45,945 nucleotides of DNA from the IMG/VR virus record IMGVR_UViG_3300034957_000008, positions 1 through 45,945 of that record. One strand, given 5' to 3'. How positions within the stretch are numbered: the first letter of the stretch is position 1; every line of letters begins with the position of its first letter. The position numbers and the translations under genes were made by a program. Below are positions 1 to 45,945 of this stretch, one piece after another. The notes below the pieces were generated by a model that was given only the letters and a program-made list of their open reading frames with translations, did not search any database and was not told where the DNA came from. This DNA is from a virus.

Positions 1-127
1 AACATGACGCGGCCAATCTCGGCCAGTTTGGTATTGCTCACGGCGTAAAGCACTACGCCAATCAAGGCTACAAGCAGCGGCAAAAGAATAATCATTGGAA
101 ATCCCCTTTCGCGGAATCTAACATCTC
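1..127. repeat. Terminal direct repeat, left copy
   Basis: Identical base for base to 45819-45945. An exact 127-base overlap at both ends is what a short-read assembler leaves when a circular or terminally redundant molecule is closed at k=127, so the two copies are most simply one locus. The first 95 bases are the 5' part of the minus-strand membrane-protein gene listed at 45755-45913. Bases 96-281 lie between that gene and the next late gene. Confidence 0.95.
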
Positions 128-130
128 ATG

Positions 131-325
131 CTAAGATGCGGATGTGCGCCTTTCTAAACCATGGCCGACGTGCTCATTTTCGATGAAATACTCGCGGAAT
201 CCCTTGATATACCGCATGACCGCCGCGCTGTCGATTCTGCCATGAATCGCCCTGACCCGTTTGCAGATATGTGGAAAGAGCTTACTTCCCTGCTGCCTTC
301 GCCGCCGCCATAGTCCTGAGAGCAT
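131..325 (-). CDS. Small ORF between late genes, doubtful
   Basis: Open frame of up to 64 codons. Its first third overlaps the end of the 282-1505 gene out of frame. The later part reads like a real basic/aromatic peptide and stops at 131. No convincing ribosome site precedes the ATG at 325, and a shorter start (Met37) is possible. It would sit in the late operon between a membrane protein and a virion protein. I do not recognise it and include it mainly because it covers the only gap in this part of the operon. Confidence 0.3.
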   Translation of the reverse strand: MLSGLWRRRRQQGSKLFPHICKRVRAIHGRIDSAAVMRYIKGFREYFIENEHVGHGLERRTSAS

Positions 326-1505
326 TTATTAAATCCATCCCAGATAGAACTTGCTTGGGGGCCGCTTCCGAAATCGCTTTGCTGCCCATCTTTTCAATGT
401 AGGATTCCGGTACAGCCCCTTTGAATTTCACATAGCCATTGGGCTGCACTTCGTACTCATTGGGGCTGAGCTTCGAAAGATCAATTCTCACCATCTCCTG
501 TGGATGGTTCTGGGCTGTAGCCCGTCCGGGTTCGTAGCTCTGCACTTTGGCAGGATCAAGGCTGGCTTGTGCTGTCTTCTTTGGATTTGGCATGATGCCA
601 GTTTCCCCGGCATCTCTCATGCGATAAGCAAATTGCGGAGATTCAACCGGACCTGAAGCTGAGCCCTGCATGGGATCGACAGGGCTCTTGGCATATTCCT
701 GCATCCTCTGGAGCGCAGCATCTTGTTCGGCTGAACCTGAAACGGTCTGCCGTTCCATCGCATCGCGCATCTTCTGAATGAAATAGTCTTGCGCGAGAGT
801 ATTTGTGTTTTTGGCAACGTCTGGGGCTTCGCCGGGTCGCAAAGGCCGCGTCAGATATTGGACTTTGCCGCTTTCGTAGACTTTGCGGGCTGCCGGCAAA
901 ACCCCTTCGATGGTTTGCGGAATGGTGGAGCTTGGCCCTAACTCAATCGGGGCAGATGGTAAGGCTAATTGCTGGCGTGGAACAGATTTGGTGTAACCAG
1001 TCAATGGCTGCACCATTTCTGCCCCCTGAGCAGGCGAACCAAATTCAGGAACTTCCGCCCCGCGCATCTGCTTGAATCCAGAACGAATCAATAGCAGATT
1101 CATTAGAGACGAACCAAGCCCTCCAGCGGTATCCCCAGACTGGAATTTCTGCATGTCAATCGGATTCAGGCTTTTGACTTCATTCAATGCATTCTCAGGA
1201 ACATTCGACAACGAGGATGCTTTCAGGAAGTCAGTCAATCCAGGTTGCGGCTTGCCTTGCTGGTAACGCTGATAAAGTTCCTGCTCTGCTCTTTGCCATT
1301 CAGGAGTGCCGTAAGTTGCTGGCGTGCTGGTAGTTGGCCCTGCATTCAGCGTGGCACCAAAGTAACGGCCAGCAGCGGCTTTCAGAAATCGCATGGCTGC
1401 ACTGCCTTGACTTTCGGGTTGCTGCGGAGCGGAAGCATCAGGAATGAAGTCAGGCGCACTCTGCTGCGTATCGGGAATGAAGTCCGGTGTTACTGCTTGG
1501 GTCAC
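282..1505 (-). CDS. Late protein, probable internal/ejection virion protein
   Basis: 407 residues. The N-terminus (residues 1-35) is Gln/Pro/Ser/Asp-rich with a repeated P-D-F-I-P-D element at about residues 8 and 19. A mixed, mostly polar body follows, ending in an Ala/Lys-rich tail. No enzyme motif is visible. It starts 4 bases inside the previous gene (overlap 1502-1505), so it is translationally coupled to the 581-residue protein. Large, low-complexity proteins after the tail-nozzle gene are typical of the ejected internal proteins of podoviruses, which is why I suggest that role. The family itself is not recognised. Confidence 0.6.
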   Translation of the reverse strand: MTQAVTPDFIPDTQQSAPDFIPDASAPQQPESQGSAAMRFLKAAAGRYFGATLNAGPTTSTPATYGTPEWQRAEQELYQRYQQGKPQPGLTDFLKASSLSNVPENALNEVKSLNPIDMQKFQSGDTAGGLGSSLMNLLLIRSGFKQMRGAEVPEFGSPAQGAEMVQPLTGYTKSVPRQQLALPSAPIELGPSSTIPQTIEGVLPAARKVYESGKVQYLTRPLRPGEAPDVAKNTNTLAQDYFIQKMRDAMERQTVSGSAEQDAALQRMQEYAKSPVDPMQGSASGPVESPQFAYRMRDAGETGIMPNPKKTAQASLDPAKVQSYEPGRATAQNHPQEMVRIDLSKLSPNEYEVQPNGYVKFKGAVPESYIEKMGSKAISEAAPKQVLSGMDLINALRTMAAAKAAGK

Positions 1506-3247
1506 GGCTTATACCATCCCCTGCCCTTAGGCCCATTCGCTTTGTAAATGTAGCCGATTGGCACATTAGATGGACGCGGCGGCTGTCCCGTTTGTGTCTG
1601 CTGCGCTTTGTCCTGATTGGCCTGAATGGCCGCTGTCTGTCCTCTGGCCGCTAACTGTGAAGCCTTGATGCTCTGCTGTGTCTCAGATGAACCCGGAAAC
1701 ATCGGCATGTGCTGCCCCGCCAAATCCAGGTTCTGCTGGAATTGCCCGGTGGCCTGATCGGCAAATTGTTTGTCGGCCAAGGGCGGGGGAAGCTGTTCAA
1801 GCTGAAGCTCAAGAATCTTGTCGGATGCGCGTGATGAGTTGGTAAGAATCTGCTGGTAACCAGAGAGAGATTCGCGGGCCTGATTGAATAGGATATAGCG
1901 TCTCATTCCGGCATCGGAAAGAGCCTGTATGCCTCTGGCCTTAAGCTGAGATTGAACGTACTGCGGAAGCAGATTCACGTTAATTCCGTGAGCATTCAAG
2001 CCTGCCCCAACGTTGTTGTCCATCAGATAGGCAATGGCCTGCTGATCTTGAGGGTCAATGGGCTGGTCGAATGTTGAGGCGTAATCTCCCACCTTACGCT
2101 GCACGTCGGCAAGACGATTAGACAATGCCTGATCCTTACGAACCTGCACAGCCGTTACCTTCATTGGAGTCTGCAAACCTTGCGCTGCCGCTTCCGTACG
2201 AGTCGTGAATATCTGCTGGCCTGTCTTTGGATCAGTGGCATAAACCGTGTCAGTCGAACTCTTGCCTTGTAACGGATTGCCCTGGGAATCGGTTAATGTT
2301 CTGACTCCGCCTTGAGTGCTCAAGCGCAATGGCGGTTTGTTCTGTGGTCCCGGAGGCGGAACTTTGTTCTGATTCGGGGCAGCAGGCACTACATTGGGAG
2401 ATGCTGCCTGTCCCGGTTGAGTCACGGCCCCCCCAGTGGGCGAAACCCGCTGTGCTGTGGAACTGACAGGAACCGTAACAAGCTGAGTCGATCCCGGATT
2501 ATTCGGGTCTGAAACCTCCTTGACTTCCTGCCGATTCGTGACGTTTGGAGCCCACATTGCCCCGGCACGTTCAAAGGACGCAAACTGCCCCAGCGGAATC
2601 TTTCTTCCCACCATGTCCTGAGGCATGTGGTATTCCTGCGCGATTTCTGAAGTCACTGTCACGCCCTGAGCATCGCTGCCCGGTAGAATCTTCGGGCCGC
2701 CTTCGGCCTGTGTGTCCCACATTCCCACATTCGGCTGAACCACAAACCGCTTGCCAATCTGAGCTGCTGTGACTTTTGCCTGAGCCTCAAGATAGGGTTT
2801 CGCCAGAGCAAAGGGAACCTGATAACCTCCCGGCATTGTTACCATGCTCTGCATCTGCTTGACCAGAGCCGCACGTTGCAAAATCTCGGACTGGATATTC
2901 TGTTGCTCAAGATTAAATTTCTGTGTCTGAAGCCCTTGCGTGTAAAGTCTTTGCTGTTGCTGAGCATCGGTTTCCATGCCAAGATGCGCTTTCATGCCTT
3001 CGCCGACACCGTGCAGGATGTTGGACAGGTAGCCCTTGATTCCCTGAAGTCTCTGCTGTTGCTGCTGTGATCCCGATTGAGTTGCTGCCGCCTGCGGAAC
3101 CTGTACAGGAGGTTTGGCAATATCGGCAATAGGAGATGGCGCATTTGGAGTGGGTGGAGGCTGTAGGGGCGGAACATCAGGCCCAGACGCAGCTCCGCTA
3201 TTCTGTTGTAACATGCTCATCAGTGTTGAAGGATCAAATGTGCTCAT
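1502..3247 (-). CDS. Late protein, Gln-rich, probable internal virion protein
   Basis: 581 residues. Residues 15-70 are Pro-, Gln- and Ala-rich. A helical, Gln-rich stretch spans roughly residues 75-150, a Pro/Gln/Thr-rich linker about 265-320, and a helical C-terminal third. There are no catalytic motifs or membrane spans. It follows the 206-residue protein by 3 bases and overlaps the next gene by 4, in the same late operon. By position and composition it could be a DNA-ejection or internal core protein of a podovirus-like particle. That is inference from context; the sequence gives no direct proof. Confidence 0.6.
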   Translation of the reverse strand: MSTFDPSTLMSMLQQNSGAASGPDVPPLQPPPTPNAPSPIADIAKPPVQVPQAAATQSGSQQQQQRLQGIKGYLSNILHGVGEGMKAHLGMETDAQQQQRLYTQGLQTQKFNLEQQNIQSEILQRAALVKQMQSMVTMPGGYQVPFALAKPYLEAQAKVTAAQIGKRFVVQPNVGMWDTQAEGGPKILPGSDAQGVTVTSEIAQEYHMPQDMVGRKIPLGQFASFERAGAMWAPNVTNRQEVKEVSDPNNPGSTQLVTVPVSSTAQRVSPTGGAVTQPGQAASPNVVPAAPNQNKVPPPGPQNKPPLRLSTQGGVRTLTDSQGNPLQGKSSTDTVYATDPKTGQQIFTTRTEAAAQGLQTPMKVTAVQVRKDQALSNRLADVQRKVGDYASTFDQPIDPQDQQAIAYLMDNNVGAGLNAHGINVNLLPQYVQSQLKARGIQALSDAGMRRYILFNQARESLSGYQQILTNSSRASDKILELQLEQLPPPLADKQFADQATGQFQQNLDLAGQHMPMFPGSSETQQSIKASQLAARGQTAAIQANQDKAQQTQTGQPPRPSNVPIGYIYKANGPKGRGWYKP

Positions 3248-3250
3248 GGG

Positions 3251-3871
3251 TTAACTGCCCTTTGGGGCTCCAAGTCCGGGTATCTTGCCGATTGCATTAG
3301 CGATTCCGCCGCCAACTCCAGCACTTACTACTCCACCCAAAGCGCTGCCAAATGAGTTCAGGAATCCCCCCTGGGAGGCTTTTACGTAATCGCCAAGCGC
3401 AGTACTTGCGCCCTGATTGAACACTCCAATATTCTGTCCAAGTTGGGCACCCTGCCCGCTCTGTAATCCAAGCGCATTGAACTTGTTATTGAGTGCCTGC
3501 TGAAGATTGCTGATATTTGCGCCAAGAATTCCCTGTGATTGGCTTGATGCCCGCGCTCCCTGCAATGCTTCAAGCCCTCTGGTGAAGTCGCCGCCAACCG
3601 GCATGTTCCCGCCGCCAGCCCCCCGCGCATTCAATGAAGACATGACCTGACTGCCAGCCTGATTGAAGTTAGCGGAGTTCTGATTCAGGAATTGCGAGAT
3701 CATAGCGGAGAATTGCGCAGGGTCATAGCCTTGTCCCGCACCAGTTGTGTATTGGCTGGTCGATTGCATAATCTGGTCACGAATCTGCTTCTGCTGGTCA
3801 AGTTGCTGCTGCGTGAGCTTATTTTGCAATGCGAGTTGGTCTTTGCTGGTGCCTGTTCCGCCGCCGCTCAT
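3251..3871 (-). CDS. Late protein with Gly-rich hydrophobic C-terminus
   Basis: 206 residues from the ATG at 3871. That start overlaps the TGA of the upstream gene as ATGA and has an AAGGTG site eight bases before it. A longer frame to 3949 would overlap the upstream gene by 82 bases and is less likely. Residues 10-60 are Gln-rich and helical, the middle is Asn/Gln/Gly-rich, and the last 40 residues form a Gly/Ala/Val amphipathic or membrane-seeking segment. Similar small Gln/Gly-rich proteins accompany the ejection proteins of podophages, so a virion or membrane-penetration role is plausible but unproven. Confidence 0.65.
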   Translation of the reverse strand: MSGGGTGTSKDQLALQNKLTQQQLDQQKQIRDQIMQSTSQYTTGAGQGYDPAQFSAMISQFLNQNSANFNQAGSQVMSSLNARGAGGGNMPVGGDFTRGLEALQGARASSQSQGILGANISNLQQALNNKFNALGLQSGQGAQLGQNIGVFNQGASTALGDYVKASQGGFLNSFGSALGGVVSAGVGGGIANAIGKIPGLGAPKGS

Positions 3872-4266
3872 ATTGGTTTCACCTTTACCAGATAACGATT
3901 CGCTGGCCTCGCTTCTGCCCGTTTCATTTCCTCTTGCCATCCTTCGCACATCTTTGCTGGATCGCCGCTGGAAAACTGGATAAACACGTCTTGCCCCAAA
4001 AGCCCTTGGTCTGCAAGGTAGCTGTGTATTCTTTGGTTCATCTTGCAGTTTCCTCGCGCAGTAAGGCAGCGATAATCGACAATATCAATGCGTCGAATGA
4101 TCGAAGCCACACCCTTCACTTCGCCATCCTCAACTTCAATCCATGCCTTCAGACGGTCGCCAAGATTCCATTCCGTCTCGCCCTCAGGCAATTTCAGTTC
4201 TCTCTTGCAGAACTCATGCGCTGCATCCCTCAACTCTTGAGGCGCAGAATCAAAAGGAATAATCAC
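3868..4266 (-). CDS. Late hypothetical protein, GTG start
   Basis: 132 residues when started at the GTG at 4266, which overlaps the upstream TGA as GTGA. An ATG at 4359 would give 163 residues but would overlap the Hint-protein gene by 97 bases in another frame. The protein is a mixed alpha/beta sequence with two Cys near the middle and a Gln/Lys-rich end. The early Glu-Trp-Asn-Leu-Gly stretch and strand-helix pattern faintly recall phage GNAT-like proteins, but I see no clear acetyl-CoA loop. It lies between the Hint-domain tail protein and an internal-protein candidate. Confidence 0.6.
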   Translation of the reverse strand: MIIPFDSAPQELRDAAHEFCKRELKLPEGETEWNLGDRLKAWIEVEDGEVKGVASIIRRIDIVDYRCLTARGNCKMNQRIHSYLADQGLLGQDVFIQFSSGDPAKMCEGWQEEMKRAEARPANRYLVKVKPI

Positions 4267-5282
4267 GTTTGATCCAACTGGTTCTTTACATTGTGACTCA
4301 TGTATCCGTTGGCAAAGAAGATATGCCCATTCTTCATTCGCGCTTCCACCTTCGTGCAATCCTTCAGAAAGCGAGTTGTGTTGGTAACTTTTTCCTCGCC
4401 ATGGTCTGTGAGAATCCAGCGATGCTTGCCAACAAAGAAATCAGCCTGTACCTTGCCGCGTTCCGAGTCATACAGCGGATGATTTGGAGTGCAGTTGAGG
4501 CCATTCGTAAATACTCCACCGGGTTCGGTTTCAATCCTGACCCAATCCGTCCAGCGATAATTTACCGTGTCAATTTCTTCGTTGCCTAAAGGCTTCAAGT
4601 GTGTTCCAAGCATAACGCATGTTCCCGGCTGTCTAGCTGGAGGAGTGATAGGCGACCCTGCTGCGCCTGTTCCGCCCGCTGCGGGCTGCGTCCAACTGAC
4701 ATTTCCTAAAGGCTCCCTGCCCATCAAAGATTGAATAGCCCTGCCTTGCGCAAAGGTCGTGTCTGAATCTGTCGAGAGAAATGCAATCTTGGGAGTTCCT
4801 ACCGTGCCCGGAGCAAAGCCAATCCCACAGGCATTGAACGGTACCCAATAAGGAAGAATCTGATAAGTCAGATCGTGCGTTAATCCTGTGATTGTGATGT
4901 TGCTCGGCGGCACGGTAGTACTTGTCCCATTCAGCCCCTGCCCTTGTGAGTCAGGACGGCGAATCAGAATTACCCTGCTTGAGTTGGTTCCATCCCAATA
5001 AATCACTGCTGAAGAATCTGAAGGCTTGGCAACCGAGAACTGCCCGTCCACTATATTCGGGCTCATGATGCCCTTAACGTCAATGGATGAACTGCTGGTG
5101 AGGTTCAGTTTTCCGTTTATCAGTCCGGCAGAATCAATGGTTGAGAAATCAGATGAGGCAAGAGAACCACCACCCAACAAATAGGGAGTAATCTTTTCTA
5201 TTCTGGCGACCCTTGCCCCAAGATTGTTCAGGTCTTGCTGCGTCATCCCCGGCTGGCCGGTCATGGTGTAAATCGCCTTCAC
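4263..5282 (-). CDS. Tail-associated protein with C-terminal Hint (intein-like) domain
   Basis: 339 residues. Residues 14-32 form a short coiled coil. About 80-145 looks like a fibronectin-III-type beta sandwich. After a Gly/Pro-rich linker (200-220), a Hint domain fills residues 222-331: Cys222 with the following V-M-L-G-T as block A, T-P-N-H-P-L with His268 as block B, and a final block ending Ser-His330-Asn331. In inteins the Cys and the His-Asn pair drive N-S acyl shift and Asn cyclisation. Here Asn331 is followed by Val and only eight residues, so there is no usual Cys/Ser/Thr acceptor; this resembles bacterial intein-like or autoprocessing Hint domains. The gene overlaps the nozzle gene by 4 bases. 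Self-cleavage of a tail protein is inference; the motifs are visible. Confidence 0.8.
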   Translation of the reverse strand: MKAIYTMTGQPGMTQQDLNNLGARVARIEKITPYLLGGGSLASSDFSTIDSAGLINGKLNLTSSSSIDVKGIMSPNIVDGQFSVAKPSDSSAVIYWDGTNSSRVILIRRPDSQGQGLNGTSTTVPPSNITITGLTHDLTYQILPYWVPFNACGIGFAPGTVGTPKIAFLSTDSDTTFAQGRAIQSLMGREPLGNVSWTQPAAGGTGAAGSPITPPARQPGTCVMLGTHLKPLGNEEIDTVNYRWTDWVRIETEPGGVFTNGLNCTPNHPLYDSERGKVQADFFVGKHRWILTDHGEEKVTNTTRFLKDCTKVEARMKNGHIFFANGYMSHNVKNQLDQT

Positions 5283-7102
5283 TTTGATTCACCTGGCCTC
5301 AGAGATGGATTGACCGTAATCGTATAGCACACAAGGTTAGCGTCCGTTGTTGGCCAGACGTACTTGGTTGAAACTCTCTCAGCCATTGGGGCCGTGTCGG
5401 GCTTGTAAAGTTTCTTCACCAGATTAACGCCTTGTGCGCGCCTAACCGGGTCGCTGGAATTTACCGTCATGTCTGTAAACGCCGCGCCTGTTACCGTGGG
5501 GTCTTCGTCGCAAAGATATGAAACCGCGCTAGCAGTGTGGGAATCGGTTTCGAGCACCACGCCTTCGAATGGGCCGTCAGGATCGCCAACCTTCAACAGA
5601 TTCACGATTGCCACTGCTGAATAGGCCGTTCCGCCATCGTTATATTTGTTCGGGTTCATCTTGTACATCTGCGTCTTGCCAAGTGCAATGGTAAGAGACA
5701 CTGTGCTTGATGCGCTTTCGCCTGAAGTCAAAGCCGAACATGCTGGCGATGCCCCACCAGCGGCGATGACCTTTGGCGGCAGCCACTGCGGCACGTCCAT
5801 ATCGTAGAGGTAGAGTTTCCCGTTCGCGCCATCCAGCAGACAGAGCCAATGCTGCATTCCCTGAAGATGAATCGCCATATAAGCCTGGGAGTGGTCTATG
5901 GTCTTGATGTCATTGCGAATGTCGAATCCGATTTCCTGTCCGTCTAACCACACCTGAGAAGCGGTGTCCAGCCATCCCACAGAGTTCCCAAGGGCCGCAG
6001 TAGCGGTATGCGAGATGGCTCCGCGTCTGTCCAGAAGTCCAGAAAATATGAAGTTGTCACGCTGCGTTCCCTGAATCTGCCAGATTTTGTGACGGGTAAA
6101 AACCGCTACGCCATTCGCCAGAGGTCTTAAGCTGGTAACTTCCTGTGGATACGGCTGATTGTTTCCATCAAGCCCAGACGGCCAGCATTCCGCCGGTACT
6201 CCATTGGCAGGTAATTCTTCATCGCCCGAATAGTAAACCGTAGCGTTAGCCGCACCAAAAACCCTGTTGCCATAGGCAATGAGTTTCGAGCATGGTGTTG
6301 GCGGGTCATTGGTGGTCGTGCCTGGGGCCGTTCTGATCGAAAGCGCCGAATCCGCAGTGGCTTCATTGACCGTTGTCGTTGTGTTGGCAAATGGGCTTCC
6401 GGTAACTTCCTGCATCAACGTGGGGTCAGTCGAGCCGCCGTCTGTTGTGCGGTAAACCCTGATCTGGTCAACCTGTCCATCTGCTGAAGCGACTAGGGCA
6501 ATCGTGTTCGTCTTATTGGTTGTGATGCCCGTGCATGGTGACAAATCAGAAGCCGAAGACTCATGAGACGTTGTTGAATTGCAGTAAGTGACGCGGTAAT
6601 ACCAGCCTGAATAAGCTGAAACTCCTGTGCCTGTGGTTCCAACTGTGAGGGGAGCTGCTGGCCTGACAATGCCCCATTTAGTTGTCGTACTTCCCGTCCC
6701 GGAATACTTCCGCATATCCGTTCCGTTGCCCATGTACAGCGTGTTATTCGAGACAACGAAATCAAACGGAGTCGCCGCTGAAGATGTGAATATCAGAACG
6801 TGACTGGTATCCACACCCGATTCAAACTTGTAGACCTTGGCAACTCCCCCGGAAACATCGCAGAGAACATGAATGAATCTTGCCCCGCCCCATAGCGCCC
6901 ACCACATTGAAGACTTGACTGCCGTGAATGTGGTAATGCTGGCTTCAACCGCATCGGCGAATCCAGGGATGCGCTGCATCAACTGCTGGGCAGAGGTCAT
7001 GATATTTTGTGAGCCCAGCACAAGGTTTTCCTTGTCGGACGTTATATCAGTGAACGTACGATAAGGCATTGAAGTAAGCGTGATGTCGCGCTTGACTGCC
7101 AT
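5279..7102 (-). CDS. Tail nozzle / stabilisation protein (P22 gp10 / T7 gp12-like role)
   Basis: 607 residues, beta-rich throughout, with Gly/Thr/Ser-rich blades and repeated short strand patterns such as L-Y-M-G-N-G-T-D, as in beta-propeller tail proteins. The N-terminus carries the P-Y-R-T-F-T-D pattern often seen in podovirus tail tubular or stabilisation proteins. It follows directly (TAA then ATG) the 244-residue adaptor candidate and precedes the Hint protein. Gene order adaptor, nozzle, fibre-like protein matches short-tailed phages. It should act as the tail tube or plug at the end of the connector. Exact family assignment is by pattern and position only. Confidence 0.75.
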   Translation of the reverse strand: MAVKRDITLTSMPYRTFTDITSDKENLVLGSQNIMTSAQQLMQRIPGFADAVEASITTFTAVKSSMWWALWGGARFIHVLCDVSGGVAKVYKFESGVDTSHVLIFTSSAATPFDFVVSNNTLYMGNGTDMRKYSGTGSTTTKWGIVRPAAPLTVGTTGTGVSAYSGWYYRVTYCNSTTSHESSASDLSPCTGITTNKTNTIALVASADGQVDQIRVYRTTDGGSTDPTLMQEVTGSPFANTTTTVNEATADSALSIRTAPGTTTNDPPTPCSKLIAYGNRVFGAANATVYYSGDEELPANGVPAECWPSGLDGNNQPYPQEVTSLRPLANGVAVFTRHKIWQIQGTQRDNFIFSGLLDRRGAISHTATAALGNSVGWLDTASQVWLDGQEIGFDIRNDIKTIDHSQAYMAIHLQGMQHWLCLLDGANGKLYLYDMDVPQWLPPKVIAAGGASPACSALTSGESASSTVSLTIALGKTQMYKMNPNKYNDGGTAYSAVAIVNLLKVGDPDGPFEGVVLETDSHTASAVSYLCDEDPTVTGAAFTDMTVNSSDPVRRAQGVNLVKKLYKPDTAPMAERVSTKYVWPTTDANLVCYTITVNPSLRPGESK

Positions 7103-7837
7103 TTATCCGGGGTAAATCCCCCAGCCGCTTCCCTGTGTTGTCGCGCCGTATGGTTCGCTTGGGAAGTTCAATTCCTCACCATCGGAGAAATCTTCTGCCT
7201 GTTTCATCGCATCCAGGAAAGAAGTAAACTCACCAAGTTGCCCGGTATAAACCTTTTGGCCAAGCTTTGATTGCTGCGTCGTTCCTGCGCGTGGATCATC
7301 CGCAAGTTGGTAAAACATCCATCGCACCCCAGAGAGAAACACGTTGAAGTAGTGGTCAGGCTGAACCAGAGCGGTTGTGAGTGTTGCCTGCGTTATTGCC
7401 GTTGGCGTTTTTTGGTATTCGCCTTGCAGCGCGAGGACTGCCGTCCCGCCAACCGATGCCGCATAATCCAGCCTGATTTTCGAGATTGCGCCTTCGTAGG
7501 AGAAGTTCCTGATGCCGTCAATTCCCGCCTTGCGCTCAAGTTCCACACCCAAATGGTTCTTCTGATTCAGTTCTGTGTATTTGACTGGCGACAAGTCTGT
7601 GCGCGCCAATCTCAGGTAAACGATGCGGTAAAGGTCAGTTTGCAGGTGAGCGTAGTCCTGTGTTCCATCCACCAAAGGCGTAATTGCTGTCATGGCTGCT
7701 TGCGTCCATAGCCAAGGCGCAGCCGTCCAAATCATTGAATTGATTTGATTTACACAATACACCTGAATCGGAATTGTCGGTATTTTGTGGTTCATGGCCT
7801 TCGCCATGTCGATTGCGTCTTGTGGACTGTAAGCCAA
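7103..7837 (-). CDS. Head-tail connector / adaptor protein
   Basis: 244 residues, mixed helix and strand, starting M-A-Y-S-P-Q-D-A. Conserved-looking aromatic stretches (A-P-W-L-W-T and G-V-R-W-M-F-Y) match what podovirus adaptor proteins (T7 gp11 or P22 gp4-like function) show. It ends where the nozzle gene starts, the usual adaptor-nozzle pairing. Its start at 7837 faces the plus-strand moron promoter, with 86 bases between the two starts. Transcripts must therefore either read through the antisense moron from upstream or start in that gap. Function is inferred from order and composition. Confidence 0.7.
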   Translation of the reverse strand: MAYSPQDAIDMAKAMNHKIPTIPIQVYCVNQINSMIWTAAPWLWTQAAMTAITPLVDGTQDYAHLQTDLYRIVYLRLARTDLSPVKYTELNQKNHLGVELERKAGIDGIRNFSYEGAISKIRLDYAASVGGTAVLALQGEYQKTPTAITQATLTTALVQPDHYFNVFLSGVRWMFYQLADDPRAGTTQQSKLGQKVYTGQLGEFTSFLDAMKQAEDFSDGEELNFPSEPYGATTQGSGWGIYPG

Positions 7838-7887
7838 ATTTTACCTCTTGCGCATTTCTAAGGATTCTCTTATTATCTACTCACCAC

Positions 7888-7923
7888 TTGACAGATTGCA
7901 CACATTTTGTCTACAGTGTGTAC
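7888..7923 (+). promoter_or_regulatory. Promoter/operator of the plus-strand moron
   Basis: A perfect TTGACA at 7888-7893, 18 bases of spacer, then TACAGT at 7912-7917, six bases before the ATG at 7924, so the transcript should be leaderless. Inverted arms ACACA and TGTGT overlap the spacer and -10 (about 7899-7921), a plausible operator for the ribbon-helix-helix protein encoded immediately downstream. Confidence 0.75.
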
Positions 7924-8061
7924 ATGTCAAAAGAAATTCATTTCCGGGCAACAGATACCGACCAAAAGCGCCTGACTGACTTAATTGCAAAGTTAGGCAC
8001 AACCCTAACCGCTGTCATCCGAGAGGCAATACGCCTCTTGCACAAAAAGGAAATCAAATGA
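7924..8061 (+). CDS. Ribbon-helix-helix (Arc/CopG-type) regulator
   Basis: 45 residues. The pattern is a short basic beta strand (residues 3-9, including I-H-F-R-A), then helix A with Lys15-Leu25, a turn at Thr27-Thr28, and helix B to Arg37 with an alternating hydrophobic pattern, which is the RHH fold. These proteins dimerise, bind DNA through the N-terminal strand and often repress their own promoter. The gene lies on the strand opposite to all surrounding late genes and its stop overlaps the next start as ATGA. It likely controls this two-gene unit. No antitoxin partner with a toxin fold is evident. Confidence 0.8.
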   Translation: MSKEIHFRATDTDQKRLTDLIAKLGTTLTAVIREAIRLLHKKEIK

Positions 8062-8615
8062 AAAAGCTATTCGTGTGCCTCACCCTGCTGATGTCCAGCG
8101 CGTTCGCCCAAAATGCAACTCTCAACTGCGGTTCGTTGGTGCTCACCGGAGATGATGGCAATGGCCTCATCACTGTCATGACCAGCGTGGCTCCCTTGCC
8201 GAGCCCCAACGTCGAGCAGTATCTCGGCTGCTGTATTATCTTGCAACCCAATGCTGGAACCCCCGCGAGTTCCTACTTGTCGGCAAGCTGCGACACGCCG
8301 CTGGGAGTTATCACTCATCCGGTTACGATTACCTCCATATCGGTGTCCATGCGTAAGAACGACGTGCAGTTCTCTCCGTTCGAGACGCTTGTCATCACTA
8401 CTCCCGACTGCAAGGTTCGCAAGTTCGATCTGTTGTTCATGGGCATCGGCGCTAACCAGGGCAACGAACGAAGCCGCGAGTGGAATGTCAACATGACCCT
8501 CCCCGTGGGAACCAGTATCTATATCGATGCCTACTTCAGTGCGAATCTTGCTTCTGTCTGCGCCAACACCGCCTGTATCGCTAGTAGCGTGTGGCGATTG
8601 CAAGGGTCAATCTAA
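8058..8615 (+). CDS. Secreted Cys-containing protein of the moron
   Basis: 185 residues with a clear Sec signal peptide (Lys2-Lys3, hydrophobic core to about residue 15, cleavage after A-F-A at 17). The mature part is beta-rich with about eight Cys, suggesting disulfide bonds outside the cytoplasm. Translation is coupled to the RHH gene by ATGA. The stop (TAA, 8613-8615) abuts the stop of the convergent tail-fibre gene at 8616. I do not recognise the family. A signal peptide on a phage-encoded moron suggests alteration of the host envelope (superinfection exclusion, adhesion) rather than a virion part; that is inference. Confidence 0.75.
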   Translation: MKKLFVCLTLLMSSAFAQNATLNCGSLVLTGDDGNGLITVMTSVAPLPSPNVEQYLGCCIILQPNAGTPASSYLSASCDTPLGVITHPVTITSISVSMRKNDVQFSPFETLVITTPDCKVRKFDLLFMGIGANQGNERSREWNVNMTLPVGTSIYIDAYFSANLASVCANTACIASSVWRLQGSI

Positions 8616-9797
8616 CTACTGAATCAATTCGACAGCGAACAGCTTGCCCGTGTACTGGTCTGTGTTGGCCACATTAAACGTGAACTTCACAGCCAGTGCC
8701 TGGGCAAAGTTTTCTGCGCAGTTGCCGAAGGTGTTGACCATGTTGGCGGTTGTTCCATCTGCCGCCAGAGCCTCATAATACTGGCTGTTCTGCACACCAG
8801 CCACGTTATACATGGAGAATGACCAGTTGCCTGTGTTGCCGGATGTGCTGGCGACTGTGGCCGTTGTGGTCGAGCCTATGATTATCTTGTAAGTTACCGA
8901 TGCCGTTCCAGTCGAATGAAAGCCGACTATCTTAACGCGGAACCCCTTCCCTGCCTGGATCGTGTTCGCTGGGATCGTGAAAGTATAAACCGTTTGATCT
9001 GCCGAATTCCCAACGAGTGCTGATGTTGGGCCTTGCGTACTCAGCAACGTGACGGAATTCCCGCTGCCAGTATTACGTAAATCCTTATTGCTAAGTATGT
9101 CCGTGGTGGCCCGCCCCACAATGAAATCGCTGGCCTGAAATGTCTGCGTGGTTCCATCTGTTCCTGCCAGCGTAAGCGAGTTGCTCGCTGCCAGAGTTTT
9201 GTTGTTGGCAATCGTGAGCGTTGCTGCTGTGGCCGGTTGCGTCAATGCAACTTTATTGATGCTGGTGGCCACGGCCACTCCCAGCACGGGAGTCACCAGC
9301 GTCGGGCTCGTGGCCCGGACCAATCCCCCTGTTCCGGTGGCCGCTGAGGCCGTTTCAATATACGTCCCGGTGGTCAGCGTCAGGTTGCCCGTGGTAATCG
9401 TTTGATTACCCGTTGGCGTGAGCATGACCGCGCCGGAATAGCTAGGGCTTGCTGGCCCCGATTGTACTGCCGTGGCCAGATCGAACGATGCGCCCGTGAT
9501 CGAATATGAAAGATTGTCCAGTCCAGGGATTATCCGGCAGCCGTTTGATGAGTAGACCTTACCGTAATAAATCAGGCCAGATGGCGAGAGCTCATCAACG
9601 AACCAAATTGCCGTGATTGTAATCTTCCCGTTGGCATCCAGCGTCAGATAAATCGGCTCAGTCGTAACCTGCCCGCCCGTGGCCGTTACTGTTGCGGTCT
9701 GAGACAACGTAAGCATCAGGCTTCCATTGGCCACAACGTTCCCTTTCGGGTCTTGGAAGCCGATGCTCGTGCTAATCAGTTTTGCGGGAGCTGCCAC
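8616..9797 (-). CDS. Tail fibre / receptor-binding protein
   Basis: 393 residues, Thr/Ser/Ala/Gly-rich. It carries the short repeats common in phage fibres: A-T-S-P-T-L-V-T-P near residue 165, and a following stretch with L-T-I-A-N-N-K-T-L and L-A-G-T-D-G-T-T near 195-215. The N-terminal 100 residues form a separate, less repetitive domain with a G-x-I-T-I-T-A-I-W strand that could anchor to the tail. The C-terminal 130 residues look like a compact beta head. It starts with GTG at 9797, overlapping the previous TAG by one base. Host recognition is the likely job. Confidence 0.8.
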   Translation of the reverse strand: MAAPAKLISTSIGFQDPKGNVVANGSLMLTLSQTATVTATGGQVTTEPIYLTLDANGKITITAIWFVDELSPSGLIYYGKVYSSNGCRIIPGLDNLSYSITGASFDLATAVQSGPASPSYSGAVMLTPTGNQTITTGNLTLTTGTYIETASAATGTGGLVRATSPTLVTPVLGVAVATSINKVALTQPATAATLTIANNKTLAASNSLTLAGTDGTTQTFQASDFIVGRATTDILSNKDLRNTGSGNSVTLLSTQGPTSALVGNSADQTVYTFTIPANTIQAGKGFRVKIVGFHSTGTASVTYKIIIGSTTTATVASTSGNTGNWSFSMYNVAGVQNSQYYEALAADGTTANMVNTFGNCAENFAQALAVKFTFNVANTDQYTGKLFAVELIQ

Positions 9798-9988
9798 TAG
9801 TATTTCTTCTTTCTCTTATTGATGGCTTGCGCCAACGGGCTGGGCTGGTTAAGGACGGCATTGTTTGCCAGTGAGTTCTTGATTGCAATGGCCGTGAGAG
9901 CACGCGGATTCGTCACGGTCTGGCCTGCTTGACGCGGGCCCGTGGGCTTCGGCGGAGGCGCATTGAATTTCTGCCCTAATAGTCCCAT
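9797..9988 (-). CDS. Small basic late protein
   Basis: 63 residues from the ATG at 9988, which overlaps the upstream TGA as TGATG. A GTG three bases earlier adds one residue. It is Pro/Ala/Asn-rich with a lysine/arginine tail (N-K-R-K-K-K-Y). Its V-T-N-P-R-A-L-T-A phrase echoes V-T-N-P-G-A-L-A-A in the next gene upstream, so the two may be related or bind the same partner. It sits just before the fibre gene. Role unknown; a minor virion protein is possible. Confidence 0.65.
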   Translation of the reverse strand: MGLLGQKFNAPPPKPTGPRQAGQTVTNPRALTAIAIKNSLANNAVLNQPSPLAQAINKRKKKY

Positions 9989-10164
9989 CACTTCCTTCCT
10001 GCCGCCGACATTGCCGCCATCTTCTTTGCTCCGTACTTACGCCTGCCAATGGCAGCGGCAAGGGCTCCAGGGTTCGTCACGCCCTTTTCCTTGGACAAGC
10101 CCTGCTTGAGAGCGGCGAACCGTCCTCCAGATCCAAGAGGCGCATCTTTGTCAGGTTTTGCCAT
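9988..10164 (-). CDS. Small conserved phage protein, Gly/Arg/Lys-rich
   Basis: 58 residues. It has the L-G-S-G-G-R-F start and the G-R-R-K-Y-G-x-K-K-M ending with A-A-G-R-K that I know from many short phage proteins annotated as hypothetical. It is highly basic and would bind nucleic acid or acidic virion parts. It ends in TGATG with the next gene and starts three bases after the stop of the 203-residue gene, so it is an integral member of the late operon. Confidence 0.8.
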   Translation of the reverse strand: MAKPDKDAPLGSGGRFAALKQGLSKEKGVTNPGALAAAIGRRKYGAKKMAAMSAAGRK

Positions 10165-10167
10165 ACA

Positions 10168-10779
10168 TCACCCCGCTAACTGAGTGGCCAGAATTTTGCC
10201 GTCCGGCGCAACTTCCAACGGCGGATCAAGGAAACCTTGCTTCATCTGGCGCAGATCGCCAACCGCGCATCCCCCGGCCTTGCAGTCTTTGCAGTTCGGA
10301 TCAGTCTTGATATGCCAGTTCAGCAGCACTTCCGCCGTGAGTCCAAACTTGACATTCTGGAGATGAATACCGGATTTCAACTGCTCATCCGTGCATTTGA
10401 TTCTTGGGAAATTCTTGAAGCAACGGATGCACTGCGGACGAAAGTAATTGTCATTGTTGACCTGTCCTCTGAATGCATGGCCCTGCGGCATGATGCCTTC
10501 GGCCTGCTTGATGTGCTGGCAATCAAATTGCATCTGCTTTTCGGAGCGGCCGTAAGCCACAGCCTCTTTGATCTTGGCCACGCGCTTGCGCCGTTCAAGT
10601 TCGATTTCCTTGTCAATCTTCGCCTGCTCATGCGGAAGAGGCTTTTTGAGTTCCTGAATCGCCGTGAGCATACGGGCATCGGCATCGCGTGACTGTGCGG
10701 CCAACTGCTCAGAATTCTGCCGGTTAATCTCGGCAATCATTTCCATCAACTGCTTTTGTGTGAAAACTGCTTCTGTCAT
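10168..10779 (-). CDS. Late protein: coiled coil plus Cys-rich zinc-binding end
   Basis: 203 residues. Residues 10-75 are a charged coiled coil (E/K/R/A heptads). Residues 85-180 contain eight Cys, including C-I-R-C around 117 and C-K-D-C near 164, with His residues, consistent with one or two zinc sites. No enzyme signature is seen. It follows the methyltransferase gene by 7 bases. Coiled-coil plus zinc-ribbon proteins in late operons may be assembly factors or fibre chaperones; I cannot choose. Confidence 0.65.
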   Translation of the reverse strand: MTEAVFTQKQLMEMIAEINRQNSEQLAAQSRDADARMLTAIQELKKPLPHEQAKIDKEIELERRKRVAKIKEAVAYGRSEKQMQFDCQHIKQAEGIMPQGHAFRGQVNNDNYFRPQCIRCFKNFPRIKCTDEQLKSGIHLQNVKFGLTAEVLLNWHIKTDPNCKDCKAGGCAVGDLRQMKQGFLDPPLEVAPDGKILATQLAG

Positions 10780-10786
10780 ATATCTC

Positions 10787-11422
10787 CTAAAGTTGGATCA
10801 GTGAAAATCCGCGCCACGTCTGCTTAAAATTGATGAACTGGTGTTGTGTTTTGGCAATTCCTTCAGCCAAGTGAGGTTCATGCCGGGTATCATGCATCAG
10901 TACCAATGCTCCCGGTTTGGCTTTGGCCAATAATTCCAGCCTGATTTCGTCGTGTGGTCGCTTAGAACCAATCGGATTGTCACAGTCCAGATACAAGAAG
11001 TCTGCTTGTTCAAGTGGCAATCCGAATATGGAACAACAGTTGACAGTTACAGGCAGTCCCTCGCAACGTTTGGTTGCTATCTTGAAGCATTCAAAATCAA
11101 CATCCGATGTAATCACTTCACCATGGCCATTATCCTGCACTCCTCTGCCAAGCGCATATGAGCCGAGCCCAACATGGCATCCACCCTCAATTACCAATCT
11201 GGGCTTTAATAAGCGAATCAGGAAGTACAGGAAATCCAGCAGTTCCATCTCGGTTGACTGGCCGTAAATTGGGCAGAGCCATTCCCGTCTGTGACCTCCG
11301 CCCACCATCCACTTCGGGTGAACATCGGGCATCTTGAGATATTCCCCCAGCAGAGAAACCGCCCTTCCCGGCAGCGGATGGTCTTCTGGAATTATGCGGA
11401 AGCTGTCTGCGGCTGTCCCCAA
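10787..11422 (-). CDS. Class I SAM-dependent methyltransferase (Methyltransf_24-like)
   Basis: Up to 211 residues. Around residues 74-90 there is a strand followed by V-I-E-G-G-C-H-V-G-L-G, motif I of the Rossmann methyltransferase fold (E-x-G-x-x-x-G). An acidic end of strand 2 (T-S-D-V-D, about 105), D-F-L-Y-L-D-C-D (about 141) and P-G-A-L-V-L-M-H-D-T (about 171) fit motifs II, IV and V of O-methyltransferases acting on sugars or small molecules. The frame opens with TTG at 11422, overlapping the glycosyltransferase gene by 31 bases; an ATG at codon 31 would cut motif-free sequence only. Next to a glycosyltransferase it may decorate glycans on virion or host. Confidence 0.75.
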   Translation of the reverse strand: MGTAADSFRIIPEDHPLPGRAVSLLGEYLKMPDVHPKWMVGGGHRREWLCPIYGQSTEMELLDFLYFLIRLLKPRLVIEGGCHVGLGSYALGRGVQDNGHGEVITSDVDFECFKIATKRCEGLPVTVNCCSIFGLPLEQADFLYLDCDNPIGSKRPHDEIRLELLAKAKPGALVLMHDTRHEPHLAEGIAKTQHQFINFKQTWRGFSLIQL

Positions 11423-11958
11423 ATGTCGCTTGCCCCTTCGCCGTAGTGAATCGCCTTCAGAGTCTTGAAGAATCCCACCTTGAAACCGCTGTCCCGCATT
11501 GCCTGACAGTGCTCACGGTCGTATCCGATGCGTTCCTGTAGAGGAAAATGCTTGATGGCTCCCTTGCGGATGAACCGCAAGCCGCCAACGTCGGTATGCT
11601 CCATCACATCCCAGTCTTCAAAGGGCTTATAGCCTTCAGGCGTCCAGGGATTGATATTAGCATTCTCCGGCCATGCCGACAGGATGCCAAAGTCCTGATG
11701 CTCATTCATGATCCTTACGCCTTTGTTGAAGTAAAACAGAGGCTCCATATCGTCATCTGTCAGGACGTAGATTGGAGATTTGGCTTTCTGTTCGGCAATG
11801 ATTCTGCGTTCTCGCTGAAATTCCCAATGCTTTCCCTGCTCGGGGAAAAGCAGATGCAGGCGAATATCGGGAATTGACTTCCAAAGTGTTCTCATCTGTG
11901 CCGCAATCTTGATGCGCTCATCCGACTGCGGGCAGGAACAAAAGAAAACGTCAATCAA
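11392..11958 (-). CDS. Glycosyltransferase-like protein (GT-A fold)
   Basis: 188 residues. It begins with a strand I-D-V-F-F-C-S and has the T-D-D-D-M-E-P segment near residue 69, an Asp-rich metal/nucleotide-sugar motif placed as in GT-A enzymes. A later G-G-L-R-F-I-R-K stretch and a C-terminal H-Y-G-E-G element also fit. It is shorter than typical GT2 enzymes (about 230-300), so it may be a minimal domain. It overlaps the upstream gene by 8 bases and the methyltransferase by 31, so the three are co-translated. A likely role is sugar addition to a virion protein or host surface; substrate unknown. Confidence 0.65.
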   Translation of the reverse strand: MIDVFFCSCPQSDERIKIAAQMRTLWKSIPDIRLHLLFPEQGKHWEFQRERRIIAEQKAKSPIYVLTDDDMEPLFYFNKGVRIMNEHQDFGILSAWPENANINPWTPEGYKPFEDWDVMEHTDVGGLRFIRKGAIKHFPLQERIGYDREHCQAMRDSGFKVGFFKTLKAIHYGEGASDIWGQPQTASA

Positions 11959-12586
11959 TGCTTGAACGCCTTCCGGTAAGAAGTGCCCAATACGCTGAAT
12001 CGTAGCTTGGAGGGCCGAAGAGAGTTTCGGCAGCGGTCAGGTTAATCATTCCCGAGCGAACAAGCCTTTGCAGGATTGTGCGGTAGCCCTGGCGTAAAAT
12101 CCTTTTGCAGCCGCCATAATGGACTTCGGTCTGTCCCCCAATGGTCATTACCCTGTCGTCTTCGTTCTCTTGCAGAAAAAATTCAGGCATCACTCCATCA
12201 TGGAATCCCATGAGGAATTGCTTGCCTTCAGGGAAGGTATCTGAGACTTCGACAAGCCGGTAAATGCCAATCTTTTCCTTGTCGGCATTCGCCCGTTCAA
12301 ACCAGAATGAGGAATTGAGCTGAAGCAATCTCCGCATGAACGTCTCAGCGGTAATCGGGATACCGATGGAAGCATCCAACTCGGTTCGCGGCCTGCCATT
12401 ATCCACGCGGATGGAATCAGCGGCGTTTTGGTTCGCCTCATTGGAAAGGGCTTGCTGATATTCGCGCTTATACCCGGCTCTGTCTTTCGAGTGCCGTTCA
12501 ACGGAAGAAAGGGCAGAACCCGCTATGACCTTGTTAGAGGCCAGAGCGGATTCTACCGAAGAGGGAACATCAAGAATGATCGGCAT
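11951..12586 (-). CDS. Late hypothetical protein, possible virion component
   Basis: 211 residues. A flexible N-terminal 70 residues (Ser/Ala/Asn-rich) is followed by a mixed alpha/beta body with several aromatic residues and a C-terminal basic helix (G-Y-R-T-I-L-Q-R-L-V-R). It is not recognised. It lies between the small virion proteins downstream of the capsid gene and the glycosyltransferase. Position suggests a head-completion or neck-associated role, but nothing in the sequence proves it. Confidence 0.6.
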   Translation of the reverse strand: MPIILDVPSSVESALASNKVIAGSALSSVERHSKDRAGYKREYQQALSNEANQNAADSIRVDNGRPRTELDASIGIPITAETFMRRLLQLNSSFWFERANADKEKIGIYRLVEVSDTFPEGKQFLMGFHDGVMPEFFLQENEDDRVMTIGGQTEVHYGGCKRILRQGYRTILQRLVRSGMINLTAAETLFGPPSYDSAYWALLTGRRSSID

Positions 12587-13045
12587 TTAATTGTTTTGGC
12601 GATAAAAGTTGGCCGGTAGCGTAATCACATACAGCTTGAAATCATAGAGCGGGTTAGTCCCTGCGATTGTGTAAGTGATCTTCATAAAGTTGGGATCAAT
12701 CACGCAGGGCTTGGCCAGAGTTCCGCCCGTTGGTGCCGTGATAGATTCCCAGCCAATTTGCCCGATAGCAAAGCCATTCCTTACGGTCAAAATCTTGCTT
12801 ACCGCCGAAGTTGTGACCTGTGAAAATCGCCATGGAATGTTTACGTAAGTCGTTCCGCCATCCACGGAAGTTTTAAAAACAACGTCAAGTGTTTCGGTTG
12901 TTCCTCCGGCTGATGTCACATTCAAATAGAATGACCAGCAATCAGCAACCGCAGGAATGGCAAAGGCCGCACTGGTGGCCGTAGCAGCGGCAGCCGCAAC
13001 AGTCACCAGCGTAGCGGAGATTTTTGGCATCAATTCTGTACCCAT
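12587..13045 (-). CDS. Small beta-rich virion protein, tandem paralogue 2
   Basis: 152 residues. The ATG at 13045 overlaps the upstream stop (TAATG) and has GGAGG six bases before it. The first 30 residues are Ala/Thr/Val-rich, then a beta sandwich. The central block S-V-D-G-G-T-T-Y-V-N-I-P-W-R-F matches the upstream neighbour nearly residue for residue, and both end in a parallel N-F-M-K strand, so this is a tandem duplicate. Likely a capsid decoration or tail-surface protein; the Ala/Thr N-terminus is too short of positive charge to be a good signal peptide. Confidence 0.7.
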   Translation of the reverse strand: MGTELMPKISATLVTVAAAAATATSAAFAIPAVADCWSFYLNVTSAGGTTETLDVVFKTSVDGGTTYVNIPWRFSQVTTSAVSKILTVRNGFAIGQIGWESITAPTGGTLAKPCVIDPNFMKITYTIAGTNPLYDFKLYVITLPANFYRQNN

Positions 13046-13485
13046 TACAAACCTCCCACAGAACCCTTGGGTAGAGCAATGTAATACAGGTTGAAGACAA
13101 ACGGCCCGGTGCCAATCGTGTACTTCACTTTCATGAAATTCACGTCAGGCACAGCCGGGAGAGCAAGAGTTCCGCCAGTATCAGCCGTGGCCGTCTCTGC
13201 GCCTACTTCTCCAACTCCCAAGCCCAAACGAACGGTCAGGACGTTGGTGCTTACGGTCGTGATCTGGGCAAACCTCCAGGGCAAGTTGATGTATGTGGTT
13301 CCACCATCAACTGAGGTTTGAAAAGATACGTCCAGGTTTCCGGCGGTGGCCGTGGTTGTGTTGATATAAAACGTGTAGGCATCTGCCAGAGGCAGAGTGA
13401 GCTTCGCGCTCAGGGCCGTAGTTCCGGTTGAAGCCACGGCCAGCCAAAGAGTCGGCTGCGGTTTTTGGTAATTGCCTACGGCCAT
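13045..13485 (-). CDS. Small beta-rich virion protein, tandem paralogue 1
   Basis: 146 residues, one-base stop/start overlaps on both sides. It carries S-V-D-G-G-T-T-Y-I-N-L-P-W-R-F and a later N-F-M-K-V-K-Y-T strand shared with the downstream gene. It lies two genes after the major capsid gene, where decoration or head-fibre proteins are often encoded. It is all-beta by pattern (alternating Thr/Val/Leu) and has no Cys. Duplication followed by divergence is the simplest history. Confidence 0.7.
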   Translation of the reverse strand: MAVGNYQKPQPTLWLAVASTGTTALSAKLTLPLADAYTFYINTTTATAGNLDVSFQTSVDGGTTYINLPWRFAQITTVSTNVLTVRLGLGVGEVGAETATADTGGTLALPAVPDVNFMKVKYTIGTGPFVFNLYYIALPKGSVGGL

Positions 13486-14024
13486 TAGAGCACCGCCATC
13501 GTGAACCCGTCCAGGAAAGCCACGTTGCTTGCGTTGGACGTGCCAAATTTGGCCGACATGACCAGACCCACACCGGAGGCACCGGCCACGGTCAAATCAA
13601 CTGCCGTTTTGGTGGCCGTATTGACGATTGGCCCCAGCATGGTCGGAGTGTCGCCACTGATTCCTTCCATCCATCCACGAAGGATTTGGCTGGTGGAATC
13701 CCATTGCAGTTCTACGTGAAGAGACCAGTTTCCATTGGTTGCAACCGTGTTGGCTCCCAAAGCTGCAATGTCGGTATTTGATGCCGCCGTGGCCGAAGTG
13801 CCATATTGCAGCGTGGCAAGCGCCGTTCCTGATGTTCCTGTGGTAAATCTGCCCCATGCTCGGATGTCAAATCCAATCGTATAAAGTGTTGGCACGGTTG
13901 GGAAATACAGAATACAAGGCTTGGTGGAGTCGGCTGCGGTCACAAAACAGGCAGCAGCGGTTGAAGAAACAATGGCCAGAGTTGCCGCCCTTTTTGCGAC
14001 ATACCGCGTATTAGCGTTACCCAT
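13485..14024 (-). CDS. Small beta-rich virion protein downstream of capsid
   Basis: 179 residues; AGGAG six bases before the ATG. Ala/Thr/Gly-rich, with alternating hydrophobic residues and a W-S-L-H-V-E-L-Q-W strand near residue 103, giving a jelly-roll-like pattern (concanavalin-like sandwiches are possible). It is the first gene after the capsid gene and its hairpin, and is coupled to the two paralogues by a one-base overlap. Composition resembles them, but I cannot align it convincingly to them. Probable surface or decoration protein. Confidence 0.65.
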   Translation of the reverse strand: MGNANTRYVAKRAATLAIVSSTAAACFVTAADSTKPCILYFPTVPTLYTIGFDIRAWGRFTTGTSGTALATLQYGTSATAASNTDIAALGANTVATNGNWSLHVELQWDSTSQILRGWMEGISGDTPTMLGPIVNTATKTAVDLTVAGASGVGLVMSAKFGTSNASNVAFLDGFTMAVL

Positions 14025-14071
14025 GATTTACTCCTGTGGCGGTTCACCGCCGCCCCGGAAATTAGATTGTA

Positions 14072-14097
14072 GGGGAGTTCATCACTCCCCCATTTTT
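14072..14097. terminator. Hairpin between capsid gene and downstream genes
   Basis: A perfect 7-bp stem (GGGGAGT / ACTCCCC) with a 5-base loop lies immediately after the capsid stop codon. Read on the plus strand it is followed by CATTTTT, a good rho-independent terminator for any antisense transcript. Read on the minus strand it is followed by an A/T-rich but not U-only stretch, so it may partly attenuate late transcription or protect the capsid mRNA 3' end. Confidence 0.6.
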
Positions 14098-15061
14098 ACA
14101 CAAGGCTTGAATCTGATGCCACAATGCGGAAACGCGGAGTGGTTGAATCCAGCGTCTTCGCCACAGTCGCAAACCAGTAAGAAACATACTGACCGATATT
14201 GCCTTCAGGATCAGCCGGAGATGGGCCACCTTTGATGATGTTGACCTGCATCTGCTCATTGCGCGGATCAACAATCTTCGATGGGCCTCTTCCAGTCAGG
14301 TCGATCATTCCAACTCCGCCCTCGCCGCAGATGTAAGTCGAGTAGAGAACTGCGGGCGCAGTGCCGGTGGAATTGACGTTCGTGGTTTCGAGGAACCTGA
14401 CGCCTGCAATCTTGCCGATTTCTCCGTACATTGGTGAATTCACCAGACGGGTCGAATCGGTGTACTTCAGCACGTCAATGAATCCGCCTGCCGTGTTGTC
14501 AGAGGTCAGATCATAGGAAACAAACGGATGAATGATTCCTACAAAATCTCCCCCGGCACGCGGGCGAACATCACGGCCTGTGAGCTGAGCACGGTTGGCG
14601 CGTGCATCGGCAGCGGCGAAAGCAGTGCCAATGGTTGAGAAAACTTGTCCAGTATTGGAATCGAACTCATTGCGGTAGAGCGTGTCCACGGTCTTTGCCG
14701 CACGATAGGAAACATCGTCAACCATGCGCTCGGTCGTAGCCGCGATGTCGGTAAGGATCAGCAGTTCGGATGAGCTGGTGAAATCCGAGAACTGTTCAAT
14801 GGTTGCCGAAACCGTGCTTGACGCCTGAGTGAACGGGCTGCCAACGGTTTCAGATGATGGCGTGGTGTTGGCTCCAGGCAGGGTAAAGCGATACATCTGG
14901 GTCGTTCTGCCTGAGCCCTGCGGAATCACGCGAGGTTCACACACGCTGGCGAAGCGGAACATCTGTTCCAGTCTGTCCAGTTTTACGCGATCATAAAAGA
15001 CAGTCGCCTGATGTGTAAGTCCTACACTTTGAGTAGTATTTGCTGGAGGTGCGTAAGACAC
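14096..15061 (-). CDS. Major capsid protein (N4-gp56-like family)
   Basis: 321 residues. The start is GTG at 15061 with AAGGAG six bases upstream, the strongest ribosome site in this part. An N-terminal arm is followed by a Q-M-F-R-F-A segment, the R-T-T-Q-M-Y-R-F-T-L-P strand, E-Q-F-S-D-F-T-S-S-S-E near 90-100, a long helix with T-V-D-T-L-Y-R-N, and G-E-I-G-K-I-A-G-V-R-F-L-E-T-T near 217-231. That order and the I-G-K-x-x-G-V-R-F-x-E-T element are characteristic of the N4-gp56 family of HK97-fold capsid proteins. It lies after portal and scaffold as expected. It forms the icosahedral shell. Confidence 0.9.
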   Translation of the reverse strand: MSYAPPANTTQSVGLTHQATVFYDRVKLDRLEQMFRFASVCEPRVIPQGSGRTTQMYRFTLPGANTTPSSETVGSPFTQASSTVSATIEQFSDFTSSSELLILTDIAATTERMVDDVSYRAAKTVDTLYRNEFDSNTGQVFSTIGTAFAAADARANRAQLTGRDVRPRAGGDFVGIIHPFVSYDLTSDNTAGGFIDVLKYTDSTRLVNSPMYGEIGKIAGVRFLETTNVNSTGTAPAVLYSTYICGEGGVGMIDLTGRGPSKIVDPRNEQMQVNIIKGGPSPADPEGNIGQYVSYWFATVAKTLDSTTPRFRIVASDSSLV

Positions 15062-15106
15062 AAGTTTCTCCTTGAAGTCGAATGATGTTGCTTATTCGCC
15101 ATCTCG

Positions 15107-15200
15107 GAGGGGACGCCTCTTTGATTGCCTGCAATCCGCAAGCAGGGACGCTGCTGCCAGATTGGTAACGCTGATAGGTTTTCGAGTGCGGGGACTCCGC
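15107..15200 (-). promoter_or_regulatory. Three similar hairpins in the capsid mRNA leader
   Basis: Three 13-base hairpins at 15107-15119, 15142-15154 and 15188-15200 each have a 4-bp stem and a 5-base loop. On the transcribed strand the loops are CGTCC, CGTCC and AGTCC, while the stems differ (GAGG/CCTC, GCAG/CTGC, GCGG/CCGC in either reading), i.e. stems change with pairing kept. They fill the 149 bases between the 31-residue membrane-protein gene and the capsid start. They look like repeated protein-binding or RNA-processing sites governing capsid expression. Confidence 0.6.
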
Positions 15201-15210
15201 CTTTCAGAAC

Positions 15211-15306
15211 CTATTTAAAGCACAGTGGCGAGAGGATTGCAAGCAGAAAAACAATCACAAACAGCCACCAGATAACCGGATTAACGTAAAGCCAGTTTTT
15301 TCTCAT
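15211..15306 (-). CDS. 31-residue membrane protein coupled to scaffold
   Basis: The scaffold gene's TGA overlaps an ATG as ATGA. The frame that follows encodes 31 residues: a basic start (R-K-N-W), then a single hydrophobic span from about residue 10 to 28 (W-W-L-F-V-I-V-F-L-L-A-I-L), ending C-F-K. It fits one membrane helix with N-in/C-out. It lies between scaffold and capsid genes, where a membrane protein is unexpected; it could aid assembly at the membrane or be a small lysis helper. Coupling and composition make it more likely real than random. Confidence 0.6.
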   Translation of the reverse strand: MRKNWLYVNPVIWWLFVIVFLLAILSPLCFK

Positions 15307-16166
15307 CAGAAAATGTAATTCCTTGACCGCGCCAGTTCGATTCTCCGCTGAATTTCTTCTTTCGGCATATTCACATCAACCTTGAGGTCTTCGGGGATGG
15401 TGGTCAAATCAACCGGGCCTGAAGTGGGAATCGGCGGAGGAGGGATTGGCGGAGTTGGCGCGGCCTGCGCTGCTGGCTTGGCTTCGTAAACTTTGGTTTG
15501 CAGGGCAAAGGCATGAGCCGCCCTGAGTGCGTTCAACTGCTGGTTTGTGTCGCCAGAGGTCATCAAGGGCAAAAGTCCGAGGGTTTCCACGGTGTTCAGA
15601 AGTTTCTCGGAATTTTCCTTGGTGGCATTGAATTCCGGGGCCGCTGCCGAAAACATCACGGAGAGGTTCTGCCCAGCAAACTGCTCCGTATTCTGCTGAA
15701 TCCGGCCAAGGGCTGCCTTGTATTCGTCAACCGTCTGGAATCCTAACTCTTTCGCCTGAAGCTCGGTAACATACTTGGCAATCTTGCTTTCTTCCTCATT
15801 GGCGAAAATCTGTGGAGGTGGAGGCTCTTGGGTAACAGGCTGCTTAGCTTTGGCAACTTCCAGTTTGGCCCATTGGTGAGTGTTGTAATTGGATTGCCCC
15901 TGCTTTAGCAGAATCTCCGCTGCGGTCCCTTTGAAGGTTTCCCCAGTCAGGTATTTGACTTCAAATTGACCGCCGCCAAGTTCTTTGGTGACAACCGGAT
16001 TCTCTGGCGTTGGCTCAACCGCTGCGGGGATGGCAGGCGCAGCAGGGGTAACAGGCGTAGGAACCGCCGCCGCAATCTGCTCTCGCGTCATGTTTACATT
16101 GACTTCGGCTGCCGGGGTAGCCGGAACTGGTGTTGCGGGTACTGCAGGTGTTGCGGGAGTGCTCAT
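15306..16166 (-). CDS. Scaffolding protein
   Basis: 286 residues. The N-terminal 55 residues are Pro/Ala/Thr/Val repeats, followed by a short beta element (G-G-G-Q-F-E-V-K-Y). The rest is mostly charged helix (about 110-230), then a Pro-rich spacer and a C-terminal helix with a basic end (E-E-I-Q-R-R-I-E-L-A-R-S-R-N). A low-complexity acidic/helical protein encoded just before the major capsid gene is the usual pattern of phage scaffolds, whose basic C-terminal helix binds the capsid subunit. No protease motif was seen. Confidence 0.75.
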   Translation of the reverse strand: MSTPATPAVPATPVPATPAAEVNVNMTREQIAAAVPTPVTPAAPAIPAAVEPTPENPVVTKELGGGQFEVKYLTGETFKGTAAEILLKQGQSNYNTHQWAKLEVAKAKQPVTQEPPPPQIFANEEESKIAKYVTELQAKELGFQTVDEYKAALGRIQQNTEQFAGQNLSVMFSAAAPEFNATKENSEKLLNTVETLGLLPLMTSGDTNQQLNALRAAHAFALQTKVYEAKPAAQAAPTPPIPPPPIPTSGPVDLTTIPEDLKVDVNMPKEEIQRRIELARSRNYIF

Positions 16167-16453
16167 TGTGCCTCTCTTGAAAGTGCTTCAAAATCTCTCT
16201 GGAACTGTTCTAGTTCTTCCTCGTGCGCCTTGATCGTGTCTTCGGCAATTATCATGGAAGCCCGGTACATCGCTTCTCTCTGCTGCCATCTGAGTTGCAA
16301 GCGCATATAAGTCATTGGGCGATTCGATATATTGCCCACCATGGCCTCATATGCGGCATCCACGATTTCCTTAAGTCTGGCCATGTGCGCCTTCCATGGC
16401 TCACTCTTGTACATCTGGGCGAACTCTGAAAGCGGAATCTCAGGCTTTTCCAT
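16163..16453 (-). CDS. Small helical late protein
   Basis: 96 residues, almost all helix; charged and Met/Arg/Glu-rich, with a coiled-coil end (residues 65-95). It overlaps the portal gene by 14 bases and the scaffold gene by 4 (ATGA). Small helical proteins between portal and scaffold occur in many podoviruses and may assist head assembly. Family not recognised. Confidence 0.7.
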   Translation of the reverse strand: MEKPEIPLSEFAQMYKSEPWKAHMARLKEIVDAAYEAMVGNISNRPMTYMRLQLRWQQREAMYRASMIIAEDTIKAHEEELEQFQRDFEALSREAQ

Positions 16454-18563
16454 TGGTTAGTTTCCTTGGAGCGAACTGCGCTTTCACTTCCTCAGGATGT
16501 TTCATTCCGAAAAGTTTACCAAACAACTGATGTGCCACGTCTGGAGTCATCATGAGGCGGAACATTTCTTTCATGAGTGCTGTCTCATCCGCCGCATCCT
16601 GATTCTCGCTCTGCTGGTCAAGGCGTGACTGCTGCAACTGCATCTTGGCCATGATTTCCATTTGCTGCTGCTGCTGAAGCTGCTGCTGTTCCTGCGGAGT
16701 CATGGGCCGCATCAGGCTCTTATTCGGGATGTTGAAAGTGTCGCAGGCGATGCGGTCAAAGTTTGCAGTGTCAAGCGTCTGCCCGATTCCGTGCATAGCG
16801 GAAACGTAAGCCGGATTGAAATAGGTCTGGGCAAGGGCTTGAAACCCTCCAGATTGCATGGACGTTCTCATCCGCATCTTTGCTGATGCTCTGACCTCAA
16901 AACGAACTGAAGCATTCAAAACTGTGAGTGGGTCGAGTTCAATCAGTTGCGAGTCATCGCCCATCAACTGAATTACTTGTTGCGGGTTAAGATACTTCTT
17001 ATCCAGCGCGAGAAGGATGTAAAGCAGAGGCTCAAAAAACTGGTCTTCGAAGTTTTCGACTTGGTATTCCACCCGTGAATTGGCTGCACTCTGCTTAGCC
17101 GCGATTCCATGAGCTGTACGCGCTGAAGAATCTCCCCCACTTGCCGCCACTCCATAAGCAGCAGCATCCGTGTTTCCTGTGAGCTTTTGGACACGTTGTT
17201 CAAGGGCTTGAATCTCCTCAAATGCCGCCGGATTGATCGCCTTCATATCCATCCTGACAACATCGGTTGTTACATCATTCAATACTTCCCAGTTTGCGCC
17301 CGGATGAAATCTACGACCTGATGCTCCGACAAAAGCGCCACGTTTGCGAATGATTGGGGCATGAAGAATCAGGTTCAATTCGTCAATGCGATTGTTAATG
17401 ATGTTTTGTGCTAGTTTGTGATCGCCTTCAACGAGGTCGCATATCGAGAAGCCGTAGAACCTTCCCAAGTAATTCGTGTAAAAGCTATTGATGTGTGGAA
17501 TGATGCCATATGGATTCGGCTCATTGCACATAGGGTGTTCGCGTCCCAGAAGCCAAACATAACGGTCTTTTCTCCAGTAACGAATCATTTCCACACGCAA
17601 CAGTTCTGGGTCTGCCGACTGATCCTGAATCGGCGTGTACATGTTGCCGCGATACGATTCCTGCATCTGCTTGGTCGTATCGCCCATGGTGGCCGCTTTC
17701 ATATGCGCCAACTCAATCAAGCCTTTATCATTGGGAATATTGAATCCCGGCAGGTTCGCATAAGTCTTGATTTCCCGTATCGGTATCAGGTGCCGCGTTG
17801 CTGTGTAGAGAGCGTCTTGCGGATTGGGGCTTGGGCAGTTCGGATCAATGTAGAATTCCTCAATTTGTACATTCTGGCAGAATGGGCGGTTGATCTGATA
17901 TTTTTCCGGCCGTTGATTTATTTCAAAATGTATCTGCCCGTTTGCAACCTGCACAGGTTCTGCGGTAATCGGATGTGGCACCATTACGGTATCTGCCACA
18001 GCCACGCGGTCATACACTGTGCGGTCGATTACGGCCTGAAGTTGACCGAATTCAATCGGGCCTGCGCCGTAAGTCAGAGCCGACTCGTAAGAACGTCTAC
18101 ATAGCTCTCTGGCGGTGAGAAACTGCCCATTCTTGCCAATGTCCCGTAAGCGCGAGGTCAATAGCTGCTTTACCGCAATGGCCTGCTGAAGCGTGCTCCC
18201 CGGCTCAGGGAATGCTTCAAACGGTTCAGGATCGTCAAAGATTACCGACAGCACGCGGGGAAGCAGAACTTGAATTTCCTGCAATGCTATAAATACCGGC
18301 AGGGCAGAGCGCGGAATCCTTGTCCCTTCCCAAGTTTTCTTTTCTGTCCAGCCCGTAAGTAGGCGGTTCGATTCCCGAAAGCGTCTATCGTGGTTCTGGT
18401 TTCTGAATGTTTCCGCTTTCCTGAAGTCGGCCAGCGCAATCTTTTTGGCAAAGTCCGGAGTCCACTGCGTATTGACAGGCGTGATGGTAGTGGCCTCTTG
18501 AGTGGTGAGGCTTGTGTTGCCTGTTATTTGCAGGGTTTCAGGTGCTACGGGTGCGGTTGCCAT
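16440..18563 (-). CDS. Portal protein
   Basis: 707 residues, within the 600-750 usual for P22/podovirus-type portals. The N-terminal region has the A-D-F-R-K-A-E and helical pattern leading to a T-G-W-T-E-K-K-T-W segment. The middle carries the long stem helices and a P-H-I-N-S-F-Y-T-N motif near 360. A Gln-rich coiled stretch (Q-Q-Q-L-Q-Q-Q-Q-Q near 635) forms a barrel-like C-terminus. It follows TerL and the Acb2 gene and precedes scaffold and capsid. It forms the dodecameric DNA channel at one vertex. Confidence 0.85.
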   Translation of the reverse strand: MATAPVAPETLQITGNTSLTTQEATTITPVNTQWTPDFAKKIALADFRKAETFRNQNHDRRFRESNRLLTGWTEKKTWEGTRIPRSALPVFIALQEIQVLLPRVLSVIFDDPEPFEAFPEPGSTLQQAIAVKQLLTSRLRDIGKNGQFLTARELCRRSYESALTYGAGPIEFGQLQAVIDRTVYDRVAVADTVMVPHPITAEPVQVANGQIHFEINQRPEKYQINRPFCQNVQIEEFYIDPNCPSPNPQDALYTATRHLIPIREIKTYANLPGFNIPNDKGLIELAHMKAATMGDTTKQMQESYRGNMYTPIQDQSADPELLRVEMIRYWRKDRYVWLLGREHPMCNEPNPYGIIPHINSFYTNYLGRFYGFSICDLVEGDHKLAQNIINNRIDELNLILHAPIIRKRGAFVGASGRRFHPGANWEVLNDVTTDVVRMDMKAINPAAFEEIQALEQRVQKLTGNTDAAAYGVAASGGDSSARTAHGIAAKQSAANSRVEYQVENFEDQFFEPLLYILLALDKKYLNPQQVIQLMGDDSQLIELDPLTVLNASVRFEVRASAKMRMRTSMQSGGFQALAQTYFNPAYVSAMHGIGQTLDTANFDRIACDTFNIPNKSLMRPMTPQEQQQLQQQQQMEIMAKMQLQQSRLDQQSENQDAADETALMKEMFRLMMTPDVAHQLFGKLFGMKHPEEVKAQFAPRKLTNGKA

Positions 18564-18574
18564 TTAATCAAGGC

Positions 18575-18781
18575 TTACAGTTTTCCTTCGAGAGCAATAG
18601 CAGCATTGGCAGTCATTACGCACTCTCTGAGTTTACGTATCGCCGCTGTCTGATCTGCTCCCTGCGGAGTAACTGCCAGAATGTCGCCAGCAAATTTCTT
18701 TGCTGATTCACGGAGAGCGTTATATTTCATTGCCTGATCTTCTGTTGGAGGGTGATATTTAAAAATGTTTTCGATGTCCAT
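18575..18781 (-). CDS. acb2: Acb2-type anti-CBASS cyclic-nucleotide sponge
   Basis: 68 residues, all helical. The sequence starts I-F-K-Y-H-P-P-T-E-D-Q, continues with an A-L-R-E-S-A-K-K helix, and ends K-L-R-E-C-V-M-T-A-N-A-A-I-A. This Y-H-P-P then A-x-K then (V/A)-M-x-A-N-A-A-I-A layout is that of the Acb2 family (Pfam group Acb2/Tad1 hairpin). Known members form hexamers that sequester cyclic di- and trinucleotides and so block CBASS abortive infection. AAAGG precedes the ATG. It is the only gene between TerL and portal, so it would be made late with structural proteins unless an internal promoter exists. Confidence 0.8.
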   Translation of the reverse strand: MDIENIFKYHPPTEDQAMKYNALRESAKKFAGDILAVTPQGADQTAAIRKLRECVMTANAAIALEGKL

Positions 18782-18793
18782 TTATTTACCTTT

Positions 18794-20605
18794 CTACTGA
18801 AACAAACTAGCTGAAGGATTGAACTCCGCCGACAATCCGCCTTCATATTCTTCTTCCGTCATGCCTTGCAGCATCTCCCAAGACATTGCTGCTACAGGAA
18901 TGCCTCTCCACTCCCGATAGTCGGTTTCCGCTGGGGTGGGCATCATTTTCTCGCGGCCTTCCACGTCTGAAGTGATTCCGTCCCGCGACTGGAGGGCATC
19001 GGCTATCGTGTCAAGGATGTCATCATGGTTGAATTTGGGGAAGTACAAAGCCTCAAGTTCTATTTGGTTTCGCACTTCCGCAGATAAATCTTCAGCAAAT
19101 ACGAAGGCTCCGTTTTTCCAGTAGGGCTGAGTACCACGGATACGGTGCACTTTGGAAGTCCTATTGTCTCGCTGAAGCTCCATAATTGGCAGATATGTTC
19201 CGCGCTTTGCCATCGCTTTCCGCAGAAAGGGCAGCAATACTCTGGCATGGGCTTCCTTCTCTATTTTGATGAACTGGATTTGCGGGCGATATGAAAATAG
19301 CTTGAAAAGTCTTTCAATAACGTCATCCGGGGAGTACCGTCCCCAGTGAATTCGATCAAAGTAGCATCTTCCGTCACTGCCCCAGCCGTGGAGATTGATA
19401 ACAGTGTAGTCTGTGTCGCCTGCCGTCTGAGTTTCCATACCAGCAAGATCAACCGTAACATTCCACGTAATTCGAGCAGCGTAGGCATCCAATTCCTTTC
19501 TGGGAATCCAGCGAATGTCGTCTTTGCTCGTAATCAGGCCGTCTTTGTCCTGCAATGGCTTCAACAGATACTGTGGAAACAGGACTCCCGGCCCCAAAGC
19601 AGGATCACGTTCAATCTTCCGTAAATGCCGGATGCCGATTCTTTGCGGCCACCATGAATGCTCTTTGTCCAGTTTGTCCACTTCCTCGCGCATCCGGTCA
19701 ATGTCATCCTGAATGCCTTTAGCTTCTGCCTGCTCAAGTCTTTCCATCGCAGCGGAGCATGTCGGCCAATCATCATTTGCCGGAATATAGAGGCAATCCC
19801 ATTCCCTCAGGTGTTCCGGTTTCTTCATTTCCTCTGAGTAAATAGTAAAATGGGCATCGGAGAAACTGTAAATCGTTCCTGTCAGGCCAAACCATCCATG
19901 TCCCGGCGGTAATGGATTCGTTTCAATTAGCGGCCAGAGTGAGGCAATAAACTTTTTTGTCTGCTCAATGCTTCCCGGCGTTCTGGTGTTCTGGTCTTCC
20001 ACGCCGTCATCCACATCGCCAACGTCATAATGACCACCAGCGACCGAAGAATCAGCAGACAGAACACGCAAAGTTGGCTCTTTGATTCCCGGCTTTCTTC
20101 GGCAAGGAACGGTAAACTGCTCATCATTGCCAAAGTCTTCCGTCTTACCCTGCTCGTTGGCTTTAGGGCAGAATTCAGGGAAAAGCCAGCGGAATATTTC
20201 GTTTTTGGTGAATTGTTCTTTAGTGCCGCGCAAGAAGTCTTTTGCCCGCGAAAGCTGCGCGGAGCCCTGAAAGATGCGAATATCAGGGTAATTGATGATC
20301 CACTGGATTTTTTCGGCCTGCGTGATAATCGAAGTTTTCAATCCGCCGCGAGTGACCAACCGGAGCTTCTTTCTTTTCCCCGGAAGCTCCCACATGGAAA
20401 CTGCGGGAGTATATCCGGCCCCATCTTTGATCCTGACAATCTTGAGCGGTTCTGTCCCACCTTGAAATTGCTGGCAATGTTGATAAATCCGGCCATGCAC
20501 AGCTTTGGAAACGTCACGATAGCCCAAAACTCCGCAGAGATACCGCAGGTCGACACGGCATCTCTGCCTTCGCCGTTTCCAATCTTCAAGATCGAACTTT
20601 GCCAT
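18794..20605 (-). CDS. terL: Terminase large subunit
   Basis: 603 residues. The ATPase domain shows a degenerate Walker A, T-R-G-G-L-K-T-S at about 85-92, with the acidic D-V-G-D-V-D-D of Walker B near 195. The RNase-H-like nuclease shows V-D-L-A-G-M near 400, followed by D-T-D-Y-T, and the acidic H-D-D-I-L-D-T near 545. It packages DNA into the prohead through the portal and cuts the concatemer. It starts with TAATG overlap after the preceding virion-like gene. No small terminase is adjacent; the DUF5681-like gene at 24510 is the best candidate. Confidence 0.92.
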   Translation of the reverse strand: MAKFDLEDWKRRRQRCRVDLRYLCGVLGYRDVSKAVHGRIYQHCQQFQGGTEPLKIVRIKDGAGYTPAVSMWELPGKRKKLRLVTRGGLKTSIITQAEKIQWIINYPDIRIFQGSAQLSRAKDFLRGTKEQFTKNEIFRWLFPEFCPKANEQGKTEDFGNDEQFTVPCRRKPGIKEPTLRVLSADSSVAGGHYDVGDVDDGVEDQNTRTPGSIEQTKKFIASLWPLIETNPLPPGHGWFGLTGTIYSFSDAHFTIYSEEMKKPEHLREWDCLYIPANDDWPTCSAAMERLEQAEAKGIQDDIDRMREEVDKLDKEHSWWPQRIGIRHLRKIERDPALGPGVLFPQYLLKPLQDKDGLITSKDDIRWIPRKELDAYAARITWNVTVDLAGMETQTAGDTDYTVINLHGWGSDGRCYFDRIHWGRYSPDDVIERLFKLFSYRPQIQFIKIEKEAHARVLLPFLRKAMAKRGTYLPIMELQRDNRTSKVHRIRGTQPYWKNGAFVFAEDLSAEVRNQIELEALYFPKFNHDDILDTIADALQSRDGITSDVEGREKMMPTPAETDYREWRGIPVAAMSWEMLQGMTEEEYEGGLSAEFNPSASLFQ

Positions 20606-21237
20606 TAAGTAGTCGGGACTTCAATCCAACTCAGTGAGGCAATCACGGAAATCGCCGTGGTCAGGCACTGAAGCGAAATGCAACTCGAGGGCCCCAGAAC
20701 GATCTGGCCATTGATGTTGTCCTGAATCTGCGGAGAGGTCACTGAGCCAGTTGCTACCGGCCCGCCGCCGACAGGACGCAGAATTGTCAAAGTCGGCATG
20801 GTGCAGGCCGAATCCGCCAGCCCAGAAGCTCCGCCAGTCATTCCGAAGATCGTTGGATTGACCACCAGGGGAGTACCATGAGCAGTCGGAACCGCCGTTG
20901 TGCTTCCGGTAAGAATCAGGTTCGAAATGCCAGCCGGAGCGGTCAACAGTGCCACATTCAACTGAATTAGGATGAGGTTTTTGCCTGATCCTGCCGGGTT
21001 GGTCAGGGCGAGTCCGGTACAGGTGGTTGAGTTGAGGCTTAATGCCTGGGAAGCGGTGTTGCAGGCAAAGAACATTCTACCACGGAACCCGGCTTCGTAG
21101 TAAAGACCAAGAGAATCGGCATTGACCTGATTGCCAAGCCGGTCGAGGCGGACGCCGGTAAGCTGCTTACCGTCTGCCATTCTATTTTCGCCAACTGTGG
21201 GGAAGGCGGTTGCAAGATTAAACGGCGGTGAACTCAT
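20605..21237 (-). CDS. Late protein, beta-rich, virion-like
   Basis: 210 residues; AGGAGA upstream of the ATG. Thr/Ala/Gly/Leu-rich with alternating strands, and a short segment with R-L-D-R-L-G-N-Q near residue 30. In composition it resembles the small virion proteins downstream of the capsid (12587-14024) and its upstream neighbour, suggesting a set of related surface proteins. It is coupled to TerL. Not recognised at family level. Confidence 0.65.
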   Translation of the reverse strand: MSSPPFNLATAFPTVGENRMADGKQLTGVRLDRLGNQVNADSLGLYYEAGFRGRMFFACNTASQALSLNSTTCTGLALTNPAGSGKNLILIQLNVALLTAPAGISNLILTGSTTAVPTAHGTPLVVNPTIFGMTGGASGLADSACTMPTLTILRPVGGGPVATGSVTSPQIQDNINGQIVLGPSSCISLQCLTTAISVIASLSWIEVPTT

Positions 21238-21259
21238 TTTCTTCTCCTAAACTTGATTT

Positions 21260-21808
21260 TTAACGCAGAATGGTTTCAATAAAACACTGCTGGAAAGTAC
21301 TGGTCGTAGTGGCCCCGGCAGACAAATAAGACGCGGAAATAATGTTGCCTTCAATCGTGGTATCGAATCCGGCCACGGTTGCGGTAATAGTCTGGGTAAC
21401 CGTCGCGGAAATTCCCGTAGTGCCGTTATTGAGCAGGATCAGTGTTCCAACGCACGTTGCACTCGTACCAGCCCCCAAAGCCGTGATTGTCAGATTTGCT
21501 TCAGCGCGGAAGACTACGTTAGTTCCTGAAGTTGGAGCAGCGGCCAGTGCAGCAGAAAAGGCTTTTGGATCAGAAGTTGTACCTAAAGCCCCAATGTAGA
21601 TATTGAACGTTGAGATGTTGGCTCCGGTCGAGGTACAAGTACCGCACCAGGTCACGCGAATATGCGTTCCAAGAGTCAAGCGGGCAACAGAAAGCGGCCC
21701 TGCCTTAGTAAGAATAGTTTCGCCGGTATTGATTGCCCCTGAAGCCGTAGAAAGTCCAGAATGGCCAATGAGGACAGGACTCGGCGGAGCTGCATTTGCT
21801 ACTGCCAT
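21260..21808 (-). CDS. Late protein, beta-rich, virion-like; first gene of late operon
   Basis: 182 residues with AAGGAAAA before the ATG. Thr/Ala/Ile-rich, all-beta pattern. It contains a C-G-T-C pair near residue 54 and two more Cys later, so it could form disulfides or bind metal. It is the most upstream minus-strand gene of the late block; its start is 46 bases from the divergent plus-strand gene at 21854, so the late promoter may lie in or near that gene. Likely a minor capsid or head-surface protein. Confidence 0.65.
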   Translation of the reverse strand: MAVANAAPPSPVLIGHSGLSTASGAINTGETILTKAGPLSVARLTLGTHIRVTWCGTCTSTGANISTFNIYIGALGTTSDPKAFSAALAAAPTSGTNVVFRAEANLTITALGAGTSATCVGTLILLNNGTTGISATVTQTITATVAGFDTTIEGNIISASYLSAGATTTSTFQQCFIETILR

Positions 21809-21841
21809 GATGTTTTCCTTAGATTTTTAGGGTTTTTGCGC

Positions 21842-21853
21842 TAGAATTGCGGC
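21842..21853 (+). promoter_or_regulatory. TANNNT box for leaderless gene
   Basis: TAGAAT at 21842-21847, five of six matches to the sigma-70 -10 consensus, followed by exactly six bases and the ATG at 21854. No Shine-Dalgarno lies between. No good -35 was seen. Same spacing as at 7912, 24879 and 25450. Confidence 0.6.
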
Positions 21854-22159
21854 ATGGGAAAACTAAGAGTTCAAGACTATTCCGGCCCTCTACCTATTCC
21901 GGTTGATATTCATGGCCGTCTTCTTCCAAGCGTTGCCAGCGCTCATGCTGCTGAAAAAATGATGCTCATGTGCTTTCATTGTGGAACCGAATTAAAACCT
22001 TGGAATCCGCAAATCGGAACTAATCCAGAAAATCGGCAGCAAACGCCTTTCAAGTGGTGTTCAAACTGTTGCCAGACTGCATTCAAGAGACTCTGCGCCT
22101 ATCTCGGCATCGCCGAAGAAGTCAGCGAAGAATACTTGCTCTCGCAAATCAAGCAGTAA
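21854..22159 (+). CDS. Zinc-finger protein, four-Cys type
   Basis: 101 residues. M-C-F-H-C-G-T-E-L-K-P-W (near 39-50) and W-C-S-N-C-C-Q (near 68-74) provide a C-x2-C / C-x2-C zinc ribbon. The C-terminus is an acidic helix. Transcribed alone on the plus strand from a leaderless promoter at the junction between late and accessory regions, converging with the deacetylase gene (11-base tail overlap). A regulator of the divergent late operon is a fair guess from position; no more can be said. Confidence 0.7.
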   Translation: MGKLRVQDYSGPLPIPVDIHGRLLPSVASAHAAEKMMLMCFHCGTELKPWNPQIGTNPENRQQTPFKWCSNCCQTAFKRLCAYLGIAEEVSEEYLLSQIKQ

Positions 22160-22731
22160 ACTCAGAAATGGTCACAAAACTCACATCTTTGTAGCGTTCA
22201 AGGATTTTTCGTGTAGCTTCCACGGTTTTTGAGCGATTTGCTCCAAATTCCTTGTAATAACCGTCATGCAGAAGCACGATTGAGTCTTTTCCGGTGTCCA
22301 AACGCTCAAAAATTGGCCGAGTAATAGATTCTACAGAATCAGCGGCCCAATCGGAGCCATGAATGTTCCAAGGCGTGTGCCAATCTGCGGGATGGTGCGC
22401 TGGAACGTCCCCAAAGGGACAGCGATGCGGCCAAAATCTTAACTGCTGATGTGGATTCCCTGAAAAAGCCGCGATTAACGCTTCGTCGCATCCGGCCCAT
22501 TCCTTCAGGCATTCATCTTGGCTTAACTGGCCCATCTGTGGGTGCGTATCACTGTGATTTCCTGCCTCGTGCCCCGCAGCGGCAGGCCATTCTCACAATC
22601 CATGGCTCTTTCCTGACCCACTTGCCAATCACAAAGAAAGTAGCTTTTACCCCAAATTCCGCCAAAACTTCCAAAATCTGCCGCGTGTACGGCTCATTGG
22701 GGCCGTCATCGAAGGTAAGGGCGATTTTCAT
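22149..22731 (-). pseudogene. Polysaccharide deacetylase (NodB domain), frameshifted
   Basis: Two frames together encode one NodB deacetylase. The first (from the ATG at 22731) has motif 1, T-F-D-D-G-P-N, and K-A-T-F-F-V-I-G. About residue 48 the frame must shift by one base in the ATGGCCTGCC stretch (near 22585-22595) to continue [14 protein letters not shown] (motif 2, H-x3-H). The second frame then has P-F-G-D, D-W and S-I-V-L-L-H-D-G (motifs 3-5). The intact enzyme removes N-acetyl groups from peptidoglycan or other glycans with a metal bound by Asp-His-His. Either a true knockout, a strain variant or a one-base assembly error. GTGA/ATGA coupling with neighbours is intact. Confidence 0.85.
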
Positions 22732-22964
22732 AGGTCCATGTGCGTTTTGGCGATAGATTCATCATCTACCTTTATCTGCTCAATGGCCCCAATTTCGCCA
22801 TCACACTTTACTTCAGCGCGTATCTCTAAGCCGTATTCCCAGAATAGACGCGCCTGATACCCACCAACCCCGTACCATTCCGGCCTGTTCCTTGGATCGC
22901 ACTGCTCCAATTCATCGGCAAACTTACGGAGACACTCAATTATTTGCGCGTGACTTACCTTCAC
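22728..22964 (-). CDS. Hypothetical protein, GTG start
   Basis: 78 residues. The GTG at 22964 overlaps the upstream TGA (GTGA), and the stop overlaps the deacetylase ATG by 4. A helical N-terminus (C-L-R-K-F-A-D-E-L) is followed by a beta-like [11 protein letters not shown] segment. Not recognised; a member of a tightly packed accessory operon 24.0 to 22.1 kb. Confidence 0.65.
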
Positions 22965-23206
22965 TGCTGTATCATCCTCGCCAACCGCTCCGCCTGCGCT
23001 TCCTGCGCCTGAAATATCCTGTTCTGCTGGTATCTCTGTTGCGCCTCCAGATACCTCGTCGCCTGCGCCAGAATATTCAGCGCCAAATCCAGATTCCCCA
23101 TCTCCCCACCAACCGCCAACTTGCCCGTCGCAAGCTCATACTCCAGCGTCAGAACCGCTTTCTTTACGCCCAGCTTCTCGCCGTTCAATCCTGTGATCTC
23201 AGCCAT
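22961..23206 (-). CDS. Hypothetical helical protein
   Basis: 81 residues. It opens M-A-E-I-T, like the next gene upstream, then a strand region to residue 35. A long Gln/Ala/Arg-rich helix (about 40-81) looks like a coiled coil. Coupled by GTGA to the following gene. Function unknown. Confidence 0.6.
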   Translation of the reverse strand: MAEITGLNGEKLGVKKAVLTLEYELATGKLAVGGEMGNLDLALNILAQATRYLEAQQRYQQNRIFQAQEAQAERLARMIQQ

Positions 23207-23218
23207 TCAATCCTCGTT

Positions 23219-23470
23219 TCAAACCAGTGAATCTTGCCAAATCTTATCCAACGCTTCAAATTCGTTGTCGTTCAAAACAACACAAACGCTGCTGGCAACC
23301 GAGAGAACCTCATGTGCTATCCGGCTTACCCCCGGAACCTTGCCGCCCTGCATATGAATCGCAACCTGCCCATACTCCCGCAACTGATGCAGTATGGCTG
23401 TCAGTGTCAGGGCCGAGAAGTCCTCTCCTGTCGATAGAATTATCTGCCGCTCGATGGTAATCTCAGCCAT
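23219..23470 (-). CDS. Hypothetical protein
   Basis: 83 residues, also beginning M-A-E-I-T, mixed alpha/beta, with a C-terminal D-N-E-F-E-A-L-D-K-I-W helix. It overlaps the upstream small gene by 8 bases and is separated from the next by 12. No family recognised. Confidence 0.6.
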   Translation of the reverse strand: MAEITIERQIILSTGEDFSALTLTAILHQLREYGQVAIHMQGGKVPGVSRIAHEVLSVASSVCVVLNDNEFEALDKIWQDSLV

Positions 23471-23621
23471 TCAAAGGCACCTCATTCCATGTCATTGTCA
23501 CCTTTACCGGCTCCGTAAGATTCTCAAGGTGCATGGCAAAATCTTCCAACCGTATCCCATCCGGCTCTTCAAAACTGCAAATCTGCTTTCCCTGAGGATC
23601 AAATAAAGTAACTTTTTTCAC
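23463..23621 (-). CDS. Small hypothetical protein, GTG start
   Basis: 52 residues if it begins at the GTG at 23621, which forms GTGA with the stop of the RHH gene and has an AGGCGG site about six bases upstream. A longer frame from 23675 would overlap that gene by 58 bases. Beta-rich (K-V-T-L-F-D-P-Q-G-K), no motif. Confidence 0.6.
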   Translation of the reverse strand: MKKVTLFDPQGKQICSFEEPDGIRLEDFAMHLENLTEPVKVTMTWNEVPLNG

Positions 23622-23992
23622 AACATCCGCCTTTCCCTCTCCGCCCTCTCCTGCCTGCAACTCGTCCCCGTACACTCATCCTCGTACATCCCCAGCGCCG
23701 GATGCCGCTTACACATCCTCCGCTTCGGCGCATCAAACGCCCCCACATCCGACTTCCTCACCCTAGTACCTTCCCACATCGCATAATCTTTACCACTCCC
23801 CTGCGGAACTTCCATATGGGACGTCTCCGCTGCAGAATCTCCCCACCTGTAATCTCCTTGCATCCTCCGCCCTATCGCCTCCACCAACAACAACTCAATC
23901 ATCCCCGCCATCGTACGCTTCTCTGCCGTCGCCAACTTCATAGCACTTTGTAGCACATCAGCGTCAATCCTCAGCGTTATATGTGTCTTCAT
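23618..23992 (-). CDS. RHH-domain protein with C-terminal Cys-rich tail
   Basis: 124 residues from the ATG at 23992; in-frame ATG (24001) and GTG (24019) upstream would add 3 or 9. Residues 1-45 are a ribbon-helix-helix domain (strand T-H-I-T-L-R-I, helices A and B). A linker and a basic region lead to four Cys between residues 94 and 113 with R-E-R-A-E-R-E-R-R at the end, possibly a zinc site. As the first gene of the accessory operon, just below candidate operator palindromes, it is likely an autoregulator. Confidence 0.75.
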   Translation of the reverse strand: MKTHITLRIDADVLQSAMKLATAEKRTMAGMIELLLVEAIGRRMQGDYRWGDSAAETSHMEVPQGSGKDYAMWEGTRVRKSDVGAFDAPKRRMCKRHPALGMYEDECTGTSCRQERAERERRML

Positions 23993-24021
23993 GTGCCACA
24001 TTGTCTCACGTTGTAACACAA
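23992..24021. promoter_or_regulatory. Candidate RHH operator
   Basis: Two short perfect inverted repeats flank the start of the RHH gene: TGTG-C-CACA at 23992-24000 and TTGT-AAC-ACAA at 24011-24021. Their centres are about 20 bases (two helical turns) apart, as expected for cooperative RHH dimers. Confidence 0.45.
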
Positions 24022-24118
24022 AAGACCATTTTTATTTCACGCTAGACTTGATGTGAGCGCCGCCGTTTTCGACCCGGCCTGGGGTGTTCCGCCCCCTGGC
24101 ACTGAAAAGGTACCGGGG

Positions 24119-24137
24119 AAAAAGCATTCTTGCTTTT
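24119..24137 (-). terminator. Weak intrinsic terminator
   Basis: On the minus strand a 7-bp stem AAAAGCA/TGCTTTT with a 4-base loop ends in five T. It lies between the zinc-ribbon gene (24181) and the RHH gene. The stem is A/T-rich, so efficiency may be low. The remaining 24020-24180 sequence shows no gene. Confidence 0.4.
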
Positions 24138-24180
24138 CGCCATCACCGCGTAAAATGGCCATTGTGAGCGTCAGGCTGGC

Positions 24181-24369
24181 TTATGGGCGTGTGATTGGTT
24201 GAGGCGAAGGGTCAGGAGGGTTCGCGTTGCGCTCGTAGTTAGCCGCACATCCAGGCGTGTGGCATTGCCATGTCAGGCTCTTGGCAAAGTAAGCTGGCCC
24301 GCCGCATATCGAGCACAGTTTGACTGGCTTGCTTTGCATATTTATGCAGCAATTATCGGCATTATTCAT
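24181..24369 (-). CDS. Small zinc-ribbon protein
   Basis: 62 residues (or 52 from Met11). C-S-I-C-G-G near residue 19 and Q-C-H-T-P-G-C near 35 give a C-x2-C/C-x4-C metal site; the end is Pro-rich. It overlaps the upstream 51-residue gene by 8 bases. Unknown role; one of many tiny zinc proteins in this genome. Confidence 0.6.
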   Translation of the reverse strand: MNNADNCCINMQSKPVKLCSICGGPAYFAKSLTWQCHTPGCAANYERNANPPDPSPQPITRP

Positions 24370-24517
24370 CGGCTGGCCTCAGAAACTCGCCTGTTCTGTC
24401 ATAGTGCTCTTGTGCCACAGGGTCCACGCCAAACCGCTCAGCACCGCATTGCAAGCAGATGCCGCTAGGATTGGCCACATTTGGCTCTGCGCCCTTACCG
24501 TCGCAACAGTTACTCAT
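24362..24517 (-). CDS. Small Cys-rich protein
   Basis: 51 residues. C-C-D-G-K-G at the start and I-C-L-Q-C-G-A-E-R-F-G-V-D near residue 21 form a plausible zinc site. Overlaps both neighbours by 8 bases (ATGAGTAA with the upstream stop), so it belongs to the same mRNA. Confidence 0.65.
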   Translation of the reverse strand: MSNCCDGKGAEPNVANPSGICLQCGAERFGVDPVAQEHYDRTGEFLRPADE

Positions 24518-24935
24518 CCTCTGCCCACCCATCCAGCGCAGCCAACGCTTCAGCTCCAGGGGCCATTACCATGAATACGCCGGCATGGCGCACGTTCTGC
24601 ACTGCTTTGCCCTCGCTGCGATCAATTAACTCCTGAGCTGCTGCCAATTGCACAGATTCGCGCCGTGCGCTTTCCATCAGCCCAAACAACTTATCCTTCA
24701 CTACAATGGCCTTACCAGCGCGTAAATCGGCCCTTATGGCCTCTGTGACCGTCGTTGACGGCAATCTACCGGGACCACCAGGATTACCAGCCGTGAATTT
24801 TCCTGCCGCGTCACGAATTCCGTTTTCGGGCCGAATTTCTGAAAGATTTTCCGCGACGTTATCACTTGAAATCGGCGTTACAATATCACCATGATCGCTA
24901 AAGCTTTTATATGTATTTGTGACGACTGTTCCCAT
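24510..24935 (-). CDS. DUF5681-like protein, possible small terminase
   Basis: 141 residues. F-T-A-G-N-P-G-G-P-G-R near residues 47-57 is the signature loop of the DUF5681/terminase-small-subunit-like proteins (F-x-x-G-x-P-G-G-x-G-R). A helical domain follows. Family members are often found beside terminase genes, and this genome lacks another TerS candidate, so a DNA-recognition role in packaging is possible although TerL is 4 kb away. Its 5' end overlaps the divergent GIY-YIG-like gene by 45 bases; the exact start is uncertain. Confidence 0.65.
   Translation of the reverse strand: MGTVVTNTYKSFSDHGDIVTPISSDNVAENLSEIRPENGIRDAAGKFTAGNPGGPGRLPSTTVTEAIRADLRAGKAIVVKDKLFGLMESARRESVQLAAAQELIDRSEGKAVQNVRHAGVFMVMAPGAEALAALDGWAEDE
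24879..24890 (+). promoter_or_regulatory. TANNNT box for leaderless gene
   Basis: TACAAT at 24879-24884 (five of six to consensus), then six bases and the ATG at 24891. No ribosome site. It lies inside the divergent gene's coding region. Confidence 0.6.
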
Positions 24936-25370
24936 AGATGGTACTCAGAGACTATGCCTTTACAGTGCGCTAAGTGTAAGACGCGCCATTGGAATAAGAA
25001 CGGAGATGTTGATATTGGCGGCTGGGTTTACTTTGCGCAAGCGATTGAATCCAGTGCCAATTCTTTGACGAAGATAGGATGGAGTTCTCAGCCGCATGTT
25101 CGAATGACCGCGTTGCGTGATCCCGATGGGCGAAAAGTGAAAATGATTTTGGCAATGCCCTGTAATACGCAACTTGCTGAATACGTTATGCACCAGCGGT
25201 TTAAGGAATATCGCATTACGGGTGAATGGTTTGCACTGACTGCTGAATTGCTGGAAGAGGCTAAACAAGTTGACCTGTTTGAGCTTACTCGCCCGATTCC
25301 GCCGATTGAAGTGAAATGGGCCGCGCCGATCCGCGAACTTACGGTTGAGCGTGACGATTATTCACAGTGA
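24891..25370 (+). CDS. Zinc ribbon plus T5orf172/MUG113-like GIY-YIG domain
   Basis: 159 residues. Residues 1-32 are a zinc ribbon (C-D-D-C near 10, C-A-K-C near 26). From about 43: G-W-V-Y-F-A-Q-A, then T-K-I-G-W-S-S, R-M-T-A-L-R, a Glu in A-E-Y-V-M-H-Q-R-F, and G-E-W-F-A-L. That is the layout of the T5orf172/MUG113 branch of the GIY-YIG nuclease superfamily (Tyr, Lys-Ile-Gly, Arg, Glu). It may nick DNA or be a degenerate binding domain. Monocistronic, leaderless, convergent with nothing; probably an accessory or homing-derived gene. Confidence 0.8.
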   Translation: MIAKAFICICDDCSHRWYSETMPLQCAKCKTRHWNKNGDVDIGGWVYFAQAIESSANSLTKIGWSSQPHVRMTALRDPDGRKVKMILAMPCNTQLAEYVMHQRFKEYRITGEWFALTAELLEEAKQVDLFELTRPIPPIEVKWAAPIRELTVERDDYSQ

Positions 25371-25449
25371 GCAAGTCCTTGCTTCTCATTGGCTTACAGG
25401 TATTTTACCTTAGCCTGCCGATTTATGTTTCAATAACCGCTTATTGTGG

Positions 25450-25461
25450 TAATATCTAAGC
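25450..25461 (+). promoter_or_regulatory. TANNNT box for leaderless gene
   Basis: TAATAT at 25450-25455, six bases, then the ATG at 25462. No ribosome site. Just upstream (25369-25384) is a 5-bp hairpin AGCAA/TTGCT after the previous gene, with no U tract. Confidence 0.5.
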
Positions 25462-25695
25462 ATGACGAACGAACAAAAAGCCGCTCACTTAAGCCACCTG
25501 CTGAATTTGGCCGACGCCTATGACAAGAAAGTGGGCTTCACTATTACCGATGTCACGCCTGCCGGTTATGGCCCTGGTGCTCACGCTGGCGAATTGCCTG
25601 ATTTGGTTCACCTGACAACCGAGGAACAGGCTGCAAGGCGGTCATGGTGCGAACGTGACACGATTGAAAGAGCGAGAGCGAAAAAAGTTCGTTAA
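25462..25695 (+). CDS. Small hypothetical protein
   Basis: 77 residues: a helical start, a Gly/Pro-rich middle (P-A-G-Y-G-P-G-A-H-A-G), and a basic helical end (R-D-T-I-E-R-A-R-A-K-K). First gene of a three-gene plus-strand unit. Not recognised. Confidence 0.6.
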   Translation: MTNEQKAAHLSHLLNLADAYDKKVGFTITDVTPAGYGPGAHAGELPDLVHLTTEEQAARRSWCERDTIERARAKKVR

Positions 25696-25723
25696 ATCTT
25701 ACTATCTTGGCATGGAGGACGTT

Positions 25724-25936
25724 ATGAGCTGGATATGCGCTAGGAAACAAAATCCTGAAAAGAGCGGAACTTATCGCGTTTCTCTCTTCACTGGTGTCGA
25801 GCGTGATGCTTACTGGAATGCGGACCGCCAGTGCTGGCAACAGGATGAAAAGCCAGCCAATAAGCGCAATGTTCACCATAGTATCCAGCGCTTAATGTTT
25901 TCTTACAACAGCTTTTGGAGAGAATTAAATGCCTAA
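25724..25936 (+). CDS. DUF551-like small protein
   Basis: 70 residues from the ATG at 25724, which has GGAGG five bases upstream (an ATG at 25712 lacks one). Pattern W-I-C-A-R-K-Q-N-P-E-K-S-G-T-Y-R-V, then a D-A-Y-W-N segment and a later W, resembles the DUF551 phage family (tryptophans around a Ser-Gly-Tyr turn). The stop overlaps the next start by 8 bases. Confidence 0.6.
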   Translation: MSWICARKQNPEKSGTYRVSLFTGVERDAYWNADRQCWQQDEKPANKRNVHHSIQRLMFSYNSFWRELNA

Positions 25937-26099
25937 GAATCCCCACGCTGTTTCCCTCGGTCGCAAAGGCGGTCAATCCACCTCACCAGCCAAGAAAGCT
26001 GCCTGTCGCGCCAATGTCCAGAAAGCCAGAAAAGCTAAACAGGACAAGATGCGCATTCTTATTGCTGCTGCGCTCGCGCCATCTGATTCGCTAGCCTGA
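25929..26099 (+). CDS. Small conserved phage protein (LGRKGG type)
   Basis: 56 residues, very basic. It begins M-P-K-N-P-H-A-V-S-L-G-R-K-G-G-Q, a phrase common in short phage and mobile-element proteins of unknown function that look like RHH or AT-hook-type nucleic-acid binders. It ends in a short hydrophobic helix. Its tail overlaps the convergent minus-strand frame by 41 bases. Confidence 0.7.
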   Translation: MPKNPHAVSLGRKGGQSTSPAKKAACRANVQKARKAKQDKMRILIAAALAPSDSLA

Positions 26100-26418
26100 T
26101 CGTAGCCACGCAGTTGGCCGATTGCTCCGCTACAGGGCCGATGGTCCTTGTGCCTGGTGCTTTGTGACTTGGTAATGTCTCTGGAATGAATGGTTTGCCG
26201 AATGTGTAGCGTGGCAAATGATCCCTGAAGTTTCTCACTAGCGATTTCAATTTGCCGAATGTTAGATTTACCACGATCTTCAAAAGGTTTTTGCCGGCGG
26301 GGATCACGGCTCGTTTGCCTTTGTGCCGAAGAGATAGAAATTGTTCGCGCAATGACTTCGAGATGAAGTGCGCTGGCTCTAAATCGGGTTGTTGGAAAAC
26401 AAGAATCCCAATCCGCAT
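26059..26418 (-). CDS. Hypothetical basic protein
   Basis: 119 residues, Lys/Arg/Leu-rich. Codon choice and hydrophobic spacing look natural along the frame (for example G-K-L-K-S-L-V-R-N-F). There is no ribosome site before the ATG at 26418 and the tail overlaps a plus-strand gene, so the call is modest. No domain recognised. Confidence 0.45.
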   Translation of the reverse strand: MRIGILVFQQPDLEPAHFISKSLREQFLSLRHKGKRAVIPAGKNLLKIVVNLTFGKLKSLVRNFRDHLPRYTFGKPFIPETLPSHKAPGTRTIGPVAEQSANCVATIRLANQMARAQQQ

Positions 26419-26653
26419 GAGCAGATTTACGCGCCACTTTTACGTGTGGGCTACGTTTCAAACACACCAAAAGCTACATATTCGGCGAAAGGTTGCAATT
26501 TCAGGTACGCGAAACTCCAGCCGAAGCCCCGCGCACAAAGCCAAAACAGAATGACAACCTGAGAGGGATTTTATGCCTGAATTTCTGAATGTCAAGAGGG
26601 ATTACGTTTTTCTTTGTGGATTCTTTGGGCAAAGACGTTGCGGCCAACGGGGA
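26419..26653. other. Stretch without a confident gene
   Basis: Several short frames exist on both strands. One plus-strand frame at about 26573 has AGAGGG five bases before ATG (46 codons) and another begins with an ATG a little downstream, but both run antisense into the frameshifted gene below and neither is convincing. Confidence 0.4.
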
Positions 26654-26985
26654 TCAGAGGCGATCTCCTGCGCGAATCGGCTCCAGCCCTGGGAACGCGC
26701 CGGGGAACGGTGAAAACTCCGCATAGAAGCCAATTAGCAGCCTGTAAATATCGTTCTTTTCGTCTTGGCTCCAGTCTCGCGTTTCGACGTTGTTGAGCCA
26801 TTTCGCAACATCACCGAAAGTGGGGGCCGGGGCTTGGGGAGATGCCGCCGCCGCGCCGAGTCTGCGAAGTCTTCATCAGCAAAGGCGTTCCATATTTTCA
26901 TTTCTCGGGTGCTGGCGAAGTCCGGTAACACGGCCAATTCGTTAGCCAGTGCTTTGATAGTTTCTTCTACGTTGTCAGCTTTCAC
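26654..26985 (-). pseudogene. Hypothetical protein with internal frameshift
   Basis: The start is GTG at 26985 with AGGAGG six bases upstream. The first 44 residues (K-A-D-N-V-E-E-T-I-K and so on to F-A-D-S-A) read well. Within a GCGGCGGCGG run (about 26848-26862) the sensible reading jumps to another frame, which continues A-S-P-Q-A-P-A-P-T-F-G-D-V-A-K-W-L and on to a TGA at 26654, about 108 residues in all. Without the jump the frame ends at 26734 in Arg/Lys-rich text that looks random. Could be a slippage mutation, assembly error or -1 recoding site. Confidence 0.6.
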
Positions 26986-27727
26986 GTCCCGCCTCCTGTG
27001 CGCTGAAGAATTGCCGCTGCTCAACGCGTGAATCTTCTCCGCAATGCCTGCAATGCAGATTGTTTTCCGACCAGACGTTGAAATGAATGGTTACAAACGC
27101 GCTTCGGCATTTCGGGCAGCGTGGCGTGAGGCTCGGGGCTGCAGCGGCGATTCTTTCTAGACCAGCAATGACGCACCACAATTCATAAGCAGCCTTGTTT
27201 ACGCTGTGATCCATCTGCCCTTTGATGTAAGGGATTCTTTCATTCACTAAATCCGAGTATGCCTTGTGAATAGTTTCCACGAGTGGCCCCACGCTTTCCT
27301 CTGTGCCGCTCACCACCGATGGCTTACCATAAACCCGCTCTTGTTCCCACTGCGGGCGGGATTGAACGTCAGTCCGCGCTGCATCTAATATTGCTTTTAA
27401 CGATGGCTCTGTGCCGCTCACGGGACGGGCCGCGCAACATGGGCATGATTCTTCTACACCTTTACGCAAGCTGCCGTGGCAACCACATTCGCACACTGGC
27501 GGCTGCTCCCCCGTGGATGCTCCGCCCGCTTCGGGAAGTAAATCTTGCGTGTCGCCTGATGTCTCATTCGTAACTCCTAATATTTCCAATGATGCCTCAA
27601 CAATCGTTTGCGCTTCGCCTGAGATGGGCTCGGGCTCGAACGTGTGATATTCATCACAACTCAGTACCGTGTGATGCCAGTAATACTCGCCCATAAGACA
27701 AATCCTGCACCGTCCACTATCTGCCAT
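26975..27727 (-). CDS. Multi-zinc-site protein
   Basis: 250 residues with three Cys clusters: C-R-I-C near 7, C-E-C-G-C-H-G with C-P-C-C near 79-97, and C-P-K-C plus C-R-H-C near 209-232. Between them lies an acidic linker, then a helical domain (about 144-200). GGAGG precedes the ATG. The architecture suggests a scaffold or nucleic-acid binder with several zinc ribbons; no enzyme motif. Overlaps its neighbours by 11 bases each side. Confidence 0.65.
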   Translation of the reverse strand: MADSGRCRICLMGEYYWHHTVLSCDEYHTFEPEPISGEAQTIVEASLEILGVTNETSGDTQDLLPEAGGASTGEQPPVCECGCHGSLRKGVEESCPCCAARPVSGTEPSLKAILDAARTDVQSRPQWEQERVYGKPSVVSGTEESVGPLVETIHKAYSDLVNERIPYIKGQMDHSVNKAAYELWCVIAGLERIAAAAPSLTPRCPKCRSAFVTIHFNVWSENNLHCRHCGEDSRVEQRQFFSAQEAGRES

Positions 27728-27896
27728 CGCCGCCTCCTCGCGTCAATCTGTAGGCATCCAGCCCAGCAGAGATGCAGATATAGGAACACAAGAACATGCC
27801 AAACACAGTCAACCAGTTACGATGGAAGCCCGCATCAATGGCGACAGCGGCAAGAGTTAATCCAGTGAGCATATAAATCAATTTCCAGAATTTCAT
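27717..27896 (-). CDS. Small two-span membrane protein
   Basis: 59 residues with two hydrophobic helices (about 6-24 and 29-47) joined by a short basic turn (F-H-R-N), then a Gly/Arg-rich tail. Fits a class II holin-like topology, but it lies in an early/middle operon away from lysis genes. Other membrane roles such as superinfection exclusion are as likely. Overlaps the next gene by 11 bases. Confidence 0.65.
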   Translation of the reverse strand: MKFWKLIYMLTGLTLAAVAIDAGFHRNWLTVFGMFLCSYICISAGLDAYRLTRGGGDGR

Positions 27897-27927
27897 CCCT
27901 ACCCCCCCCCTCTTTCATAATGTGTGA

Positions 27928-28338
27928 TCATCCCGCTCTCCCTTCAGTGCAGCCCGCCGCCTCTATCGTGAACTCCGTGCGCGGGTTTTCTTTGTCGCGG
28001 AACTTCTCCGCCGTGATTTTCTGGATGGCCGCATCCGAGTGTATGACTCTGGCGCAGACAAGAGCATCAAGGGAACATTTAAGAAAATTGTCGATGTCCC
28101 CGCGTTGCTTGTGCCCAAGGTAATATACGCAGGTGACTGCATAACTTTCCCCATCGACGGACTGACCGCGACTGAATATTGCAACTGCTTGCTTGAATGC
28201 TTTAGCTTCTCCCGTTTCATACGATCCTGCCCTCCCTTTTGAATCTCTGCTAAGAGTCCGCACTCGATAGTGGTTAACACTCGGTGGAACCAGAGGCACC
28301 GTGAAGCTCACCTTTGCGCTGCTTGCTGTCTTAGGCAT
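27928..28338 (-). CDS. rusA: RusA-type Holliday junction resolvase
   Basis: 136 residues from the ATG at 28338 (8-base overlap with the upstream gene). F-T-V-P-L-V-P-P-S-V-N-H-Y near residue 12, then K-Q-R-G-D-I-D-N-F-L-K-C-S-L-D-A-L near 80-96 with the catalytic Asp cluster, and H-S-D-A-A-I-Q-K-I near 103. These are the conserved RusA blocks (P-P-S-x-N, D-x-D-N, L-x-x-x-x-x-D-D-A). It cuts four-way junctions left by recombination and packaging. It works with the ERF/exonuclease pair of the early operon. Confidence 0.9.
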   Translation of the reverse strand: MPKTASSAKVSFTVPLVPPSVNHYRVRTLSRDSKGRAGSYETGEAKAFKQAVAIFSRGQSVDGESYAVTCVYYLGHKQRGDIDNFLKCSLDALVCARVIHSDAAIQKITAEKFRDKENPRTEFTIEAAGCTEGRAG

Positions 28339-28711
28339 GGGCCTCACCATCTGGTTTCCCGTAGAGATTGTTCCACTCTTCGAGCTTCAGCCTGTCTTTG
28401 GTTTCTTGGTCTGCTTTGCCGATTTCAAATTTGCCGCGATCTGAGAGCCATTCGACAGGAAAGAACATCGTGCATTTTTCAGTCGATAGGCCATCCTTCG
28501 TTTGCGGTATGAGTGTGTTCAGCGCATCATGCTTGGCCTTTTCATCTTTCGGAGCTTTGGGATCATCGCCATTGCAAGCGTCATAGTTCCAGAGCATATG
28601 CAGCAGCATCACAGAACATCCCGGCCCCTCCGCTGGCCCCAGGTGGACACATCGGCTGCAATACATTTCTTCGTACATCATGCCCGCTGTGCCGTTTGGA
28701 AAATACGCCAT
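28331..28711 (-). CDS. Conserved phage protein with Cys cluster
   Basis: 126 residues; ATG at 28711 overlaps the previous TGA (TGATG). It opens M-A-Y-F-P-N-G-T-A-G-M, followed by E-E-M-Y-C-S-R-C-V-H-L-G, and includes a later N-Y-D-A-C-N-G and L-I-P-Q-T-K-D-G-L. This is a pattern I know from many phage hypothetical proteins. Four or five Cys may bind zinc. Function unknown. Confidence 0.7.
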   Translation of the reverse strand: MAYFPNGTAGMMYEEMYCSRCVHLGPAEGPGCSVMLLHMLWNYDACNGDDPKAPKDEKAKHDALNTLIPQTKDGLSTEKCTMFFPVEWLSDRGKFEIGKADQETKDRLKLEEWNNLYGKPDGEAHA

Positions 28712-28884
28712 CACTCACCGTCCTTCACTGCGCCGACGCGAGAGCTTTCAATTCTGTTTAAGGTTTTCGTGTTGAACCAGTAGGAGTCACCGTTCTGCCA
28801 AGTCACAAAACTCCATGATGTGCCAAGGAATTTATGCTCAACAGTAAATGCAGGTTCATGCGAATTTAGCCGTTGTGTCGCCAT
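28711..28884 (-). CDS. Small hypothetical protein
   Basis: 57 residues from the ATG at 28884, inside the end of the upstream gene. It uses an 18-base leader identical to that of the upstream gene. The composition is beta-like with W-S-F-V-T-W-Q-N-G-D-S-Y-W-F near 24-37. It fills the gap 28715-28855 that would otherwise be empty and couples to the next gene by TGATG. Confidence 0.65.
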   Translation of the reverse strand: MATQRLNSHEPAFTVEHKFLGTSWSFVTWQNGDSYWFNTKTLNRIESSRVGAVKDGE

Positions 28885-29338
28885 TTCTCTGGGCCTCTCC
28901 GCTCAAAATTATTTTCTCCAGCAAATGCAAACCGGAATGCGTTGCTTTTACGAATCCCCATCCCGCCACCTTGAAGCAATAGCCCGGATTCCGCTTATTG
29001 CTGATACTTTCCGGGTCTATGTATGTGAAGCCGCGATTAACTCCCCATTCTGCAATTACTTTCGTTTCAGCTTCCAAAATGATTTCACTGGATAACCGCA
29101 TTGATTCGTTGCGGAAAATGGAGCAGTTATACCCGGCCTGCCCATCGTCTCTTTTCTCTTGCCATAGCCATCCGAAAACCACATCACCAGCAGCCGAACG
29201 TAGAACCATAGTGCGTCCCGGCGGCATGAACTGATTCGTTCCCGGTTTCTGGCGAGAATAATGGCGATCTGCCAAGAGCACAGATTCAACATCGAACTTT
29301 CCAACTCTTACCAATTCGCCAGTAAAATCCAAAAGCAT
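28856..29338 (-). CDS. Conserved phage protein, possibly GNAT-like
   Basis: 160 residues. R-H-Y-S-R-Q-K-P-G near 26-34, P-P-G-R-T-M-V-L, Y-N-C-S-I-F-R-N-E-S near 71-80 and G-F-T-Y-I-D-P-E near 103-110 are the constant parts of a phage family I recognise but cannot name. The beta-alpha order recalls acetyltransferase-like folds. Middle-operon position. It may modify a protein or nucleotide; no catalytic residue can be assigned. Confidence 0.65.
   Translation of the reverse strand: MLLDFTGELVRVGKFDVESVLLADRHYSRQKPGTNQFMPPGRTMVLRSAAGDVVFGWLWQEKRDDGQAGYNCSIFRNESMRLSSEIILEAETKVIAEWGVNRGFTYIDPESISNKRNPGYCFKVAGWGFVKATHSGLHLLEKIILSGEAQRNGDTTAKFA
28882..28899 (-). repeat. 18-base translation leader, two copies
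   Basis: The same 18 bases, ending in ATG on the minus strand, occur here and at 29336-29353, each carrying GAGAGGCCCAGAGAA before a start codon. The genes behind them are unrelated, so the leader itself seems to be the repeated unit. Confidence 0.75.
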
Positions 29339-29365
29339 TTCTCTGGGCCTCTCTCCCCTATCCGC

Positions 29366-29737
29366 TCAACTGTTGCTCCGTCCCGCGCTCAATTCCAGCC
29401 ACGTTATTGCACTGCTTGGCGGCTTTTTGGCCAAAATCCTGTCCGCCTTTGCTGTATCCAGTGGATCATCCTGAATAAGCGTGATTCCCGCTTTACGGCG
29501 CTCTTTGAGGTTTCGATTGGCAATCCGGCCAAGTTTAAGGCAGTGGGCGCACCTTGGTGCCTTTCTGCCGCAAGTACATAGCTTTATTCGCATAATGCCA
29601 TCCGTTCTGAAGTATGGCGACCCTCTGCCCAATTCCACCTGCAAATCGTGCCAACTCGCCTGTTGATGTAGCCACACTTCCCGCTCTTGGTCTGTTGTCT
29701 CAATTCGCTGTATGAATTCGTGCTCAAGTTCGTCCAT
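29366..29737 (-). CDS. Hypothetical protein with small Cys motif
   Basis: 123 residues from the ATG at 29737, with an AGAAG site; the open frame continues to 29896 but that part covers a zinc-finger gene in another frame. Acidic helical first half. C-T-C-G-R-K-A-P-R-C-A-H-C near 53-65 makes a compact C-x-C/C-x2-C site. Lys/Arg-rich third quarter. Nucleic-acid binding is plausible. Confidence 0.55.
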   Translation of the reverse strand: MDELEHEFIQRIETTDQEREVWLHQQASWHDLQVELGRGSPYFRTDGIMRIKLCTCGRKAPRCAHCLKLGRIANRNLKERRKAGITLIQDDPLDTAKADRILAKKPPSSAITWLELSAGRSNS

Positions 29738-29772
29738 GCTTCTTCTTTCGCTTGCGCCCGTTCTCTGCGCTC

Positions 29773-29925
29773 TTAGGCTGAAATCTTGGCTCTTGCCCGT
29801 AACCTCTTCTGAGCTGCCCTGTTTTTGCAACGATTGGAAAAGTAAATTTGCGTATGAATGCGAGGATGGAATTTCTTTTTGCATCCACAGGAACAAACGA
29901 TTAGAGATTTTGAACGATTTGCCAA
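29773..29925 (-). CDS. Tiny zinc-finger protein, TTG start
   Basis: 50 residues. No ATG or GTG is available; the TTG at 29925 has AAAAGG about nine bases upstream. V-C-S-C-G-C-K-K-K-F-H-P near residue 10 and Y-F-S-N-R-C-K-N-R-A-A-Q-K-R near 28 match the widespread short zinc-finger proteins (C-x-C-G-x-x-F ... F-C-S-x-x-C-R). It reads better than the overlapping frame of the downstream gene. Start is the weak point. Confidence 0.55.
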   Translation of the reverse strand: MANRSKSLIVCSCGCKKKFHPRIHTQIYFSNRCKNRAAQKRLRARAKISA

Positions 29926-30030
29926 GGGGTTTGGCCTTTTATAGTGGGGCCAGCCGCATATCCGGCGACCAGCCCCCGATGTATTCGTGGTCTAACGCTC
30001 TCCATGCCAAAGTCCCATTTCCCTTAGTCT

Positions 30031-30134
30031 AATCCCGAAGCTCTACCCCTGAGCTACGCCGACCCTCAACGCATTCGGATTCCTGCGCTCAGAGTCGGCG
30101 GTTGGATTTGAACCAACGACCTCGGTTTTGTGAG
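30031..30134 (-). tRNA. Circularly permuted tRNA gene (3' half before 5' half)
   Basis: On the minus strand the order is: T arm GTTGG-TTCAAAT-CCAAC (30117-30101), acceptor 3' strand CGCCGAC (30100-30094), base T, 29 bases, then acceptor 5' strand GTCGGCG (30063-30057), TA, and a canonical D arm GCTC-AGGGGTA-GAGC (30054-30040). The two acceptor strands pair 7 of 7, and both A-box and B-box consensus sequences are intact. Four bases after position 26, TCGG (30038-30035), pair with CCGA before the variable loop (30125-30122), which places the break in the anticodon loop. Alternatively the 3' piece holds a whole arm with loop CTCACAA (anticodon CAC, Val) with one stem mismatch. No CCA is encoded. 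Confidence 0.75.
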
Positions 30135-30266
30135 AAACGTATTCAACACTTCCAGCTCCACTGTGAAGTTACAGGGTGATAGCCTAAGTCTAAGTCTTAT
30201 CCAACGGCTTACTGCCGCTTAGCCTTACCCTGAACCTGGGATTGCCCTTCCGGGCCACCCCGAACT
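30135..30266 (-). ncRNA. Structured RNA upstream of the permuted tRNA
   Basis: 132 bases with no gene, between the stop of the 252-residue protein gene and the tRNA 3' half. On the minus strand it has GCCC-GGAA-GGGC (a GNRA-type tetraloop hairpin), a CGGC/GCCG hairpin and a CTGT/ACAG hairpin. CTTAG and TCCCA in this part can pair with CTAAG and TGGGA lying just downstream of the 5' tRNA half (30023-30027, 30013-30017), in the order P3 and P4 have in a group I intron split around the tRNA. No clear P7 core or terminal G in a workable place was found. Confidence 0.4.
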
Positions 30267-31025
30267 TTAGGAAAGCGGCTGGAAGACGAAATCCAGCAAC
30301 TTCTTTCCGATCTTGGCGGAAGTGACATCCACTTCCTGCTCGTTCGCTTTTGCCCGCGCTTTTTTGACGGCGCGGATGAGTATATCGCAGCGGTCGATGA
30401 TGTCGGCCTTAACCGCTGGCGTAATCATTGAAGACCATTCCTGCTCGAGAATGGTTCCCACGGCAACATCTTCGGTGATGAGCTGCACCTGTGCCGGATG
30501 TTTGTCGGTCGCCGGTGAAAGCTCCAACGGCCGCTGGATTTTCTTGGTGCGCGTCTTGGTGGTTTCGCGGGCCTTGAAATATCCCTTCGGCTTCTGAGCG
30601 TCTTGCTGGAAACCCTTCGCAGGATCGAGGGTGGGAATCGCTACAGCCAAATCGTGAATGGCCTTCAGCCGCTTCTCCAGTTGCAACAGCGATGTGGCCG
30701 GGACGCCAGTCAATACAGTCTCACCAGTCTCGGTGACCACATCGGCTTTTGCCATCGTGTTTGCCAAGTCAATATGGTGTGACGCATCAATAGACTTGGC
30801 GATGATTGCCGTAATCCATGACACTTCCTGCGCCACAGTCGTCTGAATGTCAGACCGGGCCTCTGTCACAGGGTTTTCGCCTTCGCCTTTGGCTGTGAAG
30901 GTTACAAGTTTTTCCTCGAACAAATGCCGCTTGCTCTCAAACGTTTTTACCAGCTCTTGTGTGGTCTTGGTGGCCTGCCCGTCAAGGTTGCCATCCACGG
31001 CCAGCAATTCGTGCAGTTTTGTCAT
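30267..31025 (-). CDS. Conserved phage protein, DUF7873-like
   Basis: 252 residues. It starts M-T-K-L-H-E-L-L-A-V and continues with helical, Lys/Glu-rich text; K-G-Y-F-K-A-R-E-T-T-K-T near 149 and a C-terminal K-K-L-L-D-F-V-F end match a phage/bacterial family of unknown function that I place, from memory, as DUF7873. It has its own strong promoter with operator-like palindromes and an AGAGAG ribosome site. It probably acts in the cytoplasm during early infection; I cannot say how. Confidence 0.65.
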   Translation of the reverse strand: MTKLHELLAVDGNLDGQATKTTQELVKTFESKRHLFEEKLVTFTAKGEGENPVTEARSDIQTTVAQEVSWITAIIAKSIDASHHIDLANTMAKADVVTETGETVLTGVPATSLLQLEKRLKAIHDLAVAIPTLDPAKGFQQDAQKPKGYFKARETTKTRTKKIQRPLELSPATDKHPAQVQLITEDVAVGTILEQEWSSMITPAVKADIIDRCDILIRAVKKARAKANEQEVDVTSAKIGKKLLDFVFQPLS

Positions 31026-31058
31026 AGTTCTCTCTCTTTGAGTAAGATTAAATCTGAT

Positions 31059-31094
31059 ATTTGAGAGCGTAAACGTTTAGTAAACGCTTGTCAA
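31059..31094 (-). promoter_or_regulatory. Sigma-70 promoter with nested palindromes
   Basis: On the minus strand TTGACA (31094-31089), 17-base spacer, TACGCT (31071-31066). The spacer and -10 hold CGTTTA-C-TAAACG and an overlapping TAAACGTTTA, perfect palindromes that would place a repressor across the promoter. The leader to the ATG at 31025 is about 33 bases. Confidence 0.7.
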
Positions 31095-31120
31095 TACCCA
31101 AAATAACCTTAGACCAACTA

Positions 31121-31804
31121 TTAATCTTTTAAGAGTTCGCCCTGAACGCCGTTCCCTTTGAACTTCTTTGCCAGTTCTATTGCCTCTCGCTTTTTGCGCT
31201 CAAGTTCTGCATCGTTCGGCGCATAAGCAGATGGCATCGCCTTCGCTTGTGGAATCTCCGGCATTTGGCGCATTACTTCGGGCTGCTTTCGATCCTCTGG
31301 CGCTCCCACCAGTTGAAACTTGGGCTGCCTGTAAACAACATCTCCGTAGACCACGATGGCGCAATCACACCGCGTCACGCTTTTGCGTTTATTGTCGCGC
31401 TCACTCCATTTGCGACCATCTGCCAACCTGAGCCCCGTTCCGCCGCAGTAAATGCAATCTGGATTTGTCTTCGCCTTCGGCGCATCTGGCGCGGGCTCTC
31501 CTTCCGCCCACTCGCGGATATTCTCCGGGGTAGGTTGGAAGTTTCCTGATCCTGTGCTTTGCCAGCTTCGCAATCCAGAAATCATTTGCTTCGGGCTCAA
31601 TCCCTGCATCCGCTCCCGCCAAAACTCAATCACCGGGGACGGTTGTTTTTTGTTTCCTATTTGGATCATCAGTTCGATCTTGTACTGCTGTGCCAGAATC
31701 AGCATGAACGTATTGAACCCGCGCTCCCAGTCCGCTAAGTACAAGCGCTTCCACGTTGGAAGCATCTCGTTTTCCGCCGGTGCTTTGGTAATTTCCGTTC
31801 CCAT
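31121..31804 (-). CDS. Putative helicase loader / replication protein with zinc ribbon
   Basis: 227 residues. The helical N-terminal domain (about 10-100) contains R-M-Q-G-L-S-P-K-Q-M-I-S-G-L and ends F-Q-P-T-P-E-N-I-R-E-W, the closing phrase of G39P/DnaT-like loader domains (x-P-T-P-x-x-I). C-I-Y-C-G-G-T-G-L near 117 with a later C-D-C is a zinc ribbon. A basic helical C-terminus follows. It comes directly after the initiator gene, the classical place for a helicase loader. The first 59 codons overlap the initiator's 3' end in a different frame. Confidence 0.65.
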   Translation of the reverse strand: MGTEITKAPAENEMLPTWKRLYLADWERGFNTFMLILAQQYKIELMIQIGNKKQPSPVIEFWRERMQGLSPKQMISGLRSWQSTGSGNFQPTPENIREWAEGEPAPDAPKAKTNPDCIYCGGTGLRLADGRKWSERDNKRKSVTRCDCAIVVYGDVVYRQPKFQLVGAPEDRKQPEVMRQMPEIPQAKAMPSAYAPNDAELERKKREAIELAKKFKGNGVQGELLKD

Positions 31805-32504
31805 TCTTTTTCTCCATTACTGCCCACTCGCTTGGGTCGTCCATAAACCTGTCCTGATTCAGCCACGTCGCCATGTGAGGGATGAACTTCTTTTCCTTGC
31901 CCACTCGCTTACAGCAGGCCGCATAAGTCATTACTCGCTGATAGATAAAATCCTCAATCTCGGCAAATGTCTGTTTTTGTTCTGTCGCGGTTCTCACAAC
32001 AGCGGTATACCAAGACTTGTTAGCAGCTCTTTTGGCCTCATGTCTTGGGTATTGCTGATAAGCCTTTGGAAAAATCTCTGAGTCCGTCGAAGCGCAGCGA
32101 GACGAAGGTTTTTTCTGTCTCTTACTCTTCTCTGTCTCTGTCTCTGTCTCTGAAGCATGGTTTGTACGCATCTTGCTAGCATCTGCTAGCATCGCGCTAG
32201 CATCAATGACAAGTAATCCGTTATCGTCAATGAATTCAATGAATTGCGTTTTCTCAAGTAGAGTGAAGTCAGGATCGGAATTGAGGTAAGCCACGCGGCG
32301 AATGTATCCACCATCGGCGGGAATTTTGTTATCATTCACAGCCGCCAACAACATGCAAGCGATTGCTAGCGTCCTGCTAGCATCGTCGGCACAAGCCCAA
32401 GTGGTGGAAGTGAGTAGTTCGCGGTGGAGTTTTATCCAAGGGGGATTGCGGTGCTTGTAATGCTGATACTTAGACCATTCGCGGATTCTAATAAACTTTG
32501 CCAT
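31626..32504 (-). CDS. Replication initiator protein (O-like)
   Basis: 292 residues from the ATG at 32504 (GGAG five bases before; an ATG sits three bases earlier). The N-terminal domain, I-R-E-W-S-K-Y-Q-H-Y and P-P-W-I-K-L-H-R-E-L-L near 5-26, is a winged-helix pattern common to phage replication proteins. The middle (about 105-150) is a low-complexity Ser/Thr/Glu/Lys linker; the gene there contains five copies of a 10-bp repeat and a CAGAGA run. The C-terminal part is helical. As in lambda O, origin inside the initiator gene is likely. Its last 60 codons overlap the next gene out of frame. Confidence 0.7.
   Translation of the reverse strand: MAKFIRIREWSKYQHYKHRNPPWIKLHRELLTSTTWACADDASRTLAIACMLLAAVNDNKIPADGGYIRRVAYLNSDPDFTLLEKTQFIEFIDDNGLLVIDASAMLADASKMRTNHASETETETEKSKRQKKPSSRCASTDSEIFPKAYQQYPRHEAKRAANKSWYTAVVRTATEQKQTFAEIEDFIYQRVMTYAACCKRVGKEKKFIPHMATWLNQDRFMDDPSEWAVMEKKNGNGNYQSTGGKRDASNVEALVLSGLGARVQYVHADSGTAVQDRTDDPNRKQKTTVPGD
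32174..32384. other. Candidate replication origin: five iterons
   Basis: Five copies of (T/C)GCTAGC(A/G)TC: 32174-32183, 32184-32193, 32195-32204, and 32364-32373, 32375-32384. Within each cluster spacing is 10-11 bp, one helical turn, so a protein could stack on one face. The 160 bp between the clusters is A/T-richer. They sit inside the initiator coding sequence but are read in different codon phases (for example D-A-S, L-A), so protein repeats do not explain them. Confidence 0.6.
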
Positions 32505-32622
32505 CATCTCTCCGACAAGAGGTCGGCCCCCAGTGTGTCGGCACCGGGAGCCGTGGACAGGGGCGGTAATCTCCAGAGCTGGCGATTCGCGCTTCCGATC
32601 CCGATAATCGCATAGTATGGGC

Positions 32623-33327
32623 TCACAAATCAAGTACTTTCTGCTCTGGTTTTTGCTCAAAAAGAGTAGGCTGGGCTTCGATTATGGCTAGCCGTTCGCG
32701 GGCGATCTGGCAGTATTCCGCGCTGATTTCAAAGCCTAGAAAATGACGGCCTAGCTTCTTGGCAGCGACAGCCGTGGTGCCACTGCCCATGAAAGGATCA
32801 AACACCGTATCGCCCTCGAGAGTGAAATCGCTCACAAATTCAGCCCATAAATTCAATGGCTTTGGGCATGGATGGCCTTCGGCTTCTGGCTGTATTGAAA
32901 TGGGGCAATCATAGGAATCGCGCAGGATGCACTTTTTGGCCTTGCCGAAAACCAATACAGGCTCCCAAGTCTGGAACCCGCTGGTTTTGCCGATGTAGTT
33001 CCTCGAGCAGTTGTTCTGCTTTGTCCATGCAATCAGGTAATGGGTGCGCTCAATATCGGCCAGCCACATTGGAACGCTTACCATTCCCGGCGTAAGCATT
33101 ACGCACGTCCTCGAGATACGCTTTGAATCAAGAAACCAGCCGCGGCACCATTCCTTGTAATCGCTGCGATTATCGCTGATGCTGTCATAGTTGAGGCCCA
33201 CGTTATACGGCGGATCGGCCAACACGTAATCCACGCACCCATCTGGCAACTGCTTCATCAGCTCAAGGCAATCCCCCTGCACTACTGAGCAGCATGAAAA
33301 TGGGCCAATTTTGCGGTCACAGGTCAT
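32623..33327 (-). CDS. DNA methyltransferase, beta class (N4-C or N6-A)
   Basis: 234 residues. D-P-P-Y at 38-41 comes before F-D-P-F-M-G-S-G-T-T near 178, the order of beta-class amino-methyltransferases; a short target-recognition part lies between. V-Q-G-D-C near 16 precedes it. No restriction partner is adjacent, so it is a solitary phage enzyme, probably to protect phage DNA from host nucleases. Intergenic 32505-32622 carries a CCGAC/GTCGG hairpin next to the initiator's ribosome site. Confidence 0.9.
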   Translation of the reverse strand: MTCDRKIGPFSCCSVVQGDCLELMKQLPDGCVDYVLADPPYNVGLNYDSISDNRSDYKEWCRGWFLDSKRISRTCVMLTPGMVSVPMWLADIERTHYLIAWTKQNNCSRNYIGKTSGFQTWEPVLVFGKAKKCILRDSYDCPISIQPEAEGHPCPKPLNLWAEFVSDFTLEGDTVFDPFMGSGTTAVAAKKLGRHFLGFEISAEYCQIARERLAIIEAQPTLFEQKPEQKVLDL

Positions 33328-33354
33328 AGTATGGGCTCACCGTCAAGACTCTTT

Positions 33355-33489
33355 TTACGCTCCTAAATAGTCGTCATCCTCTAAATCTTGCGGGTCACAG
33401 TCATGCACACAATCTTCGCTGGCTTCGTCATTCCAGGTGTCTTCGCCGTCACAAGCACAGTCTTGTCCGCAATCTGGGCATTCGTGCAT
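33355..33489 (-). CDS. Tiny acidic Cys-rich protein
   Basis: 44 residues: M-H-E-C-P-D-C-G-Q-D-C-A-C-D-G-E-D-T-W-N opens it, then D-C-V-H-D-C and an acidic end. I know this phrase from many phages as a conserved short protein. Two C-x2-C-type pairs plus two more Cys suggest a zinc site. It overlaps 109 bases of the 72-residue gene in another frame. Confidence 0.7.
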   Translation of the reverse strand: MHECPDCGQDCACDGEDTWNDEASEDCVHDCDPQDLEDDDYLGA

Positions 33490-33599
33490 ACCTTTCTCCC
33501 TTCAGGTTCCGTCACCGCGTCTGAGCCGCACGTTCCGCACTGGCCTCGCCTGTTTAGCGGCCCTACTTGATAGCAGTCGAGGCACATCCAGTGTTCCAT
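33381..33599 (-). CDS. Small zinc-ribbon protein (MEHWMCLDC type)
   Basis: 72 residues from the ATG at 33599 (TAATG with the HNH stop). M-E-H-W-M-C-L-D-C and then Q-C-G-T-C-G-S-D-A make a clear C-x2-C/C-x2-C ribbon, a conserved short phage protein usually about 45 long. The extra 28 residues here correspond to the region shared with the 44-residue gene. Confidence 0.7.
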   Translation of the reverse strand: MEHWMCLDCYQVGPLNRRGQCGTCGSDAVTEPEGRKVCTNAQIADKTVLVTAKTPGMTKPAKIVCMTVTRKI

Positions 33600-34015
33600 T
33601 AACGGGCCTTTCGTTTTCTCATGCGAAGCCGAGCACACGTCAGGCATTGCCTTCCGCGTCCAGTCCATGTATTGCTTTCATCAAGCAGATGACCATGGAT
33701 GCAATGCGTCTGTTTGGCGTGCATGGCCGATGGACTTGTACCGCGCAGAATGTTTTCTTTTTGAGTGACCGCTTCCAAATGGTCAGGATTTACGCAAGGT
33801 CGCACACGGCACAAATGGTCAATCTGTTTCTTTTCAGGAATTGGGCCGCGCCATAATTCGTAAGTTATTCTGTGGACATACTTTGCGGAAATCCTGCCGT
33901 ATCCTTCAGGGGAAATCCGCCCGTTCCATAGCCAGCAGCCGTTGTCATCAATGGTCACGGCCTTAACAATAAAATCCTTATCTATTACGTACCCGCCTTT
34001 GAGGAAGTCGGTCAA
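33599..34015 (-). CDS. HNH homing endonuclease
   Basis: 138 residues. C-W-L-W-N-G near 27, H-R-I-T-Y-E-L near 48, I-D-H-L-C-R-V-R-x-C-V-N-P-D-H-L-E-A near 65-82 are the H-N-H catalytic core (His in D-H-L, Asn-Pro, His in D-H-L). C-terminal Cys/His pairs (H-C-I-H-G-H, C-L-T-C) add a zinc finger. It starts with TTG at 34015 behind AGGAGG ten bases away, unless an internal GTG is used. Freestanding; likely a selfish homing gene. Confidence 0.85.
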   Translation of the reverse strand: MTDFLKGGYVIDKDFIVKAVTIDDNGCWLWNGRISPEGYGRISAKYVHRITYELWRGPIPEKKQIDHLCRVRPCVNPDHLEAVTQKENILRGTSPSAMHAKQTHCIHGHLLDESNTWTGRGRQCLTCARLRMRKRKAR

Positions 34016-34058
34016 AATTGAAATACCTCCTGACTCAGCCGTTTGGCCGCGATCTCGC

Positions 34059-34526
34059 TCATAGATGTTTCCATGCTTTACGCAGAACGATCATGCTTAC
34101 GAGGGAAACACTGACGCCTAGTTCCTTGGCTAGTTCCTTCTGCTTGCGCCCTGCTGCGACTTCTTTTCTAATTCGCACAACGTCCTCGTTTTTCAGCTTG
34201 GACTCCCCGTGATCCTGTCCCTTGAAAGCTGGCACCCGTTCGCGCCCTTTAGCGGCCATGTCTTGAGAGTTCTGTTTTTTTGTCCCAAGAAATAGATGAT
34301 CTGGTCTGACACACCGCCGATTGTCGCATTGGTGAAGCACACACAAACCCCTTGGAATGCTGCCGTTATGCAGGTTCCATGAATATCTGTGCGTGCTATA
34401 CGGTTTGCCATCATAAAAACACCCGTAACCTGTGTCGCTGGAAACTGAGCCTTGCCATTCCCAGCAGTTATCTGTCTTTCTTACTCGGCTCCAGAAGCGT
34501 TCGTTGGCTGATTTCCATCTCGGCAT
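34059..34526 (-). CDS. HNH homing endonuclease with C-terminal HTH
   Basis: 155 residues. C-W-E-W-Q-G near 21, H-R-Y-S-W-N-L-H near 46, V-L-H-Q-C-D-N-R-R-C-V-R-P-D-H-L-F near 62-78 are the HNH core, followed by G-T-K-K-Q-N. From about 105, G-E-S-K-L-K-N-E-D-V and the helix-turn-helix Q-K-E-L-A-K-E-L-G-V-S form the DNA-binding end. Overlaps the second methyltransferase gene by 59 bases. Confidence 0.88.
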   Translation of the reverse strand: MPRWKSANERFWSRVRKTDNCWEWQGSVSSDTGYGCFYDGKPYSTHRYSWNLHNGSIPRGLCVLHQCDNRRCVRPDHLFLGTKKQNSQDMAAKGRERVPAFKGQDHGESKLKNEDVVRIRKEVAAGRKQKELAKELGVSVSLVSMIVLRKAWKHL

Positions 34527-35166
34527 GAGGTGATTTTATCACATCGTCCTCGAATCTAAACACCTCTTGCTCCAATCTTTTAGCTGCTATGGCACAATAC
34601 TTTTCTTCTATCTCTATGCCGATGGCCGTTTTTCCAAGGTTTTTTGCGGCTACCAGCGTGGTGCCACTTCCCGCGAACGGGTCAATGATTACTGGCCTGT
34701 CGAAGCGCGAAATAATCCAAGAGATTGCTTTCAGGGGTTTGGGCGATGGGTGCTCTGGCATTGGCTCAGTCCCCACGGCGATGTCCACGGCATCGCCTTG
34801 CTCACGGTAGAGCGATATTTCAGGCCGCGCATAGACCACACAAGGAAACCAGTTGGCGAATCCCATCTTGCCGCTAGTCATGCCGTTAATCAGGTGAATG
34901 CAAAGAGTCCAGCGATATTCAAGGCCACTGAAACGCTGCGGAAGATTGAGCAGGTTAGCCGTTCCCGGCATGACCGCCACAACATCAGCAAACCGAGCCG
35001 CTTCGTGCATCCAATCGACAGGCAGGTATGTATCCCACTCAGCCTTTGCCACACCATAAGGCGGATCGGTAATCGTCACGGCATCAACCGGATCGAGAGA
35101 CCGCAGAATCTCTCTGCAATCACCGTGGTAGATAGTTATTCCGCCATGTTCGTAATATGGCTTCAC
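34468..35166 (-). CDS. DNA methyltransferase, beta class, second copy
   Basis: 232 residues starting at the GTG at 35166 (GTGA with the upstream stop). I-T-D-P-P-Y-G-V near 34 precedes I-D-P-F-A-G-S-G-T-T near 164, as in the enzyme at 32623, with which it shares fold and motif order but little else. Its last 20 codons overlap the HNH gene. Two solitary methyltransferases suggest protection against more than one restriction system. Confidence 0.9.
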   Translation of the reverse strand: MKPYYEHGGITIYHGDCREILRSLDPVDAVTITDPPYGVAKAEWDTYLPVDWMHEAARFADVVAVMPGTANLLNLPQRFSGLEYRWTLCIHLINGMTSGKMGFANWFPCVVYARPEISLYREQGDAVDIAVGTEPMPEHPSPKPLKAISWIISRFDRPVIIDPFAGSGTTLVAAKNLGKTAIGIEIEEKYCAIAAKRLEQEVFRFEDDVIKSPHAEMEISQRTLLEPSKKDR

Positions 35167-35450
35167 CTTGCCATCCTCATGACGTACTCGCCCACCTGCC
35201 ACCAAAACCAGATTGCCAAGCCAAGAACAATAAGAAATCTCAGTTTCCACGGCTTCTCTCTCGGCGGGTGAGCGTTCAAGTAGTCGGCCACGGGGTCAGT
35301 TTCGTCAACTACCATAGTGCCGTCATCAAAGCAAGTGAATATCGGTTCTGCCTGTCTAATGGTGTACAGCAGCGTGTTTCCCTTGACGCTGAAGGTAACG
35401 CTGTCTAGCTCCTGGTATTCGCGCTCGAAGGTGGTCATTTCTTTGGGCAT
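35163..35450 (-). CDS. Small protein with C-terminal membrane span
   Basis: 95 residues (91 from Met5). A soluble beta-like first 65 residues is followed by a basic turn (R-E-K-P-W-K-L-R) and one hydrophobic helix (about 71-89, F-L-I-V-L-G-L-A-I-W-F-W-W). A tail-anchored topology. AGGAGG lies 12 bases upstream. Could act at the membrane early in infection; function unknown. Confidence 0.65.
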   Translation of the reverse strand: MPKEMTTFEREYQELDSVTFSVKGNTLLYTIRQAEPIFTCFDDGTMVVDETDPVADYLNAHPPREKPWKLRFLIVLGLAIWFWWQVGEYVMRMAR

Positions 35451-35818
35451 GGCTTCCCGTTTCCTCCTGCATGCCGCTTCTTATGGCAATCTCTGCAACT
35501 GGCGATGGAGCACCTGGGATCAAGACAATCACACTTCGATGCTCCGTGACGGGTATGGCTCCATTCACTTGCTTTGTTTTTGCAACGGATTAGAACAACT
35601 ACGTGTCCGTCTTTGTTTCTCCAAGGAATCAACTCTTCACACTGCCAGCCAGCCCGCTCAAATATCTCAGCCCTTCGCTTCGATCTAGCGGGTCCGGTTA
35701 ACCGGATTCGCTTGTGGCCTCCGTTCAGATGGGCCGTGCGCTCGGAGTGGACTGCTCTCGGCTTGGCTCTCTTCGGGTTGGGACGCTTGTAACGGGGGAT
35801 ACGTGTCACCTGGCGCAT
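35435..35818 (-). CDS. HNH-like small nuclease
   Basis: 127 residues from the ATG at 35818, overlapping the upstream gene by 13. A very basic N-terminus (P-K-R-A-K-P-R) leads to R-A-E-I-F-E-R-A-G-W-Q-C-E near 50-62, W-S-H-T-R-H-G near 86, and C-L-D-P-R-C-S-I-A-S-C-R-D-C-H-K-K-R-H-A near 97-116. The final C-R-D-C-H-x2-R-H fits the HNH zinc/His part. Likely a recombination-linked nuclease in this operon. Confidence 0.7.
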   Translation of the reverse strand: MRQVTRIPRYKRPNPKRAKPRAVHSERTAHLNGGHKRIRLTGPARSKRRAEIFERAGWQCEELIPWRNKDGHVVVLIRCKNKASEWSHTRHGASKCDCLDPRCSIASCRDCHKKRHAGGNGKPCPKK

Positions 35819-36531
35819 GTTGAGCACATAACCTTTCTGTCTTTCATAGTCTGCCGTTGCTTCGGAATCACGCCAGCAGCGAATAGTTTTGCCAATGCTC
35901 GAAGTGAGGCTGGCCATGTATCCCTCTTCTCCGAACGTAGCGTGTGGCCAGTGAAATCTTCCCAGCAGCAAACCTCTTCGTATTTGTCAGGGTAGTCACG
36001 CCAGAAGCAGAACCACTCCCAAAGCGTTTGAAAGAAACACATATCGCAATCGCTACGATCTGGAATGATGATTCCGTATTTGGCGTTTTGCTCTAAGACG
36101 CGTCTCAAGCCCCAGCCTGCCTCAACGAGTGGATAGCTGCGGGTAACGCCTTCGATGGAATCCCAATCCACGCCGTCTCTTTCCGCCACTTCATCGGCGC
36201 GAATCCCGACATAGACGGTGCATGGCAGATTATTCATAACATGCTCACGAAATGGCTCAATCTTGAGCAGCCGCGTACACCAGCGCATCCGCCAATTCGG
36301 GAGTGCCTTCTGAAGTACAACGAGTCCCGCAAGGCTGTGCTTTGCAGCAACCGGACGGAGAGGCTTGCCTAATAAATTGCCTAATCGCTTCCAATGCTCA
36401 ACCATCGGCGGAAGCTCACGACCTGTCGGGGTGCATACCCAATCAAAATCAATCTCGGGATGCTGCTGGCGAAGAAGCAAAGCCATAGCTACTGAATCCT
36501 TCCCGCCCGATAATCCGACAATGTGTTTCAT
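35806..36531 (-). CDS. PAPS-reductase-family PP-loop protein
   Basis: 241 residues. S-G-G-K-D-S at 8-13 is the ATP pyrophosphatase PP-loop. W-R-M-R-W-C-T-R-L-L-K-I near 79-90 and a C-terminal Cys set (C-D-M-C-F-F near 163, C-S-T-C at the end) match phage proteins called phosphoadenosine phosphosulfate reductase family, related to DndC. They adenylate a substrate and may be linked to sulfur or base modification; exact activity is unknown. Sits between exonuclease and HNH-like genes. Confidence 0.85.
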   Translation of the reverse strand: MKHIVGLSGGKDSVAMALLLRQQHPEIDFDWVCTPTGRELPPMVEHWKRLGNLLGKPLRPVAAKHSLAGLVVLQKALPNWRMRWCTRLLKIEPFREHVMNNLPCTVYVGIRADEVAERDGVDWDSIEGVTRSYPLVEAGWGLRRVLEQNAKYGIIIPDRSDCDMCFFQTLWEWFCFWRDYPDKYEEVCCWEDFTGHTLRSEKRDTWPASLRALAKLFAAGVIPKQRQTMKDRKVMCSTCAR

Positions 36532-36549
36532 GCGGCCTCTGGTAAGCAG

Positions 36550-37311
36550 CTAGAGAACGAAGTCATTGTTAAACGCCTCCACCAAATCAGGGTCGTATTG
36601 GCCCGTAATCTTCTGCACGCTGGCCCTGAGTTTCTGCTCGTAGTAATCCGGCCTGATTTTTAGCAACATCTCCTGCACTTCGGCGTTAATCTGTTCCACT
36701 CCTCTTTCCATCTCGCCAATGATGGCCGCGTCATATTTCAAGCGCGGACCAATCCAGAGGCGCAAATCCTTCGGCAGTTTCGGGTCTGGAACGTAGCTCA
36801 CAAAATCGTTATAAGCGCGCTCTCCGCCGAAAGCGGCCAATTGCCAATACATCTGCGGAAGGTATTCAGAAGGAATCACGCCGTTAATGATGTACCGCAA
36901 GTGCGTTGCTAGCCGGGGACACTTAAACTCGACCAATCCATCACCGCCAATTAGGCCGTCTGGGCTTGCCCCTGCCATCTTAATGTGCGGATGGTAGATG
37001 AATCCGATTCTCTTGACTTCTACAGACAGATGCCGCTCATAAGCATCTCGCGCCAGCGGCTCGTTCTCTTTTCCGTCCTCCATCCACTTGCTCACATAAT
37101 GCTCTGAAGGCTCTTGCCTGATGATCTCGCCAAGCAATTCCAGGCGCAACTTTTCGCGCCCCGCAGATTCCTCGCCTACCTGCTTGTCTTTGGTTCTGCG
37201 CTTGAGAAAACGGATTGCATCAGCCACACGCGAGGACGTAACCGCTCCCAGGCGACATGAAAACCATGTTTTGTCACCCTGAATGCAATCAATGATTTCG
37301 CCTGCGCTCAC
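36550..37311 (-). CDS. YqaJ/lambda-exonuclease-family recombination nuclease
   Basis: 253 residues from the GTG at 37311 (GTGA with the ERF stop). G-D-K-T-W-F-S-C-R-L-G-A-V-T-S-S near 11-26, then G-A-S-P-D-G-L-I near 114-121 and V-E-F-K-C-P near 126-131 are the catalytic Asp...Glu-x-Lys core, and Y-L-P-Q-M-Y-W-Q near 148 completes it. It degrades one strand of linear DNA to give 3' tails for the ERF annealer. The pair is a complete Red-like module. Confidence 0.9.
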   Translation of the reverse strand: MSAGEIIDCIQGDKTWFSCRLGAVTSSRVADAIRFLKRRTKDKQVGEESAGREKLRLELLGEIIRQEPSEHYVSKWMEDGKENEPLARDAYERHLSVEVKRIGFIYHPHIKMAGASPDGLIGGDGLVEFKCPRLATHLRYIINGVIPSEYLPQMYWQLAAFGGERAYNDFVSYVPDPKLPKDLRLWIGPRLKYDAAIIGEMERGVEQINAEVQEMLLKIRPDYYEQKLRASVQKITGQYDPDLVEAFNNDFVL

Positions 37312-38039
37312 TTGCCCTCCAACTTCTTGCGACACTTTGCTTTCAGGCGGATCAGATCGAACATGGCTGCTTTGTCCCCTGCGTCCTCGGCCTTGTCCAT
37401 AGCCGTCTTGTAAGCCTTTTCCAGCCCGTCGATGGTCTGACACTGCTTTAGCTCCTCTTCCCATTTTCCAAGCTCTTCAAACTTGGCCTCAGTTGCGCCA
37501 ACGGAAATGTTGAAGATGAGTTTTAGGAGTGTGCTTCTCCCATAACTGGTGGCCGCTGCTACGGCCTGCTGTTTGCTCATCACGCCGCCGCCTTTCGGCC
37601 CTTTGTTGTCTGTGGACATCGGCAGCATGTAAGGCTCTGAGTGACCGCCGGAGTGCTTGACCTTGCATAGAACATAGATTTCATCTGGGACTGGCGACGG
37701 GGCACCATTGAAAGACAGGCTGAAGCCGTGTTTCAAATAAACCGGACGGATGGCCGAATTGAGTGCCTTAAAGGTCGCATATCTTCCGCCAGTCTGCTCA
37801 TTGTCGGCATCGGGAATTACTTCAGAAATCTCATTCTGGGCTGCTTCCATTGCGTCATTGAAATCCATCTCAGCCCGGTGTGCAATGTCAGCGGCCTGCA
37901 TCGCCCGAAGCTCTTTGATAACTTCGATGGCCGACTGGTTTTTTACCGCGTAGTCAATCAGGCTCATCAAGTCCGGTGCATGTTGCCGCACAGGTAATTG
38001 TCCTGCAATCGGTTCAAGGTCTAGCTGTTTGGTTGCCAT
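37308..38039 (-). CDS. erf: ERF-family single-strand annealing protein
   Basis: 243 residues. The central G-P-K-G-G-G-V-M-S-K-Q-Q-A-V-A-A-A-T-S-Y (to be followed by G-R) and L-L-K-L-I-F-N-I near 145-180 are the ERF domain signature. An N-terminal I-P-D-A-D-N region and C-terminal charged helices surround it. AAGGA precedes the ATG. It anneals complementary single strands, working with the neighbouring exonuclease and RusA. Also circularises or concatemerises phage DNA in related systems. Confidence 0.92.
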   Translation of the reverse strand: MATKQLDLEPIAGQLPVRQHAPDLMSLIDYAVKNQSAIEVIKELRAMQAADIAHRAEMDFNDAMEAAQNEISEVIPDADNEQTGGRYATFKALNSAIRPVYLKHGFSLSFNGAPSPVPDEIYVLCKVKHSGGHSEPYMLPMSTDNKGPKGGGVMSKQQAVAAATSYGRSTLLKLIFNISVGATEAKFEELGKWEEELKQCQTIDGLEKAYKTAMDKAEDAGDKAAMFDLIRLKAKCRKKLEGK

Positions 38040-38095
38040 AAAAAATCCTTACCTCCCCGTGTTCAACTTTTGCGCGGCGTTAGGATGTTGGGTGC

Positions 38096-38368
38096 TCATG
38101 GTTTTAACACCGTAAAACTGAAAGGTTTAACAGGCTTATTGTCATCGAAACGAGAAATAAATCTTTGGGCTTTTAGCGGCAAGCGCAGTCTTTGCCCGTT
38201 TTCAATACAGAGTTTTATTTCATCCATAAAGACTCTAGCTTGCTCATCTTTCAAGGTTCTTTGTGCTGCCAGCGCTATCGGGCAGCTATAAGCCGCTGCT
38301 TTTACAAGGACAAGTTTTTTAGCCTTACGTATATCCGTCGCCGTGACTGTAATCTTTATCCGTTTCAT
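38096..38368 (-). CDS. Conserved small early protein
   Basis: 90 residues from the ATG at 38368 (ATGA). It starts M-K-R-I-K-I-T-V-T and has Y-S-C-P-I-A-L-A-A-Q-R near 31, a pattern found in short phage early proteins (C-P-I-A-x-A). Mixed alpha/beta, basic. Function unknown. Confidence 0.65.
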   Translation of the reverse strand: MKRIKITVTATDIRKAKKLVLVKAAAYSCPIALAAQRTLKDEQARVFMDEIKLCIENGQRLRLPLKAQRFISRFDDNKPVKPFSFTVLKP

Positions 38369-38547
38369 CTGTACCTGCATCCAATGGCTTCGCTCAGCCG
38401 ATTATTTGTGTTTCCCATTATCCGCTTGAGCATTTCGTAAATGATGCGAAGCTCTCCGTATTTGTCGGCATCAAAGAAAAGCTCATCAAGTTTTTCAAGG
38501 TCAAAATCATCCAAGGCTTCGGTTACGCCTGCTTCGTCAAGTTTCAT
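38365..38547 (-). CDS. Small acidic helical early protein
   Basis: 60 residues from the ATG at 38547 (ATGA overlap, GGAGG upstream). Acidic helix-rich, with no Cys until the C-terminal C-R-Y-R. Part of a chain of coupled small genes; not recognised. Confidence 0.65.
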   Translation of the reverse strand: MKLDEAGVTEALDDFDLEKLDELFFDADKYGELRIIYEMLKRIMGNTNNRLSEAIGCRYR

Positions 38548-38720
38548 CTGTATCCTCCAATGTTCCGCCACATCTCATTTCCGTTGGCCGTGTCGCTTGA
38601 CTCTTCGCCTTCAACTTCTTGGCAGTCCGTTTCATCTTCGTCAGGGTTGGGCCGCGTAGGGTCAAACCGTTTTGGTTCGCCCCAGATGTCCAAGTCCGTT
38701 AGCACTTTGATTTCGCTCAT
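38544..38720 (-). CDS. Small acidic early protein
   Basis: 58 residues from the ATG at 38720 (ATGA). Very acidic centre (D-E-D-E-T-D, E-V-E-G-E-E), a possible DNA mimic or inhibitor by charge only. Ends with M-W-R-N-I-G-G-Y-R, whose codons supply GGAGG for the next gene. Confidence 0.65.
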   Translation of the reverse strand: MSEIKVLTDLDIWGEPKRFDPTRPNPDEDETDCQEVEGEESSDTANGNEMWRNIGGYR

Positions 38721-38962
38721 GCCGGTTTTCTGCTCCATTTCTCGATGTCATCCACGTGGGCAAGCACTTGATTGAGAGCGTAAAAATCTTCCGTGCTCTC
38801 GCCCTTTGCAAAGTAGGGGCCATGCGAAGCCGTGAACAGCCAAAATGTATGCAGCCGATTGTCGAGCATGTAATCGTTATGAACGGCCACACGCCAACCA
38901 CGCTTACGCAAGTTCTTGAGCGCCGAATACACGCCTCGCGCTTTTTCGATGTCGTCGCTCAT
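38717..38962 (-). CDS. Conserved small early protein
   Basis: 81 residues from the ATG at 38962 (ATGA). R-G-W-R-V-A-V-H-N-D-Y near 20-30 and H-T-F-W-L-F-T near 38-44 are phrases I have seen in phage early proteins of unknown role. Compact alpha/beta. Confidence 0.65.
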   Translation of the reverse strand: MSDDIEKARGVYSALKNLRKRGWRVAVHNDYMLDNRLHTFWLFTASHGPYFAKGESTEDFYALNQVLAHVDDIEKWSRKPA

Positions 38963-39171
38963 TTCGTCTCGCACCCCATGCCCTGAAGGGCTGATTTGAA
39001 GTCGTCTCGTATCTGAACTTTTCGTCTCAGACGTTGGCGAGTGGCTTCTATTTCGCCGCAAATCTCTGCGGATTTTTCCAGCATCCGCTCAAGGTCGTCG
39101 CCTTCCATCTTGGCGTCCAGTTCGAGCAGTTCTAGGCGTTCGGCATCTGCGGGGTGTAGAGGGGTTGTCAT
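38959..39171 (-). CDS. Small coiled-coil early protein
   Basis: 70 residues from the ATG at 39171 (ATGA). Nearly one long helix with Leu/Glu/Arg heptads; a dimeric coiled coil is likely. Not recognised. Confidence 0.65.
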   Translation of the reverse strand: MTTPLHPADAERLELLELDAKMEGDDLERMLEKSAEICGEIEATRQRLRRKVQIRDDFKSALQGMGCETK

Positions 39172-39452
39172 TTGCCCGCCTTTTCGCATTGGTCTGGGCT
39201 TAGAAGTGTGTGATTAGAGCGGGAATCCATATCGCCAAAAGGGAACCATTCAGTTGCTAACCTTTTGTCCATTCTTACCCATGCTCCGTTGTCGGCAATT
39301 CTCAGGCGATAGACTGTTCCTTCGTTGCCGATCATATTCACGTCCTTGTGCGATACGATCCTTACCCGCATTCCGCATTTAAATCGCTTCATAATCCGTT
39401 CCATCCTTTGCTCTTCAGGCGGCTCACCGCGTTGATCTGTACTCGTGCTCAC
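39168..39452 (-). CDS. KOW/SH3-like early protein, GTG start
   Basis: 94 residues from the GTG at 39452 (GTGA). After a flexible start, G-M-R-V-R-I-V near 27-33, N-E-G-T-V-Y-R-L near 43-50 and G-A-W-V-R-M-D near 56-62 give an SH3-type barrel like KOW domains. May bind RNA or protein; function unknown. Confidence 0.65.
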   Translation of the reverse strand: MSTSTDQRGEPPEEQRMERIMKRFKCGMRVRIVSHKDVNMIGNEGTVYRLRIADNGAWVRMDKRLATEWFPFGDMDSRSNHTLLSPDQCEKAGK

Positions 39453-39643
39453 TTCGCTGCATGTCCATACTTCTTTTTGCCTTCATGCAGGAATTCTGCG
39501 GCCAAAGCGCGTAGCCTATCCGCCGACAATAATGAGGCTTTAGATATTGTGCTCAAGCAAGACATGTAGAACCTGTTGGCTCTGCGATATCTTCCTCTTT
39601 CTTTCCAGTCCATATCCCTCAGTGCGATTTGTTTTCCACCCAT
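39449..39643 (-). CDS. Small basic early protein
   Basis: 64 residues from the ATG at 39643 (TGATG with the HTH gene); a GTG at 39652 is also possible. Arg/Tyr/Lys-rich, with R-G-R-Y-R-R-A-N-R near 16 and a Lys-rich end, so nucleic-acid binding is likely. Confidence 0.6.
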   Translation of the reverse strand: MGGKQIALRDMDWKERGRYRRANRFYMSCLSTISKASLLSADRLRALAAEFLHEGKKKYGHAAK

Positions 39644-39822
39644 CACATCCACCCCTTCTCTCTCAGCCGCGCCATCAACTGGTGCACCCTTTGACGCGGA
39701 ACCATGAACCGCCGCGCCATCTCAGATTGAGACGGTTTCTTGCGGCCCAGCTTCTTCCAGAAAGCGTAAAACTGTTGCTCTCTTATGGTTAGCAGCTCTT
39801 TTGCTTTAGTCATTGTCGCCAT
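39643..39822 (-). CDS. HTH regulator, first gene of minus early operon
   Basis: 59 residues from the ATG at 39822. L-T-I-R-E-Q-Q-F-Y-A-F-W near 11-22 followed by S-Q-S-E-M-A-R-R-F-M-V-P-R-Q-R-V-H-Q-L near 31-49 is a LexA/winged HTH pattern. The predicted transcript starts at about the ATG, so it is leaderless or nearly so. It is the best candidate for the protein that binds the paired operators between the two early promoters. Confidence 0.7.
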   Translation of the reverse strand: MATMTKAKELLTIREQQFYAFWKKLGRKKPSQSEMARRFMVPRQRVHQLMARLREKGWM

Positions 39823-39830
39823 CACGGAAG

Positions 39831-39919
39831 AGTTTCGCACAGTTCCAAAATGCCGTCAAGAGAAATCTTTACTTAGTGTCACGATTTTCCTTGACGCTTA
39901 TTTTGAATTGTGCGACTAT
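39831..39919. promoter_or_regulatory. Divergent early promoters in inverted orientation
   Basis: Plus promoter: TTGACG 39891-39896, 17-base spacer, GACTAT 39914-39919. Minus promoter: TTGACG (39859-39854), 17-base spacer, GAAACT (39836-39831). The two 26-base segments 39890-39915 and 39860-39835 (minus) agree at 20 positions, including the whole CTTGACG and TGTGCGA ends. So -35, spacer and -10 are an imperfect inverted repeat and can serve as paired operators for coordinated control. Confidence 0.75.
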
Positions 39920-39923
39920 GGGC

Positions 39924-39956
39924 ATGTTCAATACAGGAAGCGGAGGCCGCAGATGA
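39924..39956 (+). CDS. Ten-codon leader peptide
   Basis: ATG four bases after the plus -10 box opens a 10-codon frame ending G-S-G-G-R-R and TGA, which overlaps the next ATG as ATGA. Its Gly-Gly codons also supply GGAGG for that ATG. It may serve to load ribosomes on a leaderless mRNA; it could be chance. Confidence 0.4.
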   Translation: MFNTGSGGRR

Positions 39957-40117
39957 ACGCAGATGAGATTCGTAAAGCAACCAACTGGGGAACCTTGACG
40001 CAAGAAAACGAAGGCACCATAAATGTGCTGCTTGAAATCGCCGCGCAACTGGCCGAACTGAACGAAAAAATGGAACGGCTCATCACTGTTGGCTCAGATA
40101 TCAGCGGAGTACGGTAA
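39953..40117 (+). CDS. Small early protein
   Basis: 54 residues; GGAGG seven bases upstream. Acidic helix with Leu heptads (I-N-V-L-L-E-I-A-A-Q-L-A-E-L), likely a coiled coil. First proper gene of the plus early operon. Not recognised. Confidence 0.65.
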   Translation: MNADEIRKATNWGTLTQENEGTINVLLEIAAQLAELNEKMERLITVGSDISGVR

Positions 40118-40151
40118 CCTGGGCCGCGCAACAGATCGCGGAAGTAGGAGA

Positions 40152-40316
40152 ATGAAGATGATTGGCAAGATTCAGCTATACGCGACTAACTGCATTCATT
40201 ATCTTCGGCGGATTGACGAGCCTGCCCCGAGCGGAAAACCATATCGCTGGAAATGTGAGAAGTGCGGGAAGAAGCTCAAAATTGCAAGCGGCGTAATTCG
40301 GAAAGAAGACAGATAG
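40152..40316 (+). CDS. Small zinc-binding early protein
   Basis: 54 residues, TAGGAG upstream of the ATG. Basic; C14 with H16, and W-K-C-E-K-C-G-K-K-L near 36-45, give a C-x2-C plus C/H set. It may bind nucleic acid. Confidence 0.65.
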   Translation: MKMIGKIQLYATNCIHYLRRIDEPAPSGKPYRWKCEKCGKKLKIASGVIRKEDR

Positions 40317-40317
40317 C

Positions 40318-40360
40318 GTGGCGCGGCCCCGTGAGGGCCAGAGGGAGAGCGGGAAAATGG
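40318..40360 (+). repeat. 43-bp leader repeat, copy 1
   Basis: Same as 40560-40602 except one base (G versus A at position 35). Each copy holds a GGCCC/GGGCC hairpin and an AGGGAGAG ribosome site and ends at the ATGG of a gene. A GTG at the first base stays in frame with the gene, so the repeat could add 13 residues, but the ribosome site favours the ATG. Confidence 0.85.
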
Positions 40361-40557
40361 AGCAGATCAGAGAAATTACGGTTGACGGCTGCGAATATGA
40401 CGTTGTTACCGATGATAATGGCGTGACGTTCCGCAAGCGTGGAAGCAAATTACCGTTTCTGTCTATCTGCTGGCAGGATGTCTATTCGGCGGCATGGAGA
40501 TTTACCGAAATTCGCGTCGAATACGATGCGCTGACCATAAAACAAAACAAGGCGTAA
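40357..40557 (+). CDS. Small early protein
   Basis: 66 residues from the ATG at 40357 at the end of leader repeat 1. Beta-rich (I-T-V-D-G-C-E-Y-D-V-V-T-D-D-N-G), with an SH3-like look, and a basic middle. Not recognised. Confidence 0.65.
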   Translation: MEQIREITVDGCEYDVVTDDNGVTFRKRGSKLPFLSICWQDVYSAAWRFTEIRVEYDALTIKQNKA

Positions 40558-40559
40558 CT

Positions 40560-40602
40560 GTGGCGCGGCCCCGTGAGGGCCAGAGGGAGAGCGAGAAAAT
40601 GG
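40560..40602 (+). repeat. 43-bp leader repeat, copy 2
   Basis: Second copy, 242 bp after the first. Degenerate relatives with a GGCGCG core and GGGAAAGGGG-like ribosome site precede the genes at 40813, 41060, 41292 and 41815. Confidence 0.85.
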
Positions 40603-40766
40603 CAAAAACGATTCAAATTCGAGCGTTAATTGAGGACGAAATTGCTCTCATAACTGCTGGGTTAGAACTGCTTAAATTGCAGGGCAAGCCTAGAGCGCAG
40701 ATGTTAGCGGCGTCCATGCTTGAGCAGAAGATGCCGGAAAATATGTTGTGGATCAGTCACGAGTAG
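40599..40766 (+). CDS. Small early protein
   Basis: 55 residues from the ATG at the end of leader repeat 2. Helical, with I-A-L-I-T-A-G-L-E-L-L-K-L near 16-28. Not recognised. Confidence 0.65.
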   Translation: MAKTIQIRALIEDEIALITAGLELLKLQGKPRAQMLAASMLEQKMPENMLWISHE

Positions 40767-40812
40767 GCGGGGCGCGGGGGATTCCGCAGGCAGAAGAGAG
40801 GGGCAAAGGAAA

Positions 40813-41055
40813 ATGGGCGTTCATCCGAATATCGGCTTTAAAGGCTTCCCTAAACAGGGAGCGCACCTAAACAAAGGAGTAGTGGTTTGTTTTAATTACG
40901 ATCTGGCGAATACGATTCCCGGCGTGGTTGTGCGCGATGACTCTGAAGAACCATTCCGAACAATTATTGAACTTGCAGATGGTCGATTTGTTGAAGCCAG
41001 TGAATGTCAGTACTCGATTCCGGCGGCGGGGCGCGATGCCCACGGAAAGGGGTAG
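40813..41055 (+). CDS. Small early protein
   Basis: 80 residues; AAAGGAAA next to the ATG. Gly/Lys N-terminus, then a beta pattern (V-V-V-C-F-N-Y, T-I-I-E-L-A-D-G-R-F-V). Its last codons carry the GC-rich leader of the next gene. Not recognised. Confidence 0.65.
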   Translation: MGVHPNIGFKGFPKQGAHLNKGVVVCFNYDLANTIPGVVVRDDSEEPFRTIIELADGRFVEASECQYSIPAAGRDAHGKG

Positions 41056-41059
41056 GGAG

Positions 41060-41251
41060 ATGTTCGTTCACATTTATCGCAATAATGAAAGCGACAAAGA
41101 TGGACTCCACCAGTCCACGGCCAGAGTGACGTTTAAGAGCGAGGATCATTTTTCTGGAATTTACGAACCTGTTTTGATTCTCGGAACACTTCCGCACACA
41201 ACGGCAATAAAAATGAAAGACATTCGCTGGTATTGGGTGGAAGAAGATTAA
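41060..41251 (+). CDS. Small early protein
   Basis: 63 residues, AGGGAG directly upstream. Mixed composition with a C-terminal R-W-Y-W-V-E-E-D. Not recognised. Confidence 0.65.
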   Translation: MFVHIYRNNESDKDGLHQSTARVTFKSEDHFSGIYEPVLILGTLPHTTAIKMKDIRWYWVEED

Positions 41252-41291
41252 ATACGCCGCCGGGGACTCAAGACGGGAAAGGGGTAACGAA

Positions 41292-41423
41292 ATGCGAAAC
41301 TGGAAAATGACACTGCTTAATCTGTTGCGTGAACACGCATGGCACCTTACGCCAGAGCAACAAGTCAAGCTGGCTATAGCCTACATGCTCAAGGTGGCCA
41401 TTACGCAGAGAGCAAAGCCATGA
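41292..41423 (+). CDS. Small helical early protein
   Basis: 43 residues after an AAAGGGG site. Amphipathic helix with L-L-N-L-L-R-E and V-K-L-A-I-A-Y-M-L-K-V-A-I; may lie on a membrane. Stop overlaps the next start (ATGA). Confidence 0.6.
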   Translation: MRNWKMTLLNLLREHAWHLTPEQQVKLAIAYMLKVAITQRAKP

Positions 41424-41641
41424 GCGGGACAACCAAAGCAAGCGCAGCGGGACGGGAATTAGCAGATGCCATGTGCCCAGACCTGAAACCGGATGATCTG
41501 GAAACAATGGCAGGCATTGTGGACTCACATCTTGAGCCGCTGCTCAGGGCCCTAAATAAAACCATTGAATTCTACGATGCCCATGGTGGGCCAATGGGAG
41601 ATTTGCGCAAAGAGGCCGAGAAGTGGAAGCCGGGACGCTAG
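41420..41641 (+). CDS. Small early protein
   Basis: 73 residues coupled by ATGA. Helical and acidic (P-D-L-K-P-D-D-L-E-T-M), with an E-F-Y-D-A-H-G-G-P-M-G turn. Not recognised. Confidence 0.65.
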   Translation: MSGTTKASAAGRELADAMCPDLKPDDLETMAGIVDSHLEPLLRALNKTIEFYDAHGGPMGDLRKEAEKWKPGR

Positions 41642-41814
41642 CTCCTGTGCTGCTTGGGGTTGCCATAAAAACGAGTGGCCTAGCTTGGCAGGCGAAGCCA
41701 CAAGTGCTGGACTTGGGCAAGAGGGTGAGTGCCAACAATATTCCTGCATCCGTTCGATTCGGAACCAGCATAGCAATCCCAAGGAACGCAGGGGCCGGGA
41801 AAGGGGAACCAAAA
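41642..41814 (+). other. Spacer with two competing open frames
   Basis: One frame (GTG at 41623, AGAGG seven bases before) runs in phase into the next gene, which would add 64 residues. Another frame is Cys-rich and stops in an 11-base overlap with the ATG at 41815, as a real small gene would. I cannot decide; the leader pattern before 41815 supports a separate start there. Confidence 0.4.
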
Positions 41815-42003
41815 ATGAAAAGTAGGCCACGCCTGAAATATTTTGCGATTATTCGGGGTGTGTTCCTCGGCGGAGTCTTGCCGGGGCAAAAGGACAAATT
41901 GATTTGCACGGCCACAAGTAAGCGGCTTGCCCTTAAAATCGCAGTCACCCTTAACCTGATGGAATCGCGCCAACAGAAAGCGCACGAGGTTTTCTGCAAA
42001 TGA
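41815..42003 (+). CDS. Small basic early protein
   Basis: 62 residues from the ATG at 41815 (AGGGGA seven bases upstream). Lys/Arg-rich, with I-I-R-G-V-F-L-G-G-V-L-P-G near 9-21. Coupled to the last gene by ATGA. Not recognised. Confidence 0.6.
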   Translation: MKSRPRLKYFAIIRGVFLGGVLPGQKDKLICTATSKRLALKIAVTLNLMESRQQKAHEVFCK

Positions 42004-42164
42004 GTTGCAAATGGATTTCACCAGAAATGCTTGCCACTCTCAAACGACAAACGTACATGAGCGATTCGACATGGCAAAAAATCATCGCATCCGATCCTGA
42101 AGGCTGGAGCGAGATGCTAAATCTTGCTTCTGAGCAGAAACCCGCCAATAGCCGCCAAGACTGA
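42000..42164 (+). CDS. Last gene of plus early operon
   Basis: 54 residues; ATGA start. Polar, with K-W-I-S-P-E-M-L and G-W-S-E-M-L-N-L. The final 48 bases overlap the end of the convergent spanin-like gene. Not recognised. Confidence 0.65.
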   Translation: MSCKWISPEMLATLKRQTYMSDSTWQKIIASDPEGWSEMLNLASEQKPANSRQD

Positions 42165-42794
42165 AAGCACGATGTTCCGCTTCCGCGCCTTGGCCTTCAC
42201 TTCAGCTATCTGCACCTTGCAGAGCGCATCCGCGTCCAGAACGGTCTTTTTGCACGTCGCCAGCTCATCTGCTGTGCTTCCAAGGGCTTTCTGGGCCTGT
42301 ACCATGGCAATGTCCTTCTGGGCTGAATTGGCCTCAATTTGGGCCTTTTCCGCCTTCAGGACGGGTATTTCCTCAAGCGCATTGACCGTCGCATGTCCGG
42401 CCTGCAAGGTGACGTTAAAACCAGCATTCCCCGGCTGTACCCCTCCAGGCTGGCCAATCAGGTCACTCCAGCGCAAGGATAGGGCATCCGGCGGCATGGC
42501 ATCGTTTACCTGGCGCTGATTCGCCAGTTGGGTACGTAGGGTAGCCAACTCTCGCTGGAGAGCTGCTGTAGAGGCTTGTAGCGCGTTTAACTGGCCTTGC
42601 AGGGCTTCATTATCGGCTTTGGTGGCCGCTGCTTGGACTTTGGCTTTGTCCAGGTCTTCTTTGAGCGTCTGTTCTGCAAGCACTTTTTGATCGTGGGCGA
42701 GATTTCCAGCGTAAGCAAAGTACTTCCAGGCTGCCAGCAGCACTACGGCGGCTATGAGGCCAGCGATAACAAGGTGCTTGACGTGTGCGCTCAC
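42117..42794 (-). CDS. Spanin-like membrane/coiled-coil protein
   Basis: 225 residues from the GTG at 42794 (GTGA). One membrane helix near 7-30, a long Gln/Ala/Leu coiled coil (about 35-95), a beta/Gly part, a second helical part with two Cys, and a final hydrophobic span (N-I-V-L-S-V-L-A-A-I-G-G-F-L). It ends the late operon beside holin-like genes, fitting an envelope-spanning lysis protein; spans at both ends would allow bridging of the two membranes or sheets. No classical Rz/Rz1 pair. Confidence 0.6.
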   Translation of the reverse strand: MSAHVKHLVIAGLIAAVVLLAAWKYFAYAGNLAHDQKVLAEQTLKEDLDKAKVQAAATKADNEALQGQLNALQASTAALQRELATLRTQLANQRQVNDAMPPDALSLRWSDLIGQPGGVQPGNAGFNVTLQAGHATVNALEEIPVLKAEKAQIEANSAQKDIAMVQAQKALGSTADELATCKKTVLDADALCKVQIAEVKAKARKRNIVLSVLAAIGGFLLRSKI

Positions 42795-42922
42795 AAATCC
42801 GTGAGCTTTCCACAACCAAGGCATCGGCAAGCGGGAATGATCTTGCCATCATGCCAATAGCTGTCCATGAGGCAGCCATTCCAGCCCGTTATATGCGCCA
42901 GCCAATGAATGAACTTTCTCAC
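42791..42922 (-). CDS. Small conserved zinc-ribbon protein of lysis region
   Basis: 43 residues, GTG start overlapping the upstream TGA (GTGA), and GTGA again at its end. F-I-H-W-L-A-H-I-T-G-W-N near 4-15 and C-R-C-L-G-C-G-K-L near 32-40 match a short phage protein often found near lysis genes. Confidence 0.7.
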   Translation of the reverse strand: MRKFIHWLAHITGWNGCLMDSYWHDGKIIPACRCLGCGKLTDL

Positions 42923-43077
42923 AGAGCACTCTTCAGTTTGGCCGCTGCTTTCTGCTCTTCGCTGCGGAAGAAATCAAGGAACTTGTCAATGAGGTTGTAT
43001 TTCAAAACGTATTCGGCAATGGAAGTGGCTAGCGCACCAGCCACCAGAGAAATCAGAATTGCCCACCATGGGACCAT
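42919..43077 (-). CDS. Small holin-like membrane protein
   Basis: 52 residues. One hydrophobic helix (about 4-20, W-W-A-I-L-I-S-L-V-A-G-A-L-A), then a short amphipathic part and a Lys/Ala-rich tail. In the late operon next to the spanin-like gene; fits a pinholin or small holin. No second span. Confidence 0.6.
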   Translation of the reverse strand: MVPWWAILISLVAGALATSIAEYVLKYNLIDKFLDFFRSEEQKAAAKLKSAL

Positions 43078-43080
43078 AGG

Positions 43081-43515
43081 TTACTCCTTTGTAATTTTTG
43101 AAATGGGATGTATTTCTGTATGACCATGGGCTGTGTCCAGAACGTAATCGCCCGTCACGCTCACGCGGTTGCCCACTTTGATTTCTGGAAAGCTCTGGCT
43201 AAAACCTTTGCAAGCCTGAATCGCATCCGCCTGAGTTGGCGGGCTGATGCAGATCGGCTCGATTACCAGATTGCCGAATTCGTTTGCCATGTTCTTGGCA
43301 TTCAGCATTGATTCAAACTGCTTGTCCACCTTCAGGAAGCAATGCCAGTCACCGTCTTTTTCTTTTCGGCAGGCGCGGCTGATTGTTCCTGTGACCGTCA
43401 CGCACTTCTTGATTATGTGCAGGCGTGATTTATTGTAGATGTGGTTCCACAAGGACGCATCGCACTGCGCCAAGGCGGTTGCGGAGAGAATGAGTATTGC
43501 GAGAATCTTTTTCAT
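43081..43515 (-). CDS. Secreted OB-fold-like protein
   Basis: 144 residues. Signal peptide with Lys2-Lys3 and cleavage after A-L-A near 16. The mature part has five Cys, then C-V-T-V-T-G-T-I near 38, H-C-F-L-K-V-D near 58, and G-N-R-V-S-V-T-G-D-Y-V-L-D near 114-126, the strand order of an OB barrel. I have seen close relatives in soil-bacterial genomes. It would be exported late; perhaps it protects or modifies the envelope. ATGA-coupled to the DUF5675 gene. Confidence 0.65.
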   Translation of the reverse strand: MKKILAILILSATALAQCDASLWNHIYNKSRLHIIKKCVTVTGTISRACRKEKDGDWHCFLKVDKQFESMLNAKNMANEFGNLVIEPICISPPTQADAIQACKGFSQSFPEIKVGNRVSVTGDYVLDTAHGHTEIHPISKITKE

Positions 43516-43904
43516 TGTTCCACGTATGTAATCGTGATTGGATCGCCAGCAGCTTTTGCTTCTGTCATCGCCTGAAACAGTTGATCGAACTTAACCTTGC
43601 TGCCGCTCACAAAGTCTGTTCCCGGTTTTTGCCCCACAAGCAAACAGCCCTCCGTATCCTTTGGGAAGTTGCCGATGTGGATTTCAATGTCTTCGAATCC
43701 CGGAACGTTCTCAACATGCGGGATCAGCCTGCCATGCTTGGGACTCCAGCGGATTGTTACATCGTAGGTGCCTACCGGGATGGCGCAGGGTTTTGTGTCT
43801 CGCTTCGGCGGTTCAAGGGTGTAGCCGAATGGCTGCCCGTCAACCGAGAGTTCCCCCTCAGTTGACAGGCTGGTGAAATCGGTTCTGGTAACAAGCAGTT
43901 TCAT
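43512..43904 (-). CDS. DUF5675-like protein of lysis region
   Basis: 130 residues. F-G-Y-T-L-E-P-P near 26, C-A-I-P-V-G-T-Y-D-V near 40, then V-P-G-F-E-D-I-E-I-H-I-G-N near 67-79 and D-T-E-G-C-L-L-V-G near 83-91 are the DUF5675 blocks. The H-x-G-N...G-C arrangement recalls L,D-transpeptidase-type catalytic Cys/His, so it may act on peptidoglycan and stand in for the missing lysozyme-like endolysin. That is inference; no signal peptide. Confidence 0.7.
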   Translation of the reverse strand: MKLLVTRTDFTSLSTEGELSVDGQPFGYTLEPPKRDTKPCAIPVGTYDVTIRWSPKHGRLIPHVENVPGFEDIEIHIGNFPKDTEGCLLVGQKPGTDFVSGSKVKFDQLFQAMTEAKAAGDPITITYVEQ

Positions 43905-44029
43905 GCGCTTGCTGGCGTTTCCGGTTTATCTTCCGGCTTGTCGTTCGGCTTCGGGCCCGGATCGCCTTCCTTCCAAGGTTTTGGCGGCTGGGGTGGCAGT
44001 TGGTCATCGAGGCGGTATTGAGGCAGCAT
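43901..44029 (-). CDS. Small Pro-rich protein
   Basis: 42 residues, Pro/Lys/Glu/Asp-rich (P-P-Q-P-P-K-P-W, K-P-E-D-K-P-E), unfolded. It overlaps the membrane-protein gene by 26 bases and couples to DUF5675 by ATGA. Could be a linker peptide or chance, but it fits the gap exactly. Confidence 0.55.
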   Translation of the reverse strand: MLPQYRLDDQLPPQPPKPWKEGDPGPKPNDKPEDKPETPASA

Positions 44030-44552
44030 TGAGTTTTTCTCCTAGTCTGGGATCGAGTTTCTGAAAGTATTCTAACCTTTTGCAGCCGTTCTTTTGCTCA
44101 AAAGTGATGTACCGCAGTTCGTCATGCTTCTGAAATGGCACTGGCGCACAAAAGTCCCACTGGCCATCCTGCATACGGGCGGGCTGAATTCTAAAACTGA
44201 CATCGCTGTATTTATCAAGAATAAAAACTCCCCAATAAGTGTGGCTTTGATCAAGTAGTTCGCGGTCACGTTTTCCGTATCCGAGGGCCATGCCCACGCG
44301 GAGGGTCGCAGTCAGAGCCAGAGCTAGAATCAATATCATCCCTGCTATGTACACCGTTTGTTTTCCCCGCCGCCGCACCTCTGGCATGGTCATGGCTGGA
44401 GGGAACATTGGCGGATTCTTTGTCCTCGCGGCACGCTCTCTCGTGGTATCTCTGACGCTTCTTGACACGATCCAAATGCACAGCGAGATAAGCAAGAGTG
44501 GCACCAACCACGATGTCACGTACAATGCTGAGTACAGTAAGCCAAACATCAT
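44004..44552 (-). CDS. Membrane protein of late operon
   Basis: 182 residues. A hydrophobic segment near 3-28, a basic Pro-rich loop, a second span near 67-90 (I-A-G-M-I-L-I-L-A-L-A-L-T), then a soluble part with two Cys (about 95-182) that reads naturally. An inner Met at 54 would keep only the second span. The first 95 codons overlap another membrane-type frame that starts four bases earlier behind the same AAGGGAAGG site. Confidence 0.65.
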   Translation of the reverse strand: MMFGLLYSALYVTSWLVPLLLISLCIWIVSRSVRDTTRERAARTKNPPMFPPAMTMPEVRRRGKQTVYIAGMILILALALTATLRVGMALGYGKRDRELLDQSHTYWGVFILDKYSDVSFRIQPARMQDGQWDFCAPVPFQKHDELRYITFEQKNGCKRLEYFQKLDPRLGEKLNAASIPPR

Positions 44553-44556
44553 GCAT
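44266..44556 (-). CDS. Overlapping alternative-frame holin-like ORF
   Basis: 96 codons from the ATG at 44556. The start M-H-D-V-W-L and one hydrophobic helix (about 5-26, V-V-G-A-T-L-A-Y-L-A-V) followed by a charged basic tail fit a small holin up to about residue 45; the later part looks like a shadow of the main gene. Either it or the N-terminus of the main gene may be the real product. Confidence 0.35.
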   Translation of the reverse strand: MHDVWLTVLSIVRDIVVGATLAYLAVHLDRVKKRQRYHERACREDKESANVPSSHDHARGAAAGKTNGVHSRDDIDSSSGSDCDPPRGHGPRIRKT

Positions 44557-44607
44557 CGCCTTCCCTTTCGGCCACTAACATTTCCAAAATTTCACCCCGG
44601 AAGTGGG

Positions 44608-44853
44608 CTACCCGTCTTCGCGCTCATTCCTCTCCGCCAATCGTCCTTCGGCCACGCCCGAGGCCCTTTCAGAGATTAGGGCTTTGTCCATACGGTCATT
44701 GAAAGTGACGTGCAATTCCTGCGTTTTGGCAAGCTGCTTTCTCGCGGCCAGCATTCCCACAATGATGATCGCCACTGCCGATATGACAGGCGGCAGAACG
44801 TGAATCAGGATCACGTCTCTCAGCGGCATGACGGGCATGGACATGGATTGCAC
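44608..44853 (-). CDS. Holin-like single-span protein
   Basis: 81 residues beginning with a GTG directly after the preceding TAG (an ATG three codons later is possible). One span near 15-36 (P-V-I-S-A-V-A-I-I-I-V-G-M-L-A), then a charged coiled tail. In the late operon with other small membrane proteins; holin or antiholin are possible. Confidence 0.6.
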   Translation of the reverse strand: MQSMSMPVMPLRDVILIHVLPPVISAVAIIIVGMLAARKQLAKTQELHVTFNDRMDKALISERASGVAEGRLAERNEREDG

Positions 44854-45582
44854 CTAGAGTCCTCTCACATTCCAGTTGCGAATCTGCACCGTGCACACCT
44901 GCCCATCATTCAGCGGGTCAATCTGCACGGCATTGTGCAGGTAAGTCGGCTTGCTTGGCCACTTGAACATTTTCTTGTGCGGCACATTGATGGGATAGTA
45001 AACGCCGTCAATCACTACCGAATCGTGCCACGTCACGCCAGCAGCGCGGTCAATGACGAAATACGCCTGCACTGAGATGAATTTGCCTGCAACGGGATTC
45101 GGCGCTGGAATGCCGGGAATCGGCACCCATTTATTCTTGACGGCGGTCTGATCGAACATGCGCCAAGCCGGAGGGCCATCCACGTTTGACCACTTGTACT
45201 GGAGGGCCATGTTGTACGTCCAGCCTACTTCGCAAAGCTCCGCTTCAAACTCTCTGGCGTTGCCTTTTAGGTCTGACGCGGCAAGCACGAAGTCCAGTTC
45301 CCAGCAGAGAATTGACACAGGCTGAGGGTTGCGCGTGATCGTGTTGTAATTGTAGGAATTGTCCCAAGGCTGGCCGGGAGCACGAACAACAGGATCGAAG
45401 ATAAGCGTCCCCGGCGTGGTGTCATTGCCCTGTCGCCAGATGGATTTTCCATGAGGCAAAGAATTTATCCCGCCGGTATCAGCTCCCTGAGCGTCAATCA
45501 TCGTTGGAACTTTTTCAAGCCCCAATGCCTCAAAAATCTTTTTGTCGCCATTCAAGAGTGAGCGTGTGAAATTATCAAGCAT
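44854..45582 (-). CDS. Late hypothetical protein, possible virion component
   Basis: 242 residues; GAGGG upstream of the ATG. Beta-rich with many Trp (W-R-Q, W-D-N-S-Y-N-Y, W-E-L-D-F, W-S-N-V-D-G-P-P-A-W-R), as in carbohydrate-binding or lectin-like sandwiches. It lies between the internal proteins (across the contig join) and the holin-like genes. Perhaps a fibre-associated or host-glycan-binding protein. Confidence 0.6.
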   Translation of the reverse strand: MLDNFTRSLLNGDKKIFEALGLEKVPTMIDAQGADTGGINSLPHGKSIWRQGNDTTPGTLIFDPVVRAPGQPWDNSYNYNTITRNPQPVSILCWELDFVLAASDLKGNAREFEAELCEVGWTYNMALQYKWSNVDGPPAWRMFDQTAVKNKWVPIPGIPAPNPVAGKFISVQAYFVIDRAAGVTWHDSVVIDGVYYPINVPHKKMFKWPSKPTYLHNAVQIDPLNDGQVCTVQIRNWNVRGL

Positions 45583-45591
45583 GTTTGGCCC

Positions 45592-45735
45592 TCACTTCGT
45601 TTTCTTCTTGTGCTTTACCGGCTTGCCATTGATTGAAATGATGATTTCCCCTGCCCCATGACACTTGCGGCAGACCTTTGTCCGCCCGAATCCGGCACAC
45701 CTCGGACACTTCTTTGTCTTGATTACTTGAGCCAT
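45592..45735 (-). CDS. Tiny DnaJ-type zinc-ribbon protein
   Basis: 47 residues. C-P-R-C-A-G-F-G-R-T-K-V-C-R-K-C-H-G-A-G near 10-29 is a double C-x2-C-x-G-x-G unit as in DnaJ zinc centres; the end is Lys-rich. Ten bases before the next gene. Role unknown. Confidence 0.7.
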   Translation of the reverse strand: MAQVIKTKKCPRCAGFGRTKVCRKCHGAGEIIISINGKPVKHKKKTK

Positions 45736-45754
45736 GGGGAAACATGCGGGCCTC

Positions 45755-45913
45755 TCAGCGCACTACCGTGATTGCCTGCCCGTGGTAGCTCAGCAGAAAG
45801 GCCAGCAACCCGCAAAAGAACATGACGCGGCCAATCTCGGCCAGTTTGGTATTGCTCACGGCGTAAAGCACTACGCCAATCAAGGCTACAAGCAGCGGCA
45901 AAAGAATAATCAT
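45755..45913 (-). CDS. Small two-span membrane protein across the contig join
   Basis: 52 residues. Two hydrophobic helices (about 2-19 and 30-46) linked by N-T-K-L-A-E-I-G-R-V, a short conserved phage membrane protein I recognise by the E-I-G-R-x-x-F-F-x-G-L-L pattern; holin-like topology. AAAGGGGA lies upstream of the ATG. The 5' part is repeated at bases 1-95 because of the terminal repeat, so it is one gene, not two. Confidence 0.75.
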   Translation of the reverse strand: MIILLPLLVALIGVVLYAVSNTKLAEIGRVMFFCGLLAFLLSYHGQAITVVR

Positions 45914-45945
45914 TGGAAATCCCCTTTCGCGGAATCTAACATCTC
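45819..45945. repeat. Terminal direct repeat, right copy
   Basis: Identical to 1-127. It shows that the late operon continues from base 282 through the join into 45.9 kb. Confidence 0.95.

Follow-up and report, generated by a model that had tools for sequence, protein, structure and literature searches.

A terminal Hint domain suggests that a presumed tail protein of a short-tailed soil phage trims or ligates its own end

Why would a phage tail protein end in what looks like an intein, with almost nothing behind it to be joined? The question is raised by a 339-aa protein encoded in IMG/VR virus record IMGVR_UViG_3300034957_000008, a 45,945-base virus contig of metagenomic origin without an isolate, which is referred to here, at its full length, as the window. 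An earlier reading of the letters of this DNA (the original prediction) described a coiled coil and a fibronectin-like part followed by a Hint domain with no downstream extein, and proposed autocleavage or cross-linking through a thioester rather than splicing. Relatives on other contigs also carry the Hint domain at their very end, which suggests, at the level of sequence, that the protein trims or ligates its own end in a short-tailed soil phage. A literature search over mostly freely accessible papers found no account of phage tail proteins with a terminal Hint domain. Hint proteins in general are already recorded for phages, since 'Hint domain containing protein' or 'Hint' is the name that BFVD gives to several of their proteins.

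The Hint domain and its family

The window has an SU10-type portal match (1.5e-17) as well as large-terminase and major-head-protein matches, all on the minus strand. So does the gene studied here (Table 1), whose limits were given exactly in the original prediction, the strand being omitted; its first 4 bases are shared with the end of the upstream gene. Cys222, His268, His330-Asn331, Val332 and the eight residues that follow Asn331 are found in the translation where they had been placed. Inside the block of minus-strand virion genes, a 185-aa ORF on the plus strand (8058-8615) has a signal-peptide-like start, and a competing minus-strand ORF spans the same stretch. Two DNA methyltransferase-like ORFs flanking two HNH-like ORFs, all read by eye, lie on the minus strand at 32623-35250.

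Table 1. Features of the Hint gene and its neighbours, in window coordinates
Feature	Position	Strand	Remarks
Small downstream gene, 132 aa	3868..4266	-	Start overlaps Hint gene stop; Pfam match absent
Tail-associated protein gene, 339 aa	4263..5282	-	GTG start; stop 4263-4265
Residual C-terminal tail, residues 332-339, VKNQLDQT	4266..4289	-	From translation
Tail Lys333 (+2)	4284..4286	-	15/16 representatives; 16/18 type-1 tails
Block G His330-Asn331	4290..4295	-	Each 16/16 representatives
Predicted Hint domain, C222 to N331, 110 aa, endonuclease absent	4290..4619	-	Profile, AlphaFold2 model, Foldseek, VIA-align
Block B T265-x-x-H268	4479..4490	-	T 15/16, H 16/16 representatives
Cys222, block A nucleophile	4617..4619	-	16/16 representatives
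Pro/Gly-rich linker, residues 200-221, preceding Cys1	4620..4685	-	Gly-rich in most relatives
Fibronectin-III-like beta domain, residues 72-204, conserved YWDGTN motif	4671..5069	-	FN3 assignment weak
Nozzle-like tail protein upstream, 607 aa	5279..7102	-	phrog_8040 head closure 3.9e-8; phrog_511 internal virion protein 2.1e-10

On its own, the window protein has no match in Pfam, PHROG or NCBIfam, and its best match in the PDB reaches only E 0.05, so the case for a Hint domain rests on the family. Scans of viral contigs recovered 18 IMG/VR contigs with this domain, here called type 1; adding the window and removing one identical protein left 18 distinct proteins, from which 16 representatives at <70% identity were used to assess conservation. 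A profile of five sequences already matched the NrdJ-1 intein (1.6e-5) and the bacterial intein-like (BIL) domain BIL2 (2e-5) in the PDB. With all 18 segments, the matches were NrdJ-1 (3.3e-8), gp41-1 (3.7e-7), BIL2 (2.2e-5) and the Clostridium BIL (2.6e-5), and every one of the 18 PDB sequences at E<=1 is an intein, BIL or other Hint-type protein by name or title.

Structure prediction is in line with these matches. The AlphaFold2 model of the protein has a mean pLDDT of 72.1, with the Hint blocks mostly at 84-96. Foldseek against the PDB ranked four BIL2 chains first (6e-6 to 3.8e-5), followed by the Clostridium BIL, whereas in VIA-align BILs and inteins tied (Z 13.9 with the Ssp DnaB mini-intein, 13.4 with BIL2). 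In many VIA-align rows, model residue 222 falls on intein residue 1 and residue 331 on the last intein residue. The predicted fold is thus in register with solved Hint domains, and together with the profile matches it bears out the Hint identity first proposed: by sequence and model, the 339-aa protein ends in a full intein-like Hint domain.

The putative catalytic residues are highly conserved. C222, T227, H268, H330 and N331 occur in all 16 representatives and T265 in 15, the most distant representative being about 30% identical to the window's Hint domain. What appears to be block F has Lys311 in 16/16, where six Hint domains with long C-terminal flanks have Asp. The type-1 Hint is the last domain in every family member, and L014, L015, L017, L019 and L032, five of the 18 proteins, carry it behind a different N-terminal part. 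A tblastn search of cultured phages gave no match to the window protein; with two relatives as queries, the four weak matches were a DNA polymerase gene, a terminase gene and two hypothetical proteins, and were set aside. Two scans of a bacterial and archaeal genome collection returned 11 and 54 pattern matches, with no relatives among them.

The N-terminal part is less clear. The proposed fibronectin-like domain retains some support, as its structure alignments are mostly FN3 rows and its profile matches are mostly fibronectin, monobody/adnectin or titin, but these are weak (best Z 4.2; E values starting at 0.04) and Foldseek gave no match under 0.001. The proposed coiled coil was not confirmed: where an SU10-like tail needle has a long trimeric coiled coil, the window model gives only a short low-confidence helix. 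A profile search with the N-terminal part found no solved tail-needle relative.

A tail-gene slot that can do without the Hint domain

The upstream gene product is called nozzle-like here on the strength of PHROG and PDB matches and of gene position; its family profile matches 8jov_A, a 'virion-associated phage protein', at 7.4e-10. Wherever upstream sequence is available, in 17/17 Hint loci, the Hint gene directly follows this nozzle-like gene (the eighteenth locus, L002, starts at the Hint gene), which upholds the tail association claimed at the outset. In phage SU10, the available text of one account names gp17 as the nozzle and gp18 as the tail needle (PMC9509320). Since the Hint gene follows the nozzle-like gene as gp18 follows gp17, a needle-like role for the 339-aa protein may be guessed from position.

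Two further loci, L030 and L031, have a protein in the same slot with the same N-terminal domain and no Hint. These relatives stop at the linker, which marks the Hint as a module appended to the C-terminus instead of inserted, and shows that the slot can do without it. In a nozzle tree with a midpoint root only, L030 and L031 form one clade inside the Hint-bearing lineages, so that a single loss would be the simplest story; the lineage may instead never have had the domain. The nozzle-like genes of these loci are themselves long, encoding 883 aa in L030 (3311-5962) and 1098 aa in L031 (2651-5947) against about 600 elsewhere, and both products contain He_PIG Ig-like domains (2e-17 and 2.5e-24, respectively).

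The same observations bear on whether the domain could be an intein in decay that has lost its C-extein through truncation. Such an origin would account for the missing C-extein and for a fold shared with inteins. It is nevertheless very improbable, given that none of the 18 tails is shorter than 4 or longer than 10 residues, that the relatives without a Hint stop at the same place and that the catalytic residues show no decay.

Downstream of the Hint gene, a small-gene family, F7, is found in 12 of the 18 loci and the family of the window's own neighbour in L002, while in five loci the next family of virion genes follows immediately. These small genes resemble acetyltransferases when read by eye. 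An acetyltransferase-like gene was considered as a partner of the Hint domain and rejected, as F7 is present in both Hint-less loci and absent from 6/18 Hint loci. The F7 profile found neither the window's downstream neighbour nor the annotated acetyltransferase of Tunturi_3, and the label therefore stays one made by eye. Tunturi_3 is an isolated phage with a host in the Acidobacteriota, according to the portion of its description available (PMC11924767); it carries a nozzle-like gene that is distantly related (26.6% identity), with that acetyltransferase nearby. Kinship with its slot proteins was not upheld, as there was no Hint among those read. An acidobacterial host for the Hint phages is a guess from this one weak match.

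Probable self-removal, possible lysine capture and other readings

Behind Asn331, the tails of the 18 type-1 proteins comprise 4 to 10 residues, in agreement with the claim that a real downstream extein is absent. The absence of a +1 nucleophile also holds beyond Val332 of the window: the first tail residue is one of L, I, F, N, V, M, K and Y, with no Cys, Ser or Thr among the 18. What do such domains do elsewhere? In the parts of the literature accessible here, type A BIL domains have the His-Asn end without a +1 nucleophile and can splice, though cleavage dominates, and it is proposed that the freed C-terminal amine attacks the N-terminal thioester (PMC4031507). Partial texts of further sources report mainly cleaved products for BIL domains (PMC7664689), state that type A domains cannot ligate their flanks (PMC7765530) and state that they can splice completely (PMC5874633). 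Autocleavage can thus fairly be inferred from family chemistry, and cross-linking through a thioester would have a precedent in BIL2, which transfers its N-terminal flank to a lysine through an isopeptide bond in the available text of PMC8616854. Setting these outcomes against splicing, as was done originally, was too strong, because type A BILs can splice without a +1 nucleophile.

Since type A BIL chemistry fits the residues present, removal of the Hint is the best reading: a type A BIL-like domain probably removes itself from a presumed tail-tip protein through a thioester at C222. After folding, C222 would take over the acyl group of T221 in an N-to-S shift, helped by T265 and H268. N331 would cyclise with the help of H330 and cut off the tail, and water or an amine would resolve the thioester, so that the 110-residue Hint is removed. 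The virion would then carry the shortened N-terminal part, with the short tail ligated back or not. The predicted fold, the intact catalytic residues, the conserved terminal position, the lack of a +1 nucleophile and the long retention of the domain support self-removal; Lys311 in block F and the Hint-less L030 and L031 count against it. We infer the occurrence, order and product of the reactions, as we do the needle-like role.

The tail itself complicates this picture. It is conserved beyond Asn331, which is odd if it is discarded and would suit a structural cap, that is, a Hint fold serving as a folding or trimerisation domain with no bond cut. A mere scaffold would allow the catalytic positions to drift, and Cys1, the His of block B and the His-Asn pair do not vary, making such a cap quite unlikely.

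The most regular feature of the tail is a lysine. It stands at +2 in most of the 18 type-1 tails and at +1 or +3 in the remaining two, so that all 18 have Lys within +1..+3, against 0/61 at later tail positions. Shuffling letters within tails never reached the observed 15/16 in 200,000 trials, a figure made generous by kinship. In a comparison set of six Hint domains with long C-flanks, which come from other proteins and from a search expression that caught only part of 32 ORFs, Ser is at +1 in 6/6 and Lys at +1..+3 in 0/6. An origin of the lysine codon in the next gene's ribosome-binding site is disfavoured, because anywhere from 8 bases (L029) to 34 (L004) separate this codon from the next start, and in several loci a site of their own follows the stop.

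This placement, which the ribosome site does not account for, raises the possibility that amine capture is the purpose of the domain, with an attack on the C222 thioester by K333, or by a lysine on an adjacent subunit, giving an isopeptide bond and a covalently joined tail part. The top four Foldseek matches are chains of BIL2, a maker of lysine isopeptide bonds in the available text (PMC8616854), but VIA-align ties BIL2 with ordinary inteins (13.4 vs 13.9) and, in the same text, the BIL2 lysine lies in a folded C-flank and not at +2. A conserved lysine could also be structural. Amine capture as the purpose is rather doubtful, and self-removal is the reading preferred here.

A second, divergent Hint type extends the pattern to other virion-like proteins, which it appears from sequence to end. 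L050 has the same YWDGTN N-domain with this type-2 Hint at its C-terminus, an arrangement made up of a glycine-rich linker, a Cys and an HN with 4 or 5 residues left. Other terminal carriers are L053 (1469 residues), L055 (818), L063 (954) and L061 (331). The L053 protein (1960-6369) has Phage-tail_3 and Rcc01698 matches, then a Gly linker and the type-2 Hint; alone among the terminal tails, its tail, SKMV, has Ser at +1. In L060 (3763-6723, 986 residues), two Hint-like domains stand in tandem without a glycine linker (HN-KAAV-C..., then HN-VTTVA and the stop). Lysine is found within +1..+3 in five of the six terminal type-2 tails, in keeping with amine capture, the exception being L060 (VTTVA).

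Type 2 is called Hint from its motifs and from weak Vint matches in 5/7 segments, rather than from a profile; its profile found no Hint in the PDB, and tblastn found no match in cultured phages. That it belongs to the same family as type 1 was rejected, as the only stretch over which the two profiles align lies around block G (hhalign probability 5.5). The type-2 Hint of L059 (5257-10878) is internal to a protein of 1873 residues; ILK comes after its Asn and about 1500 residues lie downstream. It is BIL-like, lacks a +1 nucleophile and has a long C-flank.

A broader and unlikely idea is that environmental phages have repeatedly placed a terminal Hint on tail-tip proteins as a one-shot ligase. 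The Cys1 thioester at the end of a flexible linker would be captured by a lysine just past His-Asn or on a partner, giving an ATP-independent isopeptide bond in the virion, a phage counterpart of ubiquitin-like ligation by BUBL. Were the domain active, phages would mature their own virions by intein chemistry, taking it beyond the selfish insert. These proteins would also allow the purpose of BIL domains to be tested directly, and would provide thioester domains that are natural, small and C-terminal, with a lysine as defined candidate acceptor, for use in protein ligation.

Relation to known systems

With the SU10 tail, the window shares an SU10-type portal and the gene slot after the nozzle gene, insofar as the nozzle label applies here. 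It differs in that no sequence match to a solved needle was found and in that the SU10 account, in its available text, mentions no Hint (PMC9509320). Among Hint families, Pfam PT-HINT gives weak matches in 11/18 type-1 segments, none of the individual Hint-family scores examined reaching the curated cut-off. Unlike polymorphic-toxin PT-HINT proteins, the window protein has no toxin domain, with eight residues after its Hint. Class 1 inteins (gp41-1, NrdJ-1 and Ssp DnaB) share the fold and the residues of the N-terminal chemistry, but the window family lacks both the +1 Cys/Ser/Thr and the C-extein.

Nearest in the Foldseek search is BIL2 of the Tetrahymena BUBL1 locus (6y75, 6tmm), with which a hydrophobic +1 is shared; the chain of 6y75 ends in HAMQV, where A is the N143A change. 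BIL2 sits between ubiquitin-like domains in the available text of PMC8616854, whereas none was seen in the window protein. The layout, by sequence and model, is that of type A BILs. Such BILs differ from the domains described here, which are known from sequence and model, belong to phage tail-block proteins, stand at the very C-terminus with 4-10 residues after them, and have Lys at +2. Common to the window domain and type A BILs such as that of Clostridium thermocellum (2lwy) are the Hint fold, Cys1, the block B His and the terminal His-Asn, together with the absence of both a +1 nucleophile and an endonuclease.
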